NCBI RefSeq assembly: GCF_003991135.1
Contig: NZ_CP016379.1
Span: forward strand, 2,852,001 to 2,916,000
Length of the DNA stretch: 64,000 nt
Source of the DNA: Anoxybacter fermentans
GTDB taxonomy: Bacteria; Bacillota; Halanaerobiia; DY22613
Reading direction: 5' to 3'
Position numbers and translations under genes: made by a program. Each line of letters starts with the position of its first letter. Positions within the stretch are counted from its first letter, which is position 1. A model generated the notes under the pieces. That model saw only the letters and a program-made list of their open reading frames with translations, did not search any database and had not been told where the DNA came from. This document shows, one piece after another, positions 1 through 64,000 of the stretch.

Positions 1-107
1 GATTTAAAATTAATTATAATTTCCTGAAAAAAATCTTCGTTATCCTTTAAACGCTGTTCAAGACCTTTTAAGAAAAATTGCAACTTGTTACAGATTTGCT
101 TTTTCAT
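1..107 (-). CDS. N-terminus of an unidentified protein (partial)
   Basis: An ATG at 107 on the minus strand is preceded at good spacing by GGGAGG. The frame stays open to the window edge, giving 35 residues that begin MKKQICNKLQFFLKGL and are rich in charged residues. No domain can be recognised from so short a piece. It is the next gene downstream of the EamA transporter on the same strand, about 80 bases away, so co-transcription is possible. Identity unknown. Confidence 0.5.
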   Translation of the reverse strand, partial: MKKQICNKLQFFLKGLEQRLKDNEDFFQEIIINFK

Positions 108-184
108 ATATTATACCTCCCGGTTTATTACATCACATTTCAGTTTCTCTTATTACCTATTATAGACTTAATTTTACAATACAA

Positions 185-1099
185 TCAACAGACCTTCTTA
201 TGCTGGATTTGTGACGGTTTTGCTTTCTCTAGCACCATAATAACAGAACCAAGGATGATAAAAATCGTACCCACTACCATATTCACTTTTATGGTCTCAT
301 TTAAAATAATAAAAGCCATAATTGAAGCTATAATAGGTTTAAAGAAAAAAACTATCCCACCCTTACTGGCATCAATTAAATTTAATCCTTCTAAGAAAGC
401 CAGATAAGCTAAGCCACTTACCACAATACCCAGAAATAGTATAGGACCTATCGTAGTTCGATTTAGACCTGTTAAAATAGGTTCACCTTTTATTAAGAGA
501 ATAAAAAGTAAAGTCAAACTCCCGCTAAAAAATGCTCCCCCATTGGTAATCATTGTACCTAATCTTTTTACTACCTTTTTGCTCAAAACCGTATATAAGC
601 CGAAAAAAAATGATGCTCCAACAGCAGCTAAAACTCCAATACCATTTACCTCAGAAACAGAAAAACTAAATATATCAGTAACCAGACTTAATCCCAAAAC
701 CCCCAGAATAAGTCCGGTAATTTTTCGATAGGTAATCTTTTCTTTTAAAATAATACTCGCAAATATTACTGTAAATATTGGGTTTGAACTTATAATAATA
801 GCCGCAAGAGATGCAGGAATGGCAGTTACTGCCTTTTGAAGCAGAACCATTGCGAAAGTGATATTACAAATTCCTAAAATAACCATCCATCCCAGATCAG
901 TTATAGCCAAGGTTATTTTGCGTCTTTTAATATCCAAAATGATAAAAGGAACCAATATGAAAAATCCAATAGCAAATCTTAAAAAAGTCACCTGAAGGGG
1001 AATCATTTGAGTTGCCACCATTTTACCTACAAGTTCCATAGAACTAAAAGCCAGAACAGCAAAAGCAAGATAAACTATTGCTTTCATTTGATTGGTCAT
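185..1099 (-). CDS. EamA/DMT-family drug/metabolite transporter
   Basis: A membrane protein of about 304 residues with roughly ten hydrophobic helices in two repeated halves, the architecture of EamA (DUF6) permeases. The start of each half carries the usual features, for example FSSMELVGK in the first helix and a glycine-rich NGIGVLAAVGASFFFGLYT early in the second. Such proteins export or import small metabolites; the substrate cannot be told. The reading frame is open further upstream, to 1153. I chose the ATG at 1099 because an AGGAGGT lies 11 bases upstream of it, and because the upstream extension runs into a copy of the dispersed palindromic repeat. The C-terminus is short and basic. 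No operon partner is evident apart from the partial gene downstream. Confidence 0.85.
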   Translation of the reverse strand: MTNQMKAIVYLAFAVLAFSSMELVGKMVATQMIPLQVTFLRFAIGFFILVPFIILDIKRRKITLAITDLGWMVILGICNITFAMVLLQKAVTAIPASLAAIIISSNPIFTVIFASIILKEKITYRKITGLILGVLGLSLVTDIFSFSVSEVNGIGVLAAVGASFFFGLYTVLSKKVVKRLGTMITNGGAFFSGSLTLLFILLIKGEPILTGLNRTTIGPILFLGIVVSGLAYLAFLEGLNLIDASKGGIVFFFKPIIASIMAFIILNETIKVNMVVGTIFIILGSVIMVLEKAKPSQIQHKKVC

Positions 1100-1143
1100 T
1101 GTATTAATTACCTCCTGAGAAATATTATTTACTAAAACATTAT

Positions 1144-1297
1144 ATGATTTCACTGCAAAAAGCTAATTTTTCGCTTCAAGAGAAATTTTTCGTTTAATCA
1201 TCTTAGTGAGATTTAAAAGAATGTCCTCATTACAGGATTTAGATGGTTCGAAAAATTTCTTTTGAAACGAAAAATTTGCTTTTTACAGTAAAATCAT
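1144..1297. repeat. Dispersed palindromic element, copy 1 (internally deleted)
   Basis: The inverted ends ATGATTTCACTGCAAAAAGC and, on the other strand, ATGATTTTACTGTAAAAAGC match the termini of the other copies. The arms AGAAATTTTTCG and ATCATCTTAGTGAGAT are recognisable. The second apical hairpin seen in full copies is missing, leaving about 154 bp. The element begins directly after the stop codon of the brxL-like gene, with no spacer, and lies just upstream of the EamA gene. Short TTAT sequences on both sides could be a target duplication. Confidence 0.85.
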
Positions 1298-3268
1298 TTA
1301 TACTGTGATAAAGTAAGGAACCTCAGCAATAACTTCACGTGGTATCTCTACAAAAATATGATCTTTTTTTAAAGGTAATAAAATTTTTATTTGTCCATTC
1401 TCCCCTTCTGCTTTTATAGCCCTAAGCTCATAATGAAAGACAGGTTTTCGATAAATGCTACTCTTTTCCGTAACCAATAACCCGGCAGAAACCGATTTAT
1501 TAGTTAACAAAGAATATATAGCAATAAAGAAAGCATTACTAATATCAGCCTCGATCTGATTTATAAGAGGAGTTACTGTAACATAAAAGTCATTTTGTTC
1601 TATTTTCTGCCTTAATCTTAAATATAACTTTCTATTTTTAATAATTATAAAGGTTTTTCTAAGATGATTTCTTATAGACTGATTTATTTCTCCATTAAAG
1701 AATAACCTACCACTACCAGGTTTATATTCAACTTTTAACTTCAATAAAGCAAAATCATGACCATCATCCAAAATCTGCCCAATATAAACAACTCCCGGCT
1801 CAGCTAATCTTCTTTTAAACCCTGTATCCAAACAAGCTTCAGGTAAAATCGGAAAATATCTTCTTTGAGATTCACGATCAATATACTCAAATGATGTTTC
1901 CTTATATTCAAAAGAACCCATCTTAATTAACTGTTCTTTAATCCGTTTTCTTCCTTCCAGGGCTATGTCAAGATATAATTTTAAATCTTCTTTAGTAAAC
2001 TGACCAGAAGGATGCAATAATTTGAGAAATCCAGAGACAGTCTTCTTAACCGCCCGCTTGTCTCGAGCATTCATTCTTTTATCAAAGATAAAATAATCAT
2101 CTATAACATCTGTAAAATCCAGTTCTCTTAATTTACTCATTGCTAAAGCCAAGTAATCACACTTTAATCCATAGTGGGTTGTAAAATCTCTTTCTTTCAG
2201 TATTTCCATTTCCCAACCTGGCAAATAAAAATGAAATCGATCAATTAAAGCCAGATCTTGCATTAATTGAGGTAATGGTTCAAATAAATGACTTTTTTGC
2301 AATAAAACTTGTATATCTTGATTAATATTCCCTAAAAAAACCATTGAGGCTTCTGCTGAAATTATTTCTTTTCCCCGACTAAATGATCCTGATTCCATGT
2401 AATCTTTTAAAATTTGAATTGCCGTTCTATCTTTAAAGTCAATATAGGCCACTTCATCAAAAGCAACAACTTCCCTTTTTCCAACTAAACCAAGTTGTCC
2501 TGTTCCCATATTGTAAAAGAGATTTGCTACTGTTGTTTTACCACCTGAAACCAAAATAGATTCACTGGACAATTGACGATATATATATGATTTTCCTGTG
2601 CCTCTGGCTCCTAGTTCTATAAAATTATAATTTTTTTCTACAAAAGGAATTAATCGAGCCAAAAACAACAGTTTTTTTCTTTTAGTGAAATTAAATGGTT
2701 CAATACCTATGCTTCTCAATAGGAGATTAAACCACAAAAAATTTGCTAACTTACTAACCTTTTCTTTAAATTCCTCAAAATCAAAAGTTGTTCTTTGAAG
2801 AGAAGTTAACTCTTTTATCTCAAATTCACTCTCTTTTGTAGCATCAGAATTGAGATACCTTATCTTTACTTCTGCCCACAAACCATTTTCCAATAGATCA
2901 GGATATTTTCTAATCAGTTCATTGGAAATCGTCACCTTTTTAGCTCCCAGGTTTATTAACTCTGCCCAATATTTATTTTGTCCTCTAATAACCGTAGCTG
3001 TTACTTTATCTATTATAGTAAGGCTTCCTTCATCACGAATCCTGGCTTGTACCTTTAAATTCTCTTTGGGATTAACCATTCTCTCCTGTAATATTTGAGT
3101 AATCCTTTCCACTTCTTCTTCATTCATTTCTCCTTTTTGATACCTGAGGATTAGATTCTCCAAAATATAAACCGGTATATTCAGCTTTTTTTTAAATTTA
3201 CTAACTAAATTCTTACTAATAAATTCTCCTGGAAATATCTCTTCAACTTTATGGTCTATTAGCGCCAT
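1298..3268 (-). CDS. BrxL-like / Lon-related AAA+ protein, orphan
   Basis: About 656 residues. The central AAA+ ATPase has a Walker A (ARGTGKS, near residue 223) and a Walker B (VVAFDEVAYI, near 270). These are followed by the family-specific segment QILKDYMESGSFSRGKEI and by SGGKTTVANLFYNMG between the two Walker motifs. This arrangement is that of the BREX protein BrxL and its Lon-related relatives (PF13337-type). The C-terminus retains a Lon-like end (ILLPLKK followed by VEIPREV) and a VSAG that could correspond to the Lon serine motif, but the GGLKEK-type segment holding the catalytic lysine is not evident, so protease activity is doubtful. No brxA, brxB, brxC, pglX or pglZ is nearby. The start is uncertain: GTG at 3283 lacks a good ribosome site, and ATG at 3268 gives MALIDHKVEEIFPG with a weak GGTG upstream. 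Confidence 0.82.
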   Translation of the reverse strand: MALIDHKVEEIFPGEFISKNLVSKFKKKLNIPVYILENLILRYQKGEMNEEEVERITQILQERMVNPKENLKVQARIRDEGSLTIIDKVTATVIRGQNKYWAELINLGAKKVTISNELIRKYPDLLENGLWAEVKIRYLNSDATKESEFEIKELTSLQRTTFDFEEFKEKVSKLANFLWFNLLLRSIGIEPFNFTKRKKLLFLARLIPFVEKNYNFIELGARGTGKSYIYRQLSSESILVSGGKTTVANLFYNMGTGQLGLVGKREVVAFDEVAYIDFKDRTAIQILKDYMESGSFSRGKEIISAEASMVFLGNINQDIQVLLQKSHLFEPLPQLMQDLALIDRFHFYLPGWEMEILKERDFTTHYGLKCDYLALAMSKLRELDFTDVIDDYFIFDKRMNARDKRAVKKTVSGFLKLLHPSGQFTKEDLKLYLDIALEGRKRIKEQLIKMGSFEYKETSFEYIDRESQRRYFPILPEACLDTGFKRRLAEPGVVYIGQILDDGHDFALLKLKVEYKPGSGRLFFNGEINQSIRNHLRKTFIIIKNRKLYLRLRQKIEQNDFYVTVTPLINQIEADISNAFFIAIYSLLTNKSVSAGLLVTEKSSIYRKPVFHYELRAIKAEGENGQIKILLPLKKDHIFVEIPREVIAEVPYFITV

Positions 3269-3470
3269 ACCATCTATCACCACTTTTTTGAAGAGATTTT
3301 TTGAATAAATTATATTTCGACATTACACCTTAAAAAACCTTGAATAAAACCACTTTTTAGTTCTTTTTTACTCCAGAAATAAATTTTTATCCTACAAAAT
3401 ACTCTATTTTGCCAAAAACTTCTATCTCATTCACATGTTTTTATAAACAATAAAAAATACACCTTCTATA

Positions 3471-3641
3471 CTATAGGTGCATCAAACATTATAAAACTCA
3501 TGCAAACTGGAAATAATTTTCCAGTTAAAATATCACCATTTTCATCATAAAGACAAAAATCAAATGAGCTAACTCCATAAATAAAATCCACCAACTCATT
3601 GCCACGAAAAATTACAGCTTGACTTTCTCGATCATATCCTT
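3471..3641 (-). pseudogene. 3' fragment of an unidentified gene next to ISL3
   Basis: Minus-strand frame open from about 3641 to a TAG at 3471-3473, encoding roughly 56 residues containing VDFIYGVSSFDFCLYDENGD and a tail ending SFIMFDAPIV. There is no start codon with a ribosome site, and a stop lies immediately upstream. It looks like the end of a truncated gene rather than a small gene. The ISL3 element sits about 50 bases upstream, but its target duplication is outside this frame. Family not recognised. Confidence 0.35.
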
Positions 3642-3690
3642 AGAGGCTCCATGTTAAGTTGTACTAGTTAAATTTTTTGTTATTAAAAAA

Positions 3691-5085
3691 GGGTCTATAA
3701 TTAATGTTGTGAAGAAAAAATTATAAAAAATAAAAAGGCATTTGCTGGCTCCGTTGAATTAATTAGTTGCGAACTAAAAACCAAAGAAAGGAGTCCAGCA
3801 AATGCAATATAATAATATCATAAAATTTCTTGATTTGCCAGACATTATTGCAACTGAAATTATTTCAACGGAGGACAGATATATTTTTATCGCTGAAGCA
3901 AAGAAAAATCACATTGTGTGTCCTCAGTGTGGTAATATCACTAATAAAATCCATGATACAAAATGGCAAAATATTAGAGACATCCCCATAAGAGGTAAAC
4001 TAGTAATCATTAGACTTCTAAAGAAAAGATATCGTTGTCCTTATTGTCATAAGAGGGGTATCCCTGAAAAATATGAAAGTATTGATAAATATGCCCGTAA
4101 AACCAAACGCTTTGATAAATATCTTGCTAAAGAAACTGTCAGCAAGGATTATTCTAAAGTTGCTAGAGAAAACGGGTTAAGTTATACAGCTGTTAATAAT
4201 GCAGTTAAAAAAGTAGTTGACCCTCTCATTAAACAACAAGTTTCAAAACTTAGTCAATTAAAAGCCATCAGTATCGATGAATTTGCAGTTTTAAAACGCC
4301 ATAAATATGGAGTTAGCATTACAGATCCAATTAATCGGGAGTTAATTGACATTTTACCTACTCGCAAAAAGGATGATTTAATTGACTACTTTAATTGTTG
4401 GGAAGATGAACAAAGACGACAGATTCAATCGATCTCTATGGATATGTGGCGGCCGTTCAAAGCAGTAGCAAATGCAGCATTTACTCATGCAAAAATTGTT
4501 ATAGATAAATTTCATCTTGTAACTTTAATGAACAGAGCCCTTGATGAAGTTAGAAAACAAGTTCAACAAACAGTAAATAATCATCAGAGAAGAAAGTTTT
4601 TTCAAAGTCGTTTATTACTCCAAAAACGAGCTGAAGAATTGACAGATGAAGAACATGAAAAGCTCATCAAATTATTTGAACTCAGTCCAGCTCTAGAAAA
4701 GGCCTGGGAATTAAAAGAGGAATTCAGAGACCTATTGCAGCTAGATGATGTGAAAGAAGCCACCAGAGCTCTAAAAAGGTGGTATAAAGAAGTAATAAAA
4801 AGCAAGCTGATGCCTTTTTACCAGGTAAAAAAGATAATACAAAGATGGGAAGAAAAAATACTAAATTATTTTAAGACTAAGATAACCAATGGCTTTGCTG
4901 AGGGTATCAATAACAAGATTAAATTGATCAAAAGGATTGGATATGGTGTTCCAAATGTTATGAATCTAAGGAGAAGAGTATTTAATGCAATGTTAAGTTA
5001 TTAAATTTAAATGTTTATTTCAAAATCAATTTACCAATCAATTCAACGGAGCCAACTTATCTTTCACAACATTTGACGGAGAGCC
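3691..5085 (+). mobile_element. ISL3-family insertion sequence, complete
   Basis: The element is 1395 bp. The left end GGGTCT...AATGTTGTGAA and the right end (read inward) GGCTCT...AATGTTGTGAA form imperfect inverted repeats. A second inner inverted pair, GGCTCCGTTGAATT, lies at about 3750 and 5040. It is bounded by a perfect 8-bp direct repeat TTAAAAAA at 3683-3690 and 5086-5093, the duplication length expected of ISL3 elements. With an intact transposase it is probably a recent and possibly active insertion. Confidence 0.93.
3802..5004 (+). CDS. ISL3-family transposase
   Basis: 400 residues, full length for the family. The N-terminal zinc ribbon has two CxxC pairs (CPQC near residue 40 and CPYCHK near 80), followed by a helix-turn-helix region. 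The DDE catalytic domain shows the first Asp in AISIDEFAV, the second in IDKFHLVTLMN, and the Glu in GFAEGINNKIKLIKRIGYG, the last being highly characteristic of DDE_Tnp_ISL3. The gene starts at ATG 3802 after AAAGGAG. It fills most of the 1395-bp element and appears intact, so the protein is probably functional in cut-and-paste transposition. Confidence 0.95.
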   Translation: MQYNNIIKFLDLPDIIATEIISTEDRYIFIAEAKKNHIVCPQCGNITNKIHDTKWQNIRDIPIRGKLVIIRLLKKRYRCPYCHKRGIPEKYESIDKYARKTKRFDKYLAKETVSKDYSKVARENGLSYTAVNNAVKKVVDPLIKQQVSKLSQLKAISIDEFAVLKRHKYGVSITDPINRELIDILPTRKKDDLIDYFNCWEDEQRRQIQSISMDMWRPFKAVANAAFTHAKIVIDKFHLVTLMNRALDEVRKQVQQTVNNHQRRKFFQSRLLLQKRAEELTDEEHEKLIKLFELSPALEKAWELKEEFRDLLQLDDVKEATRALKRWYKEVIKSKLMPFYQVKKIIQRWEEKILNYFKTKITNGFAEGINNKIKLIKRIGYGVPNVMNLRRRVFNAMLSY

Positions 5086-5140
5086 TTAAAAAATAATTTA
5101 ACTTTATTTAAAATATCGAGGAATAGGTTATTTTTATATT

Positions 5141-5785
5141 TTACTTAAATGTACGTGTAATGGGATCATAATCTTCATACTTTTCATCTAAAAACATAAT
5201 ATTTACTGTTAAAATGAAATCATGATGTTTAACTAAATTAGTTATATCATCCAAATTACAATCATATATTTTTTCTCCCCATAAAAACTGATAAATAGCT
5301 ATAGGCTCATTAAATCTTATATTAATTTTATCTGGCTTTCTAAAAGCTTTAGTTTTTCTGCCATGTATATTAATATATTTTGAAATATCAAGAGTAGTCC
5401 GTGTCCCTAAAAATCCTTTTGAAACTTCTTTAACCCCCCATGCAATAAATATTTCATTTTTTTTAAATAAAGGAGGTTCATCAAACCCAATACTAAATAA
5501 AAAATCACCATTTACACTTTCTTTGCTAAATATAGAAGAAAGCCCAATTGTCTTAATTGGTTCTATATTATCTTTTTCATAAATATCAATCCACAATATA
5601 ATTCTTGAAATTTTATCTTTTGGTAAAGAAAATTTTACTATATCAATCTTTAATATCTCTAACAATTCATCTAGAGAAATGTTTTTAAAATCTTCAACAA
5701 AATCATAATTAGCTATACCAATAGATGAAACAAAAAAAACAAAAATAATAGCTATTAATAAAGTATTCAATTTTTTATTTAACAT
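5141..5785 (-). CDS. Small secreted protein of unknown function
   Basis: 214 residues from the ATG at 5785, which has AAGGAG eight bases upstream; a longer frame to 5824 lacks such a site. The N-terminus LNKKLNTLLIAIIFVFF is a signal peptide or single membrane anchor, followed by mature sequence beginning near NYDFVEDFKN. The mature part is a mix of beta-prone segments with no cysteine cluster or recognisable catalytic motif. The gene stands alone between the ISL3 element and an MFS transporter on the same strand. I do not recognise the family. Confidence 0.65.
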   Translation of the reverse strand: MLNKKLNTLLIAIIFVFFVSSIGIANYDFVEDFKNISLDELLEILKIDIVKFSLPKDKISRIILWIDIYEKDNIEPIKTIGLSSIFSKESVNGDFLFSIGFDEPPLFKKNEIFIAWGVKEVSKGFLGTRTTLDISKYINIHGRKTKAFRKPDKINIRFNEPIAIYQFLWGEKIYDCNLDDITNLVKHHDFILTVNIMFLDEKYEDYDPITRTFK

Positions 5786-6051
5786 AAAAATTTCTCCTTT
5801 CTTTTTATTATATAAAAACAGCAAAATAAACTCTATTAAATCCTTATACTATCTTTTTCTAACTTTTAGAACCGCAATGCGGAGTTTAAATTTCTAAAGT
5901 AAAGCTCCATATATCCCTCCAGCTTGTCAATTACATTAACTATTTTTATTCTTCGTCATGTAAATACACGTAATGTAAGTCTAATCCTATCTATAAGCAT
6001 CAGTTTTGTGTCCATAATCCTTAGCTCTTTAGTTATCTATTTTTTCTAACA

Positions 6052-7284
6052 TTATTCTATTAACTTTAATTTTATACTATACACTCCAAAAAACAATAAA
6101 AATATAGAAACAATAATAGCTACTTTTCTTATATCCAGATTATCCATAATAAACCCACCAACAAAAGTAAAAACCGGTATAACAAAAACTACAATAGCAT
6201 CAAAAATTCCCAATACCCTTCCTCTAACTGAACTGGGAATTCGTCCCCGCAAATTAATAAAGAGAGGTTGAGTTAATGTATCAAAAAAATTATAAATGAA
6301 AAACAATATTGATGCAGTAACTATTGTATTTGAAAAAATGGGAGAAAAAAATAGCATTACAAAACCAGAACCTAAAAGACCTACTGAAAAGAAAGTAGCC
6401 GATCTTTCTGAAAAAATTTTATTACTTCCTATTACATACATACTTAACAAGGTAGATGCAAATATTACTGATTTTATTATTCCATAAGAAGATGCAGGCC
6501 CATTTAAAACTTTATTTACATATGCCAGAGGAAATATATTCATAATAGAATAAGGGAAATTTAAAAATACCAGTAAAAATAAAAAATTAAAAACAAAAGT
6601 ATCACTACATATATATTGCCAGCCTTCCTTTAATTCTTGCAGCCATTTATTTTTACAAGGGTCTTCTCTAGTTATATTTAAATTTTCATTTAATTTAACA
6701 TCAGGCAAAAAGAAATACAACAATCCAGCAGGTATCAAAAAAGTTATAATATCAATAAATACAATAGTTGTAATTTTTAATACAGAAGTCAAAAAACCAG
6801 CCACCGCCAACATACCTACTCCTACAACTCTATTTAAAATTATATCAACTGAATTTGCTGTAACCAGATCATCTTTAGATACAATATCTGGTATCATTAC
6901 ATTCTGTGTATGCTTTGCTAATGTTGAAAAGAGATAAAGAATAAAAAGAATAGGAAAAATTATACATAAATATTTTGTATAATCCATTCTAATTAAAATC
7001 ATAAAGGGAAAGAGTATAAATGCCTGACTTAACATACTTATAATCAATAATTTTTTTCTTGAAAATCTATCTGCTAAAAGACCTGAAAATATAGAACAAA
7101 AAGACTGGGATAGATATTTTAAAATAAACAATATGCTGGTTAAAAGAATGGATTTTGTCCTTTCAAGAACAGTCCATGATAAGGCAATTGTAAATAAAAT
7201 ATCTCCCGCATTTGATAATAAATCAGATAACATTATCAGCAAAAAACTTCTATTGGTAGAAAGTAATTTTATATAATTTTTCAT
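6052..7284 (-). CDS. MFS transporter (efflux-type)
   Basis: About 410 residues with around twelve hydrophobic helices. Between helices 2 and 3 it carries GLLADRFSRKKLLI, the classic MFS loop motif (G-x-L-aDrx-GRkx-L). A central cytoplasmic loop and a second bundle with GRIPSSVRGRVLGIF at its mid loop fit the drug/macrolide efflux branch of MFS. The ATG at 7284 has AAAGGAG at good spacing; the upstream extension to 7341 does not. It belongs to the same leftward series as the MFS gene at 9651, and the two share general architecture, so they may have been acquired with the peptide-maturase remnant near 11 kb. Substrate unknown. Confidence 0.82.
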   Translation of the reverse strand: MKNYIKLLSTNRSFLLIMLSDLLSNAGDILFTIALSWTVLERTKSILLTSILFILKYLSQSFCSIFSGLLADRFSRKKLLIISMLSQAFILFPFMILIRMDYTKYLCIIFPILFILYLFSTLAKHTQNVMIPDIVSKDDLVTANSVDIILNRVVGVGMLAVAGFLTSVLKITTIVFIDIITFLIPAGLLYFFLPDVKLNENLNITREDPCKNKWLQELKEGWQYICSDTFVFNFLFLLVFLNFPYSIMNIFPLAYVNKVLNGPASSYGIIKSVIFASTLLSMYVIGSNKIFSERSATFFSVGLLGSGFVMLFFSPIFSNTIVTASILFFIYNFFDTLTQPLFINLRGRIPSSVRGRVLGIFDAIVVFVIPVFTFVGGFIMDNLDIRKVAIIVSIFLLFFGVYSIKLKLIE

Positions 7285-7520
7285 TGTATACACTCCTTTA
7301 TAACATTTTAAACTAATAAATTTAACACCAGGTTTGAACACAACAACATGTATCTTTCTGATTTTTAAAACTAATATTTAATACTTTCATAAAAATTCCA
7401 TCTAAAAGTGAGAAAAAACCCCTTAGCCATGAAGATTTTTCCTCATATCATGTGAATATCTAAAACTAAATACTAATTATTTAAACCGATTATTATGTCC
7501 ATTTATTAATATAACATCTT

Positions 7521-7790
7521 TTATTTTGTTATAGATTTTGAAATATTTATCATTTTTGAAATAAAACTATACAAACTTTGTATAGCTATTGATTTGTTTA
7601 AAGTTTCTATACATATCCAACCATTATCAGCTATAGATACTTGATTTGCCTTCCCTTAATATTAATTACCTCAGTTTGTCCATTTTCAATATCACTTTTT
7701 CTAAACCTCTGAAACTTTCAATTTCTAACATTTCTATATGACTCATATTTTGGTTACCTTCTAAATTAAACATATTTTTGCTTATTATAG
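7521..7790 (-). pseudogene. Decayed gene remnant, family unidentified
   Basis: On the minus strand, pieces of coding-like sequence can be joined only by changing frame: MSHIEMLEIESFRGLEKV, then GQTEVINIKGRQIKYL, then ADNGWICIETLNKSIAIQSL, ending ISKSITK and a TAA at 7521-7523. The succession of short beta-strand-like pieces is consistent with the end of a small globular domain, but I cannot name it with confidence. The rest of the DNA between 7285 and 7987 shows nothing else. Confidence 0.3.
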
Positions 7791-7987
7791 CTGTTAAAGG
7801 CTTTGTTTAATTTTCATCAAACTTAAGCTATTTGAAGGTTTTTACGCATTTACTATTCTCTCTATAACTATTTTTCCCTGCTTTTAATATAAACAATTAA
7901 AACTCTCTTCACAATAGAACATTTCTTTTATTTCAAAAACAAAAGAAAAACCATGGATTTTTCACTCAACCCCATGGTCATAGATAA

Positions 7988-8263
7988 TCAGCAGGAAGCC
8001 CGAGGTATGGTTATGAATTCTGGATTTCTCTTCAGTCAGAAAATATTCAGTCTGAAGGTGATGTCAGGTTGGTAGACTTTTACGGAGGCCTATACACTTC
8101 AGCTAAGATTAAAGTTAAAAGCAGTGAAGAACTACCCGAGTACTGAAAAGCTTTCTACCTGTGGTGTAAAAAATCCAAATACAGTATCAGTAACCATCAA
8201 TGGTTGGAAGAACATTCCCCTGAAGGAATACCTATCACCTTATTTTTGCCAGTTGAAGAGTAA
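7988..8263 (+). pseudogene. GyrI-like effector-binding domain fragment with in-frame stop
   Basis: The plus frame encodes RYGYEFWISLQSENIQ, EGDVRLVDFYGGLYTSAKI and, after an internal TGA at what should be EYW-KAF, continues in the same frame with FYLWCKKSKYSISNHQWLEE and PITLFLPVEE to a stop at 8261-8263. This is the C-terminal half of the GyrI-like/AraC effector-binding domain (SbmC/BmrR fold), which binds small amphipathic molecules. An upstream stop at 7985 removes the N-terminal part, so no start is available. The TGA most simply reflects a Trp TGG to TGA mutation in a dying gene. Confidence 0.7.
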
Positions 8264-8324
8264 TATTTGTCCTTTTTTATTTACCTGTAAAACCTGGCCC
8301 CTTATGTAATAATTAAAGAAATAA

Positions 8325-9200
8325 TTATTTTTGACCTCTCGCAATAACCATAACAGAAAGAGTCATATTAGGACTCTTTAATAGTAACCCGGGATTTTTC
8401 TTAAAACTCTCTAGAGTTTTTTCCCAATAATCAAAATACAAATTGTACTCTTCATCGGTTAATACTCCTCTTTCCTTAAGCCCCTGGAAACGTCTTTTAT
8501 TTCTTTCCATCATAATTTCACGGCTTTCAATAGTTTTCTCTATCTCATCTTTATTAACTGCACAATCTAAATGAATGTTGGTTTTACCAAAAACGTCTAC
8601 ATTCTTTAAACCTTCCTTGATAAAAAGCTCAGGTAATTTCATCCCCAGCTGTTTATTGTACCCTTTTTCTTCAGCAGCTTGATTAATTGCTTTAAGTGTT
8701 TTTATTTCAATATCATAAACCTCTTTAGGAACATTAGGCCAATTATATTGTCTTTCCTTTAGCCCTGCATCAATACATACAACTAAACCTCCAGGTTTTG
8801 TTACTCTAATCATTTCCCGCAATACTTTTTGGGGATTTGTGGTGTTGCCCAAAACAAACTGACAAACCGTCAAATCAAATTGATCATCAGAAAACTCCAG
8901 ATTATAAGCATCTTGAACATCATATGTTATCTTAAGGTTATTTTCTTTTGATATCTCCCCGGCTACATTCAACAAATTTCTATCTATGTCAATACCGTAA
9001 AAATCCCCTTCCCCAATATGACTGGCGATCATTCTAATCATCCACCCGGTTCCACAACCCACATCCAAAATTTTCTGACCTTTTTTCACATTAATAAAAT
9101 CAAAAAACTGATCTACCAAATACTTATCCCAAAGTTTTTTTCTCGATATTTCCAATTGCTCGGCATTAAACTTTAAAATCTTTTCATTTTGTGAATACAC
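8325..9200 (-). CDS. SAM-dependent methyltransferase (UbiE/class I type)
   Basis: About 291 residues. SAM-binding motif I is ILDVGCGTGWMIRMI near residue 45, followed by the acidic FYGIDIDRNLL and then FDLTVCQFVLGNTTNPQKVL, the usual post-I and motif II region. LREMIRVTKPGGLVVCIDAG is motif III. The C-terminal 120 residues are helical and probably shape the substrate site. The substrate cannot be named. I favour the GTG at 9200, eight bases after AGGGAG; a GTG at 9209 would overlap that site. It sits next to transporters and a broken peptide-maturase gene, so it may once have tailored a secondary metabolite, but that is inference. Confidence 0.85.
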   Translation of the reverse strand: MYSQNEKILKFNAEQLEISRKKLWDKYLVDQFFDFINVKKGQKILDVGCGTGWMIRMIASHIGEGDFYGIDIDRNLLNVAGEISKENNLKITYDVQDAYNLEFSDDQFDLTVCQFVLGNTTNPQKVLREMIRVTKPGGLVVCIDAGLKERQYNWPNVPKEVYDIEIKTLKAINQAAEEKGYNKQLGMKLPELFIKEGLKNVDVFGKTNIHLDCAVNKDEIEKTIESREIMMERNKRRFQGLKERGVLTDEEYNLYFDYWEKTLESFKKNPGLLLKSPNMTLSVMVIARGQK

Positions 9201-9650
9201 AATTTTCACTCCCTTATTCTTGTTAATACATTCTGAATTTCTGTTAATACCCCATTAATATAATCTTTAACCTCATATAGCGATAATCTTTCGACTATTT
9301 CTATATAATCTCATAAAGCAAAACCTTATGTTGTTTAAATGGTTCTATCTATTCTTTCCAGATATGCTTATTAATATGATATACCTTAGCAGTTTGATGA
9401 GATTCCATTCTACTAAATCAATTTTTGAAACTTTCTCTAAATAATTCTTTAGAAGATAAAGAAAAAAATATCCCACCATTGTAATATGTCCAGTAAAATT
9501 AAGTCCTCTCACCCCTCTCATAATATTCTCTACTGATTCAATTGCATGCTCCACAACAGAAAACCCTACTATAGCTTTTCCTTTAATTCATTTTTAAAAT
9601 GTTTTAACAGCACTACTCCTCAACATGTCACCTCCTTTCCTATATTTTAT
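9201..9650. other. Gene-poor gap with a weak ORF remnant
   Basis: No convincing gene. A minus-strand frame at about 9345-9590 encodes FSVVEHAIESVENIMRGV and GYFFLYLLKNYLEK without a ribosome site; it may be a gene fragment of unknown family. The remainder is AT-rich with no hairpin followed by a T-run that I could find. Confidence 0.35.
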
Positions 9651-10856
9651 TCATGATACATTTTGAAACTCCGCATTAGTATTTAGCTTATTAAAAAAGA
9701 GCAAGAAAACAGCCACCAATAAAAGCAAACTTCCAAAAACCACAAATGGTAATTTATAACCAAAAAAATCAGTAATCAATATAACTATTGGAACAAAACA
9801 TATAACAGAAGTATTATTAACAACTTGATTTAAAGAGTTGACTCTACCAATATATTTTATTTTAGTAATTGATTGTATTATAATCACTACTAGAATAAAA
9901 TAGATATACAAATTAATTCCGATAACAATTCTCACTATACACGCTATCATTAAATTAGTAATAAACGGAAATATCATCATTAATATAGCTATAATAATTA
10001 ACGTTATAACAAACAATCTAAATTTGTCACTTCTATTTTTTAATTTCATTGTAAAAAGAATGCTACCCATCAACATACCAACAGACAAACACGTTGTTAA
10101 AATTCCATATGCTCTAATCCCATTCATATAAACCTTTTTACTATACATGACAATTAAAGTATTATTTGTTGCTATCACTGCACTAACAAAAAATCCTGTA
10201 AGGATTATATATTTATGAAGCACACTTGACCGTATATATAAAAATCCTTCCTTTAAACCAGTCCATAAAGACAAATCAAAGTTATCGGAATGTTTAGCAC
10301 CAGGTAGTGTAAGGATAATCGCTGCTGAAATAAAATAAGAAATACTATTTAAAATAAATATTATGTTGATATTAAATAATATAACTAAAATTGCAGTAAT
10401 GGTTGGAGCCAAAACCGAACTAATTCTAGTAGTTAATGAAGTAATTGCATTAGCTTCAGCTAATTTATCTTTATCTACAATATGTAAAAGATAAGAATTA
10501 ATACCTGGGCCATAAAAAATACTGGCGACCGAATTGAGGAAAATTATTGTAAAAAAAAGAACTTTGTCTGTTATAAATATTAGAAAGAAAATTAACAATC
10601 CATTAATAAACTCAGATAAAAAAAGAAATACTTTTTTATCATATTTATCGAGCAAATATCCAGCAATTGGGCCAAAAAGCAAATTCGGCAACCCAATTAA
10701 AATAAATGTCATTCCTACACTCTTTATAGAATTTGTTTTTTCATATACATGATATAATATTATCATTTTAAACATCAAATTTCCAAAAATACTTATTAAT
10801 TTAGAATAATATAATCTTCGAAAATTTTTATTTTTAAATAAAATGTAATTATCCAT
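9651..10856 (-). CDS. MFS transporter
   Basis: 401 residues and about twelve transmembrane helices. The cytoplasmic loop between helices 2 and 3 is GYLLDKYDKKVFLFL, the MFS signature position, and FGPIAGYLLDKYDK precedes it. The second half repeats a related loop at SLNQVVNNTSV. The ATG at 10856 follows AAGGAG by nine bases. It is the first intact gene downstream of two broken genes (an ABC transporter fusion and a radical-SAM/SPASM fragment), so it may be the surviving exporter or self-resistance gene of a lost peptide cluster. Substrate unknown. Confidence 0.82.
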   Translation of the reverse strand: MDNYILFKNKNFRRLYYSKLISIFGNLMFKMIILYHVYEKTNSIKSVGMTFILIGLPNLLFGPIAGYLLDKYDKKVFLFLSEFINGLLIFFLIFITDKVLFFTIIFLNSVASIFYGPGINSYLLHIVDKDKLAEANAITSLTTRISSVLAPTITAILVILFNINIIFILNSISYFISAAIILTLPGAKHSDNFDLSLWTGLKEGFLYIRSSVLHKYIILTGFFVSAVIATNNTLIVMYSKKVYMNGIRAYGILTTCLSVGMLMGSILFTMKLKNRSDKFRLFVITLIIIAILMMIFPFITNLMIACIVRIVIGINLYIYFILVVIIIQSITKIKYIGRVNSLNQVVNNTSVICFVPIVILITDFFGYKLPFVVFGSLLLLVAVFLLFFNKLNTNAEFQNVS

Positions 10857-10906
10857 ATAATCAATCTCCTTTATACTTTAAGTAAGTAACCTTTATTTAT
10901 ATAAAT

Positions 10907-11091
10907 TTAATAATGTCCCAACATTCCTCTTTTCATTGCTAAAGATTCGCATCTCCTATATATCCAATAGCCTGCGAATAAATAAAAAATACTAACAACT
11001 ATCAAAATGCCTAACTCCAATGGGGCAAAATCAATTTATTTTTTGAAAAATATTTTTTGGAAATATCTTTTACTATTAATAAATTTTCCAT
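10907..11091 (-). pseudogene. ABC transporter deletion fusion: ATPase N-terminus joined to permease C-terminus
   Basis: From an ATG at 11091 with a GGGGGG site upstream, the frame reads MENLLIVKDISKKYFSKN, the first strand of an ABC ATP-binding protein, and stops soon after. In another frame the DNA then encodes LELGILIVVSIFYLFAGYWI followed by RRCESLAMKRGMLGHY and a stop at 10907-10909. This is a typical last helix and tail of an ABC-2 permease, whose partners often end GTLGHY. Everything between, at least 450 codons, is missing, so a large deletion joined the start of the ATPase gene to the end of the permease gene. Confidence 0.68.
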
Positions 11092-11142
11092 GAATTATTT
11101 ACCCCCCGCCTTAAAATCTCTTTTATGCTAACCTTCCCTGTT

Positions 11143-11169
11143 ATAAAAACACCTTCTCAACGAGAAGGC
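11143..11169 (-). terminator. Rho-independent terminator after the SPASM fragment
   Basis: On the minus strand CCTTCTC and GAGAAGG pair across a three-base loop and are followed by GTTTTTAT. It lies about ten bases after the stop codon of the radical-SAM/SPASM remnant, as expected for that gene's original terminator. Confidence 0.75.
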
Positions 11170-11178
11170 TCATACTTT

Positions 11179-11406
11179 TTACTTAAACTCTTCAGGATAG
11201 TTGGATATTGCATATGCAACCAATTCATCTTTGATAGTAACATCAAAAGCTTTTTTATGACAGTTACTCTCTCTAATTCCTCCTGACATCCAACTACATC
11301 CTCTATAACAAATTGGAGCATAAATGCAAGTTTTGATACATTCTTTTTCAATAAAACAACTTTCATACCAACTAAAATTCAGTATCTCAAGTTTATAAAA
11401 ATTACT
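11179..11406 (-). pseudogene. C-terminal SPASM domain of a radical-SAM peptide maturase (truncated)
   Basis: The minus-strand frame ending at TAA 11179-11181 encodes WYESCFIEKECIKTCIYAPI, then CYRGCSWMSGGIRESNCHKK and AFDVTIKDELVAYAISNYPE. The cysteine spacing (CxxxC, CxxxCYRGC, a later C before HKKAF) is that of the auxiliary Fe-S cluster region in SPASM/twitch radical-SAM enzymes that install thioether or similar crosslinks in ribosomal peptides. There is no start codon, the frame is closed at about 11406, and the radical-SAM core with CxxxCxxC is absent. A longer overlapping frame in another register (MKVVLLKKNVSK) is a shadow. It neighbours an ABC fusion remnant and MFS genes, so this was probably a RiPP locus. 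Confidence 0.72.
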
Positions 11407-11581
11407 CCTTTCTTACATAAATAGTCCGTATAAGTTACAATTAGTCCGTATAATATAGAATTGCTGTATGTAATCATATCAGACCTCAAAATAAAACCTA
11501 CCTGGATTGCCTATAATACATATTATATTGAATTGTTGTTGGTGCTATTTCATGTCTTCTAGCTATCAAATTTACAAGAGG

Positions 11582-12571
11582 CTAAATTGTACTTACTTCC
11601 TTTACCAAATTTGCTGGTAGGTCCTCAAACAAAATACTAACAGACTCTTCACTTTCAATTCTTTTAACAACCTCTGCAAATAATGGTGCCACCGATATAA
11701 TTTTAATTTTTTTTGAATTAGAGATATAAGGATTTTCCACAGAATCTGTAGAAACGACCAGCTCAATAGGACTATCTTCAATCTTTTTGACTCCAGCGTC
11801 ATTTAACAGTATATGGGATAAACAAGCTATAATCCGTTTTGCTCCCCTTTTAACAAGACCATTAGCCAGATTTACAAGAGTTCCTCCAGAAATTGAAAAA
11901 TCATCTACAATTAAAGCATTTTTACCGTTAACATCACCAATAATATCAAGTATTTCGGCATTTTCATCATGTCTTCTCCTGATTTTATCACCAATTGCAA
12001 CTGGAACATCTAATTTCAACCCATATTCACGCGCCACTTTAGCAAATCCTGCATCAGGAGAAACAACTACTAAATCTTCATCTACCAGACCAATTTGCTT
12101 AATATATGCACACAAACTCGGAAGAGCATAGAGGTGATCTATCGGCTTTCTAAAAAAACCCTGCACCTGAGGGCTATGTAAGTCCATAGTAATAGTCCTG
12201 TCAGCCCCTACCATCTCAATTGCATCTGCACAAACTCTCGCGCGAATCGAAACCCGCGGCTCATCCTTTTTATCTCCCTTCGCATACCCAAAATAGGGGA
12301 TTATTACTGTCACATCCCTGGCACTCGCCCTTTTGAAAGCATCTATCCAGAACAATATTTCTACAAACTCCTCATTAGGTCTTAAAGCAATGGGTTGAAC
12401 CAAATATATATTTTTGCCGCGTACTGTTTCAAGAATACGGACAAATATGTTTCCATCAGAGAATGTAATTACTTCAGAACGCCCCAGGTCTATTCCAAGA
12501 TAGTCACACATTCTTTTTGCAAACTTCTTACCACTGCTGCCAGCAAAAATTTTGATCTCTTTTTTTACCAC
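11582..12571 (-). CDS. prs: Divergent ribose-phosphate pyrophosphokinase (PRPP synthetase)
   Basis: 329 residues with the PRPP synthetase layout: KIFAGSSGKKFAKRMCDYLG at the start, SDGNIFVRI, the catalytic flexible-loop region PYFGYAKGDKKDEPRVSIRA, TMDLHSPQVQGFF and IDHLYALPSL. It should make PRPP from ribose 5-phosphate and ATP. The PRPP-binding loop is unusual: LIVDDFSISGGT replaces the usual IDDIIDTAGT, losing the second acidic residue and the TAG, and the flexible loop also departs from RQDRKARSREPIT. It is therefore probably a paralogue, with the housekeeping enzyme elsewhere. It starts at a GTG 12 bases after AAAGGAG. It stands alone between the RiPP remnant and an ABC exporter. Confidence 0.85.
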   Translation of the reverse strand: MVKKEIKIFAGSSGKKFAKRMCDYLGIDLGRSEVITFSDGNIFVRILETVRGKNIYLVQPIALRPNEEFVEILFWIDAFKRASARDVTVIIPYFGYAKGDKKDEPRVSIRARVCADAIEMVGADRTITMDLHSPQVQGFFRKPIDHLYALPSLCAYIKQIGLVDEDLVVVSPDAGFAKVAREYGLKLDVPVAIGDKIRRRHDENAEILDIIGDVNGKNALIVDDFSISGGTLVNLANGLVKRGAKRIIACLSHILLNDAGVKKIEDSPIELVVSTDSVENPYISNSKKIKIISVAPLFAEVVKRIESEESVSILFEDLPANLVKEVSTI

Positions 12572-12863
12572 TTAATTTAATCGCTCCTTTCTTGTATTTA
12601 TCTTCATTAGTAAATTAAGTTATTATTCTTTTAATATAACAAATTATTCATATCAGATTAAAGTATTATATAATCGGGAATCCAGCCAAACATACAAATA
12701 ACATCTCCATTTAATAGCCTGTCAAAATTAAGATTCTTCAGCTTGTTCAAAAGTCCCCTACTCTTCCGCTTTTAGCATTCAACTTCATCACCGGACATAA
12801 CAAATTTACACCGGTATTTTGGGTACCAAATTTATGAAAATTTTCAGTGTGAACAGCAAAAAC

Positions 12864-13628
12864 CTACCTTTTCAAATAACCCTTTTTTCTAAATTGAAAT
12901 TTTCGTAATACTAAAATATTTAGTACTACTCCAAACAAAATCAACACCAATAAATTAAAAAATTCTCTCATTGTAAAATATCCAAAAAGAGTAGCTCTGA
13001 CCCCCTCTGCACTATATGTTGAAGGAATAAACCATGTTATCCACCTAATATAAATAGGAAAGGCCTCTCTAGAAAAGTAAACCGGAGCTAACATATAAAA
13101 ACTAAATCCAATAACAAGCGAAAGGATTGTTCCAGCTTGAATATTTTTAGAATAGGTACCTATAATCGCCCCAATTCCACTTAAAGACCAGGCTGTAGCT
13201 ATAATAAACAGTACCAAACCTATGTGAGGAATTATTTTAACCTGAAAAATGATCATCCCGGCAAATAAAACTACAATAAAACTAGGAAAATTTATAATTA
13301 AATAAGCAAGAGATATTCCCATAATAATTGATAAGTTTATGATAGGTAGTGCAGCGTAAAATTCAATTGCATTATCTCTTTTCATATTTGTAATTACCTG
13401 ACCTAAAGTGGTTACACAAATGCTTACTATAGACATAACAATATTTCCCGCAATAATGAAGTACGCTTTTTTTACAGAAAACGGCCCATATAATAATTTT
13501 AAAAATCCTAACATAGCGATAGGAAAAAAAATAGATAATACATAAGTAAATAATCCATAAAACCGTAAAGTTCTTAAGAAAATACTTGTTATATACCAGG
13601 TTTCTTTTAAAAATTTTACTAATTTCAT
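12864..13628 (-). CDS. ABC-2 type transporter permease
   Basis: About 254 residues with six hydrophobic helices and a short basic tail (LRKFQFRKKGYLKR), the size and topology of an ABC-2 membrane subunit. The internal segment NMKRDNAIEFYAALPI is the usual coupling region between helices 2 and 3. The ATG at 13628 has GAAGG eight bases upstream; the frame is open three codons more. It follows its ATPase gene by about 50 bases on the same strand and surely forms a complex with it. Substrate unknown; small exporters of this kind often handle peptides, drugs or lipids. Confidence 0.85.
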   Translation of the reverse strand: MKLVKFLKETWYITSIFLRTLRFYGLFTYVLSIFFPIAMLGFLKLLYGPFSVKKAYFIIAGNIVMSIVSICVTTLGQVITNMKRDNAIEFYAALPIINLSIIMGISLAYLIINFPSFIVVLFAGMIIFQVKIIPHIGLVLFIIATAWSLSGIGAIIGTYSKNIQAGTILSLVIGFSFYMLAPVYFSREAFPIYIRWITWFIPSTYSAEGVRATLFGYFTMREFFNLLVLILFGVVLNILVLRKFQFRKKGYLKR

Positions 13629-13675
13629 CAATAACACCTTCCAATCATAATATACCCAAACAGGTACTTTTATTT

Positions 13676-14605
13676 TTAGGCATATCCATATTTATTATTA
13701 AACTGAATAAAAGCGTCTTCAAGAGTTGTCGATTCAATTTTTATATCTTCAATTTTATCAATTTCAGTATCCAGAATTATATTTAATATTTTTTGCACAT
13801 CCTTTAGATTTTTTAAATTAATTTCATATAAGTCTTTTTTTGTACTAATTAATCCATACCTTTCCACTATATCATTTTCTATCTTCCCTTTAATAGTTAA
13901 AATATATTCAAAGTTCACTCTTTTTTTAAGTTCTGTTGGAGTTCCAACAAATTTAATTTCTCCATTTATAATTATTGCTACCCGGTCTAAAAACTTTTCC
14001 ATTTCATTTATATTATGTGAAGTAATGAATATAGTCATTTCTTTTTCTTTTGTTTTTTGATGTAAAAACTCCCATATTTTTTGTTTCTTGTCCGGGTCAA
14101 TACCAGTTGTTGGTTCATCTAAAAGTAATATTCTCGGATTATTTATAATACTTAAACAAAAATTTGTTATTTTTCTCATCCCACCCGATAAGTTAAAAAT
14201 TAATTCGTCTTTGAAAGATTCCATACCAAAAAAATCAATCAAGTAGTTTGTTTGTGCTTTCGCTTCTTTTGCTGAAAGTCCTTTTAATAATCCTGTGTAA
14301 TATAATATTTCTTTAACCTTTAATTCATTTAAACCATATAAAAACTGGGACTGATATCCAACTAAAGGCTTAATTTTATTCCATTCTTTCCTGACATTAA
14401 AACCGCTGACGTAAATTTCCCCTTTGGACGAAATTAATGTTCCAATAATTTGCTTCATTAAAGTAGTTTTACCCGCTCCATTAGGGCCTAACAAACCAAA
14501 AATTTCTCCACGGTTAATCTCTAAATTAATATTTTTGTTTGCACATTTACCATCAGGATAATAAAAACTCACATTTTCTATTCTTAGATCCGTAGTTCTA
14601 TTCAT
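13676..14605 (-). CDS. ABC transporter ATP-binding protein
   Basis: About 309 residues: Walker A GLLGPNGAGKTTLMKQ, Q-loop VGYQSQFLYG, signature NLSGGMRKITN, Walker B ILLLDEPTTGIDP and the H-loop TSHNINEME. After the ATPase domain comes a C-terminal extension of about 90 residues, typical of ABC-2 exporter ATPases. The frame is open upstream to 14821, but residues before MNRTTDLRIENVSF are the tail of a broken GNAT gene that has no stop codon before the ABC gene. I place the start at ATG 14605 with an AGGGG eight bases upstream. Partner permease at 12864-13628. Confidence 0.88.
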   Translation of the reverse strand: MNRTTDLRIENVSFYYPDGKCANKNINLEINRGEIFGLLGPNGAGKTTLMKQIIGTLISSKGEIYVSGFNVRKEWNKIKPLVGYQSQFLYGLNELKVKEILYYTGLLKGLSAKEAKAQTNYLIDFFGMESFKDELIFNLSGGMRKITNFCLSIINNPRILLLDEPTTGIDPDKKQKIWEFLHQKTKEKEMTIFITSHNINEMEKFLDRVAIIINGEIKFVGTPTELKKRVNFEYILTIKGKIENDIVERYGLISTKKDLYEINLKNLKDVQKILNIILDTEIDKIEDIKIESTTLEDAFIQFNNKYGYA

Positions 14606-15104
14606 ATTATCTACCCCTATTTTTTCAATTCCATTAATAATAAAATACAAATAAGCATTTTGATACTTTCCATCTTTAAAATAGCAGCATCCTAATGAAC
14701 CTTCACGTTTAAATCCTATTTTTTCATATAATCTTTGAGATCGCGTATTTTCCTCAAGAACATATCTACATATTCGTTTATAATTAAGCTGGTATAAAAG
14801 CGGATAGAATATCTGTTCCATAACCTCTATTCCAATACCGCTTATCTAATAATAGTCCTACCTCTGCATTGCCATCCTTTAAGTTTGGATTTCTTAAAAT
14901 TGCTAATCCTATATCTTTTCCTTTTCTTTTTTTGCATAGACCATAAAAATTCGTCTATCTGAAGAAAACCATAAACTTTTTATTTCATCTCTTGCAGCTG
15001 GAAAGACTGCCATTGTAGCAAATTTATTTATATCTTTATCATTGACCTACTTATGTAACAAATCTAAATCATCTTAAACCTGTGTATTTACCTTCGATAA
15101 TCAT
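14606..15104 (-). pseudogene. Broken GNAT acetyltransferase (RimJ/RimL type)
   Basis: A good start (CAGGAGG then ATG at 15104, MIIEGKYTGLR) is followed by an immediate frameshift and stops. Further pieces appear in sequence: INKFATMAVFPAARDEIKSL, IGLAILRNPNLKDG, EVGLLLDKRYWNRGYGTDIL, and then RYVLEENTRSQRLYEKIGFK. The R/Q-x-x-G-x-G/A acetyl-CoA loop is visible as KRYWNRGYGTD. At least two frame changes are needed to join them, so the gene is dead. Its last part runs in frame into the ABC ATPase gene, making a spurious longer frame. Confidence 0.72.
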
Positions 15105-15728
15105 AAGATACCTCCTGACATTATAAAAAGTTTTGTTAAGTTATATGAAACTTAAGTTAGCCATTTTCCCAGGATTACAATTATTATAGAAGACTAATAA
15201 CACCTTACCAGGTAAGAAGACTAAATGTTATGTCTAATTTAAATAAGGTGTTGCTTTAAAAAATTTCATAGTTTTGGTAACCAAAAATACCGGCGCAAAA
15301 AATATAACATTCCTTTTTTGTCCCTAAAAGTAAAATTAACCACTATTTACATATATTATACTACCAAATTTGTATTTTTATGTTAATCTGCTTGTTTAAA
15401 ATGATTGTGTTTGGCACTAACATCTAATTTAAATAAATCTAACAAATACCTCCAAAATTAATATATAATTATAAACTTGTATAAGTTCATATCTATTATA
15501 TAACAAATTATCAAAGAGAGTCAATGTCATTAATGTTAATTTTTATCGACATTTTTCTACATTTTTCATTACACTATGTCAGGTTAACACAAAATAATAG
15601 TTCTTTATCACTATAATATCTCCCTCATCACAACCCCTGTCTTTATCATCTCATGTCCATTTAGTGTGTTTATCAAAATAAAAATCCTGCATTTGGCCAT
15701 ATTTTTTCCAGTATCCTCATTTCTAACA
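15105..15728. other. Long AT-rich gap without recognisable genes
   Basis: About 620 bases between the broken GNAT gene and the IS21 remnant. I see no coding frame of quality, no tRNA-like structure and no clear terminator. A short inverted feature with ACACCTTA and TAAGGTGT at about 15200-15252 is present, but it has no T-run and no gene end beside it. Confidence 0.4.
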
Positions 15729-16081
15729 TTAACACTTTATGGTAGAGTGTTTTAACCTATAACTTTCTCCTGTAAACATCAAAATATGGCTATGATATAT
15801 AAGTCTATCAATTATTGCATTTGTCATTCTTTCATCGTAAAATATATTTATCCACTTACTGGATTCCAGATTAATCATAATTATCAGGCTTTTTCTTTCA
15901 TAGTATTCTGCTATAACTTAAAAGAGTAACTGGGCTCCTTCTCTATCTAAAGGAATATATCCCCATTTCACCGCAGATTAATAGCTCTGTCTTTTGAATT
16001 TGTTTAAGAAACTTATTCAATTCGCCTTCAACTTTTGCCCAGTCTCAATTGCTTGCAATACTCTGCTATTAATTGCTTCAT
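15729..16081 (-). pseudogene. IstB ATPase remnant of an IS21-family element
   Basis: The start codon region encodes MKQLIAEYCKQLRLGKS, typical of IstB helper ATPases. The end encodes LIIMINLESSKWINIFYDER and DRLIYHSHILMFTGESYRL, the usual IstB C-terminus, before a TAA at 15729-15731. Between them the frame is interrupted by several stops, and the Walker A region and most of the domain (normally about 250 residues in total) are gone. Non-functional. Confidence 0.8.
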
Positions 16082-16082
16082 T

Positions 16083-16720
16083 CTACACACCTCCTTTCCA
16101 TAGGAGGTAGTCATAAGCCGATATATCTGTGCGGTATGATGCTAATTTCGGAATATCATCAGATAATTTTATATCTTCAAATTCAGGAATTTTGTTGGTT
16201 AATCTATAGTAAGTTGTTAATACACTATCTAAATCATCCACGCCATTTTCCAATGTCTTGACAAAGGTTTTAATCGCTGTCTCCATGTCTGCCTCTTTGA
16301 TAATTTTCAAAAGTATCTTTAGTGCTTTACTTTTATCAGTCAGTTTACATTGGTCAAAAAATTCTTTTAGCGGATCAGGTAATTTTTTATATAAACCTAT
16401 ATATTTTAGAGCATTTGGCCTTCTGGACATTGAAGACAGATATGGTTGCCAGCTCATTGATTCTTTCTGATTGCCATACAATCTATCATGGCTGGTGATA
16501 ACTTTATAATCTTTATCCAAAACTATTACCTGATCAGCAGTAATTTTTACCCATACTTCACTTTGACTAAATGCGGGTGAAGCAGAGTAAGTATATCTCC
16601 CCTCAAGTCTAAACTTGCCATATTTGTTTGTCCTGGCTTTCTCCAATCGATAGACTTCATAAGGGCTTTTAAGGAAGTTTCAACATTGCTGTTTTTCCTT
16701 CTTCAAAAGGTACACTCATG
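16083..16720 (-). pseudogene. IstA transposase C-terminal remnant (IS21 family)
   Basis: An open frame of 187 codons plus upstream sequence in shifted frames encodes FLKSPYEVYRLEKARTNKYG, YTYSASPAFSQSEVWVKI, LYGNQKESMSWQPYLSSM and RRPNALKYIGLYKKLPDPLK. This is the C-terminal beta-barrel region of IstA. The DDE catalytic core and the DNA-binding domain are missing. It directly precedes the istB remnant in the normal IS21 order, so a single decayed element covers about 15.7-16.7 kb. No terminal repeats were found. Confidence 0.8.
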
Positions 16721-16981
16721 CCTTCCTAAAAAAAACAAACTTTAATGGAAATTTTAAAAATTCAGTGTCTTGAGAACTACTCCGGAAAAAGGTTGAAATT
16801 AATAGAAAATCTTATCGAAGGTCTGGATCTAAAGGATACGTAAAAAAAAGAATCTTTTAGAATATCTCAAACAAAGTTTAAAATATGGTGTTTAAAAGCT
16901 AAAGACAACACTTTCTAAAGCAATATATTAAACATCATACATATAACATCAATCTATATTCCTTATAATCAGCAAAAATTA

Positions 16982-17437
16982 CTAAATAGATTTTTTTAGT
17001 AAAGTTAATTCACCTATATTTTTTACTTCTTTAAAACCCTGTTTTTTATACAAGGATAATGGTTGCCAGTTGTGACTATCCGGAAAGGATAAAATTTCTA
17101 ATGTTTTGAAGTTCTTTTTTTGAGCTTCTTTTTCAAGTTTTCTAATAAGCTCAGAACCGACTCCATACCCTGATACCTCAGTCCGTACCGATAAACAGGT
17201 AATCATTAACCCTCCGGTATTTATCCCTGAAACAATAAACCCTAATTTGCTTGCTATATCAAGTGAAAACGCTTCAATAAAACCAACGGGCTCCTTTTGA
17301 TAATAAGCAACAATTCCAGTTAATTTTCCTTCTTTTAATTTATCATGCAAAAATAAATATTTACTTTTTTCATAATATTTCCATTTCTTTTGGCAGTACT
17401 TATCTTCTTCTGATGGTATTTCGTACAGATATAGCAA
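16982..17437 (-). CDS. GNAT-family N-acetyltransferase (probably 3' half of a split gene)
   Basis: 151 residues with the GNAT fold: GIVAYYQKEPVGFIEAF (beta 2-3), MITCLSVRTEVSGYGVGSEL with the acetyl-CoA loop, and LSLYKKQGFKEVKNIG near the end. The only start is a TTG with no ribosome site, and the preceding gene overlaps by about 100 bases in another frame. A one-base change around 17440-17450 would join the two into one protein of about 290 residues with a thioredoxin-like N-terminus. Either this is a translational or sequencing frameshift, or the gene is inactive. Confidence 0.6.
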   Translation of the reverse strand: MLYLYEIPSEEDKYCQKKWKYYEKSKYLFLHDKLKEGKLTGIVAYYQKEPVGFIEAFSLDIASKLGFIVSGINTGGLMITCLSVRTEVSGYGVGSELIRKLEKEAQKKNFKTLEILSFPDSHNWQPLSLYKKQGFKEVKNIGELTLLKKSI

Positions 17438-17862
17438 ACATCTAAAGATAAATTGTCACTATAACTTTGAAAGAAAAAGTCTTCTCTATTACACTTCCAC
17501 CTTCTTTTTTTTACCAAATTATATTCAAAAGGATATAATTTACTATCCCACTTTAAGCCATATTCTTTAAAAAAATTTTCTAAACTCTTCGGTGATGGAG
17601 GAAAACCTTTTATTTCCTTCCCCTCAATAAATAATTTTCCATAAAGAAGCGGTTTCTCTCCATTACCCTCAACTGTGTCTATAACCTTCTTTTCCTCCGG
17701 GAACCAGGGAAAATTAGTCTCAAATTTGTCCTGTACAGTATTAAAGGATTCAAAATAAAAAACATCGTGGTTTTTAAACAAAACTTTTAGGCGGTCGAGA
17801 GTTACAAAGGATTCAGGACATATAGGTGAATAAAAATATCGGGCAATAAGGTGAGTCTTCAA
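17335..17862 (-). CDS. Thioredoxin-like N-terminal half of a split GNAT gene
   Basis: The frame begins with MKTHLIARYFYSPICPESFV and TLDRLKVLFKN, a beta-alpha-beta start resembling thioredoxin-fold proteins with CPES where a CxxC would sit. It is followed by EGKEIKGFPPSPKSLENFF and ends in a Cys-containing tail (KWDSKLYPFEYN then LSLDVCYI) before running out of frame. An AGGAGG lies upstream of the ATG at 17862. The coding signal continues in a second frame as the GNAT domain downstream. I read the two together as one gene broken by a small indel; the last 30 or so residues of this frame are probably not native. Confidence 0.55.
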   Translation of the reverse strand: MKTHLIARYFYSPICPESFVTLDRLKVLFKNHDVFYFESFNTVQDKFETNFPWFPEEKKVIDTVEGNGEKPLLYGKLFIEGKEIKGFPPSPKSLENFFKEYGLKWDSKLYPFEYNLVKKRRWKCNREDFFFQSYSDNLSLDVCYICTKYHQKKISTAKRNGNIMKKVNIYFCMIN

Positions 17863-18065
17863 AATATCATACCTCCTGACATTTATTTAATATGCAGACA
17901 GAACACTGTATTTATTAAATATCAGACTAAGTTTGATTAATATATCATCATATCTTTAAAATTGAAAATATATTTTATTTTACCGTAATTTCTATTTTTT
18001 CCTTACTATCTTTTACGATTAACAACAACCTTTCTATTGTCCACTCACCCATTTCTTTTTGAACT

Positions 18066-19111
18066 TTTAAATACAGTACTCCTTTCCCTTCATATTGGGT
18101 GTTTTTACAGGAATTCTTTGATGTTCTATGCCTACAAATTCATTAGAAATAAACTGGAATCATTATCTGTTCTTATTTTTAGCGTCTTCATCCTTTTAAC
18201 TAACTGTCTCTTTCTCAACGAGTTCTTAAGAACTCTACAGGCATCTTTAGCAGTACATGATAATCCTAAATGATAATCGATTACTGAACGATCAAAAACA
18301 TCTATCAGTGATAACTGAAAGAAAAATTGATCAGTACCATGTATGTAACCATATTTTACATCCATTTCCCAAAGTTGATTTGATGAATCTATCTTATCCC
18401 TTTTTGCTAATCTTCGTGGGTGTTTCTTTTTAACTTTACGCTGTGGTCTTAAGGATATTTAGTTCCTTGCAAAGTCTGTAAACTTTCTTGTGATTGATTT
18501 GAAAGTCATAATCCTGCTGAAGACATACTGTTAATTTACGGTATCTATAAGAGAATCCACCACCTGCAATAAGTTCACACAGCCACTCTTTAACCTGTTC
18601 ATCAGGAACTTTTTCTCCTTTGTTTGTTAAAGAATAACCAGGTATAGGCTTGACTGAAGTTCTTGAGTTATTAGCTTACTTTTTGGTTTTATTGAAATAT
18701 TTTCATAATAAGTTGATGGGGATAAGCCGACAAAGTCGAGAATAAGACAGGCTTTATATCCCTGTTCTATTCATTTTTTAGTTATTGCGACTTTGTCAGC
18801 AGTTGAGGATTTACCATATCTCTGAGATCTCTAAGAATAGCCAACTTTAATTCTTTTTCAGCAAGGAGCTTTTTTAACATATCATTTTCAGTACTTACTT
18901 TTTCTAATCTTTTGATTATTTCTTGATATTGTTTTTCTTTATCTCTGGGAAAAGATTTAGTGGAACCTTTTTTACGATTAGCTTTAATCCAGTTATATAT
19001 TGTATTCTTAGAAGTTTCATGACAACGAACAACCAAAACAACATTACCTACTAATCTACATTCTTCAAGAATTTGTTATTTAAATTCATCAGAATACTTT
19101 TTACACTTCAT
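18066..19111 (-). pseudogene. Degenerate IS3-family insertion sequence (orfA and orfB remnants)
   Basis: orfA starts at ATG 19111 (MKCKKYSDEFK), meets a TAA after 11 codons, then continues in frame with RCHETSKNTIYNWIKANRKK, a helix-turn-helix, and a leucine-zipper-like coil to 18782. orfB survives as separate pieces, including RPQRKVKKKHPRRLAKRDK, LWEMDVKYGYIHGTDQFFFQ, IDVFDRSVIDYHLGL and TDNDSSLF, with a tail HQRIPVKTPNMKGK in a further frame. The integrase-type DDE core is recognisable but broken by several stops. The element is dead. Confidence 0.82.
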
Positions 19112-19525
19112 AATTAAAACCCCCTTTAAATTAATTATATCATTTAAACACAGTTTCTCCAAATTCATTAGGGGCTATATAGTATTCTCGTAACATGCAT
19201 ATTTATAAATAAATCCTTTTTTATACCAAATAGAAGCTTTTAACTCATCTTTATTTAAATACTTTATCCAATCATATATGATAATCTTCTTCTTAAACAT
19301 TATCCTTTAGCTCATTCTTAACTAAGTGTTTTATTGTAAACATTATTAACGTTTATATATCTCCACAAACAGGATATAACTCTCCACTTACACTGTGTAT
19401 TCATTAGTACTTCCTACACAACAACATGAATTAATGTTAAAAATACAATATGGTAAAATATATATAAAAAAATCGAAACTTAATTCTATAGAATTCATAA
19501 TTATCTTGGGAAAGGAATGATCATA
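19112..19525. other. Gap without recognisable genes
   Basis: About 410 AT-rich bases between the IS3 remnant and the DUF3800 gene. I see no coding frame, no repeat shared with the rest of the window and no convincing terminator. Confidence 0.4.
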
Positions 19526-20297
19526 ATGTATATTTCTTATTTTGATGAAACAGAAGATGATGGCTTCCCTAACTATTCATCTAAATTATTTATTTTAACT
19601 AGTATATATATGGAATCAAATTCTTGGAAAAGCAATTTTAAAGAAATAATTGAATTTAGAAGAGAACTAAAAAGATTATTTAACTTTCCAGTAAAGCTAG
19701 AATTTCATACTAAACAATTCCTATGTGATAAAAACCCATATAGAAACTTTAATTGGACTCCTGAACAAAAAGTAAAAATATTACATAAACTTTTTGATTT
19801 AATTTCTACATTAGATTTAAAAGTTATTAATGTGTGTATTAATAAAAAAATATAAACATATAAACACAAACAATTATAATGTTCTTGAAAATGCTTTAAC
19901 CTATGATATTCAAAGAATTGAAAACGATCTAAAGAAAAATCATAATTCAGATTATTTCTTAATAATTAATGATGAAGGTAGATTAGGTAAAATGAGAAAA
20001 ATTCAACGCATAAATTATATTCCCTCTATAATTTTTCTATCCGAAATTGAACTACTTATAGAAGATTCTCTCCCCAAAGCCTCAAAGAATTCCCGTTTTA
20101 TTCAAATATTAGATACAATTTCTTATATAGTATATTTATACTGTTTAGAACACTTCAATAATTCCAGATGGGCCAATAGAGTAAGAAATAAATTGAACTT
20201 TGAAGATGTCATTAATTTATTAGATAAAATAAAAAATAATTCAAATATACAGGCTAGTAGAACCAATTCTTATGGTATTGTACATTACCCTAGATGA
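19526..20297 (+). pseudogene. DUF3800-domain protein gene, split by a frameshift
   Basis: The first frame starts at ATG 19526 (AAAGGA nine bases upstream) with MYISYFDETEDDGF, carrying the N-terminal acidic motif of DUF3800 proteins, and ends at 19855. The second frame, overlapping from 19830, continues with NVLENALTYDIQRIENDLKK, FLIINDEGRLGKMRKIQ and ILDTISYIVYLYCLEHFN. These match the family's conserved DE and the later D of an RNase-H-like fold. The break falls in an A-run near 19843-19851, so a one-base indel explains it. DUF3800 proteins are of uncertain function and are often found near mobile elements. An IS1182 copy begins 14 bases after the stop. Confidence 0.7.
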
Positions 20298-20310
20298 AAG
20301 AAAAAACCAT

Positions 20311-22091
20311 GGGGCTGTCCCAAAAGTAATTGATTACTTTTGGGCATGGCCCCTTTTTTCATTGTTCATTTTAAATTCATTGAAAATTTTTCTGTTAAGA
20401 AAATAAAAACCCATACCTGACATTCTATACTGTTGCCAGTTTAGCCAGGTTATGGGCTATACACAGTAAACCCCATTCAATTTTTACTTTCTCAAGGCCA
20501 CGAAGCAGAAATCTCCGGAATGACCAATTACCTTTGATCCTTCCAAAGACAGATTCCGCTTCAATTGCTCTTTGAGAACGGAGTTTCATACCTTTATCGG
20601 AACAAAGGTTTTCCTTTACCTTTTGCTTATATTCACGTAATTTAAAATTTATTCTTATTACTCGATCACCTTTGGCCCTGGTACAATTTTCTTTTAACTC
20701 ACACTCATCACAATTTTCGCATTTGTAATATCTAATTTGTTTAGTATATCCATTTTCAGTCTTAATTTCTTTTGTCTTACAGTAAATGAGTCTTCTTTGA
20801 ACAGGACAAATAAACTCGTCGTTTTCTTTATCATACGGCCAGTTTTCTACTTTAAATATATCATTTTTAAACTTCTTCTTTTGTTCTTTATGAAAAGTAT
20901 TATACTTAACATAAATATTAGTATTGGCTTTCTCTAAGTAATCATAATTTTCCTCACTACCATAACCTGAATCAGCTATCACATTTTCCGGAATCTTACC
21001 TGTAACTTCTTTTACTTTTTCTAAATGAGGTATTAAGCATCTTGAATCTGCCGGCCTTTGATGAATACTATAACCAACTACAAACTGATTCTCTGTACCT
21101 ATCTGAACATTATATGCGGGCTTCAATTGCCCATTTTTCATGTGGTCTTCTTTCATTCTCATAAAAGTTGCATCAGTATCTGTTTTAGAATAACTGTTTC
21201 GTCCATTTAAAATCTCTTCCTGCTGCTCATATTTTTTCATTCGAGGAAGACATTTATCTTTGAGCTCTTTAACTGTTTTTTTTAACTTCTTATCTTTGGA
21301 GTTCTTTTCTAGACGTTCTTCAAGTTCCTTAATTTTTTCTTCGAGTTTCTTTGAATCTATTTCTTTTCCTTCACCCATCTCCTCCAGGTCATTATCCCCA
21401 TACAATCTATTCTCTTCTTCGTTGGTTTTCTCAATCTCTTTTAAAAGTTCATTAATTTTTGCCCTAAGCCTTGCTTTGTACTTCTTTGTCGCTTTTCTCC
21501 AGACAAAGCTATATTTGTTTGCATTAGCTTCTATTTTTGTACCATCTAAAAAGTAATTCTCTAACTTTACATATCCTTCTTCTATAAGAAGTTCCAATAC
21601 TGATGCAAATACCTCATCAATAACATCTTTCATGATCTCTGATCTGAATCGGTTTATCGTCCGAAAATCAGGTTTATTGTTACCACTAAGCCACATAAAA
21701 TAAATATTTTCCCGAAGTGCCTTGGCAATTCGTCTTGATGAATATATTCTCTGAGTATAGGCATATACTATAACCTTAAGCATCATTTTCGGATGGTAGC
21801 TGCTTCTACCCCCACCTTTATATTTTTCAAGCAGGGGTTCAATATTCATCCTTTCTATAGCTGAATTTACCACCCTTACTAAATGATTTTCAGGAATAAA
21901 CACATCAAAACTCAAAGGCAACATTGTCTGATTCATATTATATTCAATAAATGTCTTTTTATTATGGTTTTTCCTCTTCATATTTATATTTTACCATAAA
22001 AAAAAGGTGTTGTCTTTATAAAAATTTCTGACAACACCTTTCTTTTAATATTTACTTTTGGGGGTTATAAAGGGACTTTTGGGACAGCCCC
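20311..22091 (-). mobile_element. IS1182-family insertion sequence, copy A (intact)
   Basis: 1781 bp with terminal inverted repeats GGGGCTGTCCCAAAAGT and, at the right end, its complement. The left end is itself a hairpin, 20311-20353: the repeat pairs with CTTTTGGGCATGGCCCC and is followed by TTTTTT, a terminator shape. Copy B at 28.2-30.0 kb is almost identical. I found no target duplication at either copy. Confidence 0.9.
20425..21981 (-). CDS. IS1182-family transposase
   Basis: 518 residues. The N-terminal DUF772-type region includes LPLSFDVFIPENHLVRVVNS, YKGGGRSSYHPKMMLKV and FRTINRFRSEI. The DDE core has the first Asp in NYFLDGTKIEANANKYSF, a helical insert rich in Lys and Glu (about residues 185-250), the second Asp in ENVIADSGYGSEENYDYL, and a C-terminal part with CENCDECELKENCTRAKG, a four-cysteine motif, before RAIEAESVFGRIKGNWSF with the catalytic Glu. 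Full length and uninterrupted, so probably active. Confidence 0.92.
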   Translation of the reverse strand: MKRKNHNKKTFIEYNMNQTMLPLSFDVFIPENHLVRVVNSAIERMNIEPLLEKYKGGGRSSYHPKMMLKVIVYAYTQRIYSSRRIAKALRENIYFMWLSGNNKPDFRTINRFRSEIMKDVIDEVFASVLELLIEEGYVKLENYFLDGTKIEANANKYSFVWRKATKKYKARLRAKINELLKEIEKTNEEENRLYGDNDLEEMGEGKEIDSKKLEEKIKELEERLEKNSKDKKLKKTVKELKDKCLPRMKKYEQQEEILNGRNSYSKTDTDATFMRMKEDHMKNGQLKPAYNVQIGTENQFVVGYSIHQRPADSRCLIPHLEKVKEVTGKIPENVIADSGYGSEENYDYLEKANTNIYVKYNTFHKEQKKKFKNDIFKVENWPYDKENDEFICPVQRRLIYCKTKEIKTENGYTKQIRYYKCENCDECELKENCTRAKGDRVIRINFKLREYKQKVKENLCSDKGMKLRSQRAIEAESVFGRIKGNWSFRRFLLRGLEKVKIEWGLLCIAHNLAKLATV

Positions 22092-22256
22092 TTTTATTGA
22101 TCAAACACAACTGACCAAAATATCTTAACCACCACCTACGACACATTCGTGTTTTCAGTGGTTTATTTTTATTAAAGCACGTGTTGATTTTCCTGTCAAG
22201 TAATAATATTTTTTCGTTTTCTGTTTTTTTATTTCTATTAAATCAAAAATTGCCCA

Positions 22257-22736
22257 TTAATAATGATAAGGTTCTCCTTTAATAATCTTAAAAGCCCGAT
22301 ACAACTGTTCTAATAATATTAGCCGTATCATCTGATGGGTAAAAGTCATATGGGAAAATGAGAGTACAAAATCAGCAGCATCTATTACCTTTTGATGTAA
22401 TCCCACAACACCACCAATAACAAAAGTAATTTCACCATGTCCCTGTACCATCAAATTTTGAATATATTTTGCCAGTTCTTCAGAACTCATCGACTTACCC
22501 TGGACTGCTAGCACAATCACATAGGAATTCTCGGGAATCAACTTCAAAATTCTATCAGCTTCTCTCTCTTTAACCCTTTCTAAATCTACACCGCTAGGAT
22601 TAGAAGGAATCTTCTCATCTTTTACTTCCATAATCTTGATCTTTGCATAACGGGATAGACGCTTTAAAAATTCTTCAATTCCGGTTCGGATAAAATTTTC
22701 CTTAATCTTACCTACTGCCACAATATTAATCTTCAT
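22257..22736 (-). CDS. rlmH: 23S rRNA (pseudouridine1915-N3)-methyltransferase RlmH
   Basis: 159 residues from ATG 22736, exactly the usual family length; GAGGTG lies eight bases upstream. A GTG at 22745 is possible but less well placed. The SPOUT fold is clear: MKINIVAVGKIKEN at the start, ENSYVIVLAVQGKSMSSEEL, then the SAM-binding knot ITFVIGGVVGLHQKV and the tail FSHMTFTHQMIRLILLEQLY ending KGEPYHY, all strongly conserved. It methylates pseudouridine 1915 in helix 69 of 23S rRNA on assembled ribosomes. It lies alone between an IS1182 copy and an AT-rich gap. Confidence 0.97.
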   Translation of the reverse strand: MKINIVAVGKIKENFIRTGIEEFLKRLSRYAKIKIMEVKDEKIPSNPSGVDLERVKEREADRILKLIPENSYVIVLAVQGKSMSSEELAKYIQNLMVQGHGEITFVIGGVVGLHQKVIDAADFVLSFSHMTFTHQMIRLILLEQLYRAFKIIKGEPYHY

Positions 22737-22960
22737 CTCCATCACACCTCACCCAACATTTTTTTACTTAGTTTTTCTTCCATCAACTACATCGTCTTTA
22801 AAAAGGAAAGCTTCAGACTTCGTATTTTGCTCATACCAATCATGATAAGGATTACCGCATTGCATTAGTCCAGTTTCAACATTCATAATCAGCTATGTTC
22901 CATAATTTTTAAGACTTGATTTTTTCCTATAAAGTTGGGATTTTTTCTGAAAAAGTAAGG

Positions 22961-23080
22961 AATCCCTCCTATTGGAGTAGTAGATAATAATTAACCAAAC
23001 CTAAACTTACTACACCTAGAACGGAGGGATTTATAAATTATTATTCGTTAACCACTATATAATATCCTCTTAAAATCCCC
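22961..23080. repeat. Second dispersed repeat, copy 1, with a hairpin
   Basis: AATCCCTCC at 22961 pairs with GGAGGGATT at 23023-23031, and an inner stem GGAGTAGTA pairs with TACTACACC with one mismatch. The 3' part, from about 22989 through ATTCGTTAACCACTATATA and ATATCCTCTTAAAATC to about 23078, is closely similar to DNA at 58893-58985. There is no coding capacity. The surrounding gap 22746-23237 shows nothing else. Confidence 0.65.
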
Positions 23081-23237
23081 TACTTTACTTTTAGGCTATT
23101 TTATTGCAAAATAATTTATTACAGCTTTACAGGTAAATATAGTTGATTTATTGACTACCAATAAAAAATATATTATAATATTGAAAATCTTTACTTTATC
23201 ATTAAATTGAAGTGATAAAGGAGGGGATAAGGACCAG

Positions 23238-23337
23238 GAGAGCAGAGCTGAGTATGAGCAGAGTCGAGAAAGTTGGAATTGGAATTGGCTGAGTCTTTAA
23301 TGAGCTAAGTTTAGCTGAGATTAGCTGAGAGGAGTAG
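23238..23337 (+). promoter_or_regulatory. TRAP (MtrB) RNA-binding site in the trpP leader
   Basis: Two clusters of NAG triplets with 2-3 base spacers. The first has GAG at 23238, 23245, 23250, 23256, 23261 and 23266. The second repeats NAGNN every five bases from 23302 to 23334 (GAG, AAG, TAG, GAG, TAG, GAG, GAG) and overlaps the ribosome binding site GAGAGGAG of the trpP gene. An extra GAG lies at 23291. TRAP binds 9-11 such triplets as a ring when tryptophan is abundant. Here it would block ribosome access, as for trpP in Bacillus subtilis. The mtrB gene is not in this window. Confidence 0.85.
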
Positions 23338-23339
23338 AT

Positions 23340-23849
23340 ATGATGAAAATTAAAACTTTAACTGAAATTAGCCTTTTATTGGCAATTGGATTTGTTTTGC
23401 ACACATTATTCCCCCCCATTATTTTTGGAATGAAACCTGATTTTTCACTAGCTATGCTTTTTTCCATAATCATTATTAAACGGGATTTTAAACTGGCTCT
23501 GATAGCTGGCTTGATAACGGGAATATTTACTGCTCTAACTACCAGTTTTCCCGGTGGCCAGATAGCCAATATAGTGGATAAAATTATTACTACTATTATT
23601 ATGACCGTAATTATCCTCAAAATGAATAGGGAGAACTTCATTTTAGTAGGGCTATTTAACTTTATTGGAACCATAATTAGCGGTGTAACCTTTTTAGGGA
23701 CAGCTGCTATAATTTTTGGACTGCCCGGCCCGATGCTGACCCTCATCCTGACAGTAGTTTTACCTACCGCTCTCATCAATACCTTAACTGGAATAATTCT
23801 TTACTCTTCTATTGTACAGAGTAAACGGCTTATCAGGCAGACTAAGTAA
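23340..23849 (+). CDS. trpP: Tryptophan transporter TrpP
   Basis: 169 residues, all membrane segments, with TEISLLLAIGFVLHTLFPPI and FGMKPDFSLAMLFSIII near the N-terminus and ANIVDKIITTIIMTVII in the middle. These are the features of the TrpP (YhaG-like, S-component-like) family of tryptophan permeases. The leader carries a striking TRAP-binding triplet array that reaches into the Shine-Dalgarno sequence, which supports both the substrate and translational control by tryptophan. Two successive ATG codons (23340 and 23343) are candidates; the second is better spaced from AGGAG. A terminator hairpin follows 12 bases after the stop. Single-gene unit. Confidence 0.87.
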   Translation: MMKIKTLTEISLLLAIGFVLHTLFPPIIFGMKPDFSLAMLFSIIIIKRDFKLALIAGLITGIFTALTTSFPGGQIANIVDKIITTIIMTVIILKMNRENFILVGLFNFIGTIISGVTFLGTAAIIFGLPGPMLTLILTVVLPTALINTLTGIILYSSIVQSKRLIRQTK

Positions 23850-23860
23850 ATAAATCTATA

Positions 23861-23910
23861 GGGGCTGTCCCAAAAGAATTAATTACTTTTGAGACAGCCC
23901 CTATTTTGTT
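23861..23910 (+). terminator. trpP terminator identical in form to joined IS1182 ends
   Basis: GGGGCTGTCCCAAAAG pairs with CTTTTGAGACAGCCCC across about nine bases and is followed by TATTTTGTTT. The two stems are the left and right terminal repeats of the IS1182 copies in this window (one base differs), brought together with no IS body. It can terminate trpP transcription. The rest of the gap up to 24204 holds nothing I recognise. Confidence 0.75.
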
Positions 23911-24204
23911 TCATATTTTCAAAGGAATAATTAATTTACTTTTTAGTCCCTTACCACTAATATAAAGTAAATAATTACCACTATTAAAAAGATAACCATG
24001 GATTTATAACTAAAAATAACATATCTACTCTACCTAAATACCTTTATAACCCCTAGCGCATAAGTCAGGGAAGAATCTTTCAGAACAATGGTAAATTCCT
24101 TTGCCCAGGGAAGGATAACTGTTGAATAACCCAGGACAGAATAAAAATACTTAAACCCTAAACAATCCCAGGGATAGGTAGAAAACTTTATTCCTAATAT
24201 TATA

Positions 24205-25359
24205 TCATGAGATTTGATCGGGACGTTCTTTTAATCTAAGAGTTAAATTTAGCTTTTTACCATCTCTAAGTACCACACATTGAACTATATCCCCAATTTT
24301 ATATTTTCTTAATTCTCGAAGGAGCTCTTCCATACTGTCCAGATTTTCACCGCCAAAATTAATTAATATATCGTTTTTCCGCATTCCAGCCAGGTCTGCT
24401 GGACTATCAGGAATTACCCGAAAGATAAAGACTCCTTTATCGACAGAAAGATTCAATCTGGCTTTTAATTCAGGAGTTACTGTACCACCATATATTCCTA
24501 TCCAGGGTCGCTCTATCTTTCCTTTTTTAATCAATTCCTGACCAATTTCCCGAGCAATATTTATCGGGATAGCAAAACCCAATCCCTGAGCTCCTTGAAT
24601 AATGGCTGTATTTATCCCAATTACTTCTCCGTGAATATTAAAAAGGGCACCACCACTGTTTCCGGGATTAATGGCAGCATCGGTCTGAATCAGATCCAGA
24701 AGTTCTGTCCCTTCTCGAATCGGTAAATCCCGGTTTAAAGCACTGATCACGCCCACAGTTACGGTATTTGAAAATCCAAAAGGATTTCCAATAGCAATAG
24801 CCGTATCCCCAACCCGAATCTTATCTGAATCTCCCAATGGAGCAACAGGAAGATCATCTCCATTAACCTTAACCACTGCCAGATCAGTAATGGAATCACG
24901 ACCTAAAACTCTACCCTCAAGTTCTCGTTCTTGACCTGATTGATCAATTAAAAAAACACGAATCTGATCTGCCCCTTCCACTACATGATTATTGGTCAGG
25001 ATATAACCTTTTTTATCAATAATCACACCCGATCCTTCACCTTTAATCTGCTCCTGAGTCTGACCATAAAAAAAGTCATAAGTAATCCGTTCTTTAACTG
25101 TAGTTATTTTAACAACTGAAGAACCCACTTTAGCTACAATATCTGCTATAGGCTCATCTTTCCGTTCCTCAGCAGCATCAACCGGTGGACTTAAGACCTT
25201 AGATTTGGTATCCTGTTCTTCAGGAATTATCGGTACTTCCTTTGCTTCCCGATTGACCACCAGGGGAATACTCCAATAAACTATCCCCCCAAAAATAGTA
25301 ACTATCAAAAGCAGTAAAACCAGATAAACTAATAAACTGGTTTTGAACTCTTTGGCCAT
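24205..25359 (-). CDS. htrA: HtrA/DegP-family membrane-anchored serine protease
   Basis: About 384 residues. One N-terminal transmembrane segment (LLVYLVLLLLIVTIFGGIVY), an acidic/proline linker, then the S1C trypsin-like domain with His in GYILTNNHVVEG, Asp in DSITDLAVVKV and Ser in DAAINPGNSGGALFN. A single PDZ domain follows (about residues 290-375, GVFIFRVIPDSPADLAGMRK). It degrades misfolded proteins outside the membrane. The ATG at 25359 follows GGGTGG by eight bases; a GTG at 25371 also fits. It directly follows walJ on the same strand with a 31-base gap, the same order as the walJ-htrC end of the WalRK operon in bacilli, but walR and walK are not adjacent here. Confidence 0.93.
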   Translation of the reverse strand: MAKEFKTSLLVYLVLLLLIVTIFGGIVYWSIPLVVNREAKEVPIIPEEQDTKSKVLSPPVDAAEERKDEPIADIVAKVGSSVVKITTVKERITYDFFYGQTQEQIKGEGSGVIIDKKGYILTNNHVVEGADQIRVFLIDQSGQERELEGRVLGRDSITDLAVVKVNGDDLPVAPLGDSDKIRVGDTAIAIGNPFGFSNTVTVGVISALNRDLPIREGTELLDLIQTDAAINPGNSGGALFNIHGEVIGINTAIIQGAQGLGFAIPINIAREIGQELIKKGKIERPWIGIYGGTVTPELKARLNLSVDKGVFIFRVIPDSPADLAGMRKNDILINFGGENLDSMEELLRELRKYKIGDIVQCVVLRDGKKLNLTLRLKERPDQIS

Positions 25360-25390
25360 CTTTCTCACCACCCTTAAGATTAGATAAATA

Positions 25391-26191
25391 TCAACCGGCT
25401 TTGAATAAAGCCGTAGGTCGATCTCTGTATGTATATTCTATTCTGATATCATAATTCAAACATAATCCATGATCTTCAATGGTGTTTTTAACTGTCAAAA
25501 AAGCTAACTCCGGAATATTATTATCTTTACTTAAATGGGCTAAATATATACACGGAGTACAGTTTTCAGCTAATTTAACCACACAGGCTCCAGCATCGTC
25601 ATTAGAAAGATGGCCCACATTGCTCATAATTCGTTTTTTTAATGACCATGGATAAGGCCCCATTTTTAACATTTCAAGATCATGATTTGACTCCAATATA
25701 ACATGATCTACACCTTTTAAAGCCTGAAGCACCTCTTCAGTAACATATCCCATATCTGTCGCAATTCCCAATTGAGCTTTACCTGACCTGATCACATAAC
25801 CCACCGGATCTGCTGCATCATGAGAAATTGAAAAGGGCTGAATATCCATGCTTCCAAAAGAAAATGGCCCATCAAATATTTTACAGTTGGCCTCTGGAAT
25901 CTTACCTAAATCTTTAGCTGCTGCTAACCAGGTTCCTTCATTGGCAAAAATGGGAATATTAAAACGCCGGGAGAGAACTCCCGCACCTCGGATATGGTCC
26001 ACATGCTCATGGGTAAGTAAGATGGCATCAATCTCTTCTCCACCAACACCTACTTTACTCAAAAATTCCAAAATCCTTTTTCCACTTAAACCTGCATCAA
26101 TTAAAATTTTATTTTGCTCTGTACTCACCAGAATTGAATTACCTGAACTACCACTGGCAAGTATAGAAAATTGCAGTGAAATTTTCACCAT
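25391..26191 (-). CDS. walJ: MBL-fold metallohydrolase, WalJ/YycJ type
   Basis: 266 residues. It begins LQFSILASGSSGNSILVST, highly typical of YycJ/WalJ proteins, and carries the metal-binding HxHxDH as LLTHEHVDHIRGAG, a further His in FSISHDAADPVGY and the C-terminal LAHLSKDNNIPELA. The family is linked to cell-wall control and DNA processing fidelity, with nuclease-like ancestry; the exact substrate is unsettled. The start is uncertain: ATG 26191 lies directly after AAAGGAG, which is too close, and a nearby GTG does no better. It probably shares a transcript with htrA downstream. Confidence 0.9.
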   Translation of the reverse strand: MVKISLQFSILASGSSGNSILVSTEQNKILIDAGLSGKRILEFLSKVGVGGEEIDAILLTHEHVDHIRGAGVLSRRFNIPIFANEGTWLAAAKDLGKIPEANCKIFDGPFSFGSMDIQPFSISHDAADPVGYVIRSGKAQLGIATDMGYVTEEVLQALKGVDHVILESNHDLEMLKMGPYPWSLKKRIMSNVGHLSNDDAGACVVKLAENCTPCIYLAHLSKDNNIPELAFLTVKNTIEDHGLCLNYDIRIEYTYRDRPTALFKAG

Positions 26192-26349
26192 CTCCTTTAA
26201 ATCTTTAATATATCCTATATATTAGTGACTCCATATTCTATCTCCTGCCTTGATTAATAAAATTTACGCAAAATCTCCCCTATATGCAGGATTTACACCC
26301 TTTCTGCACGAAATTTTCTAAAGAGAACCAGTTTGGGAGGTAGGAAAAT

Positions 26350-27399
26350 ATGAGAAATTTAATTCGGGTACTAATTGCTGATGACTCTGCTTTTATGCGT
26401 CGAGTCATTTCCGATCTGATTAATTCTGACCCTGAATTGCAAGTCATTGCTACTGCCCGGAATGGGGTAGAAGCATTGGAGCTTATAAAAAAATTAGATC
26501 CAGATGTAGTTACTCTGGACATTGAAATGCCAAAATTAAATGGTTTTGAAACATTAAAAGAGATAATGCGAATTTCTCCAAAACCAGTGGTAATGATCAG
26601 TCATTTAACCCAGGAAGGAGCAACTACTACTTTAAATTGTCTGGAAGCAGGTGCTATGGATTTTATTCCTAAGCCTTCTGGGTCTATCTCTTTAGACTTT
26701 GCCCAGGTAGCAAAAGATTTAACAGAAAAAATAAAAATGGCCTATTACAATTTCAAACCAGCCAAAGTCACTCTTCGGTCAAAATCACATAGAACTATAA
26801 TTCCCACCTCTTCTTTCTCCGGAGTACGAAAAGATATGGTAGTTGCAATTGGTACATCCTCTGGAGGACCACGGGCCTTAAAAGAAATAATTCCCTTACT
26901 TCCTGCAAATTTTCCTGCAGGAATAGTTATTGTCCAGCATATGCCTCCAGGCTTTACCCGTTCTCTCGCCGAACGGTTGAACAATGAGTCTAAAATTCGG
27001 GTCAAAGAAGCAGAAGAAGGAGACCGGATTGAACCAGGTCTTGCCCTTCTGGCCCCCGGGAATTATCACCTGGAAATTGAAGCCGGCGGCATTGTTCGCC
27101 TAAATCAAAAACCTCCCCTCTGGGGAGTCCGGCCATGTGTAGATTATATGATGGAAACCATCGCTCCTTTATACGGCGAACGGGTTATTGGAGTTATCCT
27201 TACCGGAATGGGTCGCGATGGTGCTAATGGTATGGCAGCTATTAAACATTATGGAGGACAGACTATTGCCCAGGACGAAGAGACCTGTTTAGTATATGGC
27301 ATGCCCCGTGCAGTTATTGAACGGGGGTTGGCAGATTATATCTTACCACTACATCAAATACCCCATAAGATTGTCCAATTACTCAATCAGAAACGTTAA
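26350..27399 (+). CDS. cheB: Chemotaxis response regulator protein-glutamate methylesterase CheB
   Basis: 349 residues in two domains. The receiver domain (1-125) has the acidic pair ADDSAFMRR, phospho-acceptor Asp57 in VVTLDIEMPKLNG and the Lys in DFIPKPSG. The C-terminal methylesterase/deamidase has Ser in VAIGTSSGGPRAL, His in VIVQHMPPGFT and Asp in LTGMGRDGANGM, the complete catalytic triad. It removes methyl groups from chemoreceptor glutamates when phosphorylated by CheA. The ATG has GGGAGG at good spacing. It is followed by cheR 28 bases later, so the two adaptation enzymes form a small operon apart from other che genes. Confidence 0.97.
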   Translation: MRNLIRVLIADDSAFMRRVISDLINSDPELQVIATARNGVEALELIKKLDPDVVTLDIEMPKLNGFETLKEIMRISPKPVVMISHLTQEGATTTLNCLEAGAMDFIPKPSGSISLDFAQVAKDLTEKIKMAYYNFKPAKVTLRSKSHRTIIPTSSFSGVRKDMVVAIGTSSGGPRALKEIIPLLPANFPAGIVIVQHMPPGFTRSLAERLNNESKIRVKEAEEGDRIEPGLALLAPGNYHLEIEAGGIVRLNQKPPLWGVRPCVDYMMETIAPLYGERVIGVILTGMGRDGANGMAAIKHYGGQTIAQDEETCLVYGMPRAVIERGLADYILPLHQIPHKIVQLLNQKR

Positions 27400-27427
27400 A
27401 ATTTTAACAAAAGGAGACGAACCAACC

Positions 27428-28204
27428 ATGATTACATTTGAAGAATTTAAAACTCAGGCCTCTAAAATTTTAGGACTTAATCTATCAAGCTATAAAGCAA
27501 AACGGGTTCAGCGGCGGGTAGAAAGTTTAATGCGCCGCCGTAATATACCCGATTATACTACCTGTTTAGAACTTTTAAGAAATAATTCTAATTTCCGGGC
27601 TGATTTCTTAAACCATTTTACTATTAATACCTCGGAATTTTTTCGAAATCCGTCTAACTTCGTAACTTTAAAAAATGAAATCTTCCCTGAACTTTTTGCA
27701 GGAGGTAAAAAAGTAAAAATCTGGAGCGCGCCCTGTTCTAACGGTTGTGAACCATACTCATTGGCTATCATCATTGATGAGCTGGGAATCAAATCACACC
27801 AATACGAAATTTTAGGTGTTGACATTGATCCTAACATTCTTCAGGCTGCAAAAAAGGGAATTTATAATTCCGGAGCACTTAAGAATGTCAGCACTGAACG
27901 GCTACAAAAGTATTTCAAACAGGTAGGTACCAATACCTTTGCCCTTAGTGAAAAAATCAAAAAAATGGTGCACTTTAAAGAATTCGATCTATTAAAAGAT
28001 ACTTACAGCAAAAATTGGGATTTAATTCTTTGCCGTAACTTTTTTATCTACTTAACTTCAGATGTTAAAGATCTTTTGACACGCAAATTTGTTGACGCCC
28101 TGCGTCCAGGAGGTATCCTCTTTTTAGGCAATACTGAGTTTATCTTTGAACCGGAAAAATTCGGACTTTCCAAGATTGTTTCAAGCTTTTACCGGAAAAT
28201 ATAA
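27428..28204 (+). CDS. cheR: Chemotaxis protein methyltransferase CheR
   Basis: 258 residues. The N-terminal helical CheR_N domain is followed by the basic YKAKRVQRRVESLMRRR and the SAM-dependent domain: FFRNPSNFVTLKNEI, motif I KIWSAPCSNGCEPYSLAI, LGVDIDPNILQAAKKGIY, and LILCRNFFIYL. Motif I has SAPCSNGCEPYS where most CheRs have SAGCSTGEEPYS. The enzyme methylates glutamates of chemoreceptors. It starts at ATG 27428 after AAAGGAG; a longer open frame from 27296 overlaps cheB and is not used. The IS1182 copy B begins 11 bases after its stop. Confidence 0.96.
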   Translation: MITFEEFKTQASKILGLNLSSYKAKRVQRRVESLMRRRNIPDYTTCLELLRNNSNFRADFLNHFTINTSEFFRNPSNFVTLKNEIFPELFAGGKKVKIWSAPCSNGCEPYSLAIIIDELGIKSHQYEILGVDIDPNILQAAKKGIYNSGALKNVSTERLQKYFKQVGTNTFALSEKIKKMVHFKEFDLLKDTYSKNWDLILCRNFFIYLTSDVKDLLTRKFVDALRPGGILFLGNTEFIFEPEKFGLSKIVSSFYRKI

Positions 28205-28214
28205 AGCAAAAATA

Positions 28215-29996
28215 GGGGCTGTCCCAAAAGTAATTGATTACTTTTGGGCATGGCCCCTTTTTTCATTGTTCATTTTAAATTCATTGAAAATTTTTCTGTT
28301 AAGAAAATAAAAACCCATACCTGACATTCTATACTGTTGCCAGTTTAGCCAGGTTATGGGCTATACACAGTAAACCCCATTCAATTTTTACTTTCTCAAG
28401 GCCACGAAGCAGAAATCTCCGGAATGACCAATTACCTTTGATCCTTCCAAAGACAGATTCCGCTTCAATTGCTCTTTGAGAACGGAGTTTCATACCTTTA
28501 TCGGAACAAAGGTTTTCCTTTACCTTTTGCTTATATTCACGTAATTTAAAATTTATTCTTATTACTCGATCACCTTTGGCCCTGGTACAATTTTCTTTTA
28601 ACTCACACTCATCACAATTTTCGCATTTGTAATATCTAATTTGTTTAGTATATCCATTTTCAGTCTTAATTTCTTTTGTCTTACAGTAAATGAGTCTTCT
28701 TTGAGCAGGACAAATAAACTCGTCGTTTTCTTTATCATACGGCCAGTTTTCTACTTTAAATATATCATTTTTAAACTTCTTCTTTTGTTCTTTATGAAAA
28801 GTATTATACTTAACATAAATATTAGTATTGGCTTTCTCTAAGTAATCATAATTTTCCTCACTACCATAACCTGAATCAGCTATCACATTTTCCGGAATCT
28901 TACCTGTAACTTCTTTTACTTTTTCTAAATGAGGTATTAAGCATCTTGAATCTGCCGGCCTTTGATGAATACTATAACCAACTACAAACTGATTCTCTGT
29001 ACCTATCTGAACATTATATGCGGGCTTCAATTGCCCATTTTTCATGTGGTCTTCTTTCATTCTCATAAAAGTTGCATCAGTATCTGTTTTAGAATAACTG
29101 TTTCGTCCATTTAAAATCTCTTCCTGCTGCTCATATTTTTTCATTCGAGGAAGACATTTATCTTTGAGCTCTTTAACTGTTTTTTTTTAACTTCTTATCT
29201 TTGGAGTTCTTTTCTAGACGTTCTTCAAGTTCCTTAATTTTTTCTTCGAGTTTCTTTGAATCTATTTCTTTTCCTTCACCCATCTCCTCCAGGTCATTAT
29301 CCCCATACAATCTATTCTCTTCTTCGTTGGTTTTCTCAATCTCTTTTAAAAGTTCATTAATTTTTGCCCTAAGCCTTGCTTTGTACTTCTTTGTCGCTTT
29401 TCTCCAGACAAAGCTATATTTGTTTGCATTAGCTTCTATTTTTGTACCATCTAAAAAGTAATTCTCTAACTTTACATATCCTTCTTCTATAAGAAGTTCC
29501 AATACTGATGCAAATACCTCATCAATAACATCTTTCATGATCTCTGATCTGAATCGGTTTATCGTCCGAAAATCAGGTTTATTGTTACCACTAAGCCACA
29601 TAAAATAAATATTTTCCCGAAGTGCCTTGGCAATTCGTCTTGATGAATATATTCTCTGAGTATAGGCATATACTATAACCTTAAGCATCATTTTCGGATG
29701 GTAGCTGCTTCTACCCCCACCTTTATATTTTTCAAGCAGGGGTTCAATATTCATCCTTTCTATAGCTGAATTTACCACCCTTACTAAATGATTTTCAGGA
29801 ATAAACACATCAAAACTCAAAGGCAACATTGTCTGATTCATATTATATTCAATAAATGTCTTTTTATTATGGTTTTTCCTCTTCATATTTATATTTTACC
29901 ATAAAAAAAAGGTGTTGTCTTTATAAAAATTTCTGACAACACCTTTCTTTTAATATTTACTTTTGGGGGTTATAAAGGGACTTTTGGGACAGCCCC
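28215..29996 (-). mobile_element. IS1182-family insertion sequence, copy B
   Basis: 1782 bp, one base longer than copy A, with the same terminal repeats and the same left-end hairpin (28215-28257). It is wedged between the convergent cheR and hflX genes: 11 bases after the cheR stop and 3 bases from the hflX stop. Near identity with copy A points to recent transposition. No clear target duplication. Confidence 0.9.
28329..29886 (-). pseudogene. IS1182-family transposase broken by a one-base frameshift
   Basis: Same protein as in copy A but read in two frames: 29173-29886 (N-terminal 237 residues) and 28329-29144 (C-terminal part). The cause is visible: a T-run at about 29180-29188 has nine Ts where copy A has eight. 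One further difference changes Val to Ala in a conserved ICPxQRR segment. If the extra T is real, this copy depends on copy A for transposase. Programmed slippage at the run is possible, though copy A needs none. Confidence 0.88.
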
Positions 29997-29999
29997 TGT

Positions 30000-31799
30000 T
30001 CATTTAACCATCTTCCTAATCACATATTCCTCTAACTGACCAGCCAATATGGGATCAACTTTTACCTTCATGTATATCCCCTCATTCCGATATTCTTCTT
30101 TTAATACATTTGCCGTTTTGTGAAGTTTTTCTACCCAACCACCTTGATTATATGGAAAAATAACTTCTAACTCTTTAAAGTCCCGCTCTACTTCTTTACG
30201 AATTAGATCAAGCAAATCCTCTATACCTTCACCCGTAAGAGCAGAAATGACAGCAGAAGGCCTTATCCTTTCTCTCAAATACTCAGCTTCATTAGTACTA
30301 ATTAAATCAGCTTTGTTAAAAACTGTGATAATAGGTTTTTCTAATACTTCCAAATCACCCAATACATTCCATACCGTACGCATCTGAAGTTCCCGTTCAG
30401 AATGACTGGCATCAACAATATGAAGCAAAATATCAGCACGCTGAACTTCCTCTAAAGTTGCACGAAATGCAGCTATAAGATGATGGGGAAGTTTTTGAAT
30501 AAAACCTACTGTATCACTCAAAAGAACAGCTGAGCTTCCCAAATCCAGTTTACGCATGGTAGGATCAAGAGTTGCAAATAGCTTATCTTCGGACAGAACA
30601 CCAGCATTAGTTAATTTATTTAAAAGGGTAGATTTACCAGCATTAGTATAACCAACCAGAGCAACAACGGGAAGATTTCGATTTTGCTGGTGTAATTCCC
30701 GCAATCCAGCCAACTGTTTAATCTCTTTCTCCAGGTCCTGAATTCTTTTCCGGATTCTACGGCGATCTACTTCCAATTTGGTTTCACCAGGACCACGGGT
30801 ACCGATTCCACCACCTAACCTGGACAACTTAGATCCAAGACCTGTCAATCTGGGAAGCATATATTTAAGCTGGGCCAATTCTACCTGTAATTTTCCCTCC
30901 CGGGTTCGGGCATGTTGAGCAAAAATATCCAATATCAAGCGGCTACGATCAACAATCTTTACTTCAATCAACTCTTCTAAATTGCGCTGTTGAGCCGGAG
31001 TTAACTCATCATCAAATATAATCAGATCAATTTGCTCTAAATAGGCTCTATACTTAAGCTCAACTGCCTTACCCTGCCCAATATAAAAAGCAGGATGTGG
31101 AGCATCTCTTTTTTGGATAATCATCCCCACTACTTCTGCTCCCGCCGTTAAAGTCAGTTGTTTTAATTCAGCCAGTGATTCTTCAAGAGAATATTGATCC
31201 TTATTCACTGGAAGATCAAGACCGACAAGTAAAGCTCTTTCCTTTAAACCCTCCTGAATTAGATGGGAAGATCCTTCTTTTAACTCTGCTTCAATTTCTT
31301 CAATTCGATATTCCGGGTCTAGATGGGTTAAATCACAAAGACTATAACTACCCTCGGAAACAAAACTCCTACTTAAAAAACCCTCACAAACCTCAGGGTA
31401 AAAGATCATTGCTTCATTGGTCCGTAAATCAGCTTTAAGATAAAGATCAAACCCATAACGAACAAAAATATACTTTTCTTTCAGTGTGAGATTATAAATT
31501 TCAAGATCAACACCAAAAATGAGCCACCGCAAACCGGAAAGGCTTTGTGCATTATTAAAAGTAATTTCTTCCCACTCTCTTAAAATTGTTTCATCCATCT
31601 CACCTGGAAATACACCTAAAATCTGACCTCTGCGATTAGTTATCAGATGAAGATTAATATCATTTTTGAAAACAAAATCTTTAACTTTTTCAAGTTTTTT
31701 AGAAGAGATCAACTCTGTATGAATATCAGACCATTGAATCATTTCTTCTAATTTTTCATATATTTTTCTACTCACCTTTAATTTATCTAAAGGAAACAT
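30000..31799 (-). CDS. hflX: Ribosome-associated GTPase HflX (long form)
   Basis: 599 residues. About 190 residues precede the HflX core; this extension has mixed alpha/beta character and no motif I can name. The glycine-rich HflX signature [20 protein letters not shown] follows, then the coiled-coil linker and the GTPase domain: G1 [15 protein letters not shown]3 [14 protein letters not shown]4 FNKADLI. HflX splits stalled or hibernating ribosomes under stress. The ATG follows AGGAGG. The gene is convergent with cheR across IS1182 copy B, and its leader holds a copy of the dispersed palindrome. Confidence 0.95.
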
Positions 31800-31840
31800 A
31801 TAATTCCTCCTCCATTTAAGAACAAAATGCCCTTCGGGTA

Positions 31841-32046
31841 CTACACAAAGCTAATTTTTGCTTCACAGTGAAATTTTTCAAACCATCTAAAGTTAGATCT
31901 CAGTCGAAATAAGGCACACTAATCAACGGGCCCTCCTGGCCCCTGATTAGCTCATCACATCCTATGATGAAGCCTTATTTCTCCTTCGATCCCACTAAGA
32001 TGGTTTAACAAAAAATTTCAATAACGCTCAAAATTAGCTTTATGCA
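31841..32046. repeat. Dispersed palindromic element, copy 2 (hflX leader)
   Basis: About 206 bp, reversed relative to copies 3 and 6. On the minus strand it reads GAAATAAGGC, a hairpin with loop TAGGATG, a second hairpin GGGCC-AGGAG-GGCCC, and GCCTTATTTC, inside diverged outer arms. It lies between the rex terminator and hflX, about 40 bases upstream of the hflX start, in the sense that puts AGGA loops on the hflX transcript strand. Confidence 0.85.
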
Positions 32047-32103
32047 ATTTAATTCAAATTGTTATCCACAACCTACGAAAAAGTATAAATTCCTAAACAT
32101 CAA

Positions 32104-32138
32104 AGAAAATCCCCCTACCAAAAGGTCAGGGGGATTTT
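32104..32138 (-). terminator. rex terminator
   Basis: On the minus strand AATCCCCCTGACC pairs with GGTAGGGGGATT across TTTT and is followed by TTC. It begins a few bases after the rex stop codon. Strong GC stem. Confidence 0.88.
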
Positions 32139-32141
32139 TAA

Positions 32142-32774
32142 TTATTCATTTCGTGCCAAATGGTACACCAGACCAATAATTCCTACAGATAAATCTTCAT
32201 TTTTGACCTTAACATCCTCCGGAACAATAATTCTGGTTGGCGCAAAATTCCAGATTGCCTTAATTCCAACACTAACCAATTGATCAGCCACTTGCTGGGC
32301 ACTTGCAGCAGGAACTGCAATGATCCCCATTTTGATATTGTACTTTTCCACAACTTCTTTTAAATTTTTAATACTCTGTACGGTAATACCGGAGATGCTA
32401 TTGCCAATTTTATTTAAATCAGTATCCAAAACAGCTTTTATTTCCAACCCCAATTTACGGAAACCTTCATAATTGACCAATGCACGCCCAAGGTTTCCAG
32501 CACCGACTAGAACTATCGGCCAATGATTATTTAAACCCAGAATTCGTTCCAGATTTTTTAAAAGTAACTTAACTTCATAACCTACTCCCCGGCGTCCAAA
32601 CTCTCCATAATAGGATAAGTCTTTCCGCACCTGGGTTGAAGGCACACCAATTCTCTCTCCTAACTCTTTGGATGAAATCACTTCAATATCCATTTTGTCT
32701 AATTTGGCTAAACAGCGATAATATAAAGGCAAACGCTCAATTGTGGTTCTGGGAATTGCTATCTTCCCCTTCAT
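32142..32774 (-). CDS. rex: Redox-sensing transcriptional repressor Rex
   Basis: 210 residues. The N-terminal winged helix (ISSKELGERIGVPSTQVRKD then LSYYGEFGRRGVGY) is followed by a Rossmann NAD(H)-binding domain (PIVLVGAGNLGRALVNYEGF) and the dimer-swap C-terminal helix. Rex senses the NADH/NAD+ ratio and represses fermentation and respiration genes when NADH is low, fitting an anaerobe. The ATG has AAGGAGG upstream. Next on the same strand is hflX, beyond a terminator and a palindromic repeat. I see no Rex operator near its own promoter. Confidence 0.97.
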   Translation of the reverse strand: MKGKIAIPRTTIERLPLYYRCLAKLDKMDIEVISSKELGERIGVPSTQVRKDLSYYGEFGRRGVGYEVKLLLKNLERILGLNNHWPIVLVGAGNLGRALVNYEGFRKLGLEIKAVLDTDLNKIGNSISGITVQSIKNLKEVVEKYNIKMGIIAVPAASAQQVADQLVSVGIKAIWNFAPTRIIVPEDVKVKNEDLSVGIIGLVYHLARNE

Positions 32775-32870
32775 CCCAATTCCTCCTTATAACTAAAAAC
32801 TCCGCTTCTCCCCTGAAACAAAAACTATATTACCATTATACTATATACTACTAAAAAATTCAATTTTCTA

Positions 32871-33473
32871 TCAATAACAAATCTTGTAATAAAGATCTAA
32901 CATAGATTTATGTAATTCATTTGTTAAGATATCTATCTCTTCTTTGGTATTTTCTCTTTTCTCTACAGAAATAGGTTTTCCAAATATTATCCTTACTTTT
33001 GGTCTTTTAAATAAACCCCAAAACCTGACTTTCTCTAGACCGGTTATAGCTGCAGGATAAATGGGAACATTCCCGATTAAAGCCAACCGAGCAGCTCCTT
33101 TTTTAATATTTCCGAACTCCTTTTTCCTCCGGGTTCCTTGAGGAAAAATGCAGACATATTTATTTCCTGAAAAAAGTTCAATTGTTCTTTTAATACTATT
33201 TACCCCGGGCCGCTGACGATTTACAGGTATCACTCCCAACCAATTTAACATAGGAGCAAGAAAAGGAAAACGAAAAATTTCTTCTTTAGCAATATGGTGT
33301 ATCCAGGTAGGATACAAGACATAACTAATTAAAATAGGATCCAAAGCATGTATATGGTTTACCGCTATTAATGCTCCACTGTCTTTCGGTAATTCAGGAT
33401 AATTTATAACCTCCAGACGTATAAAAACTGGTATAATCATATCAGCAATTATTTTTAAAATTTTATATCCCAT
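32871..33473 (-). CDS. plsC: 1-acyl-sn-glycerol-3-phosphate acyltransferase PlsC
   Basis: About 200 residues. The catalytic NHx4D is VNHIHALDPILISY, and the second and third blocks are VIPVNRQRPGVNSI and CIFPQGTRRKKE. The latter has Gln where most PlsC enzymes carry Glu (FPEGTR), a change worth noting since that residue contacts the substrate phosphate region. The final block is VPIYPAAITGLEK. It acylates lysophosphatidic acid at the membrane to give phosphatidic acid. I prefer ATG 33473; a TTG at 33482 is too near the AAAGGG site. Confidence 0.92.
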   Translation of the reverse strand: MGYKILKIIADMIIPVFIRLEVINYPELPKDSGALIAVNHIHALDPILISYVLYPTWIHHIAKEEIFRFPFLAPMLNWLGVIPVNRQRPGVNSIKRTIELFSGNKYVCIFPQGTRRKKEFGNIKKGAARLALIGNVPIYPAAITGLEKVRFWGLFKRPKVRIIFGKPISVEKRENTKEEIDILTNELHKSMLDLYYKICY

Positions 33474-33540
33474 CCCCAACACACCCTTTAAAAAATTTTT
33501 TCATTATAATTAATATTTCGCTTATAAAATTAAATATCCT

Positions 33541-34095
33541 TCAAAAAGCGATTCTTTTTTGAATATAGAGCCCCGCCATGAAATTATTTGTAAAATGAAC
33601 AATAACGGTAATTAGAAGACTACTGGTAGCCAAATAGAGCCAGCCCAAAAATAAACTAATAAGAAAAGCATAAAGTCCGTGAGCCCATAGTTTTTTAATA
33701 AAACCCCAATGCAGAATTGCAAAAATTACAGAGGTAAGCCAGATTCCCAGATGGGATTGGAGTAATCCTCTGAAAAAAAGTTCCTCTATAAAAGCAGGAG
33801 GTAAAGAAATTAAAAGTAAATCATAGTTATCAATTCCTTTTAATATATTAATTACTGTTTCTTCCATATTATTTTTAAATTCAGACCAGACTTCACTTAA
33901 AATCAAACTAAATAATCGAATCCCTATACCAGCTAAAAAACCATAATATACAATCTCCAATAAGTTCAGCTTTCCCTTCCAGAAATCTGCCGTTATGAAA
34001 GTCCTGTTAAAAAAATAATAAAACCCAAGTGTAAATAGTAAAAGTCCACTTTGACTTATCACTATGATTACTTTTAAATTACCATTCCCCCTCAT
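33541..34095 (-). CDS. CPBP (CAAX) intramembrane metalloprotease-like protein
   Basis: 184 residues with five or so membrane helices. The three Abi/CPBP motifs are present: PAFIEELFFRGLLQSHLGIW, FAILHWGFIKK, and the HFTNNFMAG motif. These supply the glutamates and histidines that bind zinc in this protease family. Roles include prenyl-protein processing or, in Firmicutes, bacteriocin immunity and sigma-factor control; no substrate is suggested here. The gene lies 58 bases upstream of plsC on the same strand and downstream of palindromic repeat copy 3. Confidence 0.88.
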   Translation of the reverse strand: MRGNGNLKVIIVISQSGLLLFTLGFYYFFNRTFITADFWKGKLNLLEIVYYGFLAGIGIRLFSLILSEVWSEFKNNMEETVINILKGIDNYDLLLISLPPAFIEELFFRGLLQSHLGIWLTSVIFAILHWGFIKKLWAHGLYAFLISLFLGWLYLATSSLLITVIVHFTNNFMAGLYIQKRIAF

Positions 34096-34215
34096 CTGAC
34101 TACCTCCGTTTTTTGTTTCGTTCCAATCATAATCAGCATTAAATAATTTACCATTAATTATGCAAGAGATGCCCTTTCCAAAATTGTTCTTTAAATTCGG
34201 GTTATTTTCTTACAT

Positions 34216-34440
34216 ATGATTATACTGCAAAAAGCTAATTTTGAGCGACATAGAAATTTTTCGCTAAACCATCTTAGCGAGATTTCCGACGAAATAAGGC
34301 CTCATCACAGGAGGTGATGAACTAATCAAGGGCCAAGAGGGCCCTTTAATTAGGAAGCCTTATTTCGGCGGAAATCGAACTTTAGATGGTTTAAAAAATT
34401 TCTTTTGAAACGAAAAATTAGCTTTTCGCAATATAATCAT
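34216..34440. repeat. Dispersed palindromic element, copy 3 (full length)
   Basis: 225 bp with inverted ends ATGATTATACTGCAAAAAGC and ATGATTATATTGCGAAAAGC. The core reads GAAATAAGGC, hairpin CTCATCAC-AGGAG-GTGATGAA, hairpin AAGGGCC-AAGAG-GGCCCTT, then GCCTTATTTC. It is intergenic, upstream of the CPBP gene and antisense to it. Confidence 0.93.
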
Positions 34441-34564
34441 ATATAGTATAACATATTTCACCTTTAAATTCAATAATATCAATATTTTTTGGTAATACAT
34501 ATAGTATCAAAAAAGTAAGAACAAAATACCTATCTAGTACTTTACCGTATTCATTAATCTTATT

Positions 34565-34607
34565 TCACTACAAAAAGCTAATTTTGAGTGACATCAAATT
34601 TTTTCGC
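34565..34607. repeat. Remnant of one arm of the palindromic element
   Basis: CACTACAAAAAGCTAATTTT followed by GAGTGACAT and TTTTTTCGCC matches the left terminal arm of the full copies. The apical hairpins and right arm are absent. Confidence 0.7.
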
Positions 34608-34671
34608 CTTTCATCTCTCCAATAAATTGGAGGTAATTCCTAAAAGAAACGTCCTAAATCTTTCTACTAAA

Positions 34672-34699
34672 AGAAAAAGTCCCCTGTTAGAAGGGGGAC
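34672..34699 (-). terminator. Terminator after the 55-residue protein gene
   Basis: On the minus strand GTCCCC(C) pairs with GGGGAC around TTCTAACA and is followed by TTTTTC. It sits a few bases after the stop of the small gene at 34707-34874. Confidence 0.8.
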
Positions 34700-34706
34700 A
34701 GACTTT

Positions 34707-34874
34707 CTAATTAACATTTTCTAATTTTTCAACATGATCCTTTCTAATACTTAAGATTTTAAAATTTTTATCATTAACTATTCTGTAGGTAACTTTATTT
34801 ACCTTAAGAACTGTTCCTTCATGCCATTCCCCAAGAACATTTTTATATCTTACCCTATCATTTACTTTAATCAT
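34707..34874 (-). CDS. 55-residue SH3/KOW-like small protein
   Basis: A short gene with a strong GGGAGG site eight bases before ATG 34874 and a terminator just after its stop. The product begins MIKVNDRVRYKNVLGEWHEG and continues TVLKVNKVTYRIVNDKN then FKILSIRKDHVEKLENVN. The pattern of a short beta-barrel (V-x-D-x-V-x-Y ... W-x-x-G-T-V) resembles SH3- or KOW-like small domains, which often bind nucleic acid or ribosomes, but the family is not identified. The tight start and stop signals make it a real gene despite its size. Confidence 0.75.
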   Translation of the reverse strand: MIKVNDRVRYKNVLGEWHEGTVLKVNKVTYRIVNDKNFKILSIRKDHVEKLENVN

Positions 34875-35324
34875 TGGCAATACCTCCCTTTTAGTAATGG
34901 TAATTTTCCTGAAAATAATCTGTTATATATTTTTCTGTTAACGAACCTATGATAATTAGATTCGTTATAATCGAAAAAATTCCTTCAATAATTTATAATT
35001 TTAATGTAAAAAATTAAGAAAATGTAGCTAAGTTTCCACTAACCAAAACAGGCTAATTTATATAAATATATAACCCAACAACCATAAATATAATATATTA
35101 TTTTTGTTAAAATGTAAAGACTTTTTAGATTTTAATATTTATTTTTGTTACATATGTAATTCTTTCCTTAATAATGGAATTTTAAGTCTTCCTCTTTTAA
35201 GAGAGTTCTTATTTATTATTTATTTTTACCACATTTTTTATTTTTTAAACATATTAAGGACTGCAAAATGCAGTCCTCTTCTATAAAAAATAGTCCTCTA
35301 GACGAATTTAAGTTTAAGTTAAAG
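34875..35324. other. Gap with one hairpin, no gene seen
   Basis: About 450 AT-rich bases. AGGACTGCA at 35257 pairs with TGCAGTCCT to 35277 with a three-base loop, 48 bases after the histidine-kinase stop on the minus strand. It may act as that operon's terminator, but the T-run is poor. Short open frames here have no ribosome site. Confidence 0.4.
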
Positions 35325-36734
35325 TTAAACACTTTTGATTGTAAAGCTAAAAACAGACCCCTTTCCTACTTCACTTTTTACATCCACTTTCCCGCCATGC
35401 CGTTCAATAATCTCTTTGACAATAGCCAGGCCCAGACCTGTTCCCTCTTCTTCACCCCGGGTACGGGCTTTATCTACCTTATAAAAGCGATTCCAGATAT
35501 GATCCAGTTCCTCAGCAGGAATTCCACACCCCTCATCTTCTACCTCCACTTTAATCATCTCATCCTCCATATTAGCCCGTATCCAGATAGTGGAACCGGG
35601 TTCTGAATGTTTAATGGCATTACGGACCAGATTAATCAATACCTGGCCTATCCTGTCAGGATCACCCCAGGCTTTTTTAAGATTACTGGCCAACTCTACC
35701 TCAATTTTGTACCTACCCTTCTCTATGATAGGAACCAGATTACTAACTGTTTTTCTTATCACTTCTTCTAATTCAAAAGCCATTTTTTTAAATTTTATAA
35801 TTCCGCTCTCAATCTTAGACAGATCCAGAAGTTCTGTTACAAGGCGGTTCATCCTATCAACTTCATTCATTATAATATTACAATACTCCTCTGGAGAATC
35901 CTCATCCTCAAAGATTCCATCTCGCAAAGCTTTTACATAACCGCGAATGGAGGTAAGGGGTGTCTTTAATTCATGGGAAACATTTCCCACAAATTCCCTC
36001 TGCAGCCTAAGATGGTCTCTTAATTTCTGGCACAAAAAATTAAAATTAGCTGCTAATTGTCCGATTTCATCCTGTCTATCCACCTCAAGCTGGACATCAT
36101 AATTTCCATCAGCCATCTCTATTGCTGCTGAGCTGATCTTTCTTAAAGGATCGGAAATAGAACGGGAGAACTGATAGCTTAAAAATATTGCCAATACCAA
36201 TACAGCTAATCCAATGGTGATAAGTAATTGTCGCAGCTTCTGTATCGTCCCCGAAATGCCGGCAATTGTATTGTATACAAAAACTGCTCCCAATACCTGA
36301 TTGTTTACTTCAATGGGAACGGCTACCATCAAAATCGGCTCCTCAAAATATTTAAAAGCACCACGAATGGCTATTATTTTTCCATTTAATACTTGAGTCA
36401 CTGCTTCACGATCCAGTTTTACACCCAACCATCTTTCACCGGCTGTCGCAGCCTGAATCATTCCCTGTCTGTCGGCAATCCAGATATGTTCGTCAATTAA
36501 CTGAGCCGAACGCTGAAGTTGAGTCATGACAGCAGTATAATACAAACTACCTCTTAACACTGACTGTCCGGCTATGGCTGCTATCTTTTGACCAACATTA
36601 ATAAATTCCTTTTCTTTTGTCTGAAAATAATAATCTTCAAAAAAATAAGTCAGAGAAATACTTAATATAAAAAGGATCAAAAGAATCAAACCTGTAAAAC
36701 GGATCATTAATTTCCCAAAAATACTCCGGATCAT
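35325..36734 (-). CDS. Membrane sensor histidine kinase
   Basis: 469 residues. First helix about 12-32, an extracellular sensor of about 130 residues (a single Cache/PAS-like domain by size), second helix about 163-185, HAMP about 186-238, then HisKA with the phospho-His in GNVSHELKTPLTSIRGY. The ATPase domain has N box GQVLINLVRNAIKHSEPG, G1 VEDEGCGIPAEELDHIWNRF and G2 GEEEGTGLGLAIVKEIIERH. It overlaps its regulator gene by four bases (ATGA), so the two are translationally coupled. The architecture resembles PhoR/ResE/WalK-like kinases; no internal PAS is evident. The signal is unknown. Confidence 0.93.
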   Translation of the reverse strand: MIRSIFGKLMIRFTGLILLILFILSISLTYFFEDYYFQTKEKEFINVGQKIAAIAGQSVLRGSLYYTAVMTQLQRSAQLIDEHIWIADRQGMIQAATAGERWLGVKLDREAVTQVLNGKIIAIRGAFKYFEEPILMVAVPIEVNNQVLGAVFVYNTIAGISGTIQKLRQLLITIGLAVLVLAIFLSYQFSRSISDPLRKISSAAIEMADGNYDVQLEVDRQDEIGQLAANFNFLCQKLRDHLRLQREFVGNVSHELKTPLTSIRGYVKALRDGIFEDEDSPEEYCNIIMNEVDRMNRLVTELLDLSKIESGIIKFKKMAFELEEVIRKTVSNLVPIIEKGRYKIEVELASNLKKAWGDPDRIGQVLINLVRNAIKHSEPGSTIWIRANMEDEMIKVEVEDEGCGIPAEELDHIWNRFYKVDKARTRGEEEGTGLGLAIVKEIIERHGGKVDVKSEVGKGSVFSFTIKSV

Positions 36735-37402
36735 TGCTTTTCCACCTCAAATTTATAACCTACGCCCCAGACAGTTTTAATATAATCATCCCCGGCACCG
36801 CCAAATTTTTCCCGTAAGCGATTGATATGGCTATCTACTGTACGTATTCCTCCATAAAAATCATAGCCCCAGATCTGATCGAGAAGCTGTTCTCTGGAAA
36901 AGACCTGTCCAGAATGGGAAGCTAAAAACCAAAGCAGTTCAAACTCCTTAGGGGATAGTTTAATTTCCTTTCCCTTCAACTCAACCTTATGTTGACTCCG
37001 GTTTATAACAAGATCCGGAAATTGCAATATAGAAACCTCCTGATTTCCCATGCGCCGAAAAACTGCCTTAACCTGAGCCACCAGTTCATCTGGATCAAAG
37101 GGTTTGGTAATATAAATATCTCCACCCATTTCCAACCCTTTGATCTTATCATCCTTGGTATCTTTTGCTGTAAGCATAATAATAGGTACATTAGATTCCC
37201 GTCGGAGTTGTTCACAGACTTCCCAACCATCCATAAAAGGAATCATAATATCCAGAATTACCAGATCCGGTCGTTCTTTGCGAAATACTTCTAACGCCTC
37301 TATCCCATCCATTGCCACTACAACTTCATAACCTGCATTTTTCAAATATATTTTAATCAATTTACATAGATTTTGATCATCATCTACCACCAATATTTTC
37401 AT
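36731..37402 (-). CDS. OmpR/PhoB-family response regulator
   Basis: 223 residues. The receiver domain has the acidic cluster VVDDDQN, phospho-acceptor Asp51 in LVILDIMIPFMDGWE, Thr in IIMLTAKDTKDD and Lys in IYITKPFDPDEL. The usual GADDY before the Lys is GGDIY here. The winged-helix DNA-binding domain is KLSPKEFELLWFLASHSGQV then REQLLDQIWGYDF and RTVDSHINRLREKFG. It is encoded just upstream of its kinase with a four-base overlap. Targets unknown. Confidence 0.94.
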   Translation of the reverse strand: MKILVVDDDQNLCKLIKIYLKNAGYEVVVAMDGIEALEVFRKERPDLVILDIMIPFMDGWEVCEQLRRESNVPIIMLTAKDTKDDKIKGLEMGGDIYITKPFDPDELVAQVKAVFRRMGNQEVSILQFPDLVINRSQHKVELKGKEIKLSPKEFELLWFLASHSGQVFSREQLLDQIWGYDFYGGIRTVDSHINRLREKFGGAGDDYIKTVWGVGYKFEVEKQ

Positions 37403-37615
37403 TCTACTCCCTCCCTTTACACCTATATACTCAAATTATAATAAAATCAAAGAATACTGTCAAACCCCGGAAAATTAATATAGACTCTTTATCTTTCCCT
37501 TCAATCTATTGACATATAAACTCTACTATGATATAAGGTTAGTTGATAATGAAAAACAAATAAATCCACGGGATCTGGCCCGTGATATGTCTTAAATAAA
37601 AATGAGGGATGATTA

Positions 37616-39217
37616 ATGAAATATACTGAGCCTGAAAATAAATATGTAACCTCTATTAGTCCCGAACATCGGAAAAAATTCGGTCAAATTTTTACTCCTG
37701 TTCAAATTGCTAAATTTATGGTGAAATGGATTACTGACAAATTTGACCAGGGCCAGCTTCTGGACCCTGCTTTAGGTCTTGGAATCTTCTTTCGCCAATT
37801 ACCTGACCCCCAATCATATCAACTGGAAGGCTATGAGATCGATCCCAAACTGGCCAGGATGGCTGAAAACCTATTCTCATCACTACTTCTAAATTTGACC
37901 TGTTTAAAAAAAGATTTTCTTTTAACTGAAACCAATAAACAATATGACGGAATTATATGTAATCCGCCATATATTCATTTTCAGGATTACAAAGAAAATC
38001 TTTCACTCATTGATAAGTTTAATCAGCAATATAACCTGAAATTAAAAGGTTTTTCCAATATTTATGCCCTGTTTTTAATAAAATCCCTCCAACTTTTGAA
38101 ACCAAATGGAAGAGCAGCATTTATTATTCCATCTGAATTTTTAAACGCTGATTACGGAGTCAGTATAAAAAAATTTCTCTTGAAAAATTGCTCTATAAGG
38201 CATCTTATCATCTTTGATCCATCTATTCAGGTTTTTGAAGGCTTTTTAACCACTTCTGCTATTCTTCTTTTCGATAATGAGAAAAAAAAACACCTTAACA
38301 TCTTCAATGTAAAAAATATGGCTGATCTTAAACAGATAGAAAAATACCTTTACTGCCCTCATAAAAGTTCTAATCTTGATGCTAAAACTTATAGCCTCGA
38401 TCAATTAAAACCGGAGGTAAAATGGAAGTATTATTATAGAGATTTAAAGATTAATCTCCAATTAGAAAAGTGTTCAAATCTGGTTCAATTTAGCAAATTC
38501 GCCAGAGTAAAAAGGGGAATAGCTACAGGTGCCAATGAATTTTTTACTTTATCAAAAGCTGATGCTATTTTACATAGGATAGATCCAAACTATCTTACAC
38601 CCTGCTTGACCAGAGCTTCACAGATTAAAAATAACATCTTTGATGAAAGAGATCTTCAAAATCTAATTTCTGCTAATAAGAAAGTATTTTTATTAACTGT
38701 CAATTCTAAAAAGATAGATGAAAATCTAAAAGCCTATATTAAGTGGGGAGAAAAAAAGGGTTTTCATACCCGTTATCTTACCCGGAAACGTAATCCCTGG
38801 TTTTCTATGGAACTTTCTACTCCTGCTGACCTTTTGGTCAAAACTTTTAGCCGCAAGCAGGTAGTTTTTATCCAGAATAATACCAGAGCCTTAAATCTAA
38901 CCTGTTTTCACAGTATCTATCTAAACTCCTTAGGCCAGCAATATCGAAATATTATCTTTTTATATCTAATCACTGACCTGGCAAAAGAGATATTCGAAGG
39001 TCAGAAACGTGAATATGGTTCAGGTCTGGGCAAATTTGAACCCAATGATATAAAACAGACAAAAGTCCTTGATTTTACTACTATCTCTTTAAAAGATCAG
39101 GCCATCCTCAATCAACTATATCAGCAATATGTAAAATTCCATAAATCCTTAAAAAGTAATGCTGAAAAAATTTTAAAAGAAGCCGAATCCATATTTTACC
39201 AGTATTGGAGAAAATAA
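37616..39217 (+). CDS. N6-adenine DNA methyltransferase, M.TaqI-like, orphan
   Basis: 533 residues. FGQIFTPVQIAKFM precedes SAM motif I LLDPALGLGIFFRQL (an unusual ALGLGIF for ACGSGIF) and then YEIDPKLARMAENLF. The catalytic motif IV NPPY is in YDGIICNPPYIHFQDY. The C-terminal 250 residues form a target-recognition domain ending in KREYGSGLGKFEPNDIK, seen in type IIG and M.TaqI-type gamma-class enzymes. It should methylate adenine in an unknown DNA site. No endonuclease gene is adjacent, so it is an orphan or a regulatory or protective methylase. It is the only plus-strand gene between cheR and the lipoprotein gene at 50.3 kb. Confidence 0.88.
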   Translation: MKYTEPENKYVTSISPEHRKKFGQIFTPVQIAKFMVKWITDKFDQGQLLDPALGLGIFFRQLPDPQSYQLEGYEIDPKLARMAENLFSSLLLNLTCLKKDFLLTETNKQYDGIICNPPYIHFQDYKENLSLIDKFNQQYNLKLKGFSNIYALFLIKSLQLLKPNGRAAFIIPSEFLNADYGVSIKKFLLKNCSIRHLIIFDPSIQVFEGFLTTSAILLFDNEKKKHLNIFNVKNMADLKQIEKYLYCPHKSSNLDAKTYSLDQLKPEVKWKYYYRDLKINLQLEKCSNLVQFSKFARVKRGIATGANEFFTLSKADAILHRIDPNYLTPCLTRASQIKNNIFDERDLQNLISANKKVFLLTVNSKKIDENLKAYIKWGEKKGFHTRYLTRKRNPWFSMELSTPADLLVKTFSRKQVVFIQNNTRALNLTCFHSIYLNSLGQQYRNIIFLYLITDLAKEIFEGQKREYGSGLGKFEPNDIKQTKVLDFTTISLKDQAILNQLYQQYVKFHKSLKSNAEKILKEAESIFYQYWRK

Positions 39218-39240
39218 AAACCTGACTCCTTAAAAGCAGG

Positions 39241-39477
39241 TTAACCTTCCTGAAGCATCATTGGTAATCTTAATAAATCTTTATTCAAATACACTAAATG
39301 CCCATTTTGATATACAGCAATAATCTCCTGTCTATCTGAAAAAGTTAAAACTTCAAAAGCTGTCTCATCCTGTTTTAAAGCATACCAACAGCATGAACCA
39401 TTTACTGTTTTTGAGAAATATTTCAAAACCAGGTTTCCGTTTTTTATCACATTTTGATAAGAGAGAGGACAATCCAT
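39241..39477 (-). CDS. Small protein of unknown function, 78 residues
   Basis: Starts at ATG 39477, five bases or so after a GGGGGGTAT site; an upstream ATG at 39519 lacks one. The product begins MDCPLSYQNVIKNGNLVLKY and ends DLLRLPMMLQEG, with two adjacent cysteines (GSCCWYALKQ) in the middle. The hydrophilic, strand-rich pattern suggests a small beta domain. I do not recognise the family. It converges with the methyltransferase gene, with palindromic copy 4 in its upstream DNA. Confidence 0.6.
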   Translation of the reverse strand: MDCPLSYQNVIKNGNLVLKYFSKTVNGSCCWYALKQDETAFEVLTFSDRQEIIAVYQNGHLVYLNKDLLRLPMMLQEG

Positions 39478-39618
39478 AACTATACCCCCCTTATATCTAT
39501 AGTCCTTGTCTAGAATCATTTTTCTGGGACTTTTGTCCTAATTAAGCTATTCTACATCTCGCTCCATTTTCCTGTTTTTATCATTAAATTTTTCTTTTGA
39601 AACAAGTTAAAAAAATCT

Positions 39619-39845
39619 TTGGTTAAACTGCAAAAAGCTAATTTTTCGCTCCTTGAGAAATTTTTCGAACCATCTAAAGCTCACCTTCCACCGAAATAAA
39701 GCTTCCTAATCAAAGGGCTCTCCTGGCCCTTAGAACTAGCTCATCACCTCCTATGATGAGGCCTTATTTCGTCGGAAATTTCGCTAAGATGATTTAGCGA
39801 AAAATTTCTATGTCGCTCAAAATTAGCTTTTTGCAGTAATAAATA
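39619..39845. repeat. Dispersed palindromic element, copy 4 (full length)
   Basis: About 227 bp, reversed relative to copies 3 and 6. The minus strand shows GACGAAATAAGGC, hairpin CTCATCAT-AGGAG-GTGATGAG, a second hairpin with AAGGGC and GCCCTT around CAGGAGA, and the closing arm. On the plus strand the first loop reads CTCCT within ATCACCTCCT, the sequence of the 16S rRNA 3' tail. Confidence 0.92.
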
Positions 39846-39922
39846 AAAATAGAGTGTTTGAAGAATATTTTGTTCAAACCCAGAAAATTAGTAACACAAA
39901 AGAAAATTGACATCTAGACATA

Positions 39923-39958
39923 GAAAAAGCCCTTCAGAATCATTCATCCTGAAGGGCT
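39923..39958 (-). terminator. Purine operon terminator
   Basis: On the minus strand AGCCCTTCAG pairs with CTGAAGGGCT around about eleven bases and is followed by TTTTTC. It starts eight bases after the purH stop and so closes the nine-gene operon. Confidence 0.92.
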
Positions 39959-39965
39959 ATTGTTT

Positions 39966-41543
39966 TTAATGTTTAAAATGCCGCATTCCAGTAAAGAGCA
40001 TGGCTATGCCATGTTCATTACAAGCAGCAATAACTTCTTCATCCCGAATTGAACCACCCGGTTGGATTATTGCCCTAACTCCTGCCTTAGCTGCCAGGTC
40101 TATCCCATCCCGAAACGGGAAGAAGGCATCAGAGGCCGCTACTGCACCCTTTGCACGCTCTCCAGCTTTATTGATAGCAATCTCCATAGCATCCACACGG
40201 CTCATCTGACCTGCTCCTACACCCACCAGAGCGCCATCTTTGACCAGAACAATGGCATTGGATTTAACATGTTTAACAATTTTCCAGGCCAGTCTTAAAT
40301 CACTAAGCTCCTTTTTTTCTGGTTGAACACTTGTAACAACTTTTAATTCTTCTTCTATCAAATCTTCACGATCTAATTCCTGAACCAAAAGGCCTCCCTG
40401 AATCCGTTTTAAGTCAAAAATTGGCAAACTAGCTGGTAGTTCTGGATAAGTAAGCAATTTTCCTACCTCAAGAATCCTTACATTTTTCCAGCGCTCTTTT
40501 AAAACAGTTAAAGCCTCCGGTTCATAGGAAGGCGCCAAAATCACTTCAATGAATTTATCTTTACCAGTCATAGCTTTAGCAGTAGTCAGGTCAATGGGTC
40601 GATTGACAGCAACAATAGAACCATATGCAGATACCGGATCACCTTCATATGCTTTCTTATAGGCTTCCGCCAGATTTTCTGCTACTGCCGCCCCACAGGG
40701 ATTAGCATGTTTTATGATAACTGCTGCTGGTTCTATAAATTCCCGAACCAGTTCTAAAGCACCATTGGCATCATTTAAATTATTGAAGGAAAGTTCTTTA
40801 CCATGCAGTTGTTTTGCCGTGCTAACAGAATTAAAGGCCGGAGCACCAATTTCCCGATAAAAGGCAGCTTTTTGATGAGGATTTTCACCATAACGCAAAT
40901 CCATTACTTTCTCTAAACGAATCTGCATCCTCTCAGGGAACATCTCTTCTGTCTCTTTCTTTAATAGACCCATAAAATAATTATCGATCATTGCATCATA
41001 ATTGGCAGTATGGTTAAATGCTTTACCAGCCAGTTTTAACCGGGTTTTAAAACTCAACTCTCCACCTGAACTTCTCAATTCTTCTAAAATTATAGGATAA
41101 TCAGCTTGATCCACAACCACAGCTACATCTTTAAAATTTTTGGCAGCAGCCCGGATCAGAGTTGGACCACCAATATCAATATTCTCCAGCGCTTCATCCA
41201 AATCAACATCATCTTTAGCAATGGTTTCGGCAAACGGATAAAGATTTACCACTACAAGATCAATGGTTTCTATCCCAAGCTCAGCCAACTCTTTTAAGTC
41301 ATTGGGATTAGAACGGCGCGCAAGAATGCCACCGTGAACGTTAGGATGGAGAGTTTTGACCCGGCCATCCATCATTTCTGGAAAACGGGTAATCTCTGAA
41401 ATCTGAATAATTTTAAGACCTGCTTCCTCAAGTATTTTCGCAGTACCGCCAGTTGAAATAATCTCTATACCGAGTTCTTTAAGACCCTTTGCAAATTCGA
41501 CAATCCCTTCCTTATTGGAAACACTAATCAAGGCACGTTTCAT
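39966..41543 (-). CDS. purH: Bifunctional AICAR transformylase / IMP cyclohydrolase PurH
   Basis: 525 residues, the normal length. The N-terminal IMP cyclohydrolase (MGS-like) domain starts [20 protein letters not shown] and has [13 protein letters not shown] and [18 protein letters not shown]. The AICAR transformylase domain has [17 protein letters not shown], the catalytic Lys-His in [13 protein letters not shown], and [20 protein letters not shown]. It performs the last two steps to IMP. The gene overlaps purN by 20 bases and is the last in the operon; a terminator follows. purD, which often comes next in bacilli, is not here. Confidence 0.97.
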
Positions 41544-42171
41544 TTCTGCATTCCTCCTCTGGTAAAATTATGACTCGTCTTCCATCAATTTTCAATCGAC
41601 CCGCCTGATAGAGGCGAACCGCTTCTGGGTAAATCCGGTGTTCTTCCATCTGAATACGATAAGCCAGCTCATCACGAGTATCTCCCGTATATACCGGAAC
41701 TGCTGCCTGGAGAATAATTGGCCCTGTATCCATCCCTTCATCAACAAAATGCACTGTACAGCCAGTCACCTTAACTCCGTATTCCAAAGCCTGGCCCTGA
41801 GCATCAAGCCCCGGAAAAGCCGGCAAAAGGGATGGATGAATATTCATTATCCTGTTCGGAAAATGGTGCAAAAATACCGGGGATAAAAGACGCATAAATC
41901 CGGCCAGAAGAACCAGATCTGCATCTGCTTCTTTGATCATCTTCACCATCTTCAACTCATAGTCTTCCCTGGAATTAAATTTTTCACGTCCGACATAATA
42001 GGCCGGAATTTTATTCTTTCTTGCCCTGGTCAAAGCATAGGCATCAGGGTTATCACTGATCACAAGAGCTATCTTTGCATTGAGTTCCCCACTTTTAATG
42101 GCATCAATAAAGGCCTGAAGATTTGTTCCCGAACCTGAAGCCAAAACCGCTAAACGGATCGGATCTGACAT
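41524..42171 (-). CDS. purN: Phosphoribosylglycinamide formyltransferase PurN
   Basis: 215 residues. LAVLASGSGTNLQAFIDAI at the N-terminus binds the GAR phosphate. The catalytic Asn-His-Asp set is seen in RIMNIHPSLLPAFPGLDAQ (Asn and His) and HFVDEGMDTGPIILQAA (Asp). It transfers formyl from 10-formyltetrahydrofolate to GAR. Overlaps purM by 22 bases and purH by 20, so translation is coupled. GGGGG lies upstream of the ATG. Confidence 0.96.
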   Translation of the reverse strand: MSDPIRLAVLASGSGTNLQAFIDAIKSGELNAKIALVISDNPDAYALTRARKNKIPAYYVGREKFNSREDYELKMVKMIKEADADLVLLAGFMRLLSPVFLHHFPNRIMNIHPSLLPAFPGLDAQGQALEYGVKVTGCTVHFVDEGMDTGPIILQAAVPVYTGDTRDELAYRIQMEEHRIYPEAVRLYQAGRLKIDGRRVIILPEEECRNETCLD

Positions 42172-43196
42172 GCAGCTTCCCCCGCCTTTCTCTGAGTTAC
42201 CTCACCAATCACATAACTTTCTTCTCCCATCTCACTTAAAAGTTCCTGGATTTCTTTAAGTTCCTCCGGTTTAACTATTAAAACCATACCGATCCCCTGG
42301 TTGAAAGTACGATACATCTCCATCTTCTCAACCCCGGATCTTTCTATAATCTCAAATATAGCCGGCCGTGGCCAACTTCCTTCATCAACAACAGCTTTTA
42401 AACCTTTAGGTAAAGAACGCGGTATATTTTCCAAAAGTCCCCCACCAGTAATATGAGCAATTCCACCAATGGTAAATCTATCAAGCAAAGCAAGAACCGG
42501 TTTTACATAAATCCGGGTTGGTGTCAAAAGTACTTCTCCTAAAGGAAGTCCCAGTTCGGGTAAAACCATATCCAACTCATATCCCCGCTCTTTTGAAAAG
42601 ATCTTTCGCACCAGAGAATAACCATTACTATGAATACCTGAACTTTTAAGACCCAAAAGAAGATCGCCAGCCCTTACATTTTCCCCAGTAATCATCTTTT
42701 TTCGTTCAACAATTCCTACCGCAAATCCTGCCATATCATATTCACCAGGCTGATAAAGATCAGGCATCTCTGCAGTTTCGCCTCCAATTAGGGCACACTC
42801 TGCTTTAAGACAACCTTCCGCAATCCCACTTACTAAGGCCTCTATCTGTTCCGGAATTACTTTATTTACAGCCAGATAATCTAAAAAAAAGAGCGGCCTG
42901 GCTCCCTGGGCCAGAATATCGTTGACACACATGGCCACAAGGTCAATTCCCACTGTATCGTGACGATCTAAAGCCATCGCAATTTTTATTTTACTTCCCA
43001 CACCATCAGTTCCCGAAACCAGAACCGGTTCTTTCATTTTTTCAATATCCAGTTTGAAAAGACCGCCAAAGCCTCCGAGTCCTGCTAGAACAGCCGGGTT
43101 ATGGGTACGGGCCACCAGCCCTTTAATCCGCTCTACTGCCTGATTTCCCGCATCAATATCGACACCTGCATCACGATAACTAAATTTAGACCCCAC
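42150..43196 (-). CDS. purM: Phosphoribosylformylglycinamidine cyclo-ligase PurM
   Basis: 348 residues from a GTG at 43196, chosen because GGAGG stands seven bases upstream and the product then begins [18 protein letters not shown]; a TTG at 43217 overlaps purF. Typical AIR synthetase features follow: FGGLFKLD, VLVSGTDGVGSKIKIA, ALIGGETAEMPDLYQPGEYD and AHITGGGLLENIPRSLPKGL. It closes FGAM to AIR using ATP. It starts 10 bases inside the purF end and overlaps purN. Confidence 0.96.
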   Translation of the reverse strand: MGSKFSYRDAGVDIDAGNQAVERIKGLVARTHNPAVLAGLGGFGGLFKLDIEKMKEPVLVSGTDGVGSKIKIAMALDRHDTVGIDLVAMCVNDILAQGARPLFFLDYLAVNKVIPEQIEALVSGIAEGCLKAECALIGGETAEMPDLYQPGEYDMAGFAVGIVERKKMITGENVRAGDLLLGLKSSGIHSNGYSLVRKIFSKERGYELDMVLPELGLPLGEVLLTPTRIYVKPVLALLDRFTIGGIAHITGGGLLENIPRSLPKGLKAVVDEGSWPRPAIFEIIERSGVEKMEMYRTFNQGIGMVLIVKPEELKEIQELLSEMGEESYVIGEVTQRKAGEAACQIRSV

Positions 43197-44595
43197 AACA
43201 TTTCCTCCCCTCTTCAAGGGAATATTTACCTGTTCCTTTACCTATAGGATAATTACCATCAAAACAGGCAGTGCAAAACCCCAATTCTGTTCTGGCCAGT
43301 GCCTTCAACATACCAGCCTGGCTCAAATAAGTTAAAGAATCAGCACCAATATAATTACAAATCTCCTCTACACTCATCCTGGCTGCAATCAGTTCACGCC
43401 GATTGGAAGTATCTAAACCATAATAACAGGGATAAACAACAGGTGGTGAACTGACACCAAAATGAACCTCTTTTGCTCCCTTCTCCTTTAGCATTTTGAT
43501 AATCCGCTTGCTGGTTGTCCCGCGTACAATAGAATCATCTATTAAGAGAACCCGTTTTCCCTTAATAATCTCGCAAATAGGATTTAATTTTAACTTTACC
43601 TTTATATCACGAATCTCCGGTTCTGGCGAAATAAAGGTCCTACCTACATAGCGATTTTTTATCAATCCCCATTGAAAAGGAATCCCCTTTTCTTCTGCAA
43701 ACCCCTGAGCTGCTGAAATTCCAGAATCAGGAACAGGGACTACCACATCAATTTCTGCCGACATTTCCCGGGCCAGCGCCCTTCCCATCTCCATTCTGGC
43801 CAGATGTACATTTTGTCCGCCAATTATACTATCAGGACGGGCAAAATAGATAAACTCAAAAATACAGAAGGCAGAATGGCCTTCCGCATACTGAATCGAA
43901 CAAACACCCTGTGAGTTAATTATAACCATCTCACCGGGTTTAATATCACGGACGTACTCAGCTCCCACAATATCCAGAGCACAGGTCTCAGAAGCTAAAA
44001 CATATCCATCTCCCAGTTTACCTAAAGAGAGAGGCCGAAAACCATAAGGATCCCGAATTCCGTAAAGATTATCTTTGGTAAGCAAAACCAGACTGAAAGC
44101 TCCTTTAATCTGTTTAAGACAGTCCAGAATTGAATCTTCAATATTCTTTTCCCGGGAACGGGCAATTAAATGAGCAATCACCTCAGTATCCAGTGTAGTA
44201 TGAAAGATAGAACCCTCTTTTTCCAATTGTCTTCTAATCTTATAGCCGTTGACCAGATTTCCGTTATGGGCCAGGGCCAGCATTCCTTTGCCAGAGTTGA
44301 TTAAAAGGGGCTGAGCATTGCTTAAGAGGCTGGAGCCTGTGGTAGAATAGCGAACATGACCAATGGCTCTATCCCCCTTTAACTTACGCAAATTATTTTC
44401 GCCAAATACGGAACTAACCAAACCCATCCCTTTATGAATGCTAAAATCCCCATCCTCAGAAACGACAATTCCTGCACTCTCCTGACCCCGATGCTGTAGA
44501 GCATGAAGACCAAAATAAGTCAATTGGGAGGCATTTTTTCGACCAAAGATTCCGAATATGCCGCACTCTTCTTTTATCTTTGGTTCATAATACAT
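43186..44595 (-). CDS. purF: Amidophosphoribosyltransferase PurF
   Basis: 469 residues from ATG 44595, with GGGAGG upstream. [18 protein letters not shown] contains the nucleophilic Cys at residue 11, so a ten-residue propeptide must be removed. The glutaminase domain shows [17 protein letters not shown] and [11 protein letters not shown]. The phosphoribosyltransferase domain has the PRPP loop [18 protein letters not shown]. The cysteines of an oxygen-labile Fe-S cluster are suggested by [10 protein letters not shown] and the tail GRKCCGV, as in the Bacillus type. It commits PRPP to purines and is the point of feedback inhibition. Confidence 0.97.
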
Positions 44596-46787
44596 GGAAT
44601 AGCCTCCTCCCATCTGAATTTTAGTTGGGTAACTTCTACTTCAATCCAATTATTAATCTTCAATTTATCACCCTGAACCCGGCCCAATCTTTGGACAGGG
44701 ACATTATTTACACTACATATAGTCATAAACCGCTCAACATCTTTCTCTTCAATGGTAACTATAATCCGGGATTGGGTTTCACCAAAGAGCAGAGCATCAG
44801 GTCGAATTTTATCTTCATCTAATTCAATTACTGCCCCTAACCCCTGTTCAAATGTACATTCAGCAAGAGCCACCGCCAATCCACCTTCTGCACAGTCATG
44901 AGCCGATTTTATAATCTTTGCTCTTATTGCATCCAGAACAGCTTGTTGAACTGCTTTTTCCAATTTAAGATCAAGCTCAGGTACCTGACCTGTTTCAAGA
45001 CCGTAAATTAAAGACAAATACTCGCTGCCGCCCAACTCTTCTTTGTTAATACCAATAAGAAATATCAAATCACCCTCATCTTTAAAGCTTATGGTAACCG
45101 CATCTTCAAAATTTTCTAAAACACCCACCATTCCAATAATTGGGGTTGGATATATTGCTTTACCTGAACATTCATTGTAAAAACTAACATTACCTCCGGT
45201 AACGGGAGTGTTTAAAGCCAGACAGGCCTCTCTCATTCCGGCAATCGATTCTTTAAATTGATAAAATATCTCCGGCTTCTCAGGATTACCGAAATTCATT
45301 CCATCTGTAATGGCCAGCGGTTTGCCACCGCTGCAAACCACATTCCGGGCCGCTTCTGCCACCGCAATCATGGTACCACGACGCGGATTTAGATAACAAT
45401 AGCGACTATTACAGTCAGTCGAGATCGCAAGACCCCGATCTGTACCTTCTACACGTATAACCGCAGCATCAGAACCTGGAAGAACCACAGTATTACTCCT
45501 GACCATATGATCATACTGCCTATAAATCCAGGCTTTACTGGCAAGATTAGGACTACTTATTAATTTAAACAAAATTTCATTATATTCTTCATCTGCCGGT
45601 AATGGGATTTGATTTAAGTCAAATTTCTCTACTTCATCCAGATAGGCCGGACGTCTGCTCTCCGGATGGTATACAGGTGCATCATGGGCTAAAGAGCGGG
45701 CTGGAAGTTGAGCCACGATTTTGCCATTTTCCTTAATGGTCAAATTGCCATCATCGGTTACCTTACCGATAACCACAGCATTTAAACCCCACCGTTCAAA
45801 AATAGCTTTTACCTCTTCTTCACGCCCTTTCTTTGGAACCACCAGCATCCGCTCCTGGGACTCAGAGAGCATAAAGTCATATGGAGTCATACCTTCTTCC
45901 CGGGCAGGAACTAATGCCACATCCAATTCAATTCCCGTACCGGCTCTGCTGGCCATTTCACAGGAAGAACTTGTAAGCCCTGCAGCTCCCATATCCTGAA
46001 TACCAACTACAGCTCCGGTTTTTATCAGTTCCAGGCAGGCTTCCATCAGTAATTTTTCCATAAAAGGATCTCCCACTTGAACCGACGGCCGATTCTCTTC
46101 CGAATTTTCGCCTAACTCCTCAGAAGCAAAGCTGGCGCCTTTAATACCATCCCGACCAGTAGCAGCACCTACTATCATAACCGGATTGCCAACCCCGGAT
46201 GCAGAAGCAGTAACCATATCACTGACCGGCATTACCCCAACACACATAGCATTAACTAATGGATTGCCCTGATAACTTTTATTAAAATAGGTCTCACCGC
46301 CAACAGTAGGGATTCCCAGACTGTTACCGTAATCAGCAATCCCCGCAACTACACCGTTAAAGAGGTATTGGACATGTTCATCTGAAAGATCACCAAAACG
46401 CAGAGAATCGAGTAACGCAATTGGTCGAGCACCCATAGCAAATACATCCCGTACTATCCCTCCCACACCTGTGGCAGCGCCCTGATATGGTTCGATAGCA
46501 GACGGATGGTTGTGACTTTCAATCTTAAAGACGGCAGCCATACCACCACCAATATCGATAATTCCGGCATTTTCACCCGGCCCCTGTAAAACACATTCAC
46601 CTTCAGTGGGAAGAGTCTTTAATTGAGCCTTAGAATGCTTATAGCTACAGTGTTCAGACCACATTACACCATAGAGAGCCAATTCCAGATCATTGGGTTT
46701 ACGGCCTAAAATTTCAATAATTCTCTGATATTCATCATAGGTTAAACCATTGGCAGCCAGTTTTTCCTTAAGTTCTGCTGTTAACAT
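44574..46787 (-). CDS. purL: Phosphoribosylformylglycinamidine synthase subunit PurL (small type)
   Basis: 737 residues, the small PurL that works with PurS and PurQ. Features include [39 protein letters not shown] (ATP/FGAR site), [20 protein letters not shown] and [15 protein letters not shown] near the C-terminus. It makes FGAM from FGAR, ATP and ammonia passed from PurQ. Overlaps purQ by seven bases and purF by 22. The ATG at 46787 has GGGGG upstream. Confidence 0.97.
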
Positions 46788-47497
46788 GGGAGTTCCCCCT
46801 TCTCTGTCAAATATGCAATAATTGAGTTAAAAATTTTACGTCCATCTATACAGCCATTACCCAGCCGATCATCAACTGCCCTTTCTGGATGAGGCATCAG
46901 GCCAAAGATATTTTTACTTTCATTGACAATCCCGGCAATATTGGAGATGGAACCATTGGGATTTACTTCATCAGTCACTTCACCTTCCGGGGTAGCATAG
47001 CGGAGAAGAATCTGTCCATTAGCTTCAAGCTTTGCAATTTCCTCAGGATTCAAATAATAATTTCCTTCTCCGTGGGCTATGGGAAGCTGGATTACTTCTC
47101 CTTTTCTCATCTGATTAGTAAAAGGGGTATCGGCATTCTCCACTCTAAGATAGATATATTCACATTGAAATTTCAGACTCCGGTTTTTTTGCATCGCTCC
47201 CGGTAAAAGTCCCGCTTCCAATAAAATCTGAAAACCATTACAAATTCCTATGACCAGTCCTCCCTTTCGGGCAAATTTCTGTACCTCCTCCATTATCGGA
47301 GCAAACCGGGCTATTGCTCCTGCTCTCAAATAATCCCCATAGGAAAAACCCCCGGGAATGATAATACAGTCAAATCTATCAAGAGATACTCTATCAGCAT
47401 GCCAGAGATATTCAGCAGTATGGCCCATAAACTCTACAGCATATTTACAATCATGATCACAGTTGGAGCCGGGAAAGACTATGATTCCAAAATGCAT
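46781..47497 (-). CDS. purQ: Phosphoribosylformylglycinamidine synthase glutaminase subunit PurQ
   Basis: 238 residues of class I glutamine amidotransferase. [19 protein letters not shown] at the start, the nucleophile Cys in [20 protein letters not shown] and the His-Glu pair in [12 protein letters not shown]. It supplies ammonia to PurL. GGAGGAG precedes the ATG, only two bases separate it from the purS stop, and it overlaps purL by seven bases. Confidence 0.97.
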
Positions 47498-47499
47498 CT

Positions 47500-47757
47500 T
47501 TACTCCTCCTCCAGTGGAAAAATCTCATAGATATAATCTTCTATAACTGGATTGGCCAGCAGACGTTTGCAAATCTCTTCTACATAGGCTTCTGCTGTTT
47601 TGACATCATCTAGATTTACAACAAACTCCATAAACTTACCTATTTCCAATCCTTTAACCTTATCATACCCCATTGCCTTAAGGGCCCGGGTAACCGTAGA
47701 ACTTTCTGGATTTAAGATACCTTTCCGCGGCATAATCTTTAATTCAACTCTAAACAT
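47500..47757 (-). CDS. purS: Phosphoribosylformylglycinamidine synthase subunit PurS
   Basis: 85 residues from ATG 47757 (GGAGGAG nine bases upstream). It begins [20 protein letters not shown] and continues [20 protein letters not shown] and then [20 protein letters not shown], with a C-terminal [17 protein letters not shown], all typical of the small scaffold subunit that bridges PurL and PurQ in Gram-positive FGAM synthase. In-operon position between purC and purQ is the usual one. Confidence 0.96.
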
Positions 47758-47781
47758 CAGCAAAATCTCCTCCTTTTCTTT

Positions 47782-48495
47782 TTAACCCCGCACCCGGCGC
47801 AAAATCTCCTGATATGCTTCCTCGACCTTCCCCATATCCAGACGGAACCGATCTTTATCCAGTTTATCACCCGTTGATTTATCCCATAACCGGCAGGTAT
47901 CTGGAGAAATTTCATCTGCCAGAAGAATTTTACCCTCAGGGGTTTTACCAAACTCTAATTTATAATCCACCAGATCAATTCCTAATTTCCTGAAATATTC
48001 AATCAAAATAGAATTAATTTTTAATGCTTCCTCTCTTAAGTATACAACCTCTTCAGGTGCTGCAATATTTAAAACCCTAATGTGATCTTCTGTAATCAAA
48101 GGATCACCCAGTTCATCATTCTTATAATAAAATTCCACCAATGGAGTTTCCAATCTTATACCCTCTTTAATCCCTAACCTTCTACAGAGACTGCCAGCAG
48201 TAATATTTCTTACTACTAATTCAACAGGAATAATCTCTACTCCTTTGACCAGCATCTCCGTATCACTGATTAATTCAACAAAATGATTTTCAACACCTAA
48301 ATCACTTAACATTTTAAAAATGGTAGCAGAAATCAGGTTATTGTACCTGCCTTTATTATCAATAGTACCTTTCTTCTGCCCATTAAAGGCAGTGGCATCA
48401 TCTTTAAACTCAACCCAGAGAATACCGGGTTTATCAGTTGCAAAAATTTTTTTAGCCTTTCCTTCATAACGTAATTCTAATTTCTGAATTGCCAC
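47782..48495 (-). CDS. purC: SAICAR synthetase PurC
   Basis: 237 residues from a GTG at 48495, nine bases after GGGGG, giving [20 protein letters not shown]. Upstream in-frame starts fall inside purB or directly on the ribosome site. Signature regions are [38 protein letters not shown] and [20 protein letters not shown]. It joins CAIR and aspartate with ATP. It lies 14 bases after purB and 24 before purS. Confidence 0.95.
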
Positions 48496-48509
48496 AGTAA
48501 ACATCCCCC

Positions 48510-49901
48510 TTAGAAATTTTTTAATTTCTCTTTCCACTCACGAACAATGAATTCAGTTTTTTCTACAGCCTGGCCCAGATACCGTTCTGGATTTTGAATC
48601 AAAAGTTTTTGTTCATCTGTAAATCGATCCCAATATTTTTTCATCTCCTCATCTTCTAACATCAATTGATAGACTGTCTTACCCGTCTCCTTTGCCTTAA
48701 GTGTCTTAAGCCTGACTGCCTCATGGGCATCTGGGTGGCCGTAACCAGCCAGGAGAATATACAGCGGTTCAGCAATAAATGATTCCCGGGTCTTATCAAA
48801 ATTTGCTTTCATCTGCTCCCGGTTGACCCACATATTACTGATTACCCGGGTCAAACGCCTAATAGAAAGCACCAGTCCAGCAATTATCTCTACCACAAAT
48901 CGCCCAGATGCAGAATTGGTTAAATCCCTTTGGTGTTCAGAAATCTGGTCCAGATAAAGGGTAACCATCCGCGGCATAAACTCCTTGTACATACTTTTAA
49001 CATTCTCATAGTTGACGGGATTCCGCTTATGAGGCATTGTTGAAGAACCAATCTGATCAGGTGCAAAATATTCTCCTACTTCATCAATCTCCGTCCTCTG
49101 TAAATGGCGCATATCATCTGCAAAATTGGCCAAAATCCCAAAGGTGGAGACAAGAGTATGAACAAAATCCAGAACATATTCAGGTTGAACAATCTGTGAT
49201 GAAATAGGAGCCGGTTTTAACCCTAACTCAGCTAATACATCCTTCTCAAATTGGATGGGATCATCTATAAATAAAGAACTGGCATTATATGCACCAACTG
49301 CTCCAGCCATCTTTCCCCGTAAATTAGCTGCTGCCTTACGGATTTTTTCCATTTGCTGACCTAAACGGCTTATATATAAGGAAAGTGCAAATCCAAAAGT
49401 GATGGGCACAGCATGCTGTCCATGAGTCCGACCAATTTGAATAGTCTTCCGTTCAGTCCAGGCAACCTCTAAAAGAACTGTCATCAGATCTTTTAATGCC
49501 GGTAAGATTAATTTTTCTGCTGCATCACGATAACGAATCGCAGCAGAAGTATCCATAATATCTACAGAAGTAGCCGAAAAATGAACAAATGGTCTGGCCT
49601 CTGGACTCACCCGATTGCGAATACAGTTAACCAGTGCGCGAATATTATGTCTGGTCTTCTGCTCTTCTTTATAGACTTCTTCAGGGGTAATGGTCTTTAC
49701 AGCTTCTTTTACCTCTTTTACCACCTCAATACCACAAAAACCCCGCTTATGTAACACTTTTATTAATGCCAACTCCACTTCAGCCTGGGTACGGATCACT
49801 GCTTCTTCAGAAAGATAATAGGACAAATCTTTAAATTCCTCTTCCGGGATTGAATAACGATGATCCAGCGGGCTTATGTTCTTAAAAATATTTCTCTCCA
49901 T
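48510..49901 (-). CDS. purB: Adenylosuccinate lyase PurB
   Basis: 463 residues from ATG 49901 (AGGAGG upstream), beginning [16 protein letters not shown]. Fumarase/aspartase superfamily: catalytic His in [19 protein letters not shown], the flexible signature loop [19 protein letters not shown], and [20 protein letters not shown]. It cleaves SAICAR and adenylosuccinate to release fumarate. As first gene of the operon it follows a leader containing a PurBox pair and half a palindromic repeat. Confidence 0.96.
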
Positions 49902-49945
49902 TATTCCCCTCCTATTCATAATTTGAAAAATTTAAAATGGTTATA

Positions 49946-50044
49946 CCTCCTCATATGAGGCCTTATTTCGACTTCAATCTCACCAAGATGGTTTAACGAA
50001 AAATTTCTATGTCGCTCAAAATTAGTTTTTTGCAGTATTATCTA
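49946..50044. repeat. Half-copy of the palindromic element in the pur leader (copy 5)
   Basis: The minus strand reads TACTGCAAAAAACTAATTTT, GAGCGACATAGAAATTTTTCG, ACCATCTTGGTGAGATT and GAAATAAGGCCTCATATGAGG, then AGGTATAACC where the match to full copies ends. So the outer left arm and part of the first hairpin remain; the second hairpin and right arm are lost. It lies between the PurBox pair and the purB ribosome site, inside the probable 5' leader. Confidence 0.88.
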
Positions 50045-50055
50045 AAATTATATTT

Positions 50056-50091
50056 ACGAACAATTTTTATAATATTTTTATTATTGTTCGT
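50056..50091 (-). promoter_or_regulatory. PurR operator (inverted PurBox pair) of the purine operon
   Basis: ACGAACAAT at 50056-50064 and ATTGTTCGT at 50083-50091 are perfect 9-base inverted repeats 18 bases apart. They match the Firmicutes PurBox (CCGAACAWT, two inverted copies about 16-17 apart) except for A instead of C in the first position. They lie about 155 bases upstream of purB. On the minus strand, possible -10 hexamers (TATAAT, GATAAT) lie just inside, so a bound PurR would cover the promoter. The Firmicutes PurR is relieved by PRPP. Confidence 0.75.
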
Positions 50092-50288
50092 TATTTAGTT
50101 GATTCTATGTTTATCATAACATTCTTTAAACCATTATTCAAGACAAAAATCCGAATATTTTTCTTAAAAATAATTTTAACGATAGTATAGTTGAAAAATT
50201 TAATAATACCATTCAAGAAGGATGCTCAATATTATTAGCAAAATATATGTCATAAGCCATAATTTTTCACGAAAGGAGCTAACTTAAT

Positions 50289-52364
50289 ATGAAATTAAAA
50301 AAACTACTATTTATGAGTGTTTTTTTAATTATAGTGTTAAGTTTAACTGGATGCTTCAACGTAAAAACCTTAAATAAAACCACTGTAACTTACTCTGACC
50401 TTAATGTGAAAGTAATAAATTCTAATGGTTCAACCATCGAGGCTGATTTAATTGTCTTGATTGATTCTGATAAAAATATTGTTGATTTCACCACAAATTC
50501 ATCTATATATCAATTCCCTAATCTTAAAAGCGGTAAATATACATTGGTAGTAGGCAAAGAAGGGTATAAAGCATTTATAGACGATAATCTCTTAATCTCA
50601 AAAGATATTACAAAAGAGGTTAAATTAATTGAAGAGGAAGACCTTACTCAGGTCAAAATTGAAGTTTATGATGAAAATGGACAACCAATCGATAATGCGC
50701 AAATTACTGTATTCAAAGATGGAAACATTGTCAATAAAGGACTAACTATCAATGGTGAAGTTTTTCTACCCCGTATCTGGCGCGGTATCCTATATGAATA
50801 TAAAATTGAAAAAAGAGGTTATAAAAGTTATTCTGGATACTATTTTAATAGATTTGATGCAGGATATATTACCATATATTTAAACTCATCAACTTCAGAA
50901 ACATCTATTCCGGAATTTGAAGAATATATTTTTGATGCTGAAGATGAAAAATCTATTTCTTTAGGTTATCTGGGTTCTAATGATTATATAGTAGTGGGTA
51001 TAACTCCGCTTAATTTCAATTCTAATACTAACAACCATTTTGAAGGTACCATTACAGCCAATATCAATAACAAAAATATTGAAACTAATCTAATCCAACT
51101 CCCAATAAAAAGGGAGATGGCAAAATTACAGCAGCTTAAAAATAATTTTTATAATTTAAAAGAGAATATCTATTTTAACCAGAAAGAATTGGATGCAAAA
51201 TTACGTCAAAAAGAAAAAGAACTGATAGAACAATATGGATTTGAGGAGATATTGAAAAATATTACAAAATCCCGGTTTAACATTCAATCATATTCTCTGG
51301 GATCTGAAAGAACATTTTATATTCGGGATTTTAATAGAGAAGAATATTATTATTCAATAACTGCTACTTTAAAAAGGATCAGCAATCATTCTTATATTTA
51401 TGTTGACAATAATATCACAATCAATCAGACAGATTTAGATTACATTGCTGAACAATTTGATAATCAAATATATCCTACTAATATGAAGTTTTTTGCCAGT
51501 CATGAATACACTTCATACGATTATGATGAAAATGGAAAAATAATAATTTTATTAACCCCCATAATATTTGATGGCCCTGGAATAGTTATGGGATATTTCT
51601 TTTTAGGTGACTACTTACCAAAAACATATATTGAAGATTCCAATGAAGCAGATATGATCTATCTTAATTCTAATGTCCTTGAATTGGATAATGATAAGAA
51701 AAGTCTGTTAAATGAGTTATTAAGTACTGTAGCTCATGAATTCCAGCATTTAATCTTTTTCTGTGAAAAACTATTTGCATATCGTGTTATTGAAGATACC
51801 TGGATCAATGAAGGATTCTCAGGTCTAGCACAGTATCTAAACGGATATTATAATTATGTTGGTGATGGACGGATTTATAATAGTGACGGAACCGAAACTA
51901 ATCCAGATGCTTTAGGATATTTTAATAAACCGGCTGATGAATCACTTCTATCCTGGGAAAATAAACTAAGCGATTATGGTGCCAGTAACCTATTTGCGTT
52001 CTATCTATATCATCTATTTGGAGAACAAATCATTAAAGATATAAATACAAGTCCATCTGATCCTGTTAATGTTATTTCTGAAAAATATCGTACATTCTCT
52101 ACTCTATTTCTGGACTGGATTGCAACCAATTATGTAGGGGAATATGATATTAATCCAATATTAAATTATCCTATGGATTTAAAAGTTCAACCCGAAACAA
52201 AAATATTAAATGCATTAAATATAAGCGAAGATTTTTCCATCAAAGCCACTGGCGTTCTATACTATCTGATTTGTGGAACAGGTGCTGATATTACTTTAAA
52301 TATTAACCTTAATGCAAACACAGGTGTATTCATCTACAGAAGCATTTATCAGGAGGAGATATAA
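50289..52364 (+). CDS. Lipoprotein with peptidase M30-like (HExxH) metalloprotease domain
   Basis: 691 residues. Signal peptide II with lipobox LTGC places Cys22 as the lipidated residue. Two carboxypeptidase-regulatory-like beta domains follow (about 35-115 and 120-200, e.g. YTLVVGKEGYKAFIDDN and YEYKIEKRGYKSYSGYYF). The catalytic domain has TVAHEFQHLIFF, an HExxH zinc motif, with a downstream Glu in WINEGFSGLAQYL, resembling peptidase family M30 (hyicolysin type). It should be a cell-surface metalloprotease; substrate unknown. GGAGC lies upstream of ATG. The next gene follows two bases later and is likely co-expressed. Confidence 0.82.
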   Translation: MKLKKLLFMSVFLIIVLSLTGCFNVKTLNKTTVTYSDLNVKVINSNGSTIEADLIVLIDSDKNIVDFTTNSSIYQFPNLKSGKYTLVVGKEGYKAFIDDNLLISKDITKEVKLIEEEDLTQVKIEVYDENGQPIDNAQITVFKDGNIVNKGLTINGEVFLPRIWRGILYEYKIEKRGYKSYSGYYFNRFDAGYITIYLNSSTSETSIPEFEEYIFDAEDEKSISLGYLGSNDYIVVGITPLNFNSNTNNHFEGTITANINNKNIETNLIQLPIKREMAKLQQLKNNFYNLKENIYFNQKELDAKLRQKEKELIEQYGFEEILKNITKSRFNIQSYSLGSERTFYIRDFNREEYYYSITATLKRISNHSYIYVDNNITINQTDLDYIAEQFDNQIYPTNMKFFASHEYTSYDYDENGKIIILLTPIIFDGPGIVMGYFFLGDYLPKTYIEDSNEADMIYLNSNVLELDNDKKSLLNELLSTVAHEFQHLIFFCEKLFAYRVIEDTWINEGFSGLAQYLNGYYNYVGDGRIYNSDGTETNPDALGYFNKPADESLLSWENKLSDYGASNLFAFYLYHLFGEQIIKDINTSPSDPVNVISEKYRTFSTLFLDWIATNYVGEYDINPILNYPMDLKVQPETKILNALNISEDFSIKATGVLYYLICGTGADITLNINLNANTGVFIYRSIYQEEI

Positions 52365-52366
52365 AA

Positions 52367-52915
52367 ATGTTAAAGAAATATTTAGCTTATACTTTAATTT
52401 TTCTGTTAATAATTGGGCTCAGTTCATATACTCTAGCCTTAAAAAAACAACCTATGATAGAATATAAAACATTAAAAGGAACTCTTTATGAAGAAGGAAC
52501 AGGCGAAATTAGTCTTTTGATTCTCAAAACAGAAAATGATAAAAAATATCTTGTTAAGGGTGATCTTAAAAAGGTTTTAAGAAATTTAAAAGGAATTCCA
52601 TTAATCTTAACAGGAAAAGTGGACAAAACAAACGGAAACTACTTTCAAGGAAAATTCACTGTAGAAATGTATAATACTGATTATCCAAAATACATATATT
52701 ACCTTGAAGAAGTCTCTGTTCTGGGAAGACTAAAAAATATCGATGATATATTGCTTATCATAACCCCTGACCAACAGGTAATTGAATTAAACGGTCTCGC
52801 TAAAGAAACTTTACAAAAAAACATCGGTAAAAAGGTATTAATTAACGGTTCACTTACCCGAACCGGTGAATATCAAGCCCAAATGGAGATAAAATCATAC
52901 TTAGTTCTGGAATAA
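52367..52915 (+). CDS. Secreted protein with OB-like repeats, unknown function
   Basis: 182 residues beginning with a signal peptide (LKKYLAYTLIFLLIIGLSSY), cleaved probably after YTLA. The mature part has two similar segments: an IEYKTLKGTLYEEGTGEI-type strand followed by PLILTGKVDKTNGNYFQG, and YYLEEVSVLGRLKNIDDI followed by VLINGSLTRTGEYQAQME. The repeated pattern suggests two OB-fold-like barrels. I do not know the family. It follows the metalloprotease gene by two bases with AGGAGG inside that gene's end, so they form an operon. A terminator follows. Confidence 0.68.
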   Translation: MLKKYLAYTLIFLLIIGLSSYTLALKKQPMIEYKTLKGTLYEEGTGEISLLILKTENDKKYLVKGDLKKVLRNLKGIPLILTGKVDKTNGNYFQGKFTVEMYNTDYPKYIYYLEEVSVLGRLKNIDDILLIITPDQQVIELNGLAKETLQKNIGKKVLINGSLTRTGEYQAQMEIKSYLVLE

Positions 52916-52925
52916 ACTATTTCTA

Positions 52926-52957
52926 GGCCAGGGAAAACTTTTTGCCTGGTCTTTTTT
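52926..52957 (+). terminator. Terminator of the lipoprotein operon
   Basis: GGCCAGG pairs with CCTGGTC (one G-T pair) around GAAAACTTTTTG and is followed by TTTTTTATG. It lies about eleven bases after the stop. Confidence 0.85.
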
Positions 52958-53133
52958 ATGGAAAAACGGCCTATTGATTCCTGTACCCTCTATAGCCTTC
53001 AAATCAGCATATTTATCAATAAATTGTGGTTTTAATTCAATCAGACCCACAATATCTGCTATTAGATGGTCTGTACTGACTAATTTAAATGCGATATAAT
53101 TAGGAAAGTAATTCATCTTTTAGGAGGGAAAAC

Positions 53134-56100
53134 ATGAATACCATTAATTTATCACCGAATGCCAAAAAGGTATTGGAAGCGCGTTATTTACAACGTAATG
53201 AAGAACATCAACTCATTGAAACACCGGAAGAACTTTTCGACCGTGTTGCTTCTAACATCGCCGAAGCAGAACGCCTTTATGGCGGAGATGAAGCTAAAGC
53301 TAAGGAAACTTTTTATCAACTGATGACTAATCTGGATTTTCTCCCTAATTCACCTACTTTGATGAATGCAGGAACAGATTTACAACAGTTATCAGCCTGT
53401 TTTGTCTTACCTGTTGAAGATAGTATGGAAGGAATTTTTGAGGCTGTTAAAAATTCTGCTATAATCCATAAGAGCGGCGGCGGTACCGGCTTTAGTTTTA
53501 GCCGTCTCAGGCCCAAAAATGATATTGTCCGTACCACCGGAGGAATTGCCAGCGGACCTATCTCCTTCATGCAGGTCTTTGATGCTGCTACCAATACTGT
53601 AAAACAGGGTGGAAAACGCCGGGGCGCTAACATGGGCATTCTTCGAGTAGACCACCCGGATATTCTGGAATTTATAACCTGTAAGAAAGATGAAAACCGT
53701 TTGAATAATTTCAATATCTCTGTAGCCCTTACTGAAGAGTTTATGGAAGCTGTAGAACGAGATGAAGAATATGATTTGATTAATCCAAGGACCAATAAAG
53801 TTGTTAAACGACTGCGGGCCAGAGAAGTCTTTAATTTAATCGTCGAAATGGCACATGCTAACGGCGAACCGGGAATTATTTTCCTTGATCGGATTAACCG
53901 GGACAACCCTACTCCCCACTTAGGAGAGATTGAGAGTACCAATCCGTGTATTACCGGTGATACCCTGATTGCAACAGAATATGGATTAATAAGAATAGAT
54001 GAACTCTATGCCAAATATAAAAATGGTGGGCTTAAAATTGTAACCGACAATCGGGTTCCTACTATTATAGACTCACTGCCAGATATGTCCAATATAGGTA
54101 CCTCCTTAAATATAACATCCAGGGTCTATAAAAATGGTAAAAAAGAAGTTATAAAACTGACAACTAAAGCCGGTTATGAAATAAAAGCAACCCCTGATCA
54201 TAAATTTCTGACAGATAAGGGATGGAAAGAGCTTAAGAACATAAAAGTTGGAGATAAAGTTCTCATCCAATCCGGTGCAGGATCTTTTTCACAGCATAAA
54301 GAACTTCCCTTCAAAATTCAAAATACTTATACTGATGATAATGGACAAACATATACCTTTAATTTCCCTGATAAATGGTCCAAAGAATTAGGCCAGGTTC
54401 TTGGCTGGCTTATCGGTAATGGCTGGTTAAGGGATGATGACAAAAACTATCAGGTTGGTTTCACTTTCAGCAGTGATGATAAAGAAATCCTGAACTATCT
54501 AAAACCTATCATTAATAAGATGTATGGTAAAGAAATTCAGGAAGTTAAGCAGGAGAATAGTATTTACCACCTCTCTTATCATAGTAAATATTTTGTAGAG
54601 TTTTTTAAGAAACTGGGTGTAAAAGCTACTGAAGCTGAAAATAAAAAAGTACCAGAAACAATATTTACCGCACCTTATGAAACCGTAACTGGTTTCCTTA
54701 TGACACTTTTTACTGCGGATGGTACAGTTAAAATAGATGAAGAGCACGGAAATTATTATGTTCAGCTAATATCTAAATCAAAGGAATTATTAAAACAGGT
54801 TCAACTTTTGCTTCTCAATTTGGGAATTAAATCCAGGATTTATGACAGGAGTAGAGCACCTCATGAAGATAACTTTGATGGTGAAAAAACAGATGGAAAA
54901 CTTTATGAATTAAATATTTCCCATGCCTCCTTAAAGGTATTTGCAGATAAAATTAATTTCCTTTCTATAAAAAAGAGAAATCTGTTAGCTAAAATTGAAG
55001 GCAAAGATCTTTGCTCTGAAAAAATGACAGAAACGGTTATGAAAATAGAGTACCTGGGTGAAGAAATTGTCTATGATTTAACCGAACCTGTAACCCATTC
55101 ACTTATAGCAAACGGTATTATTGTCCATAATTGTGGCGAACAACCGCTTTTACCATATGAAGCGTGTAACTTAGGTTCCATTAACCTGGCCAATATGGTT
55201 AAGACTGAAAATGGCAAAGCTGTTATCGATTACGATAAGCTGGCTCGTGTTACTGCTGATGCTGTACATTTCCTGGATAATGTTATCGATATGAACCAGT
55301 ACCCCTTAGAGAAGATCGATAAAATGGCCAAGGGGAACCGCAAAATTGGCCTTGGTGTTATGGGTTGGGCAGATATGCTGATTAAACTGGGCATTCCTTA
55401 TAACTCTGAAGAAGCTGTAGAGCTGGCAGAAAAAGTAATGTCCTTTATCAATGAACATTCTAAGGCAAAAAGCCGCAAGTTAGCAAAAGAACGGGGAGCT
55501 TTCCCAAATATCAAAGGTAGTATTTATACCGAACCGATTCGTAATGCCACCACAACCACCATTGCACCGACAGGCAGTATCAGTATCATTGCCAATTGTA
55601 GCAGCGGAATTGAACCTATATTTGCCATTTCATATGAACGGCATGTCATAGATGGTACATTGATCGAAGTACATCCTCTCTTTGAAGCTGTTGCCAAAGA
55701 AAGAGGTTTTTACAGCCCTGAGTTAATGGAACGGATTGCCCGTGAAGGTTCGATTCAGGATATTGAAGAAATTCCTGAAGATGTAAAAAGAATTTTCGTT
55801 ACAGCCCATGATATTTCACCGGAATGGCACATTCGGATGCAGGCAGCATTCCAGAAATATACCGATAATGCAGTAAGCAAAACAGTAAACTTCCCACATG
55901 AAGCTACTCTGGCCGATGTAGCAAAAGTCTTTAAGCTGGCCTATAAATTGGGCTGTAAAGGCGTAACTATTTATAGAGATGGCAGCCGGAGCAGCCAGGT
56001 TCTTCAAACAAAAAAAGATTCAAAGCAAAAGAAAACTGAAGAGAAGAAAGTCAAACGCCCAAGACCTAAAATCACCTTTGGAACAACAGAAAAGACCAGG

Positions 56101-56577
56101 ATCGGTTGCGGTAAACTCTACATTACCATTAACTCAGACGAGCAGGGAATCTGTGAAGTCTTCACTTCCACCGGGCGCGGCGGTGGCTGCCGTTCCCAGT
56201 CTGAAGCTACAAGTCGGTTGATCTCCCTGGCCTTACGATCAGGAATACCCATTGAAGAAATTATCCATCAACTGAAAGGAATACGCTGTGCCGCTGCCAT
56301 TAAACGAAAAGGTGTGCCCAATGTATCCTGTCCTGATGCTATCGCCCGGGCAATAGAAAACTTTCTGGAATATACGAAAGGAAAACCTTTCTATCCTGTT
56401 TCTGCTTCTGAAATTGCTGCAACCTCCGTCGACCTGTTCGTTGAAGAAGATGAAGATTATGATATATTAGAAGATGATAGTAACGGCTGTGCCGTCTGCC
56501 CTGACTGCGGCACAGAGCTAGAACATGAAGGCGGATGCGTCATTTGCCGTTCGTGCGGTTATAGTAAGTGTGGGTAA
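53134..56577 (+). CDS. nrdJ: Adenosylcobalamin-dependent (class II) ribonucleotide reductase with intein
   Basis: 1147 residues before splicing, 752 after removal of the intein. Host features include [20 protein letters not shown] and [20 protein letters not shown], the first redox Cys region; [20 protein letters not shown], the thiyl-radical Cys and Glu motif, interrupted by the intein; and [20 protein letters not shown]. The C-terminal TSCPD domain has [20 protein letters not shown] and a final zinc-ribbon ([14 protein letters not shown] then [10 protein letters not shown]). It reduces ribonucleotides with B12 and needs no oxygen, fitting an anaerobe. The ATG follows AGGAGG. The leader is too short for a cobalamin riboswitch, and none was seen. 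Confidence 0.96.
   Translation: [1147 protein letters not shown]
53947..55131 (+). mobile_element. Intein with LAGLIDADG homing endonuclease inside nrdJ
   Basis: Residues 272-666 of the precursor, 395 residues. N-terminal splicing block: Cys1 in [17 protein letters not shown]; block B [12 protein letters not shown]; C-terminal blocks [18 protein letters not shown] and IIVHN followed by Cys of the host. Two endonuclease motifs are visible: [11 protein letters not shown] and [11 protein letters not shown]. The first has Asn where RNR inteins normally have the catalytic Asp (GDG), so cutting activity may be lost while splicing residues (Cys1, TxxH, HN, +1 Cys) are intact. The +1 Cys is the enzyme's radical-site cysteine. 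Confidence 0.93.
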
Positions 56578-56582
56578 TATTA

Positions 56583-56607
56583 AAGGAGCCTGAAATTCAG
56601 GCTCCTT
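56583..56607 (+). terminator. nrdJ terminator hairpin
   Basis: AAGGAGCCTGAA pairs perfectly with TTCAGGCTCCTT. It begins six bases after the stop. The trailing T-run is modest (TTAAACATTTTATG). Confidence 0.72.
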
Positions 56608-56616
56608 AAACATTTT

Positions 56617-56841
56617 ATGATTTTCCTACAAAAAAGCTAATTTTGAGCGACATAGAAATTTTTCGCTAAATCATCTTAGCGAGATTTTCGACGAAATAAG
56701 GCCTCATCACAGGAGGTGATGAGCTAATCAAGGGCCAGGAGGGCCCTTTGATTAGGAAGCCTTATTTCGACGGAAATCGAGCTTTAGATGATTCGAAAAA
56801 TTTCTCAAGAAGCGAAAAATTAGCTTTTGGCAGTATAATCT
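56617..56841. repeat. Dispersed palindromic element, copy 6 (full length, reference)
   Basis: 225 bp, the best-formed copy. The closing stem GAAATAAGGC / GCCTTATTTC encloses hairpin 1, CTCATCAC-AGGAG-GTGATGAG, and hairpin 2, AAGGGCC-AGGAG-GGCCCTT, extended by CTAATC / GATTAG. The outer arms pair for most of their length. Both loops are AGGAG. It lies between the convergent nrdJ and ubiB-like genes. Confidence 0.95.
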
Positions 56842-56869
56842 TTAATAAGTTTCTTCCAGTTTGATATAT

Positions 56870-58555
56870 TTACATTTTACCATGCCTCAATATTGAAATA
56901 AGCAACCAAAAGCCCATTATGCCAGCCCCAAGAAAACCAACTATTCCAATAATAGGTATTCCATTCCACTTGGGTGGGATTTCTGAAAGAACAATCAGCG
57001 AAGAACCAATAATTAAAGAAGCTAAAACAATTGCGAATGCAATACGATTACTGATCTGGTCATGTTTTTTGAGCATTGGCTCCAGCCCTTTATGTTCTAT
57101 TTTGACTTGTCCATATTTAATCTGCTCAATTATTTCTCTTATTTCAGAAGGAAGATCATGAAACAAAAGACCAAATTCTGTAGCTGATAAATATATATCC
57201 TTTGTCAATTTGCGAGGACTTAGACGCTCTTTTAATAATTTTTTAGCAAACGGCTCTACATGTTTTACCATATCGAAATCCGGATCCAACTTTCTACCAA
57301 CACCTTCAATAGTTACTAACGCTTTTGATAACAAATAAATATCAGGTGGTATTTTCAGTTTATAGGCGAGAATTATCTTAATTATCTTATTCAAAAGTTC
57401 ACCCATATTTATATCTTTTAATGGCAGGTAAGAATATTGTTCAACCAATTCAAATATTTGATATTCTAATCCTTCAATATCTTCAATGCGGTTATTGCGT
57501 GAGAATTGCAGAAGAGTTTTTGTTATTCTTTTTGTATCTCTGTTTACAACCCCAATGATAATATTGCCAAGATATTCTCTATGTTTAGGTAGCAAAAATC
57601 CCATCATACCAAAATCAATAAAACATATGATGTTGTTATTAAGGACTAAAATATTACCGGGGTGAGGATCGGCATGAAAAAAACCATGTTCAAAAATTTG
57701 TTTAAGAATGAGATCAGCACCTCTGTTTGCAATAATTTTAGGGTCGTTCCCTGACTCTAACACAGCGTTAATATTAGAGACTTTAATACCATCAATAAAT
57801 TCCATAGTGAGAATTTTCCTGGTGGTATAATTTCTATAAACCTTCGGTACATAGATAGTCGTATCTTCCTGAAAATTTCTGCCAAATCGTTCAATATGTG
57901 TAGCTTCAATAGTAAAATCTATTTCTTTTCTAATAGATCGCTCAAATTCTTTGATTATACCAACAGGATTTAATACATCCATCCCCTGAATGTGTTTTTC
58001 CATCAGTGTGGCAAGATGAAACATTATCTCCAGATCAACTTCAATAATCTCTTCTATTCCTGGACGTTGTACTTTAAGAACAACTTCTTCCCCGCTCATA
58101 AGTACTGCTTTATGAACTTGTGCTATTGAAGCTGAAGCAATGGGAGTACTTATGAATTCCTTGAAAAGGTTGGAAATAGGCTTACCAAGTTCTTCTTCAA
58201 TCAATTGTCTAGCATCTTCTTCTGAAAAAGGAGGAACTGAATCCTGAAGCTTCTCAAGTTCAACAAGAAGTTCTTGCGGTAATAAATCTGGCCTATTACT
58301 CATTATCTGACCAAATTTTATAAAAGTCGGGCCAAGTTCTTCTAATACCATTCGTATCCGTTCCCAGCGGGAAAGAGATACTATATGTGCATTCCTTTTT
58401 CCAGGAAGTAATTTTTTACCAAAATCAATATATTTCTCCAAATTAGTTTTAGTTATTAAATCTCCAAAACCGTGTTTAACTAATACAGTAATTATTTCTC
58501 GATAACGCTTTATGTGAGGATATGTACGATTTATTAGTCCAATTTTACGAATCAT
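56870..58555 (-). CDS. UbiB/AarF (ABC1) family atypical kinase
   Basis: About 561 residues. Family signatures: LGPTFIKFGQIMSNRPDLLP (KxGQ motif), PIASASIAQVHKAVL (alanine-rich nucleotide loop), EVVLKVQRPGI with the lysine, then HGFFHADPHPGNILVLNNNI and CFIDFGMMGFL with catalytic Asp residues. Two transmembrane helices close the C-terminus (FAIVLASLIIGSSLIVLS and IIGIVGFLGAGIMGFW). UbiB proteins are atypical ATPases linked to isoprenoid-lipid metabolism; in an anaerobe without ubiquinone the role is unclear. The start is ATG 58555 or GTG 58567. The gene overlaps the upstream phasin-like gene by about 11 bases, so the two are coupled. Confidence 0.92.
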   Translation of the reverse strand: MIRKIGLINRTYPHIKRYREIITVLVKHGFGDLITKTNLEKYIDFGKKLLPGKRNAHIVSLSRWERIRMVLEELGPTFIKFGQIMSNRPDLLPQELLVELEKLQDSVPPFSEEDARQLIEEELGKPISNLFKEFISTPIASASIAQVHKAVLMSGEEVVLKVQRPGIEEIIEVDLEIMFHLATLMEKHIQGMDVLNPVGIIKEFERSIRKEIDFTIEATHIERFGRNFQEDTTIYVPKVYRNYTTRKILTMEFIDGIKVSNINAVLESGNDPKIIANRGADLILKQIFEHGFFHADPHPGNILVLNNNIICFIDFGMMGFLLPKHREYLGNIIIGVVNRDTKRITKTLLQFSRNNRIEDIEGLEYQIFELVEQYSYLPLKDINMGELLNKIIKIILAYKLKIPPDIYLLSKALVTIEGVGRKLDPDFDMVKHVEPFAKKLLKERLSPRKLTKDIYLSATEFGLLFHDLPSEIREIIEQIKYGQVKIEHKGLEPMLKKHDQISNRIAFAIVLASLIIGSSLIVLSEIPPKWNGIPIIGIVGFLGAGIMGFWLLISILRHGKM

Positions 58556-58865
58556 TATTTTGTTCACCCTGTCCTTGATTTAAGTTCTCCAGCTTTTTTA
58601 TCCGATTTTCAAGTTTTTGCAAATCTTCTCGAGATGGAATATCCAATTTTTCCAGGACATTCTTTACCAATTTCTCAACTTGACTTTCCAGATGTTTTCT
58701 TGCTTCATCCGATTGCCTTAGCAGGTCTTCAACTAACTTCTTCCCCTCTTCCTCAGAAAGTTTACTCTCCTCAGCAATTTTTTTAGCCAATTCTTCAATT
58801 TTGTCCTTAGTCATAGAAGCAATTCCGATTCCTATTAAAACAGTTTTCTTTAATAAATCTAACAT
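58545..58865 (-). CDS. Phasin-like / PhaI-type small helical protein
   Basis: 106 residues. A short hydrophobic start (LDLLKKTVLIGIGIASMTKD) is followed by two long amphipathic helices, EELAKKIAEESKLSEEEGKK and LVEDLLRQSDEARKHLESQ, and a C-terminal coiled coil (DLQKLENRIKKLENLNQ). This resembles the phasin-related family, whose members often sit next to AarF/UbiB genes in Firmicutes. A membrane- or lipid-surface role is likely but unproven. AGGAGAGG precedes the ATG. Confidence 0.78.
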   Translation of the reverse strand: MLDLLKKTVLIGIGIASMTKDKIEELAKKIAEESKLSEEEGKKLVEDLLRQSDEARKHLESQVEKLVKNVLEKLDIPSREDLQKLENRIKKLENLNQGQGEQNNDS

Positions 58866-58892
58866 AACATCCTCTCCTTTTTCTGGATATTG

Positions 58893-58985
58893 GTCAAACC
58901 AAAACTTATTATATTCAAACTGGAAAGATTTATAAGTTATAATTCGCCAACCACTACATAATATCCTCTTAAAATCTTAATCAAA
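58893..58985. repeat. Second dispersed repeat, copy 2
   Basis: Similar over about 90 bases to 22989-23080: AAACC.AAACTTA, GATTTATAA.TTAT, ATTCG..AACCACTA.ATAATA and TCCTCTTAAAATC are shared in order. The 5' hairpin arm of copy 1 (AATCCCTCC) is not found here. Upstream of the phasin-like gene, no coding capacity. Confidence 0.65.
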
Positions 58986-59165
58986 TTTACTTTTTTCAGT
59001 TCTTTCTTAAATATTATCAAACATTACTTAATATTATTAAACATTACTTATTAAATATATAAAAAATCGGCAATTAATTGAACTTCTCTGCTACAGAAAA
59101 ATATCGGCAGCTCTAATCTCCTACTTAAAAACTCACTTTGTGATAATATCCTACCAACAAAATGA

Positions 59166-59385
59166 ATGATTAAACTACAAAAAACTAATTTTGAGCGCCA
59201 TAGAAATTTTCGCTAAACCATCTTAGTGAGATTAAAAAGAATGGCCTCATATGAGGATGTGATGAACTAATCATGGGTCATAAGGACCCATTGATTAGTG
59301 TGCCTTATTTCGACTGAAATTGAACTTTATATAGCTCGAAAAATTTCTTTTGAAGCGAAAAATTTGCTTTTTACAGTAAAATCAT
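59166..59385. repeat. Dispersed palindromic element, copy 7 (full length, diverged)
   Basis: 220 bp with ends ATGATTAAACTAC and ATGATTTTACTGT. Hairpin 1 reads TCATA-TGAGGATG-TGATGA. Hairpin 2 reads ATGGGTC-ATAAG-GACCCAT, which differs from copy 6 at two base pairs, both compensated. The gaps on either side (58986-59165 and 59386-59672) hold nothing else recognisable. Confidence 0.92.
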
Positions 59386-59672
59386 TTAATTGCTTATCCT
59401 TAATCAGAAAAACAATTCTGGTTCCTATTCATCATAATCATATAAACGGCAACATAGTATGAAAGTTCCCACTCAACTATAGGATAGCATTTCCCATTTT
59501 ACACTCATCGTATCACTTTATTCAGAATTTTTATACACTAACATATCAGCTTAAAATCTCACCCAACATTTTAAGCGAATCTGAAAAACCTACAAAGCCA
59601 GATATACTCTGTTATACACTAAACAGATCAGCCATCTAATCTTTGTTATACGTCTGGATAAAACTTTATTAA

Positions 59673-60644
59673 TCACGACTTTAAATTATATGTATTGTAA
59701 AAATCTCTTACTATTGGTACGATACTTTCTATAAAATCAAATAGACTCCTACTGACCATCTCAATAAAATCTGGGTGATTCCAATTCATCAAATCCCTAA
59801 CATAAACCCTTGAAAATCCTTTCCATGCTTGACATGTAATTTCTAATCTATTATCTAGTTTATTTTTTTGTCGGGCTTTAAATAAAGGCAAGTCAAATAT
59901 TTCTTCAATAATCTCTTTACGTTCAATAATAAACTCTTCAAAATGTTTTTTCTTATCAGTACTACCAGTATTAAAAGAAAAATCAGGAACAAACATTAAG
60001 TGAATTTCTTCTCTTTTTCGTGCTCGATTATATACAACAAGTCGGTCAGAAGGGAATTCTGAAGATTTTAATAACAACCTGTACTCGTCTTTTTTTCTAA
60101 TATCTAGATCCTCTACTTCAAACCCCATGGTTAACTCCATATTTTCTTCTACAATTTGTTTTAAAGTATTCATGAAGAATTTAACAATTTCTTTTTCTTC
60201 ATTTGAATATAAAGAGTGTGTTAACTCCATTGTCTTAATATTTACATTTTTAATTAGGTTAGATTTTCTCTGATACAGCTTTGGATTATTTCTTTCTTTA
60301 TTTAATAACTTTTCTACTTCCATTAAATTTATTTTTCTTGTTTCAAATCCTAAAACTTTAAGTACTTTTTCTGTCTCATCATCAAACTCAAATGCTACAA
60401 CCATATATCTCCCTGATTCCTTTAAAAAAGTTTTATATTTTGCTATCTGATAAACAACATTTTTACCAGCATTGAGCTTTAGTTCAATAAATACTGTCTT
60501 ATCATTCTTATCTTTACATTTAAGGTCACAACGGTAAGTTGTTCTATCAGCTTTAATTGGATATTCCTCTTGTTCAACTTTTAAGCCATCTTCAATAATT
60601 TCTGGATGTAAGCAGACAATGCGTTTTAAATCTTCTTCTAACAA
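59673..60644 (-). CDS. PD-(D/E)XK endonuclease, NucS/EndoMS-like N-terminus, unknown C-terminus
   Basis: About 323 residues. The N-terminal domain has LEEDLKRIVCLHPEIIEDGL and the nuclease core: Asp in TYRCDLKCKD, E-x-K in TVFIELKLNAGKN, and Gln in VVYQIAKYKTFL, a complete PD-(D/E)XK set like that of NucS/DUF91 nucleases. Residues after about 130 are a distinct region with VEDLDIRKKDEYRLLLKS and VYVRDLMNWNHPDFIEMV that I do not recognise. A TTG at 60644, eight bases after GGGAGG, is the best start; a GTG at 60653 overlaps that site. It comes five bases after the MFS stop, so it is translationally linked to that transporter. Confidence 0.72.
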   Translation of the reverse strand: MLEEDLKRIVCLHPEIIEDGLKVEQEEYPIKADRTTYRCDLKCKDKNDKTVFIELKLNAGKNVVYQIAKYKTFLKESGRYMVVAFEFDDETEKVLKVLGFETRKINLMEVEKLLNKERNNPKLYQRKSNLIKNVNIKTMELTHSLYSNEEKEIVKFFMNTLKQIVEENMELTMGFEVEDLDIRKKDEYRLLLKSSEFPSDRLVVYNRARKREEIHLMFVPDFSFNTGSTDKKKHFEEFIIERKEIIEEIFDLPLFKARQKNKLDNRLEITCQAWKGFSRVYVRDLMNWNHPDFIEMVSRSLFDFIESIVPIVRDFYNTYNLKS

Positions 60645-60649
60645 TAGAA

Positions 60650-61876
60650 TCACCTCCCGATATTTTTTCCAGCCAACAAAACCATCTTTTTAACCATAAA
60701 AAACACTAATACTGAAATCACCTCTATTATAACTACAAATAAAATCAAATATTTAACAGAAAAATCATACAACAGGCCCATAAGCACACTCCCGATAAAC
60801 CAGGACGCTCCATATGCAGTATTAAAGATACCATATGCAAACCCTCTATGCTCAATAGGTGTCAAGTCAGCAATGGAAGCACGCATAATCGTTTCATGAA
60901 TCCCCATCACTGCACCCCAGAGTATAACACTCATCACAGCAAGAATATAACTACGCGAAAATGCAATAAAAGGAATAGGAAGAGTTAATAAAGGGATCAT
61001 TATCAATATTCTCAGCCCGATTTTGTCATATGTTTTTCCAATAATAAGAGCTACCAACGCATCCACACCCATTGCAATTGCATAAAATATGGGAATCTGA
61101 ATATCTGAAAAAACCGATTGGACTTTGAGATGAAAGGAAATTAACTGAAAGCTAGCAAATCCCATTACACTCAAGGAGGTAAATAAAACATAGAACCAGA
61201 AAACTGTAGGTAGCTTACCCTTGCCCTTGAGATTTTGTCTGGTTATTATGCCAGAAGTTTCAAGTTTCTCAGGTGCTGGCACTTTAATCCTTGCTATAAT
61301 AAGTATAGCTAAAGTCAAAAGAGCAGGTATCCATAAAATAGTAAACCCTTCACGATAACCACCTTTCAAAAGAAATACAGTAGAAAAGATTAAAGGCCCA
61401 ATAATAGCACCAACCTGGTCTAATGCTTCATGGATACCAAATCCCCAACCCCTACCTACTTGTTTTGTAGCATGTGAAAGTATCGCATCTCTCGCTGGAG
61501 TTCTAATTGCTTTCCCCATTCGTTCTAAAATAATCAGAACAGCTGCAAGTTGCCAATAACCAGCAAATGCCAATAGAGGAATACTGAAAATTAATCCATA
61601 ACCAATAATTGTCATAACCCAATATTTCCCTGTACGATCTGCCAGATAACCTGAGATTAAACGCAAGGCATATCCGATAAATTCACCTAAACCTGCCACC
61701 AGCCCAACAATGCTGGCACTGGCTCCTAAAACAGCCAGATACGGGCCAGCAATACTTCTTGCCCCTTCGTATGTGATATCACCAAACAAACTGACAATTC
61801 CCAAAAGGAAAATAAATTGCAAGGCTTTCTTTTTTTGATCTTCTCCCTTGCAGTCTAAATTTTGTTGAAATTTCAT
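60650..61876 (-). CDS. MFS transporter (DITYEGARS subgroup)
   Basis: 408 residues and twelve helices. The distinctive start of the transmembrane region is LFGDITYEGARSIAGPYLAV, known from a subgroup of MFS permeases in bacteria and archaea. The loop motif is ISGYLADRTGKYWVM, and the helix-4 loop is ERMGKAIRTPARDAILSHAT. Substrate unknown. The ATG follows GGAGGG. Next on the same strand after five bases is the nuclease-like gene. Confidence 0.88.
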   Translation of the reverse strand: MKFQQNLDCKGEDQKKKALQFIFLLGIVSLFGDITYEGARSIAGPYLAVLGASASIVGLVAGLGEFIGYALRLISGYLADRTGKYWVMTIIGYGLIFSIPLLAFAGYWQLAAVLIILERMGKAIRTPARDAILSHATKQVGRGWGFGIHEALDQVGAIIGPLIFSTVFLLKGGYREGFTILWIPALLTLAILIIARIKVPAPEKLETSGIITRQNLKGKGKLPTVFWFYVLFTSLSVMGFASFQLISFHLKVQSVFSDIQIPIFYAIAMGVDALVALIIGKTYDKIGLRILIMIPLLTLPIPFIAFSRSYILAVMSVILWGAVMGIHETIMRASIADLTPIEHRGFAYGIFNTAYGASWFIGSVLMGLLYDFSVKYLILFVVIIEVISVLVFFMVKKMVLLAGKNIGR

Positions 61877-62171
61877 AAAAATCCCTCCATTTATAATAGA
61901 ATGGTCTTAAACTACTACCTACTTCTATTTTCTGGGAAACTTTATGTCTTATTTGACTTTACCGGCTGTTTTCTACTGTTTTCTTTTTGAATAAATCGGT
62001 AATACCAGATTAAAGGAAAGCTCATTATCATGTTCAAGGGCATTTATGGTGGGATTATTTCGCTTTCACTATCCTATTCCTTTTTTCATTTACCGATCTA
62101 AATAAACAAAAAACTCTTCTGACAAAGACCTACACCAGAAAGGTTTTCAGCAGTGTTTATAATTAATTTAA
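61877..62171. other. Gap, nothing recognised
   Basis: About 295 AT-rich bases between two same-strand MFS genes, presumably holding the promoter of the gene at 60650-61876 and the end of the other transcript. No strong hairpin or coding frame. Confidence 0.35.
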
Positions 62172-63413
62172 CTAAGAAATATTTTGGGATAAAGTTGCTT
62201 CTAATTCAACTTGTTGCATATGTTTTTTACTAATAATATAGGTGACTAATGCACCCAAAGATACCAATACAGTAATTAATCCTAAACATACTACAATGTT
62301 GATATCAAAAAGTCTAGAGATAATTATAGTAATAATACCTTCACCCAAAGCTCTAAACATTCTATAGGTTTCAGATTCACTTAATCTATTCTCAACTGTT
62401 GTTACGTCTCCAAATAATGCAGACATACTTGTCGTATAAATAAGCGAAGCAGAATAAGTTATTAATATAAAAATGTAATTTAAAATAACATTATCCCCTA
62501 TATTAATTAGTCCATAAAATCCAACAACAAAAAGTACTGCTGATAATAAAAAAGCAAAATTACGATTCTTATCAGCCAAATATCCTGAAGGTATCTGAAC
62601 CAATACACTTATTGCAGAAATAACAGACCATAAGGTTGCAATATTTAAATAACTAAATCCTTTATACTTAAGCAAATATAAACTTAATAGCAAACTGTAA
62701 AAAACACCCAAGCCAGACAACATAATACTCGGAATAGTTAAAGCAACAACAAATTTGTTTTTAAAATATTTTTCTATGTGCACTTTGTAGTATTTACTAA
62801 ACATTGATTTATTCTCAGTTTTTTCAACAATTTCATCGACTTGGTCCAACATGATCTTTTTGGATATAACAAAGGTTATACCCATAATAAATAACGCTAT
62901 GCCCAGTGGTAATTGAAAAGAATATCCAATCAAGAGCCCTGCAATTATTGGACCTACTATAACACTAATGTTAGAAACTGCGTCCATAAGAGCACGAACT
63001 CTACCACGATTATTAGTATTATCAGTTTCATCATAGATTAACTTTGAAGTAGTTGAGTTAAGTAATCTGTCACCAAATCCTTCAGCGAACTTTCCAACTG
63101 CAACTAATCCAGGTTGTGCAAACATATAGAATCCATAAACTAATAAATTTAAAAACAATCCCAACCGAATACTGAACTTTTCTCCAACTTTTTTAATAAA
63201 AGTAGCCTGAGGTAGGAATATAAGAATACCAATTAAACTTTGTAAACCTATTATACTACCAATAATTGTGACAATACCCTGATGCTTTTCCAAAATAGCA
63301 GGTATAACTACAGTAGAAATTCCATCACTAATTCTAGTTGTGAAAATCATTACTAATATAATAAATAAATTACTACTAATTCTGATTTTTTTCACCTTAG
63401 ACAACTTTATCAC
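62172..63413 (-). CDS. MFS transporter
   Basis: 413 residues, about twelve helices. The N-terminal helix ISSNLFIILVMIFTTRISDG is followed by a less canonical loop motif, KKVGEKFSIRLGLF, and the second bundle has SGYLADKNRNFAFLL. The mid loop includes SKLIYDETDNTNNRGRVRAL. It starts at a GTG at 63413, well spaced from AGGAGG, and overlaps the preceding small frame by four bases, which suggests coupling with that gene. Substrate unknown. Confidence 0.83.
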   Translation of the reverse strand: MIKLSKVKKIRISSNLFIILVMIFTTRISDGISTVVIPAILEKHQGIVTIIGSIIGLQSLIGILIFLPQATFIKKVGEKFSIRLGLFLNLLVYGFYMFAQPGLVAVGKFAEGFGDRLLNSTTSKLIYDETDNTNNRGRVRALMDAVSNISVIVGPIIAGLLIGYSFQLPLGIALFIMGITFVISKKIMLDQVDEIVEKTENKSMFSKYYKVHIEKYFKNKFVVALTIPSIMLSGLGVFYSLLLSLYLLKYKGFSYLNIATLWSVISAISVLVQIPSGYLADKNRNFAFLLSAVLFVVGFYGLINIGDNVILNYIFILITYSASLIYTTSMSALFGDVTTVENRLSESETYRMFRALGEGIITIIISRLFDINIVVCLGLITVLVSLGALVTYIISKKHMQQVELEATLSQNIS

Positions 63414-63610
63414 CTTTTTTCCTCCTTGTAACTTTTAAATGTTTCTTCTATAAGATTAAAAAGTTCAAAAATTTTTCTTTGTTTCATCTGCTCTTTAACC
63501 TTAGCAATAATTCTTTCTTTGCAGTCCACATAATCCTGTATATAAATATCACTTATATAGTCATCTAAAGAATAAAGTAACCATTTAGAATCAATTGAGA
63601 AAAAGGGCAT
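63410..63610 (-). CDS. Small protein or C-terminal fragment upstream of the MFS gene
   Basis: 66 residues with MPFFSIDSKWLLYSLDDYIS and a Lys/Glu-rich helical end (RIIAKVKEQMKQRKIFELFN). It overlaps the MFS gene by four bases (GTGA), which speaks for expression. But no ribosome site precedes the ATG, and the frame is open a little further upstream (SANGYI) to a stop at about 63640. It may be the tail of a truncated regulator. Family not recognised. Confidence 0.4.
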   Translation of the reverse strand: MPFFSIDSKWLLYSLDDYISDIYIQDYVDCKERIIAKVKEQMKQRKIFELFNLIEETFKSYKEEKR

Positions 63611-63733
63611 TATGTAACCATTAGCAGATATAAAAAGGACTTATTAAACTATCTTTGTTTTGAAATGCACCTAGTAATGGAATTTTCTGGTATTATAATT
63701 TGCAATCTCTTATCAATGCCATGTCAATGTAGA

Positions 63734-63782
63734 CTTAGTGAGATTGAAAAAAATGGTCTTATTACAGGATGTGATGAGCTAC
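63734..63782. repeat. Remnant of the palindromic element (copy 8)
   Basis: CTTAGTGAGATTGAAAAAAA, TGGTCTTATTACAGGATG and TGATGAGCTA follow the order of the left arm and first hairpin in copies 1 and 7. The rest is missing or merged into the end of the neighbouring phosphodiesterase gene. Confidence 0.7.
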
Positions 63783-63784
63783 TT

Positions 63785-64000
63785 CTAAGAGGCAGGATGG
63801 TTTATCAGTTCATCCCTTATACTTCGTGCTAGCGCAGGATAATTTGTAATTATACCATCTACTTGCCATTCAATCATCTGTTTTATCTCAGCTTTGTTAT
63901 TTACCGTCCAGGTAAATACCTGATACCCCATTTGATGACATTGCTCTATCAATTCCCTATCAACAAAAAATCGATTGGGATTTAAAGACCTGGCTTGAAA
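63785..64000 (-). CDS. Glycerophosphodiester phosphodiesterase, C-terminal end (partial)
   Basis: The last 71 residues of a GDPD-family protein, entering from the right edge and ending at TAG 63785-63787. The segment YQVFTWTVNNKAEIKQMIEW followed by QVDGIITNYPALARSIRDEL is the well-known end of the TIM-barrel domain (W-T-V-N, then D-G-I-I-T-N-Y-P). It releases glycerol 3-phosphate from glycerophosphodiesters. The final residues lie beside a remnant of the palindromic element, which may have supplied the last few codons. Confidence 0.9.
   Translation of the reverse strand, partial: FQARSLNPNRFFVDRELIEQCHQMGYQVFTWTVNNKAEIKQMIEWQVDGIITNYPALARSIRDELINHPAS

Follow-up and report, generated by a model that had tools for sequence, protein, structure and literature searches.

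Within a 64,000-nucleotide stretch of the Anoxybacter fermentans genome (hereafter called the window; G000:C1:2852001-2916000), a long imperfect palindrome recurs again and again, and the copy that starts near position 34,216 raises the question of what kind of element this is. The initial annotation had left the choice between a MITE, a REP-like family and a structured RNA. Here, we report how the copies are distributed, what their ends and their interior look like, and which of these readings the data favor.

Copies of the repeat in the window and in the genome

The index copy covers positions 34218..34438 on the + strand (221 bp between the terminal G and C), it is bounded by GATTATACTGC...GCAATATAATC and it scored 134 bits with model CM R1. 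Its left terminal inverted repeat (GATTATACTGCAAAAAGCTAATTTT; 34218..34242, + strand) was located with an end profile built from 48 ends and the right one occupies 34414..34438 (- strand). A copy or remnant was found at every one of the nine places listed in the initial annotation, and we refined the spans. Full copies are located at 31839..32053 (- strand; profile, CM R1 and R2), at 39620..39843 (- strand; CM R1 and R2), at 56617..56840 (+ strand), which is the best head match of the window (CM R1 146.8 bits, R2 96.3 bits), and at 59168..59383 (+ strand; CM R1 and R2), where the sequence is diverged. Incomplete copies comprise a deletion derivative of 150 bp that lacks half of hairpin 1 and the whole of hairpin 2 (1146..1295, + strand), a left half (49945..50042, - strand; nhmmer 81.8 bits), a solo left-end fragment close to the index copy (34563..34608, + strand; nhmmer E 9e-6) and a head remnant (63734..63800, + strand). 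E-values of the window copies extended from about 1e-87 (best other copy) to 1e-9 (short pieces), and the remnant at 63734 was a weak match (E 0.011 in blastn; E 3e-5 and 21.5 bits with the nhmmer profile).

For the genome as a whole, we analyzed forty 20-kb stretches spaced over the genome together with the window, which amounts to 864 kb or 24% of the complete 3.56-Mb genome. Here, we counted 138 copies (68 in the 464 kb of the first sample and 70 in the 400 kb of the second), which corresponds to about 570 copies per genome (range about 520-620 per 3.56 Mb). The earlier expectation of hundreds of copies is thus borne out, and neither this sample nor the homologues in other genomes described below would allow the family to be confined to the window. 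In the first sample, 2.7% of the DNA consisted of repeat copies. The 72 full copies of this genome share a mean identity of 85%. As had been proposed from the window, copies lie in both orientations (on the + and the - strand, orientation being set by the asymmetric head) and nearly all are intergenic, since an overlap of more than 30% with an ORF call was seen for only 6 of the 138. That they encode nothing is consistent with the ORF list. Taken together, the repeat is short (about 221 bp), free of ORFs and present in high copy number. Searches of plasmids and phages with the repeat gave no match, and a literature search with the letters of the terminal inverted repeat returned unrelated papers only.

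Ends, target duplications and an empty site

The ends of the repeat are inverted (GATTAAACTGCAAAAAGC; terminal G/C), and in inverted orientation they read GATTAAACTGCAAAAAGCTAATTTT; terminal inverted repeats are thus present. Exact target duplications of 6-8 bp flank 40 of the 99 two-ended copies, compared with about 1.5 expected in shuffled flanks. They resemble ATAAAT, ATTTAT or ATTAAAT, and the insertion sites are AT-rich and of the type A..AT. The remaining 59 copies lack an exact duplication of at least 6 bp, which is expected for old copies and is also compatible with other histories. Automatic searches for empty sites mostly yielded self-matches or ambiguous matches, which were discarded, and a single case in the same genome was retained. 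At L069:19358-19577, a copy is flanked by the duplication ATTTAT, and in the paralogous stretch L069:15754-15920 a single ATTTAT runs through the site. The repeats represent old copies of a small mobile DNA element, about 570 per genome, and together with the partner insertion sequence (IS) described next their classification as MITEs is well supported.

A decayed partner insertion sequence

The partner was reached by way of unpaired ends in the related genome G003. These pointed to an IS lying at contig breaks, through which complete copies in the class were then located. In the genome of the window, we found a decayed relative of 1.65 kb (G000:C1:1188660-1190312), and its ends match those of the repeat over 16-17 nt each. 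The decayed IS has the first 16 nt of the repeat (GATTATACTGCAAAAA) as its right end and the 17-nt consensus of the repeat profile (GATTAAACTGCAAAAAG) as its left end. The transposase of this IS, a degraded PF01609 match (L122), shares 42-47% identity with the intact transposase at L293 and carries an internal deletion and a frameshift; within the sequence searched from this genome, the element is broken and occurs as a single copy. The intact IS at L293 has 34-bp terminal inverted repeats that start with GATTGCACTGCGAAAAG and are identical at both ends, it is flanked by the duplication ATAGAT and it encodes a protein of 530 aa with DDE_Tnp_1_6 and DUF772 domains. Other intact relatives have duplications of 6-7 bp (TTAATTA, TTTATTT, ATATAT). 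The best NCBIfam match of the partner transposase was NF033551 (IS1182-like), at 129.8-172.7 bits for transposases of this type against a cutoff of 270. The ISDol1 group of ISNCY would presumably suit the 6-7 bp duplications of the partner IS. A search of plasmids with the partner fragment gave no match.

The similarity between repeat and partner IS ends after about 17 nt. Beyond this point the two differ, which means that the repeat is no truncated form of the IS, and because the IS shares just these roughly 17 nt with it, the interior is foreign cargo. From the matching ends and the size of the duplications, we infer that the partner transposase moved the repeats. A DDE transposase of about 530 aa (DDE_Tnp_1_6 plus DUF772, distantly IS1182-like) would once have cut and pasted them via these ends; its gene in this genome has decayed, with the old repeat copies remaining behind.

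The IS1182, ISL3 and IS1380 elements of the genome, which carry PF01609 or ISL3 transposases, were considered as partners and rejected since they have other ends, and IS1634 (DUF4277) is absent. The partner IS is distinct from this genome's own IS1182-type element, to which it is 22% identical over a short stretch only. Two near-identical copies of that IS1182-type element (ends GGGGCTGTCCCAAAAGT; about 20 copies genome-wide) lie in the window at 20311-22092 and 28215-29997, and the transposase ORF of the second is split. The window also contains an ISL3-type transposase (4267-4980; one of about 40 genome matches), and the ISL3 copy that we examined has the ends GGCTCCGTTGAATT. Further features of the window are a ribonucleotide reductase with an intein that carries a LAGLIDADG domain (53134-56577) and a separate 82-nt repeat, the two copies of which (22996-23077 and 58895-58976) are 80% identical.

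Structure and covariation of the interior

The consensus of the repeat folds into one long hairpin that ends in a head of two hairpins, and for the index copy the RNA fold z-scores were -12.8 on the + strand and -16.0 on the - strand. The conserved head, a closing stem plus two hairpins in a three-way junction, covers 34287..34370 (+ strand; CM R2 88.9 bits, E 4.5e-19) and shows covariation. Its loops read AGGAG and AAGAG in the index copy and AGGAG twice in the consensus; in this genome both loops are usually AGGAN. Alignment reading across genomes gave A[G/C]GAN for hairpin 1 and AGGAN for the other, and in 13 of 31 relatives the loop of hairpin 1 is ACGA instead of AGGA. Below the head, the arms keep the motif CTTRGYGA / GAGCYTTAG, which we read from the alignments as a tandem G-A pair. 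In the index copy, this module lies at 34273..34281 (5' side, ...CTTAGCGAG...) and 34374..34386 (3' side, ...ATCGAACTTTAGATG...), both on the + strand (alignments A1, A2 and A4).

Compensatory changes were seen at 23 of 36 pairs in alignment A1, which covers five genomes. In alignment A2, both sides had changed in 33 of 36 pairs and 93.7% of the cells were paired; none of 500 shuffles reached the observed value on any measure, and sliding the partners destroyed the signal. A2 leans toward structure, since it was fitted to the model and a few of its rows read the same palindromes on the opposite strand. The core alignment A3, made with plain MAFFT and free of opposite-strand rows, gave 25 of 30 pairs, and its shuffles reached the observed value in 0 of 500 cases on four of five measures and in 13 of 500 on the fifth. 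In another genus, we also compared copies that occupy one and the same site in sister species. Where the copies had diverged more, two comparisons yielded 16 compensatory to 8 broken pairs and 18 to 12; the remaining comparisons, in which the copies were closer or the outcome more ambiguous, gave 5 to 10 (L156/L159), 1 to 4 and 2 to 12 (L174/L175). Within the genome of the window, we counted 497 broken pairs among the 72 full copies, compared with 570 expected from shuffles. Since pairs break nearly as often as in shuffled data, the copies seem to decay after landing, and pair breakage within the genome lends no support to a function of individual copies. The same-site and within-genome comparisons thus place the evidence for a maintained fold between genomes and not within this one. 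Conservation of the cargo fold across the phylum as a single-strand structure is well supported by these sequence alignments, and template switching is the main reservation.

Spread of the fold and exchange of the ends

CM R1 recovered the fold from 16 of the 59 genomes of the class, and the same head is present in other families of the class. With CM R2, which covers the core only, 19 of the 398 phylum genomes gave a match, and 13 of these lie outside the class. The weakest of these, G180, had an E-value of 3.3e-4 per genome, which is insufficient alone across 398 genomes. The arm motif, which lies outside model R2, can be read in the majority of the out-of-class loci. Two out-of-class genomes with readable ends (G148 and G226) have, by eye, GATT....CAAAAAG ends and duplications of 6-7 bp. 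G003 and G026, two relatives, have different ends (GATTAGAACACAAAAAGG) and likewise duplications of 6-7 bp. G002 contains at least 54 near-identical copies, and those examined are enclosed by other ends (CTGGACTTTCCCC / GGAGTTTCCCC) and flanked by duplications of about 8-11 bp. The cargo has thus also been carried by a second transposon type. Headless and nearly empty versions are present in G002 as well.

Several neighboring observations were made along the way. Another long-palindrome family occurs in Ca. Fischerbacteria (G061, L123-L127), and some of its members start with TGGAGTTTCCCC, the end of the outer element of G002; a variant of the Ca. Fischerbacteria palindromes (L090, L091) has the end ACTGCAAAAAGG. 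In G177, a cobalamin riboswitch (L322:1110-1301) precedes a copy of the conserved head by about 200 bp, and in G044 a GC-rich head (62%; L163:1501-1586) follows shortly after a gene that resembles a GTPase-type sulfate adenylyltransferase or an elongation factor.

Comparison with named families

When the index copy was compared with Rfam, both at the gathering threshold and at E 10, nothing convincing was found. The earlier statement that the repeat cannot be assigned to a named family therefore holds for the window copies in Rfam, and two distant relatives come near TwoAYGGAY (RF01731), which a 2010 publication includes as a probable RNA found in human gut, gammaproteobacteria and Clostridiales (PMC2864571). 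The gathering score of this family is 43. Window copies gave no match to it even at E 10, and both relatives stay below that score with matches that extend over the full model: in G062, 36.6 bits at the place found by R2 (3.8e-7) and 40.0 bits at a tandem duplicate, and in G180, 26.8 bits. The TwoAYGGAY-like structure of G062 (L308:1429-1993) is tandemly duplicated with a period of about 302 bp. TwoAYGGAY and the repeat are alike in that a long imperfect stem closes on two adjacent terminal hairpins with GGA loops, and for TwoAYGGAY, too, tandem-GAs have been reported within a stem (PMC4333381). The loops themselves differ, those of the repeat being mostly five-base A[G/C]GAN and those of TwoAYGGAY six-base AYGGAY. 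Two AYGGAY loops were not seen together in the repeat, where AGGAN or ACGAN prevails, and some out-of-class relatives have, by eye, AYGGAY in one loop. The likeness in layout is strong, and the repeat may be regarded as a candidate relative at most, with the two distant relatives below the Rfam threshold and the window copies unmatched.

Among mobile elements, bcr1 of the Bacillus cereus group resembles the repeat in being short, intergenic, free of ORFs and present in high copy number; bcr1-3 are MITE-like and often lie within transcripts (PMC3446304). However, bcr1 is a different element, and the repeat is distinguished by the partner IS remnant and the phylum-wide interior fold. A 110-bp MITE of Ca. 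Fischerbacteria RBG_13_37_8 has, like the repeat, the end GGCGAAACTGCAAAAAGCTAATTTT and clean 6-bp duplications (ATTAAT, AATAAT), but its interior is unrelated and shows no two-hairpin head by eye.

The head in the genome of the window

Two kinds of derivative recur in this genome, one without hairpin 2 (about 186 bp) and one without any head (135 bp). They share common breakpoints, lie at different sites and have their own duplications; headless copies with one common breakpoint are flanked by ATAAAGAT, ATAAAAT and TTCTAT. Since headless copies have their own duplications at different sites, transposition does not seem to require the head. Between co-directional genes, both samples together showed no strand preference (57:46, p 0.32), and a bias in the first sample (33:17) was gone once the second sample had been added. 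Headless spread, near-neutral decay and the lack of a strand bias together make the head look dispensable here, both for transposition and for use by the host. In this genome, the fold may be passenger DNA that is unnecessary for jumping.

Discussion

Of the three options that we started from, the MITE is supported by target duplications, the empty site and the partner IS. The REP-like option is not, as it is at odds with the size, the target duplications and the partner transposase. The structured RNA is supported in the restricted sense of a conserved single-strand fold that the element carries. REP/RAYT sequences are palindromes of 20-40 bp that are moved by a tyrosine transposase, and neither they nor IS200/IS605-type elements leave a target duplication. 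Movement as single-stranded DNA by such a tyrosine (HUH) transposase would suit a hairpin-rich, intergenic repeat of high copy number, but the size of the repeat, its 6-8 bp duplications and its match to DDE-IS ends reduce the chance of this to almost nothing. We also consider it very improbable that the repeat is an ordinary MITE without cargo that arose by internal deletion of an IS. The ends common to repeat and decayed IS would agree with such an origin, yet the similarity stops about 17 nt in and the head model R2 gave no match inside the IS copies searched.

The remaining alternatives concern the interior. Covariation might be a by-product of palindromy, produced in a plain MITE when template switching or gene conversion keeps the two arms complementary, in which case the fold would be under no selection. 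The whole element is palindromic, arm changes are paired, and within the genome paired changes are moderately above shuffles. Such correction would, however, erase mismatches, whereas the tandem G-A positions are kept across the phylum, as are the asymmetric loops and junctions while the surrounding stems change, and we therefore rate this explanation as unlikely. Somewhat harder to sustain is the idea that copies are kept for the host as CsrA sponges or cis-regulatory RNAs. It derives from TwoAYGGAY, which is reported to have two tandem-GAs in a stem and was later proposed to bind and sequester CsrA (PMC4333381), and it would be in line with the two AGGAG-loop hairpins of the consensus in this genome and with the two distant relatives that score just under the TwoAYGGAY threshold. 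Against this, copies show no strand preference and decay almost like shuffled controls, and the ACGA loop of hairpin 1 in many relatives indicates that a pair of GGA loops is no conserved requirement, so CsrA fits less well. Within the 24% of the genome that was sampled, no csrA was detected.

We consequently favor, with good confidence, the reading of the repeat as a non-autonomous MITE of about 221 bp, for which the transposase of the DDE IS is the putative mover and whose interior is a conserved fold of non-IS origin and would be a passenger in this genome. That the fold acts as a transcribed structured RNA, its loops being recognized by a protein either in some hosts or in the source element, is the likeliest function among those considered, but it is the least certain part of this reading and on balance doubtful. 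As a tentative proposal, a phylum-wide family of structured RNAs that overlaps TwoAYGGAY may spread as cargo of small DNA transposons and may have switched transposon types. If this were true, some of the orphan RNA families in the databases would travel as passengers of transposons and have a conserved cellular partner molecule.

MITEs are usually regarded as passive deletion products, the interior of which is irrelevant. In the present family, the ends drift and, as in G002, even differ in type from one genus to another, while the interior keeps its fold with compensatory changes. Even once the transposase gene has decayed, a single family can fill more than 2% of a genome. The conserved interior raises the testable question of what reads the structure, and the repeat family offers a route to explaining TwoAYGGAY.

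Follow-up and report, generated by a model that had tools for sequence, protein, structure and literature searches.

The genome of Anoxybacter fermentans carries a palindromic repeat, several copies of which lie in the stretch of 64,000 nucleotides analyzed here (hereafter, the window). An earlier note on this DNA compared one hairpin (hairpin 2) between two of these copies, AAGGGCC-AGGAG-GGCCCTT in copy 6 and ATGGGTC-ATAAG-GACCCAT in copy 7, letters that are correct as read in the sequence. Two pairs were said to have changed on both sides (A-T to T-A and C-G to T-A), and it was proposed that a folded form, as RNA or as a DNA hairpin or cruciform, is what is kept, with a covariation test over many copies named as the arbiter. 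The locus therefore raises the question of whether the fold of this element is conserved, in which form, and on what level selection acts.

Anatomy of the element

The element is about 216 bp long, has inverted ends, and consists of two arms of ~80 nt and a Y-shaped apex of two hairpins with AGGA-type loops ~26 nt apart. A consensus derived from 83 of 101 full-length matches (at least 203 nt, score >140) folds as a single long hairpin, which has 94 pairs and ends in a three-way apex. In this consensus, hairpin 2 reads CTAATCAAGGGYC-AGGAN-GRCCC[A/T]TTGATTAG; hairpin 1 and the features of the window are given in Table 1. Two large subfamilies, A and B, are present in the genome. Copy 7 was matched by the profile at 59163-59386 (nhmmer), and its ends, GATT..AATC, coincide with the boundary at which other copies have 6-7-bp flanking direct repeats. 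Its fold was better than those of 200 of 200 dinucleotide shuffles, with z -4.7 as RNA and z -4.2 as DNA.

Table 1. Copies of the element in the window and parts of copy 7
Feature	Position	Strand	Sequence or remark	Basis
Copy 7	59168..59383	+	from GATTAAACTAC to ..ACAGTAAAATC	read from letters
Left arm, outer palindrome of copy 7	59168..59245	+		83-copy consensus fold
GA of GA/GA tandem-mismatch internal loop, left side	59228..59229	+	partner 59322-59323	
Hairpin 1 of copy 7	59246..59266	+	degenerate: CTCATATGAGGATGTGATGAA; consensus CTCATCAC-AGGAN-GTGATGAG	
Hairpin 2 of copy 7	59267..59298	+	CTAATCATGGGTC-ATAAG-GACCCATTGATTAG	covaries in relatives
Right arm, outer palindrome of copy 7	59302..59383	+		sequence and consensus fold
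GA of GA/GA internal loop, right side	59322..59323	+		mismatch count over copies
Copy 6	56614..56843	+	subfamily B; copy compared with copy 7	profile match
Full-length copy	34214..34442	+	left arm subfamily B-like	profile match
Full-length copy	31838..32054	-	another repeat on its flanks	profile match
Full-length copy	39618..39840	-		profile match
Short copy	1142..1298	+	apex deleted	profile match
Truncated copy	49945..50043	-		profile match
Fragment	63734..63804	+	inner part without ends	profile match
Solo end	34562..34607	+		profile match

An Rfam scan of the window gave no matches, and for the element itself the best Rfam matches were far below the gathering score, with none at gathering; the element is a new candidate Rfam family. 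A CTGATGAG-like string by hairpin 1 was considered as a hammerhead ribozyme, but this reading was dropped because the bases in question are paired and, by eye, vary in relatives.

Several other features were seen near copies of the element. An ORF with a NucS C-terminal endonuclease domain (59673-60653 of the window) adjoins copy 7. At 31780-32120 of the window, and at L066_2909, L052_708 and L041_17767, copies are nested in another repeat, with a left flank like TTTAGGAAATTATACTTTTTCRTAGGTT and a right flank CCCGAAGGGCATTTTGTTCTT. A separate 82-nt repeat (22996-23077 and 58895-58976, 80% identical) occurs near gene starts or in intergenic positions and is unrelated to the element.

Copy number, ends and target duplications

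The ends of the element had 1122 matches with at most two mismatches in the genome of 3,557,532 bases (control pattern, 0), and hence about 560 copies are present when counted by ends. In an unbiased sample, which comprised the window and 40 evenly spaced 20-kb stretches (864 kb), a profile search located the element in 164 places; the copy was full length at 101 of these and partial or short at the other 63. Ends were readable in 92 of the 101 full-length copies, and there target duplications at one fixed boundary, GATT..AATC, were seen as exact 6-mers in 18 copies and as 7-mers in six; not every copy had such a duplication. Because of its copy number and target duplications, we identify the element as a mobile repeat: it is a palindrome resembling miniature inverted-repeat transposable elements (MITEs).

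With our own simple gene caller, none of the 101 full copies was inside a called ORF, and 71 of the 87 copies with both neighbours called sat between tandem genes, with no orientation bias relative to them (38 same, 33 opposite). Copies were nearer to the 3' than to the 5' ends of genes, with distances of <60 bp in 35 of 91 and 11 of 83 cases, respectively.

An autonomous partner with the same ends was not found at 13 stretches of genome G002, 12 odd ends of G000 and 30 end loci of G147. Two insertion sequence copies in the window (20311-22095 and 28215-30000) are 99.8% identical and carry DDE_Tnp_1_6 and DUF772, the second with its transposase split into two ORFs; they were considered for this role and ruled out by their GGGGCTGTCCCAAAAGT-type ends. 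Plasmid and phage collections searched with copy 6 gave no match. Literature searches on MITEs in Halanaerobi and on hairpin repetitive elements in Halanaerobiales returned no account of the element; PMC7812874, the available part of which deals with 5S rRNA inserts, was set aside as not relevant.

Two arrangements in other stretches deserve mention. At 1963184-1981608 of G000 (L042:1184-19608; model matches from 1943479), at least eight near-identical copies of the element follow one another at ~2.1 kb spacing. The ORFs that alternate with these copies are presumably similar to Rhs/YD-repeat C-terminal cassettes (YGARYYD..), and one transposase-like ORF among them we take to be ISL3-like. In G002, two short derivatives of ~110 bp (L277 and L279) have the same internal deletion at AAATTT and each its own flanking duplication; this short form looks as if it were mobile itself.

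Paired changes among copies of one genome

The two paired changes in hairpin 2 fared differently when they were counted over 149 full copies (of 249 places), a set that is not unbiased and includes 30 copies picked because they resemble copy 7, 60 picked for their exact ends, and five that came from a DNA search of relatives. At the C/G site, C-G was found in 103 copies, T-A in 25, C·A in nine, T·G in four and other states in eight; this is a real double change, mostly a subfamily state. At the A/T site, A·T was found in 81 copies, A·A in 51, A·G in six, T·A in four and others in seven. A single step separates T·A from the mismatch A·A, which is common, and the site is therefore not a clean double change.

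Covariation within this genome was analyzed by an R-scape-like test (G statistic with APC) of the 83 copies of at least 203 nt from the unbiased sample, with a null in which the substitutions of each branch were reassigned to other columns on a FastTree tree. Among all column pairs over the 83 copies, none was significant, and on this genome's copies the claim of the earlier note would thus fail its own test. When only pairs of the structure were considered, one of 94 exceeded the phylogenetic expectation; the best were 74-157 (E 0.022), 56-176 (0.16) and 65-166 (0.30), and the C/G site discussed above, pair 120-128, had an E of 0.91 among the 94.

For subfamilies A and B, with 53 copies each and the 43 copies that belong to neither set aside, double changes numbered 25 versus 10.5 expected and 11 versus 6.2 expected, respectively, and non-Watson-Crick cells numbered 374 and 310. 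Inserted copies in this genome mostly decay, losing pairs, with a modest excess of double changes; because of this excess, decay is not the whole story within the subfamilies. Two copies, or this genome alone, are insufficient to establish conservation of the fold, and it is the relatives that carry the case.

Distribution of the element and covariation across genera

A DNA search of 41 genomes detected the element in five, its own included, at ~70-80% identity. A covariance model built from five genomes had matches in 16 of 59 genomes of the class, representing 11 of 30 genera, and in 14 of 299 genomes of a draw from the phylum, eight of which lie outside the class. The genomes G000, G003, G017 and G026 had GATT-type ends in common, with duplications of 6-7 bp (read by eye except in G000). 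The ends in G002 were CTGGACTTTCC.. with ~9-bp duplications (copies read by eye), and G147, which is outside the class, had GATTTAACTGCAAAAAG-type ends (153 matches; control, 3). Since the ends differ between genomes, the apex was kept while some termini changed.

Two alignments of the element were examined. The first contained 18 cores from five genomes, eight of which were hand-chosen from this genome, where 78 of 83 cores had been kept (at least 118 nt). RNAalifold predicted 33 pairs for it, with 17 changed on both sides, a count that is partly circular as it was made on its own alignment. With a 51-pair structure obtained from this genome alone, 84.4% of cells were paired, versus 73.6% for shuffled and 30.4-42.5% for slid controls; 22 pairs had changed on both sides, and the covariation score was 0.327, versus 0.145 shuffled and at most 0.085 slid.

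The second alignment contained 34 realigned matches from relatives (31 distinct rows). It leans towards the model structure, eight of the 34 having been in the model, and with the model's 34 pairs 92.7% of cells were paired (70.1% shuffled, 27.8-45.0% slid), 31 of the 34 pairs had changed on both sides, and the covariation score reached 0.600 (0.199 shuffled, at most 0.103 slid). RNAalifold gave 39 pairs for this alignment, 35 of them changed on both sides.

In a phylogeny-aware test of the 31 distinct rows, eight column pairs were significant, of which seven belong to the structure and one is displaced from it by a single step. Among structure pairs only, 18 of 34 had E<0.05, including most of both apical hairpins: 41-57 and 42-56 in hairpin 1, and 64-102, 67-99, 68-98, 71-93, 72-92, 73-91 and 74-90 in hairpin 2. 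When four rows without a hairpin were removed, again eight pairs were significant, seven in the structure, and 19 of the 34 structure pairs passed. Pair-state parsimony counted 100 Watson-Crick double changes, 22 single changes via G·U, 35 breaks, 11 restorations and five other events.

Distinct members were also folded singly, i.e., free of any alignment. Their z values ranged from -2.4 to -11.6 against 60 shuffles, one shuffle being as good for L133 only, and nearly all showed the two-hairpin apex. Three members (L247, L248 and L262) had an apex of a single hairpin without AGGA; L254, L138 and L140/L148 were misfolded or had lost part of the apex. Overall, these analyses show that the fold has been kept from genus to genus and also outside the class, and that compensatory changes in it are abundant. 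The proposal that a folded form is kept is thereby upheld for element lineages, as the outer stem and hairpins 1 and 2 all covary across genera.

Asymmetry between the strands

The loop of hairpin 2 contained GGA in 26 of 28 distinct rows having this hairpin. For hairpin 1 the count was 17 of 27, with CGA in the remaining ten. In the arms, a 2x2 internal loop GA/GA was conserved in 24 of 31 distinct relatives and in 114 of the 149 copies from this genome. A T/TT loop was conserved in 23 of 31 relatives and 144 of 149 copies. In a simple inverted repeat, GA/GA and T/TT would pair; these sites thus make the element asymmetric between strands. G·U cells exceeded A·C cells among relatives (32:11, or 24:11 without one pair, p 0.04) and within the subfamilies (127:75 and 121:98, cells that are not independent). 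G·U cells are nevertheless rare: the 32 found for 34 pairs in 31 rows are fewer than we would expect of an RNA.

The AGGA loops, the GA/GA mismatches and the G·U excess argue for one folded strand rather than a symmetric cruciform or homogenisation of the arms, and our conclusion is that the strand that folds is the one with AGGA, either as RNA or as single-stranded DNA. Thus, among the forms named earlier, a folded strand is supported and a symmetric double-stranded cruciform is disfavoured. RNA is favoured because of the AGGA and GA/GA loops; the few G·U pairs and the absence of orientation bias leave room for single-stranded DNA.

What keeps the fold

We consider it probable that hairpin 2 is one half of a strand-specific, Y-shaped apex in a MITE-like palindrome, whose fold is kept by selection on element lineages. 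Selection of this kind, which is the most likely one, would operate at the step where the element propagates itself and a copy produces further copies: new lineages would be founded only by copies in which the AGGA-bearing strand can still fold, and after insertion copies would decay in place. The working form would be a single strand, an RNA transcribed from the element being more likely than a displaced strand of DNA, and it may present two purine loops ~26 nt apart to a protein. Single copies decay, yet the strand-specific fold of the family persists across large evolutionary distances; selection on element lineages is thereby set apart from selection by the host.

The loops offer a lead to such a protein. 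They resemble CsrA-binding hairpins (CAGGANG), and CsrA would be the best named candidate partner. PMC7652899, in the part available, gives CAGGA(U/A/C)G in hairpin loops as the repeat of CsrB and describes CsrA as able to bridge sites separated by 10-63 nt; the available part of PMC4005645 describes A(N)GGAX loops that bind RsmE with graded affinity. The spacing of the GGA/CGA loops was 26 nt in 23 of 29 rows measured. In two tests that share six genomes, ignore kinship and are confounded by phylogeny, csrA was found in 15 of 16 holders of the element within the class versus 26 of 43 non-holders (p 0.011); in the phylum draw, 14 of 14 holders had it versus 199 of 285 other genomes (p 0.008). 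All eight holders outside the class had csrA; the draft genome G041, also a holder, had no csrA match.

It is possible, without being probable, that we are dealing with a phylum-wide transposable element family with a twin-hairpin CsrA-binding RNA core, which would exploit or sponge a global translational regulator. If so, hundreds of dispersed A(N)GGA hairpin pairs would act on CsrA. CsrA is in any event a concrete candidate partner for the family, in a group of bacteria from which we know of no RNA antagonists of CsrA.

A different matter is whether the element might be a dispersed CsrA-binding RNA, a sponge or cis-regulator, that is useful to the host. This appears unlikely. Loops that fit A(N)GGAX (PMC4005645, as far as available), a 26-nt spacing within the bridging range of CsrA (PMC7652899, likewise) and the higher frequency of csrA among holders would agree with such a function, but G041 is a holder without a csrA match, the loop of hairpin 1 is CGA rather than GGA in ten of 27 rows, and the csrA association is confounded by phylogeny and counts six genomes twice. 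Moreover, copies in this genome are decaying and unbiased in orientation, and because of this lack of bias a host-side RNA role is not supported.

We also doubt that the covariation of pairs reflects nothing but the need of a DNA transposon for two matching ends as transposase sites, with symmetric cruciform extrusion at most. Long arms, target duplications and high copy number are what such an element would have, and the arms do stay palindromic where the end sequences of genomes differ. However, hairpins 1 and 2 are internal palindromes, each of which covaries independently of the arms; the arms contain conserved GA/GA mismatches at positions that would be paired if the ends matched; and the AGGA loops are on one strand only.

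Homogenisation of the arms by template switching within hairpins, which would produce paired changes without selection, is very unlikely. Quasi-palindromic events do exist, as illustrated by hairpin 1 (CTCATCACAGG vs CCTCATATGAGG) and by apex deletions between the arms, but single copies mostly lose pairs, as the non-Watson-Crick cells of both subfamilies indicate, and template switching would erase the conserved GA/GA and T/TT mismatches and AGGA or let them drift. Finally, subfamily founder effects without structural meaning, for which the lack of significant column pairs within this genome and the concentration of double changes at subfamily-level sites might speak, are refuted for the family as a whole by cross-genus covariation beyond the tree-based null and by the 100 double changes from parsimony, and stand as a reading of the two-copy comparison.

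Comparison with known systems

Parvovirus inverted terminal repeats are Y- or T-shaped, with a long stem and two small hairpins at the tip. The likeness to our element is an analogy of shape only, as the latter is an interspersed chromosomal repeat with different ends. REP and BIME sequences are intergenic palindromes present in many copies, with a loop or stem important for mobility. REP/BIME palindromes are 20-40 bp long and bear a GTAG/CGTC tag; the element, at ~216 bp, falls outside their length range, and unlike REP/BIME sequences with their RAYT transposases it has flanking duplications.

With CsrA-binding RNAs of the CsrB/RsmZ type, as far as the portions of the two articles cited above describe them, the element shares CAGGANG or A(N)GGAX loops, short stems and a spacing suited to the CsrA dimer. 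It differs in having two GGA hairpins per unit instead of many CsrA sites, in lacking GGA in hairpin 1 in a third of distinct relatives, and in sitting within a mobile repeat, as a candidate known here from its sequence.

The closest comparison is with bacterial MITEs, which are likewise short and non-coding, have inverted ends and target duplications, and occur in hundreds of copies outside genes. To our knowledge, few of them have a demonstrated conserved secondary structure, most being described as palindromes only. The element departs from MITEs in that an autonomous partner was not found in the stretches of G002, G000 and G147 examined, and in its Y-shaped fold, which is deeply conserved, together with the loops and the GA/GA mismatches, across families and beyond the class.
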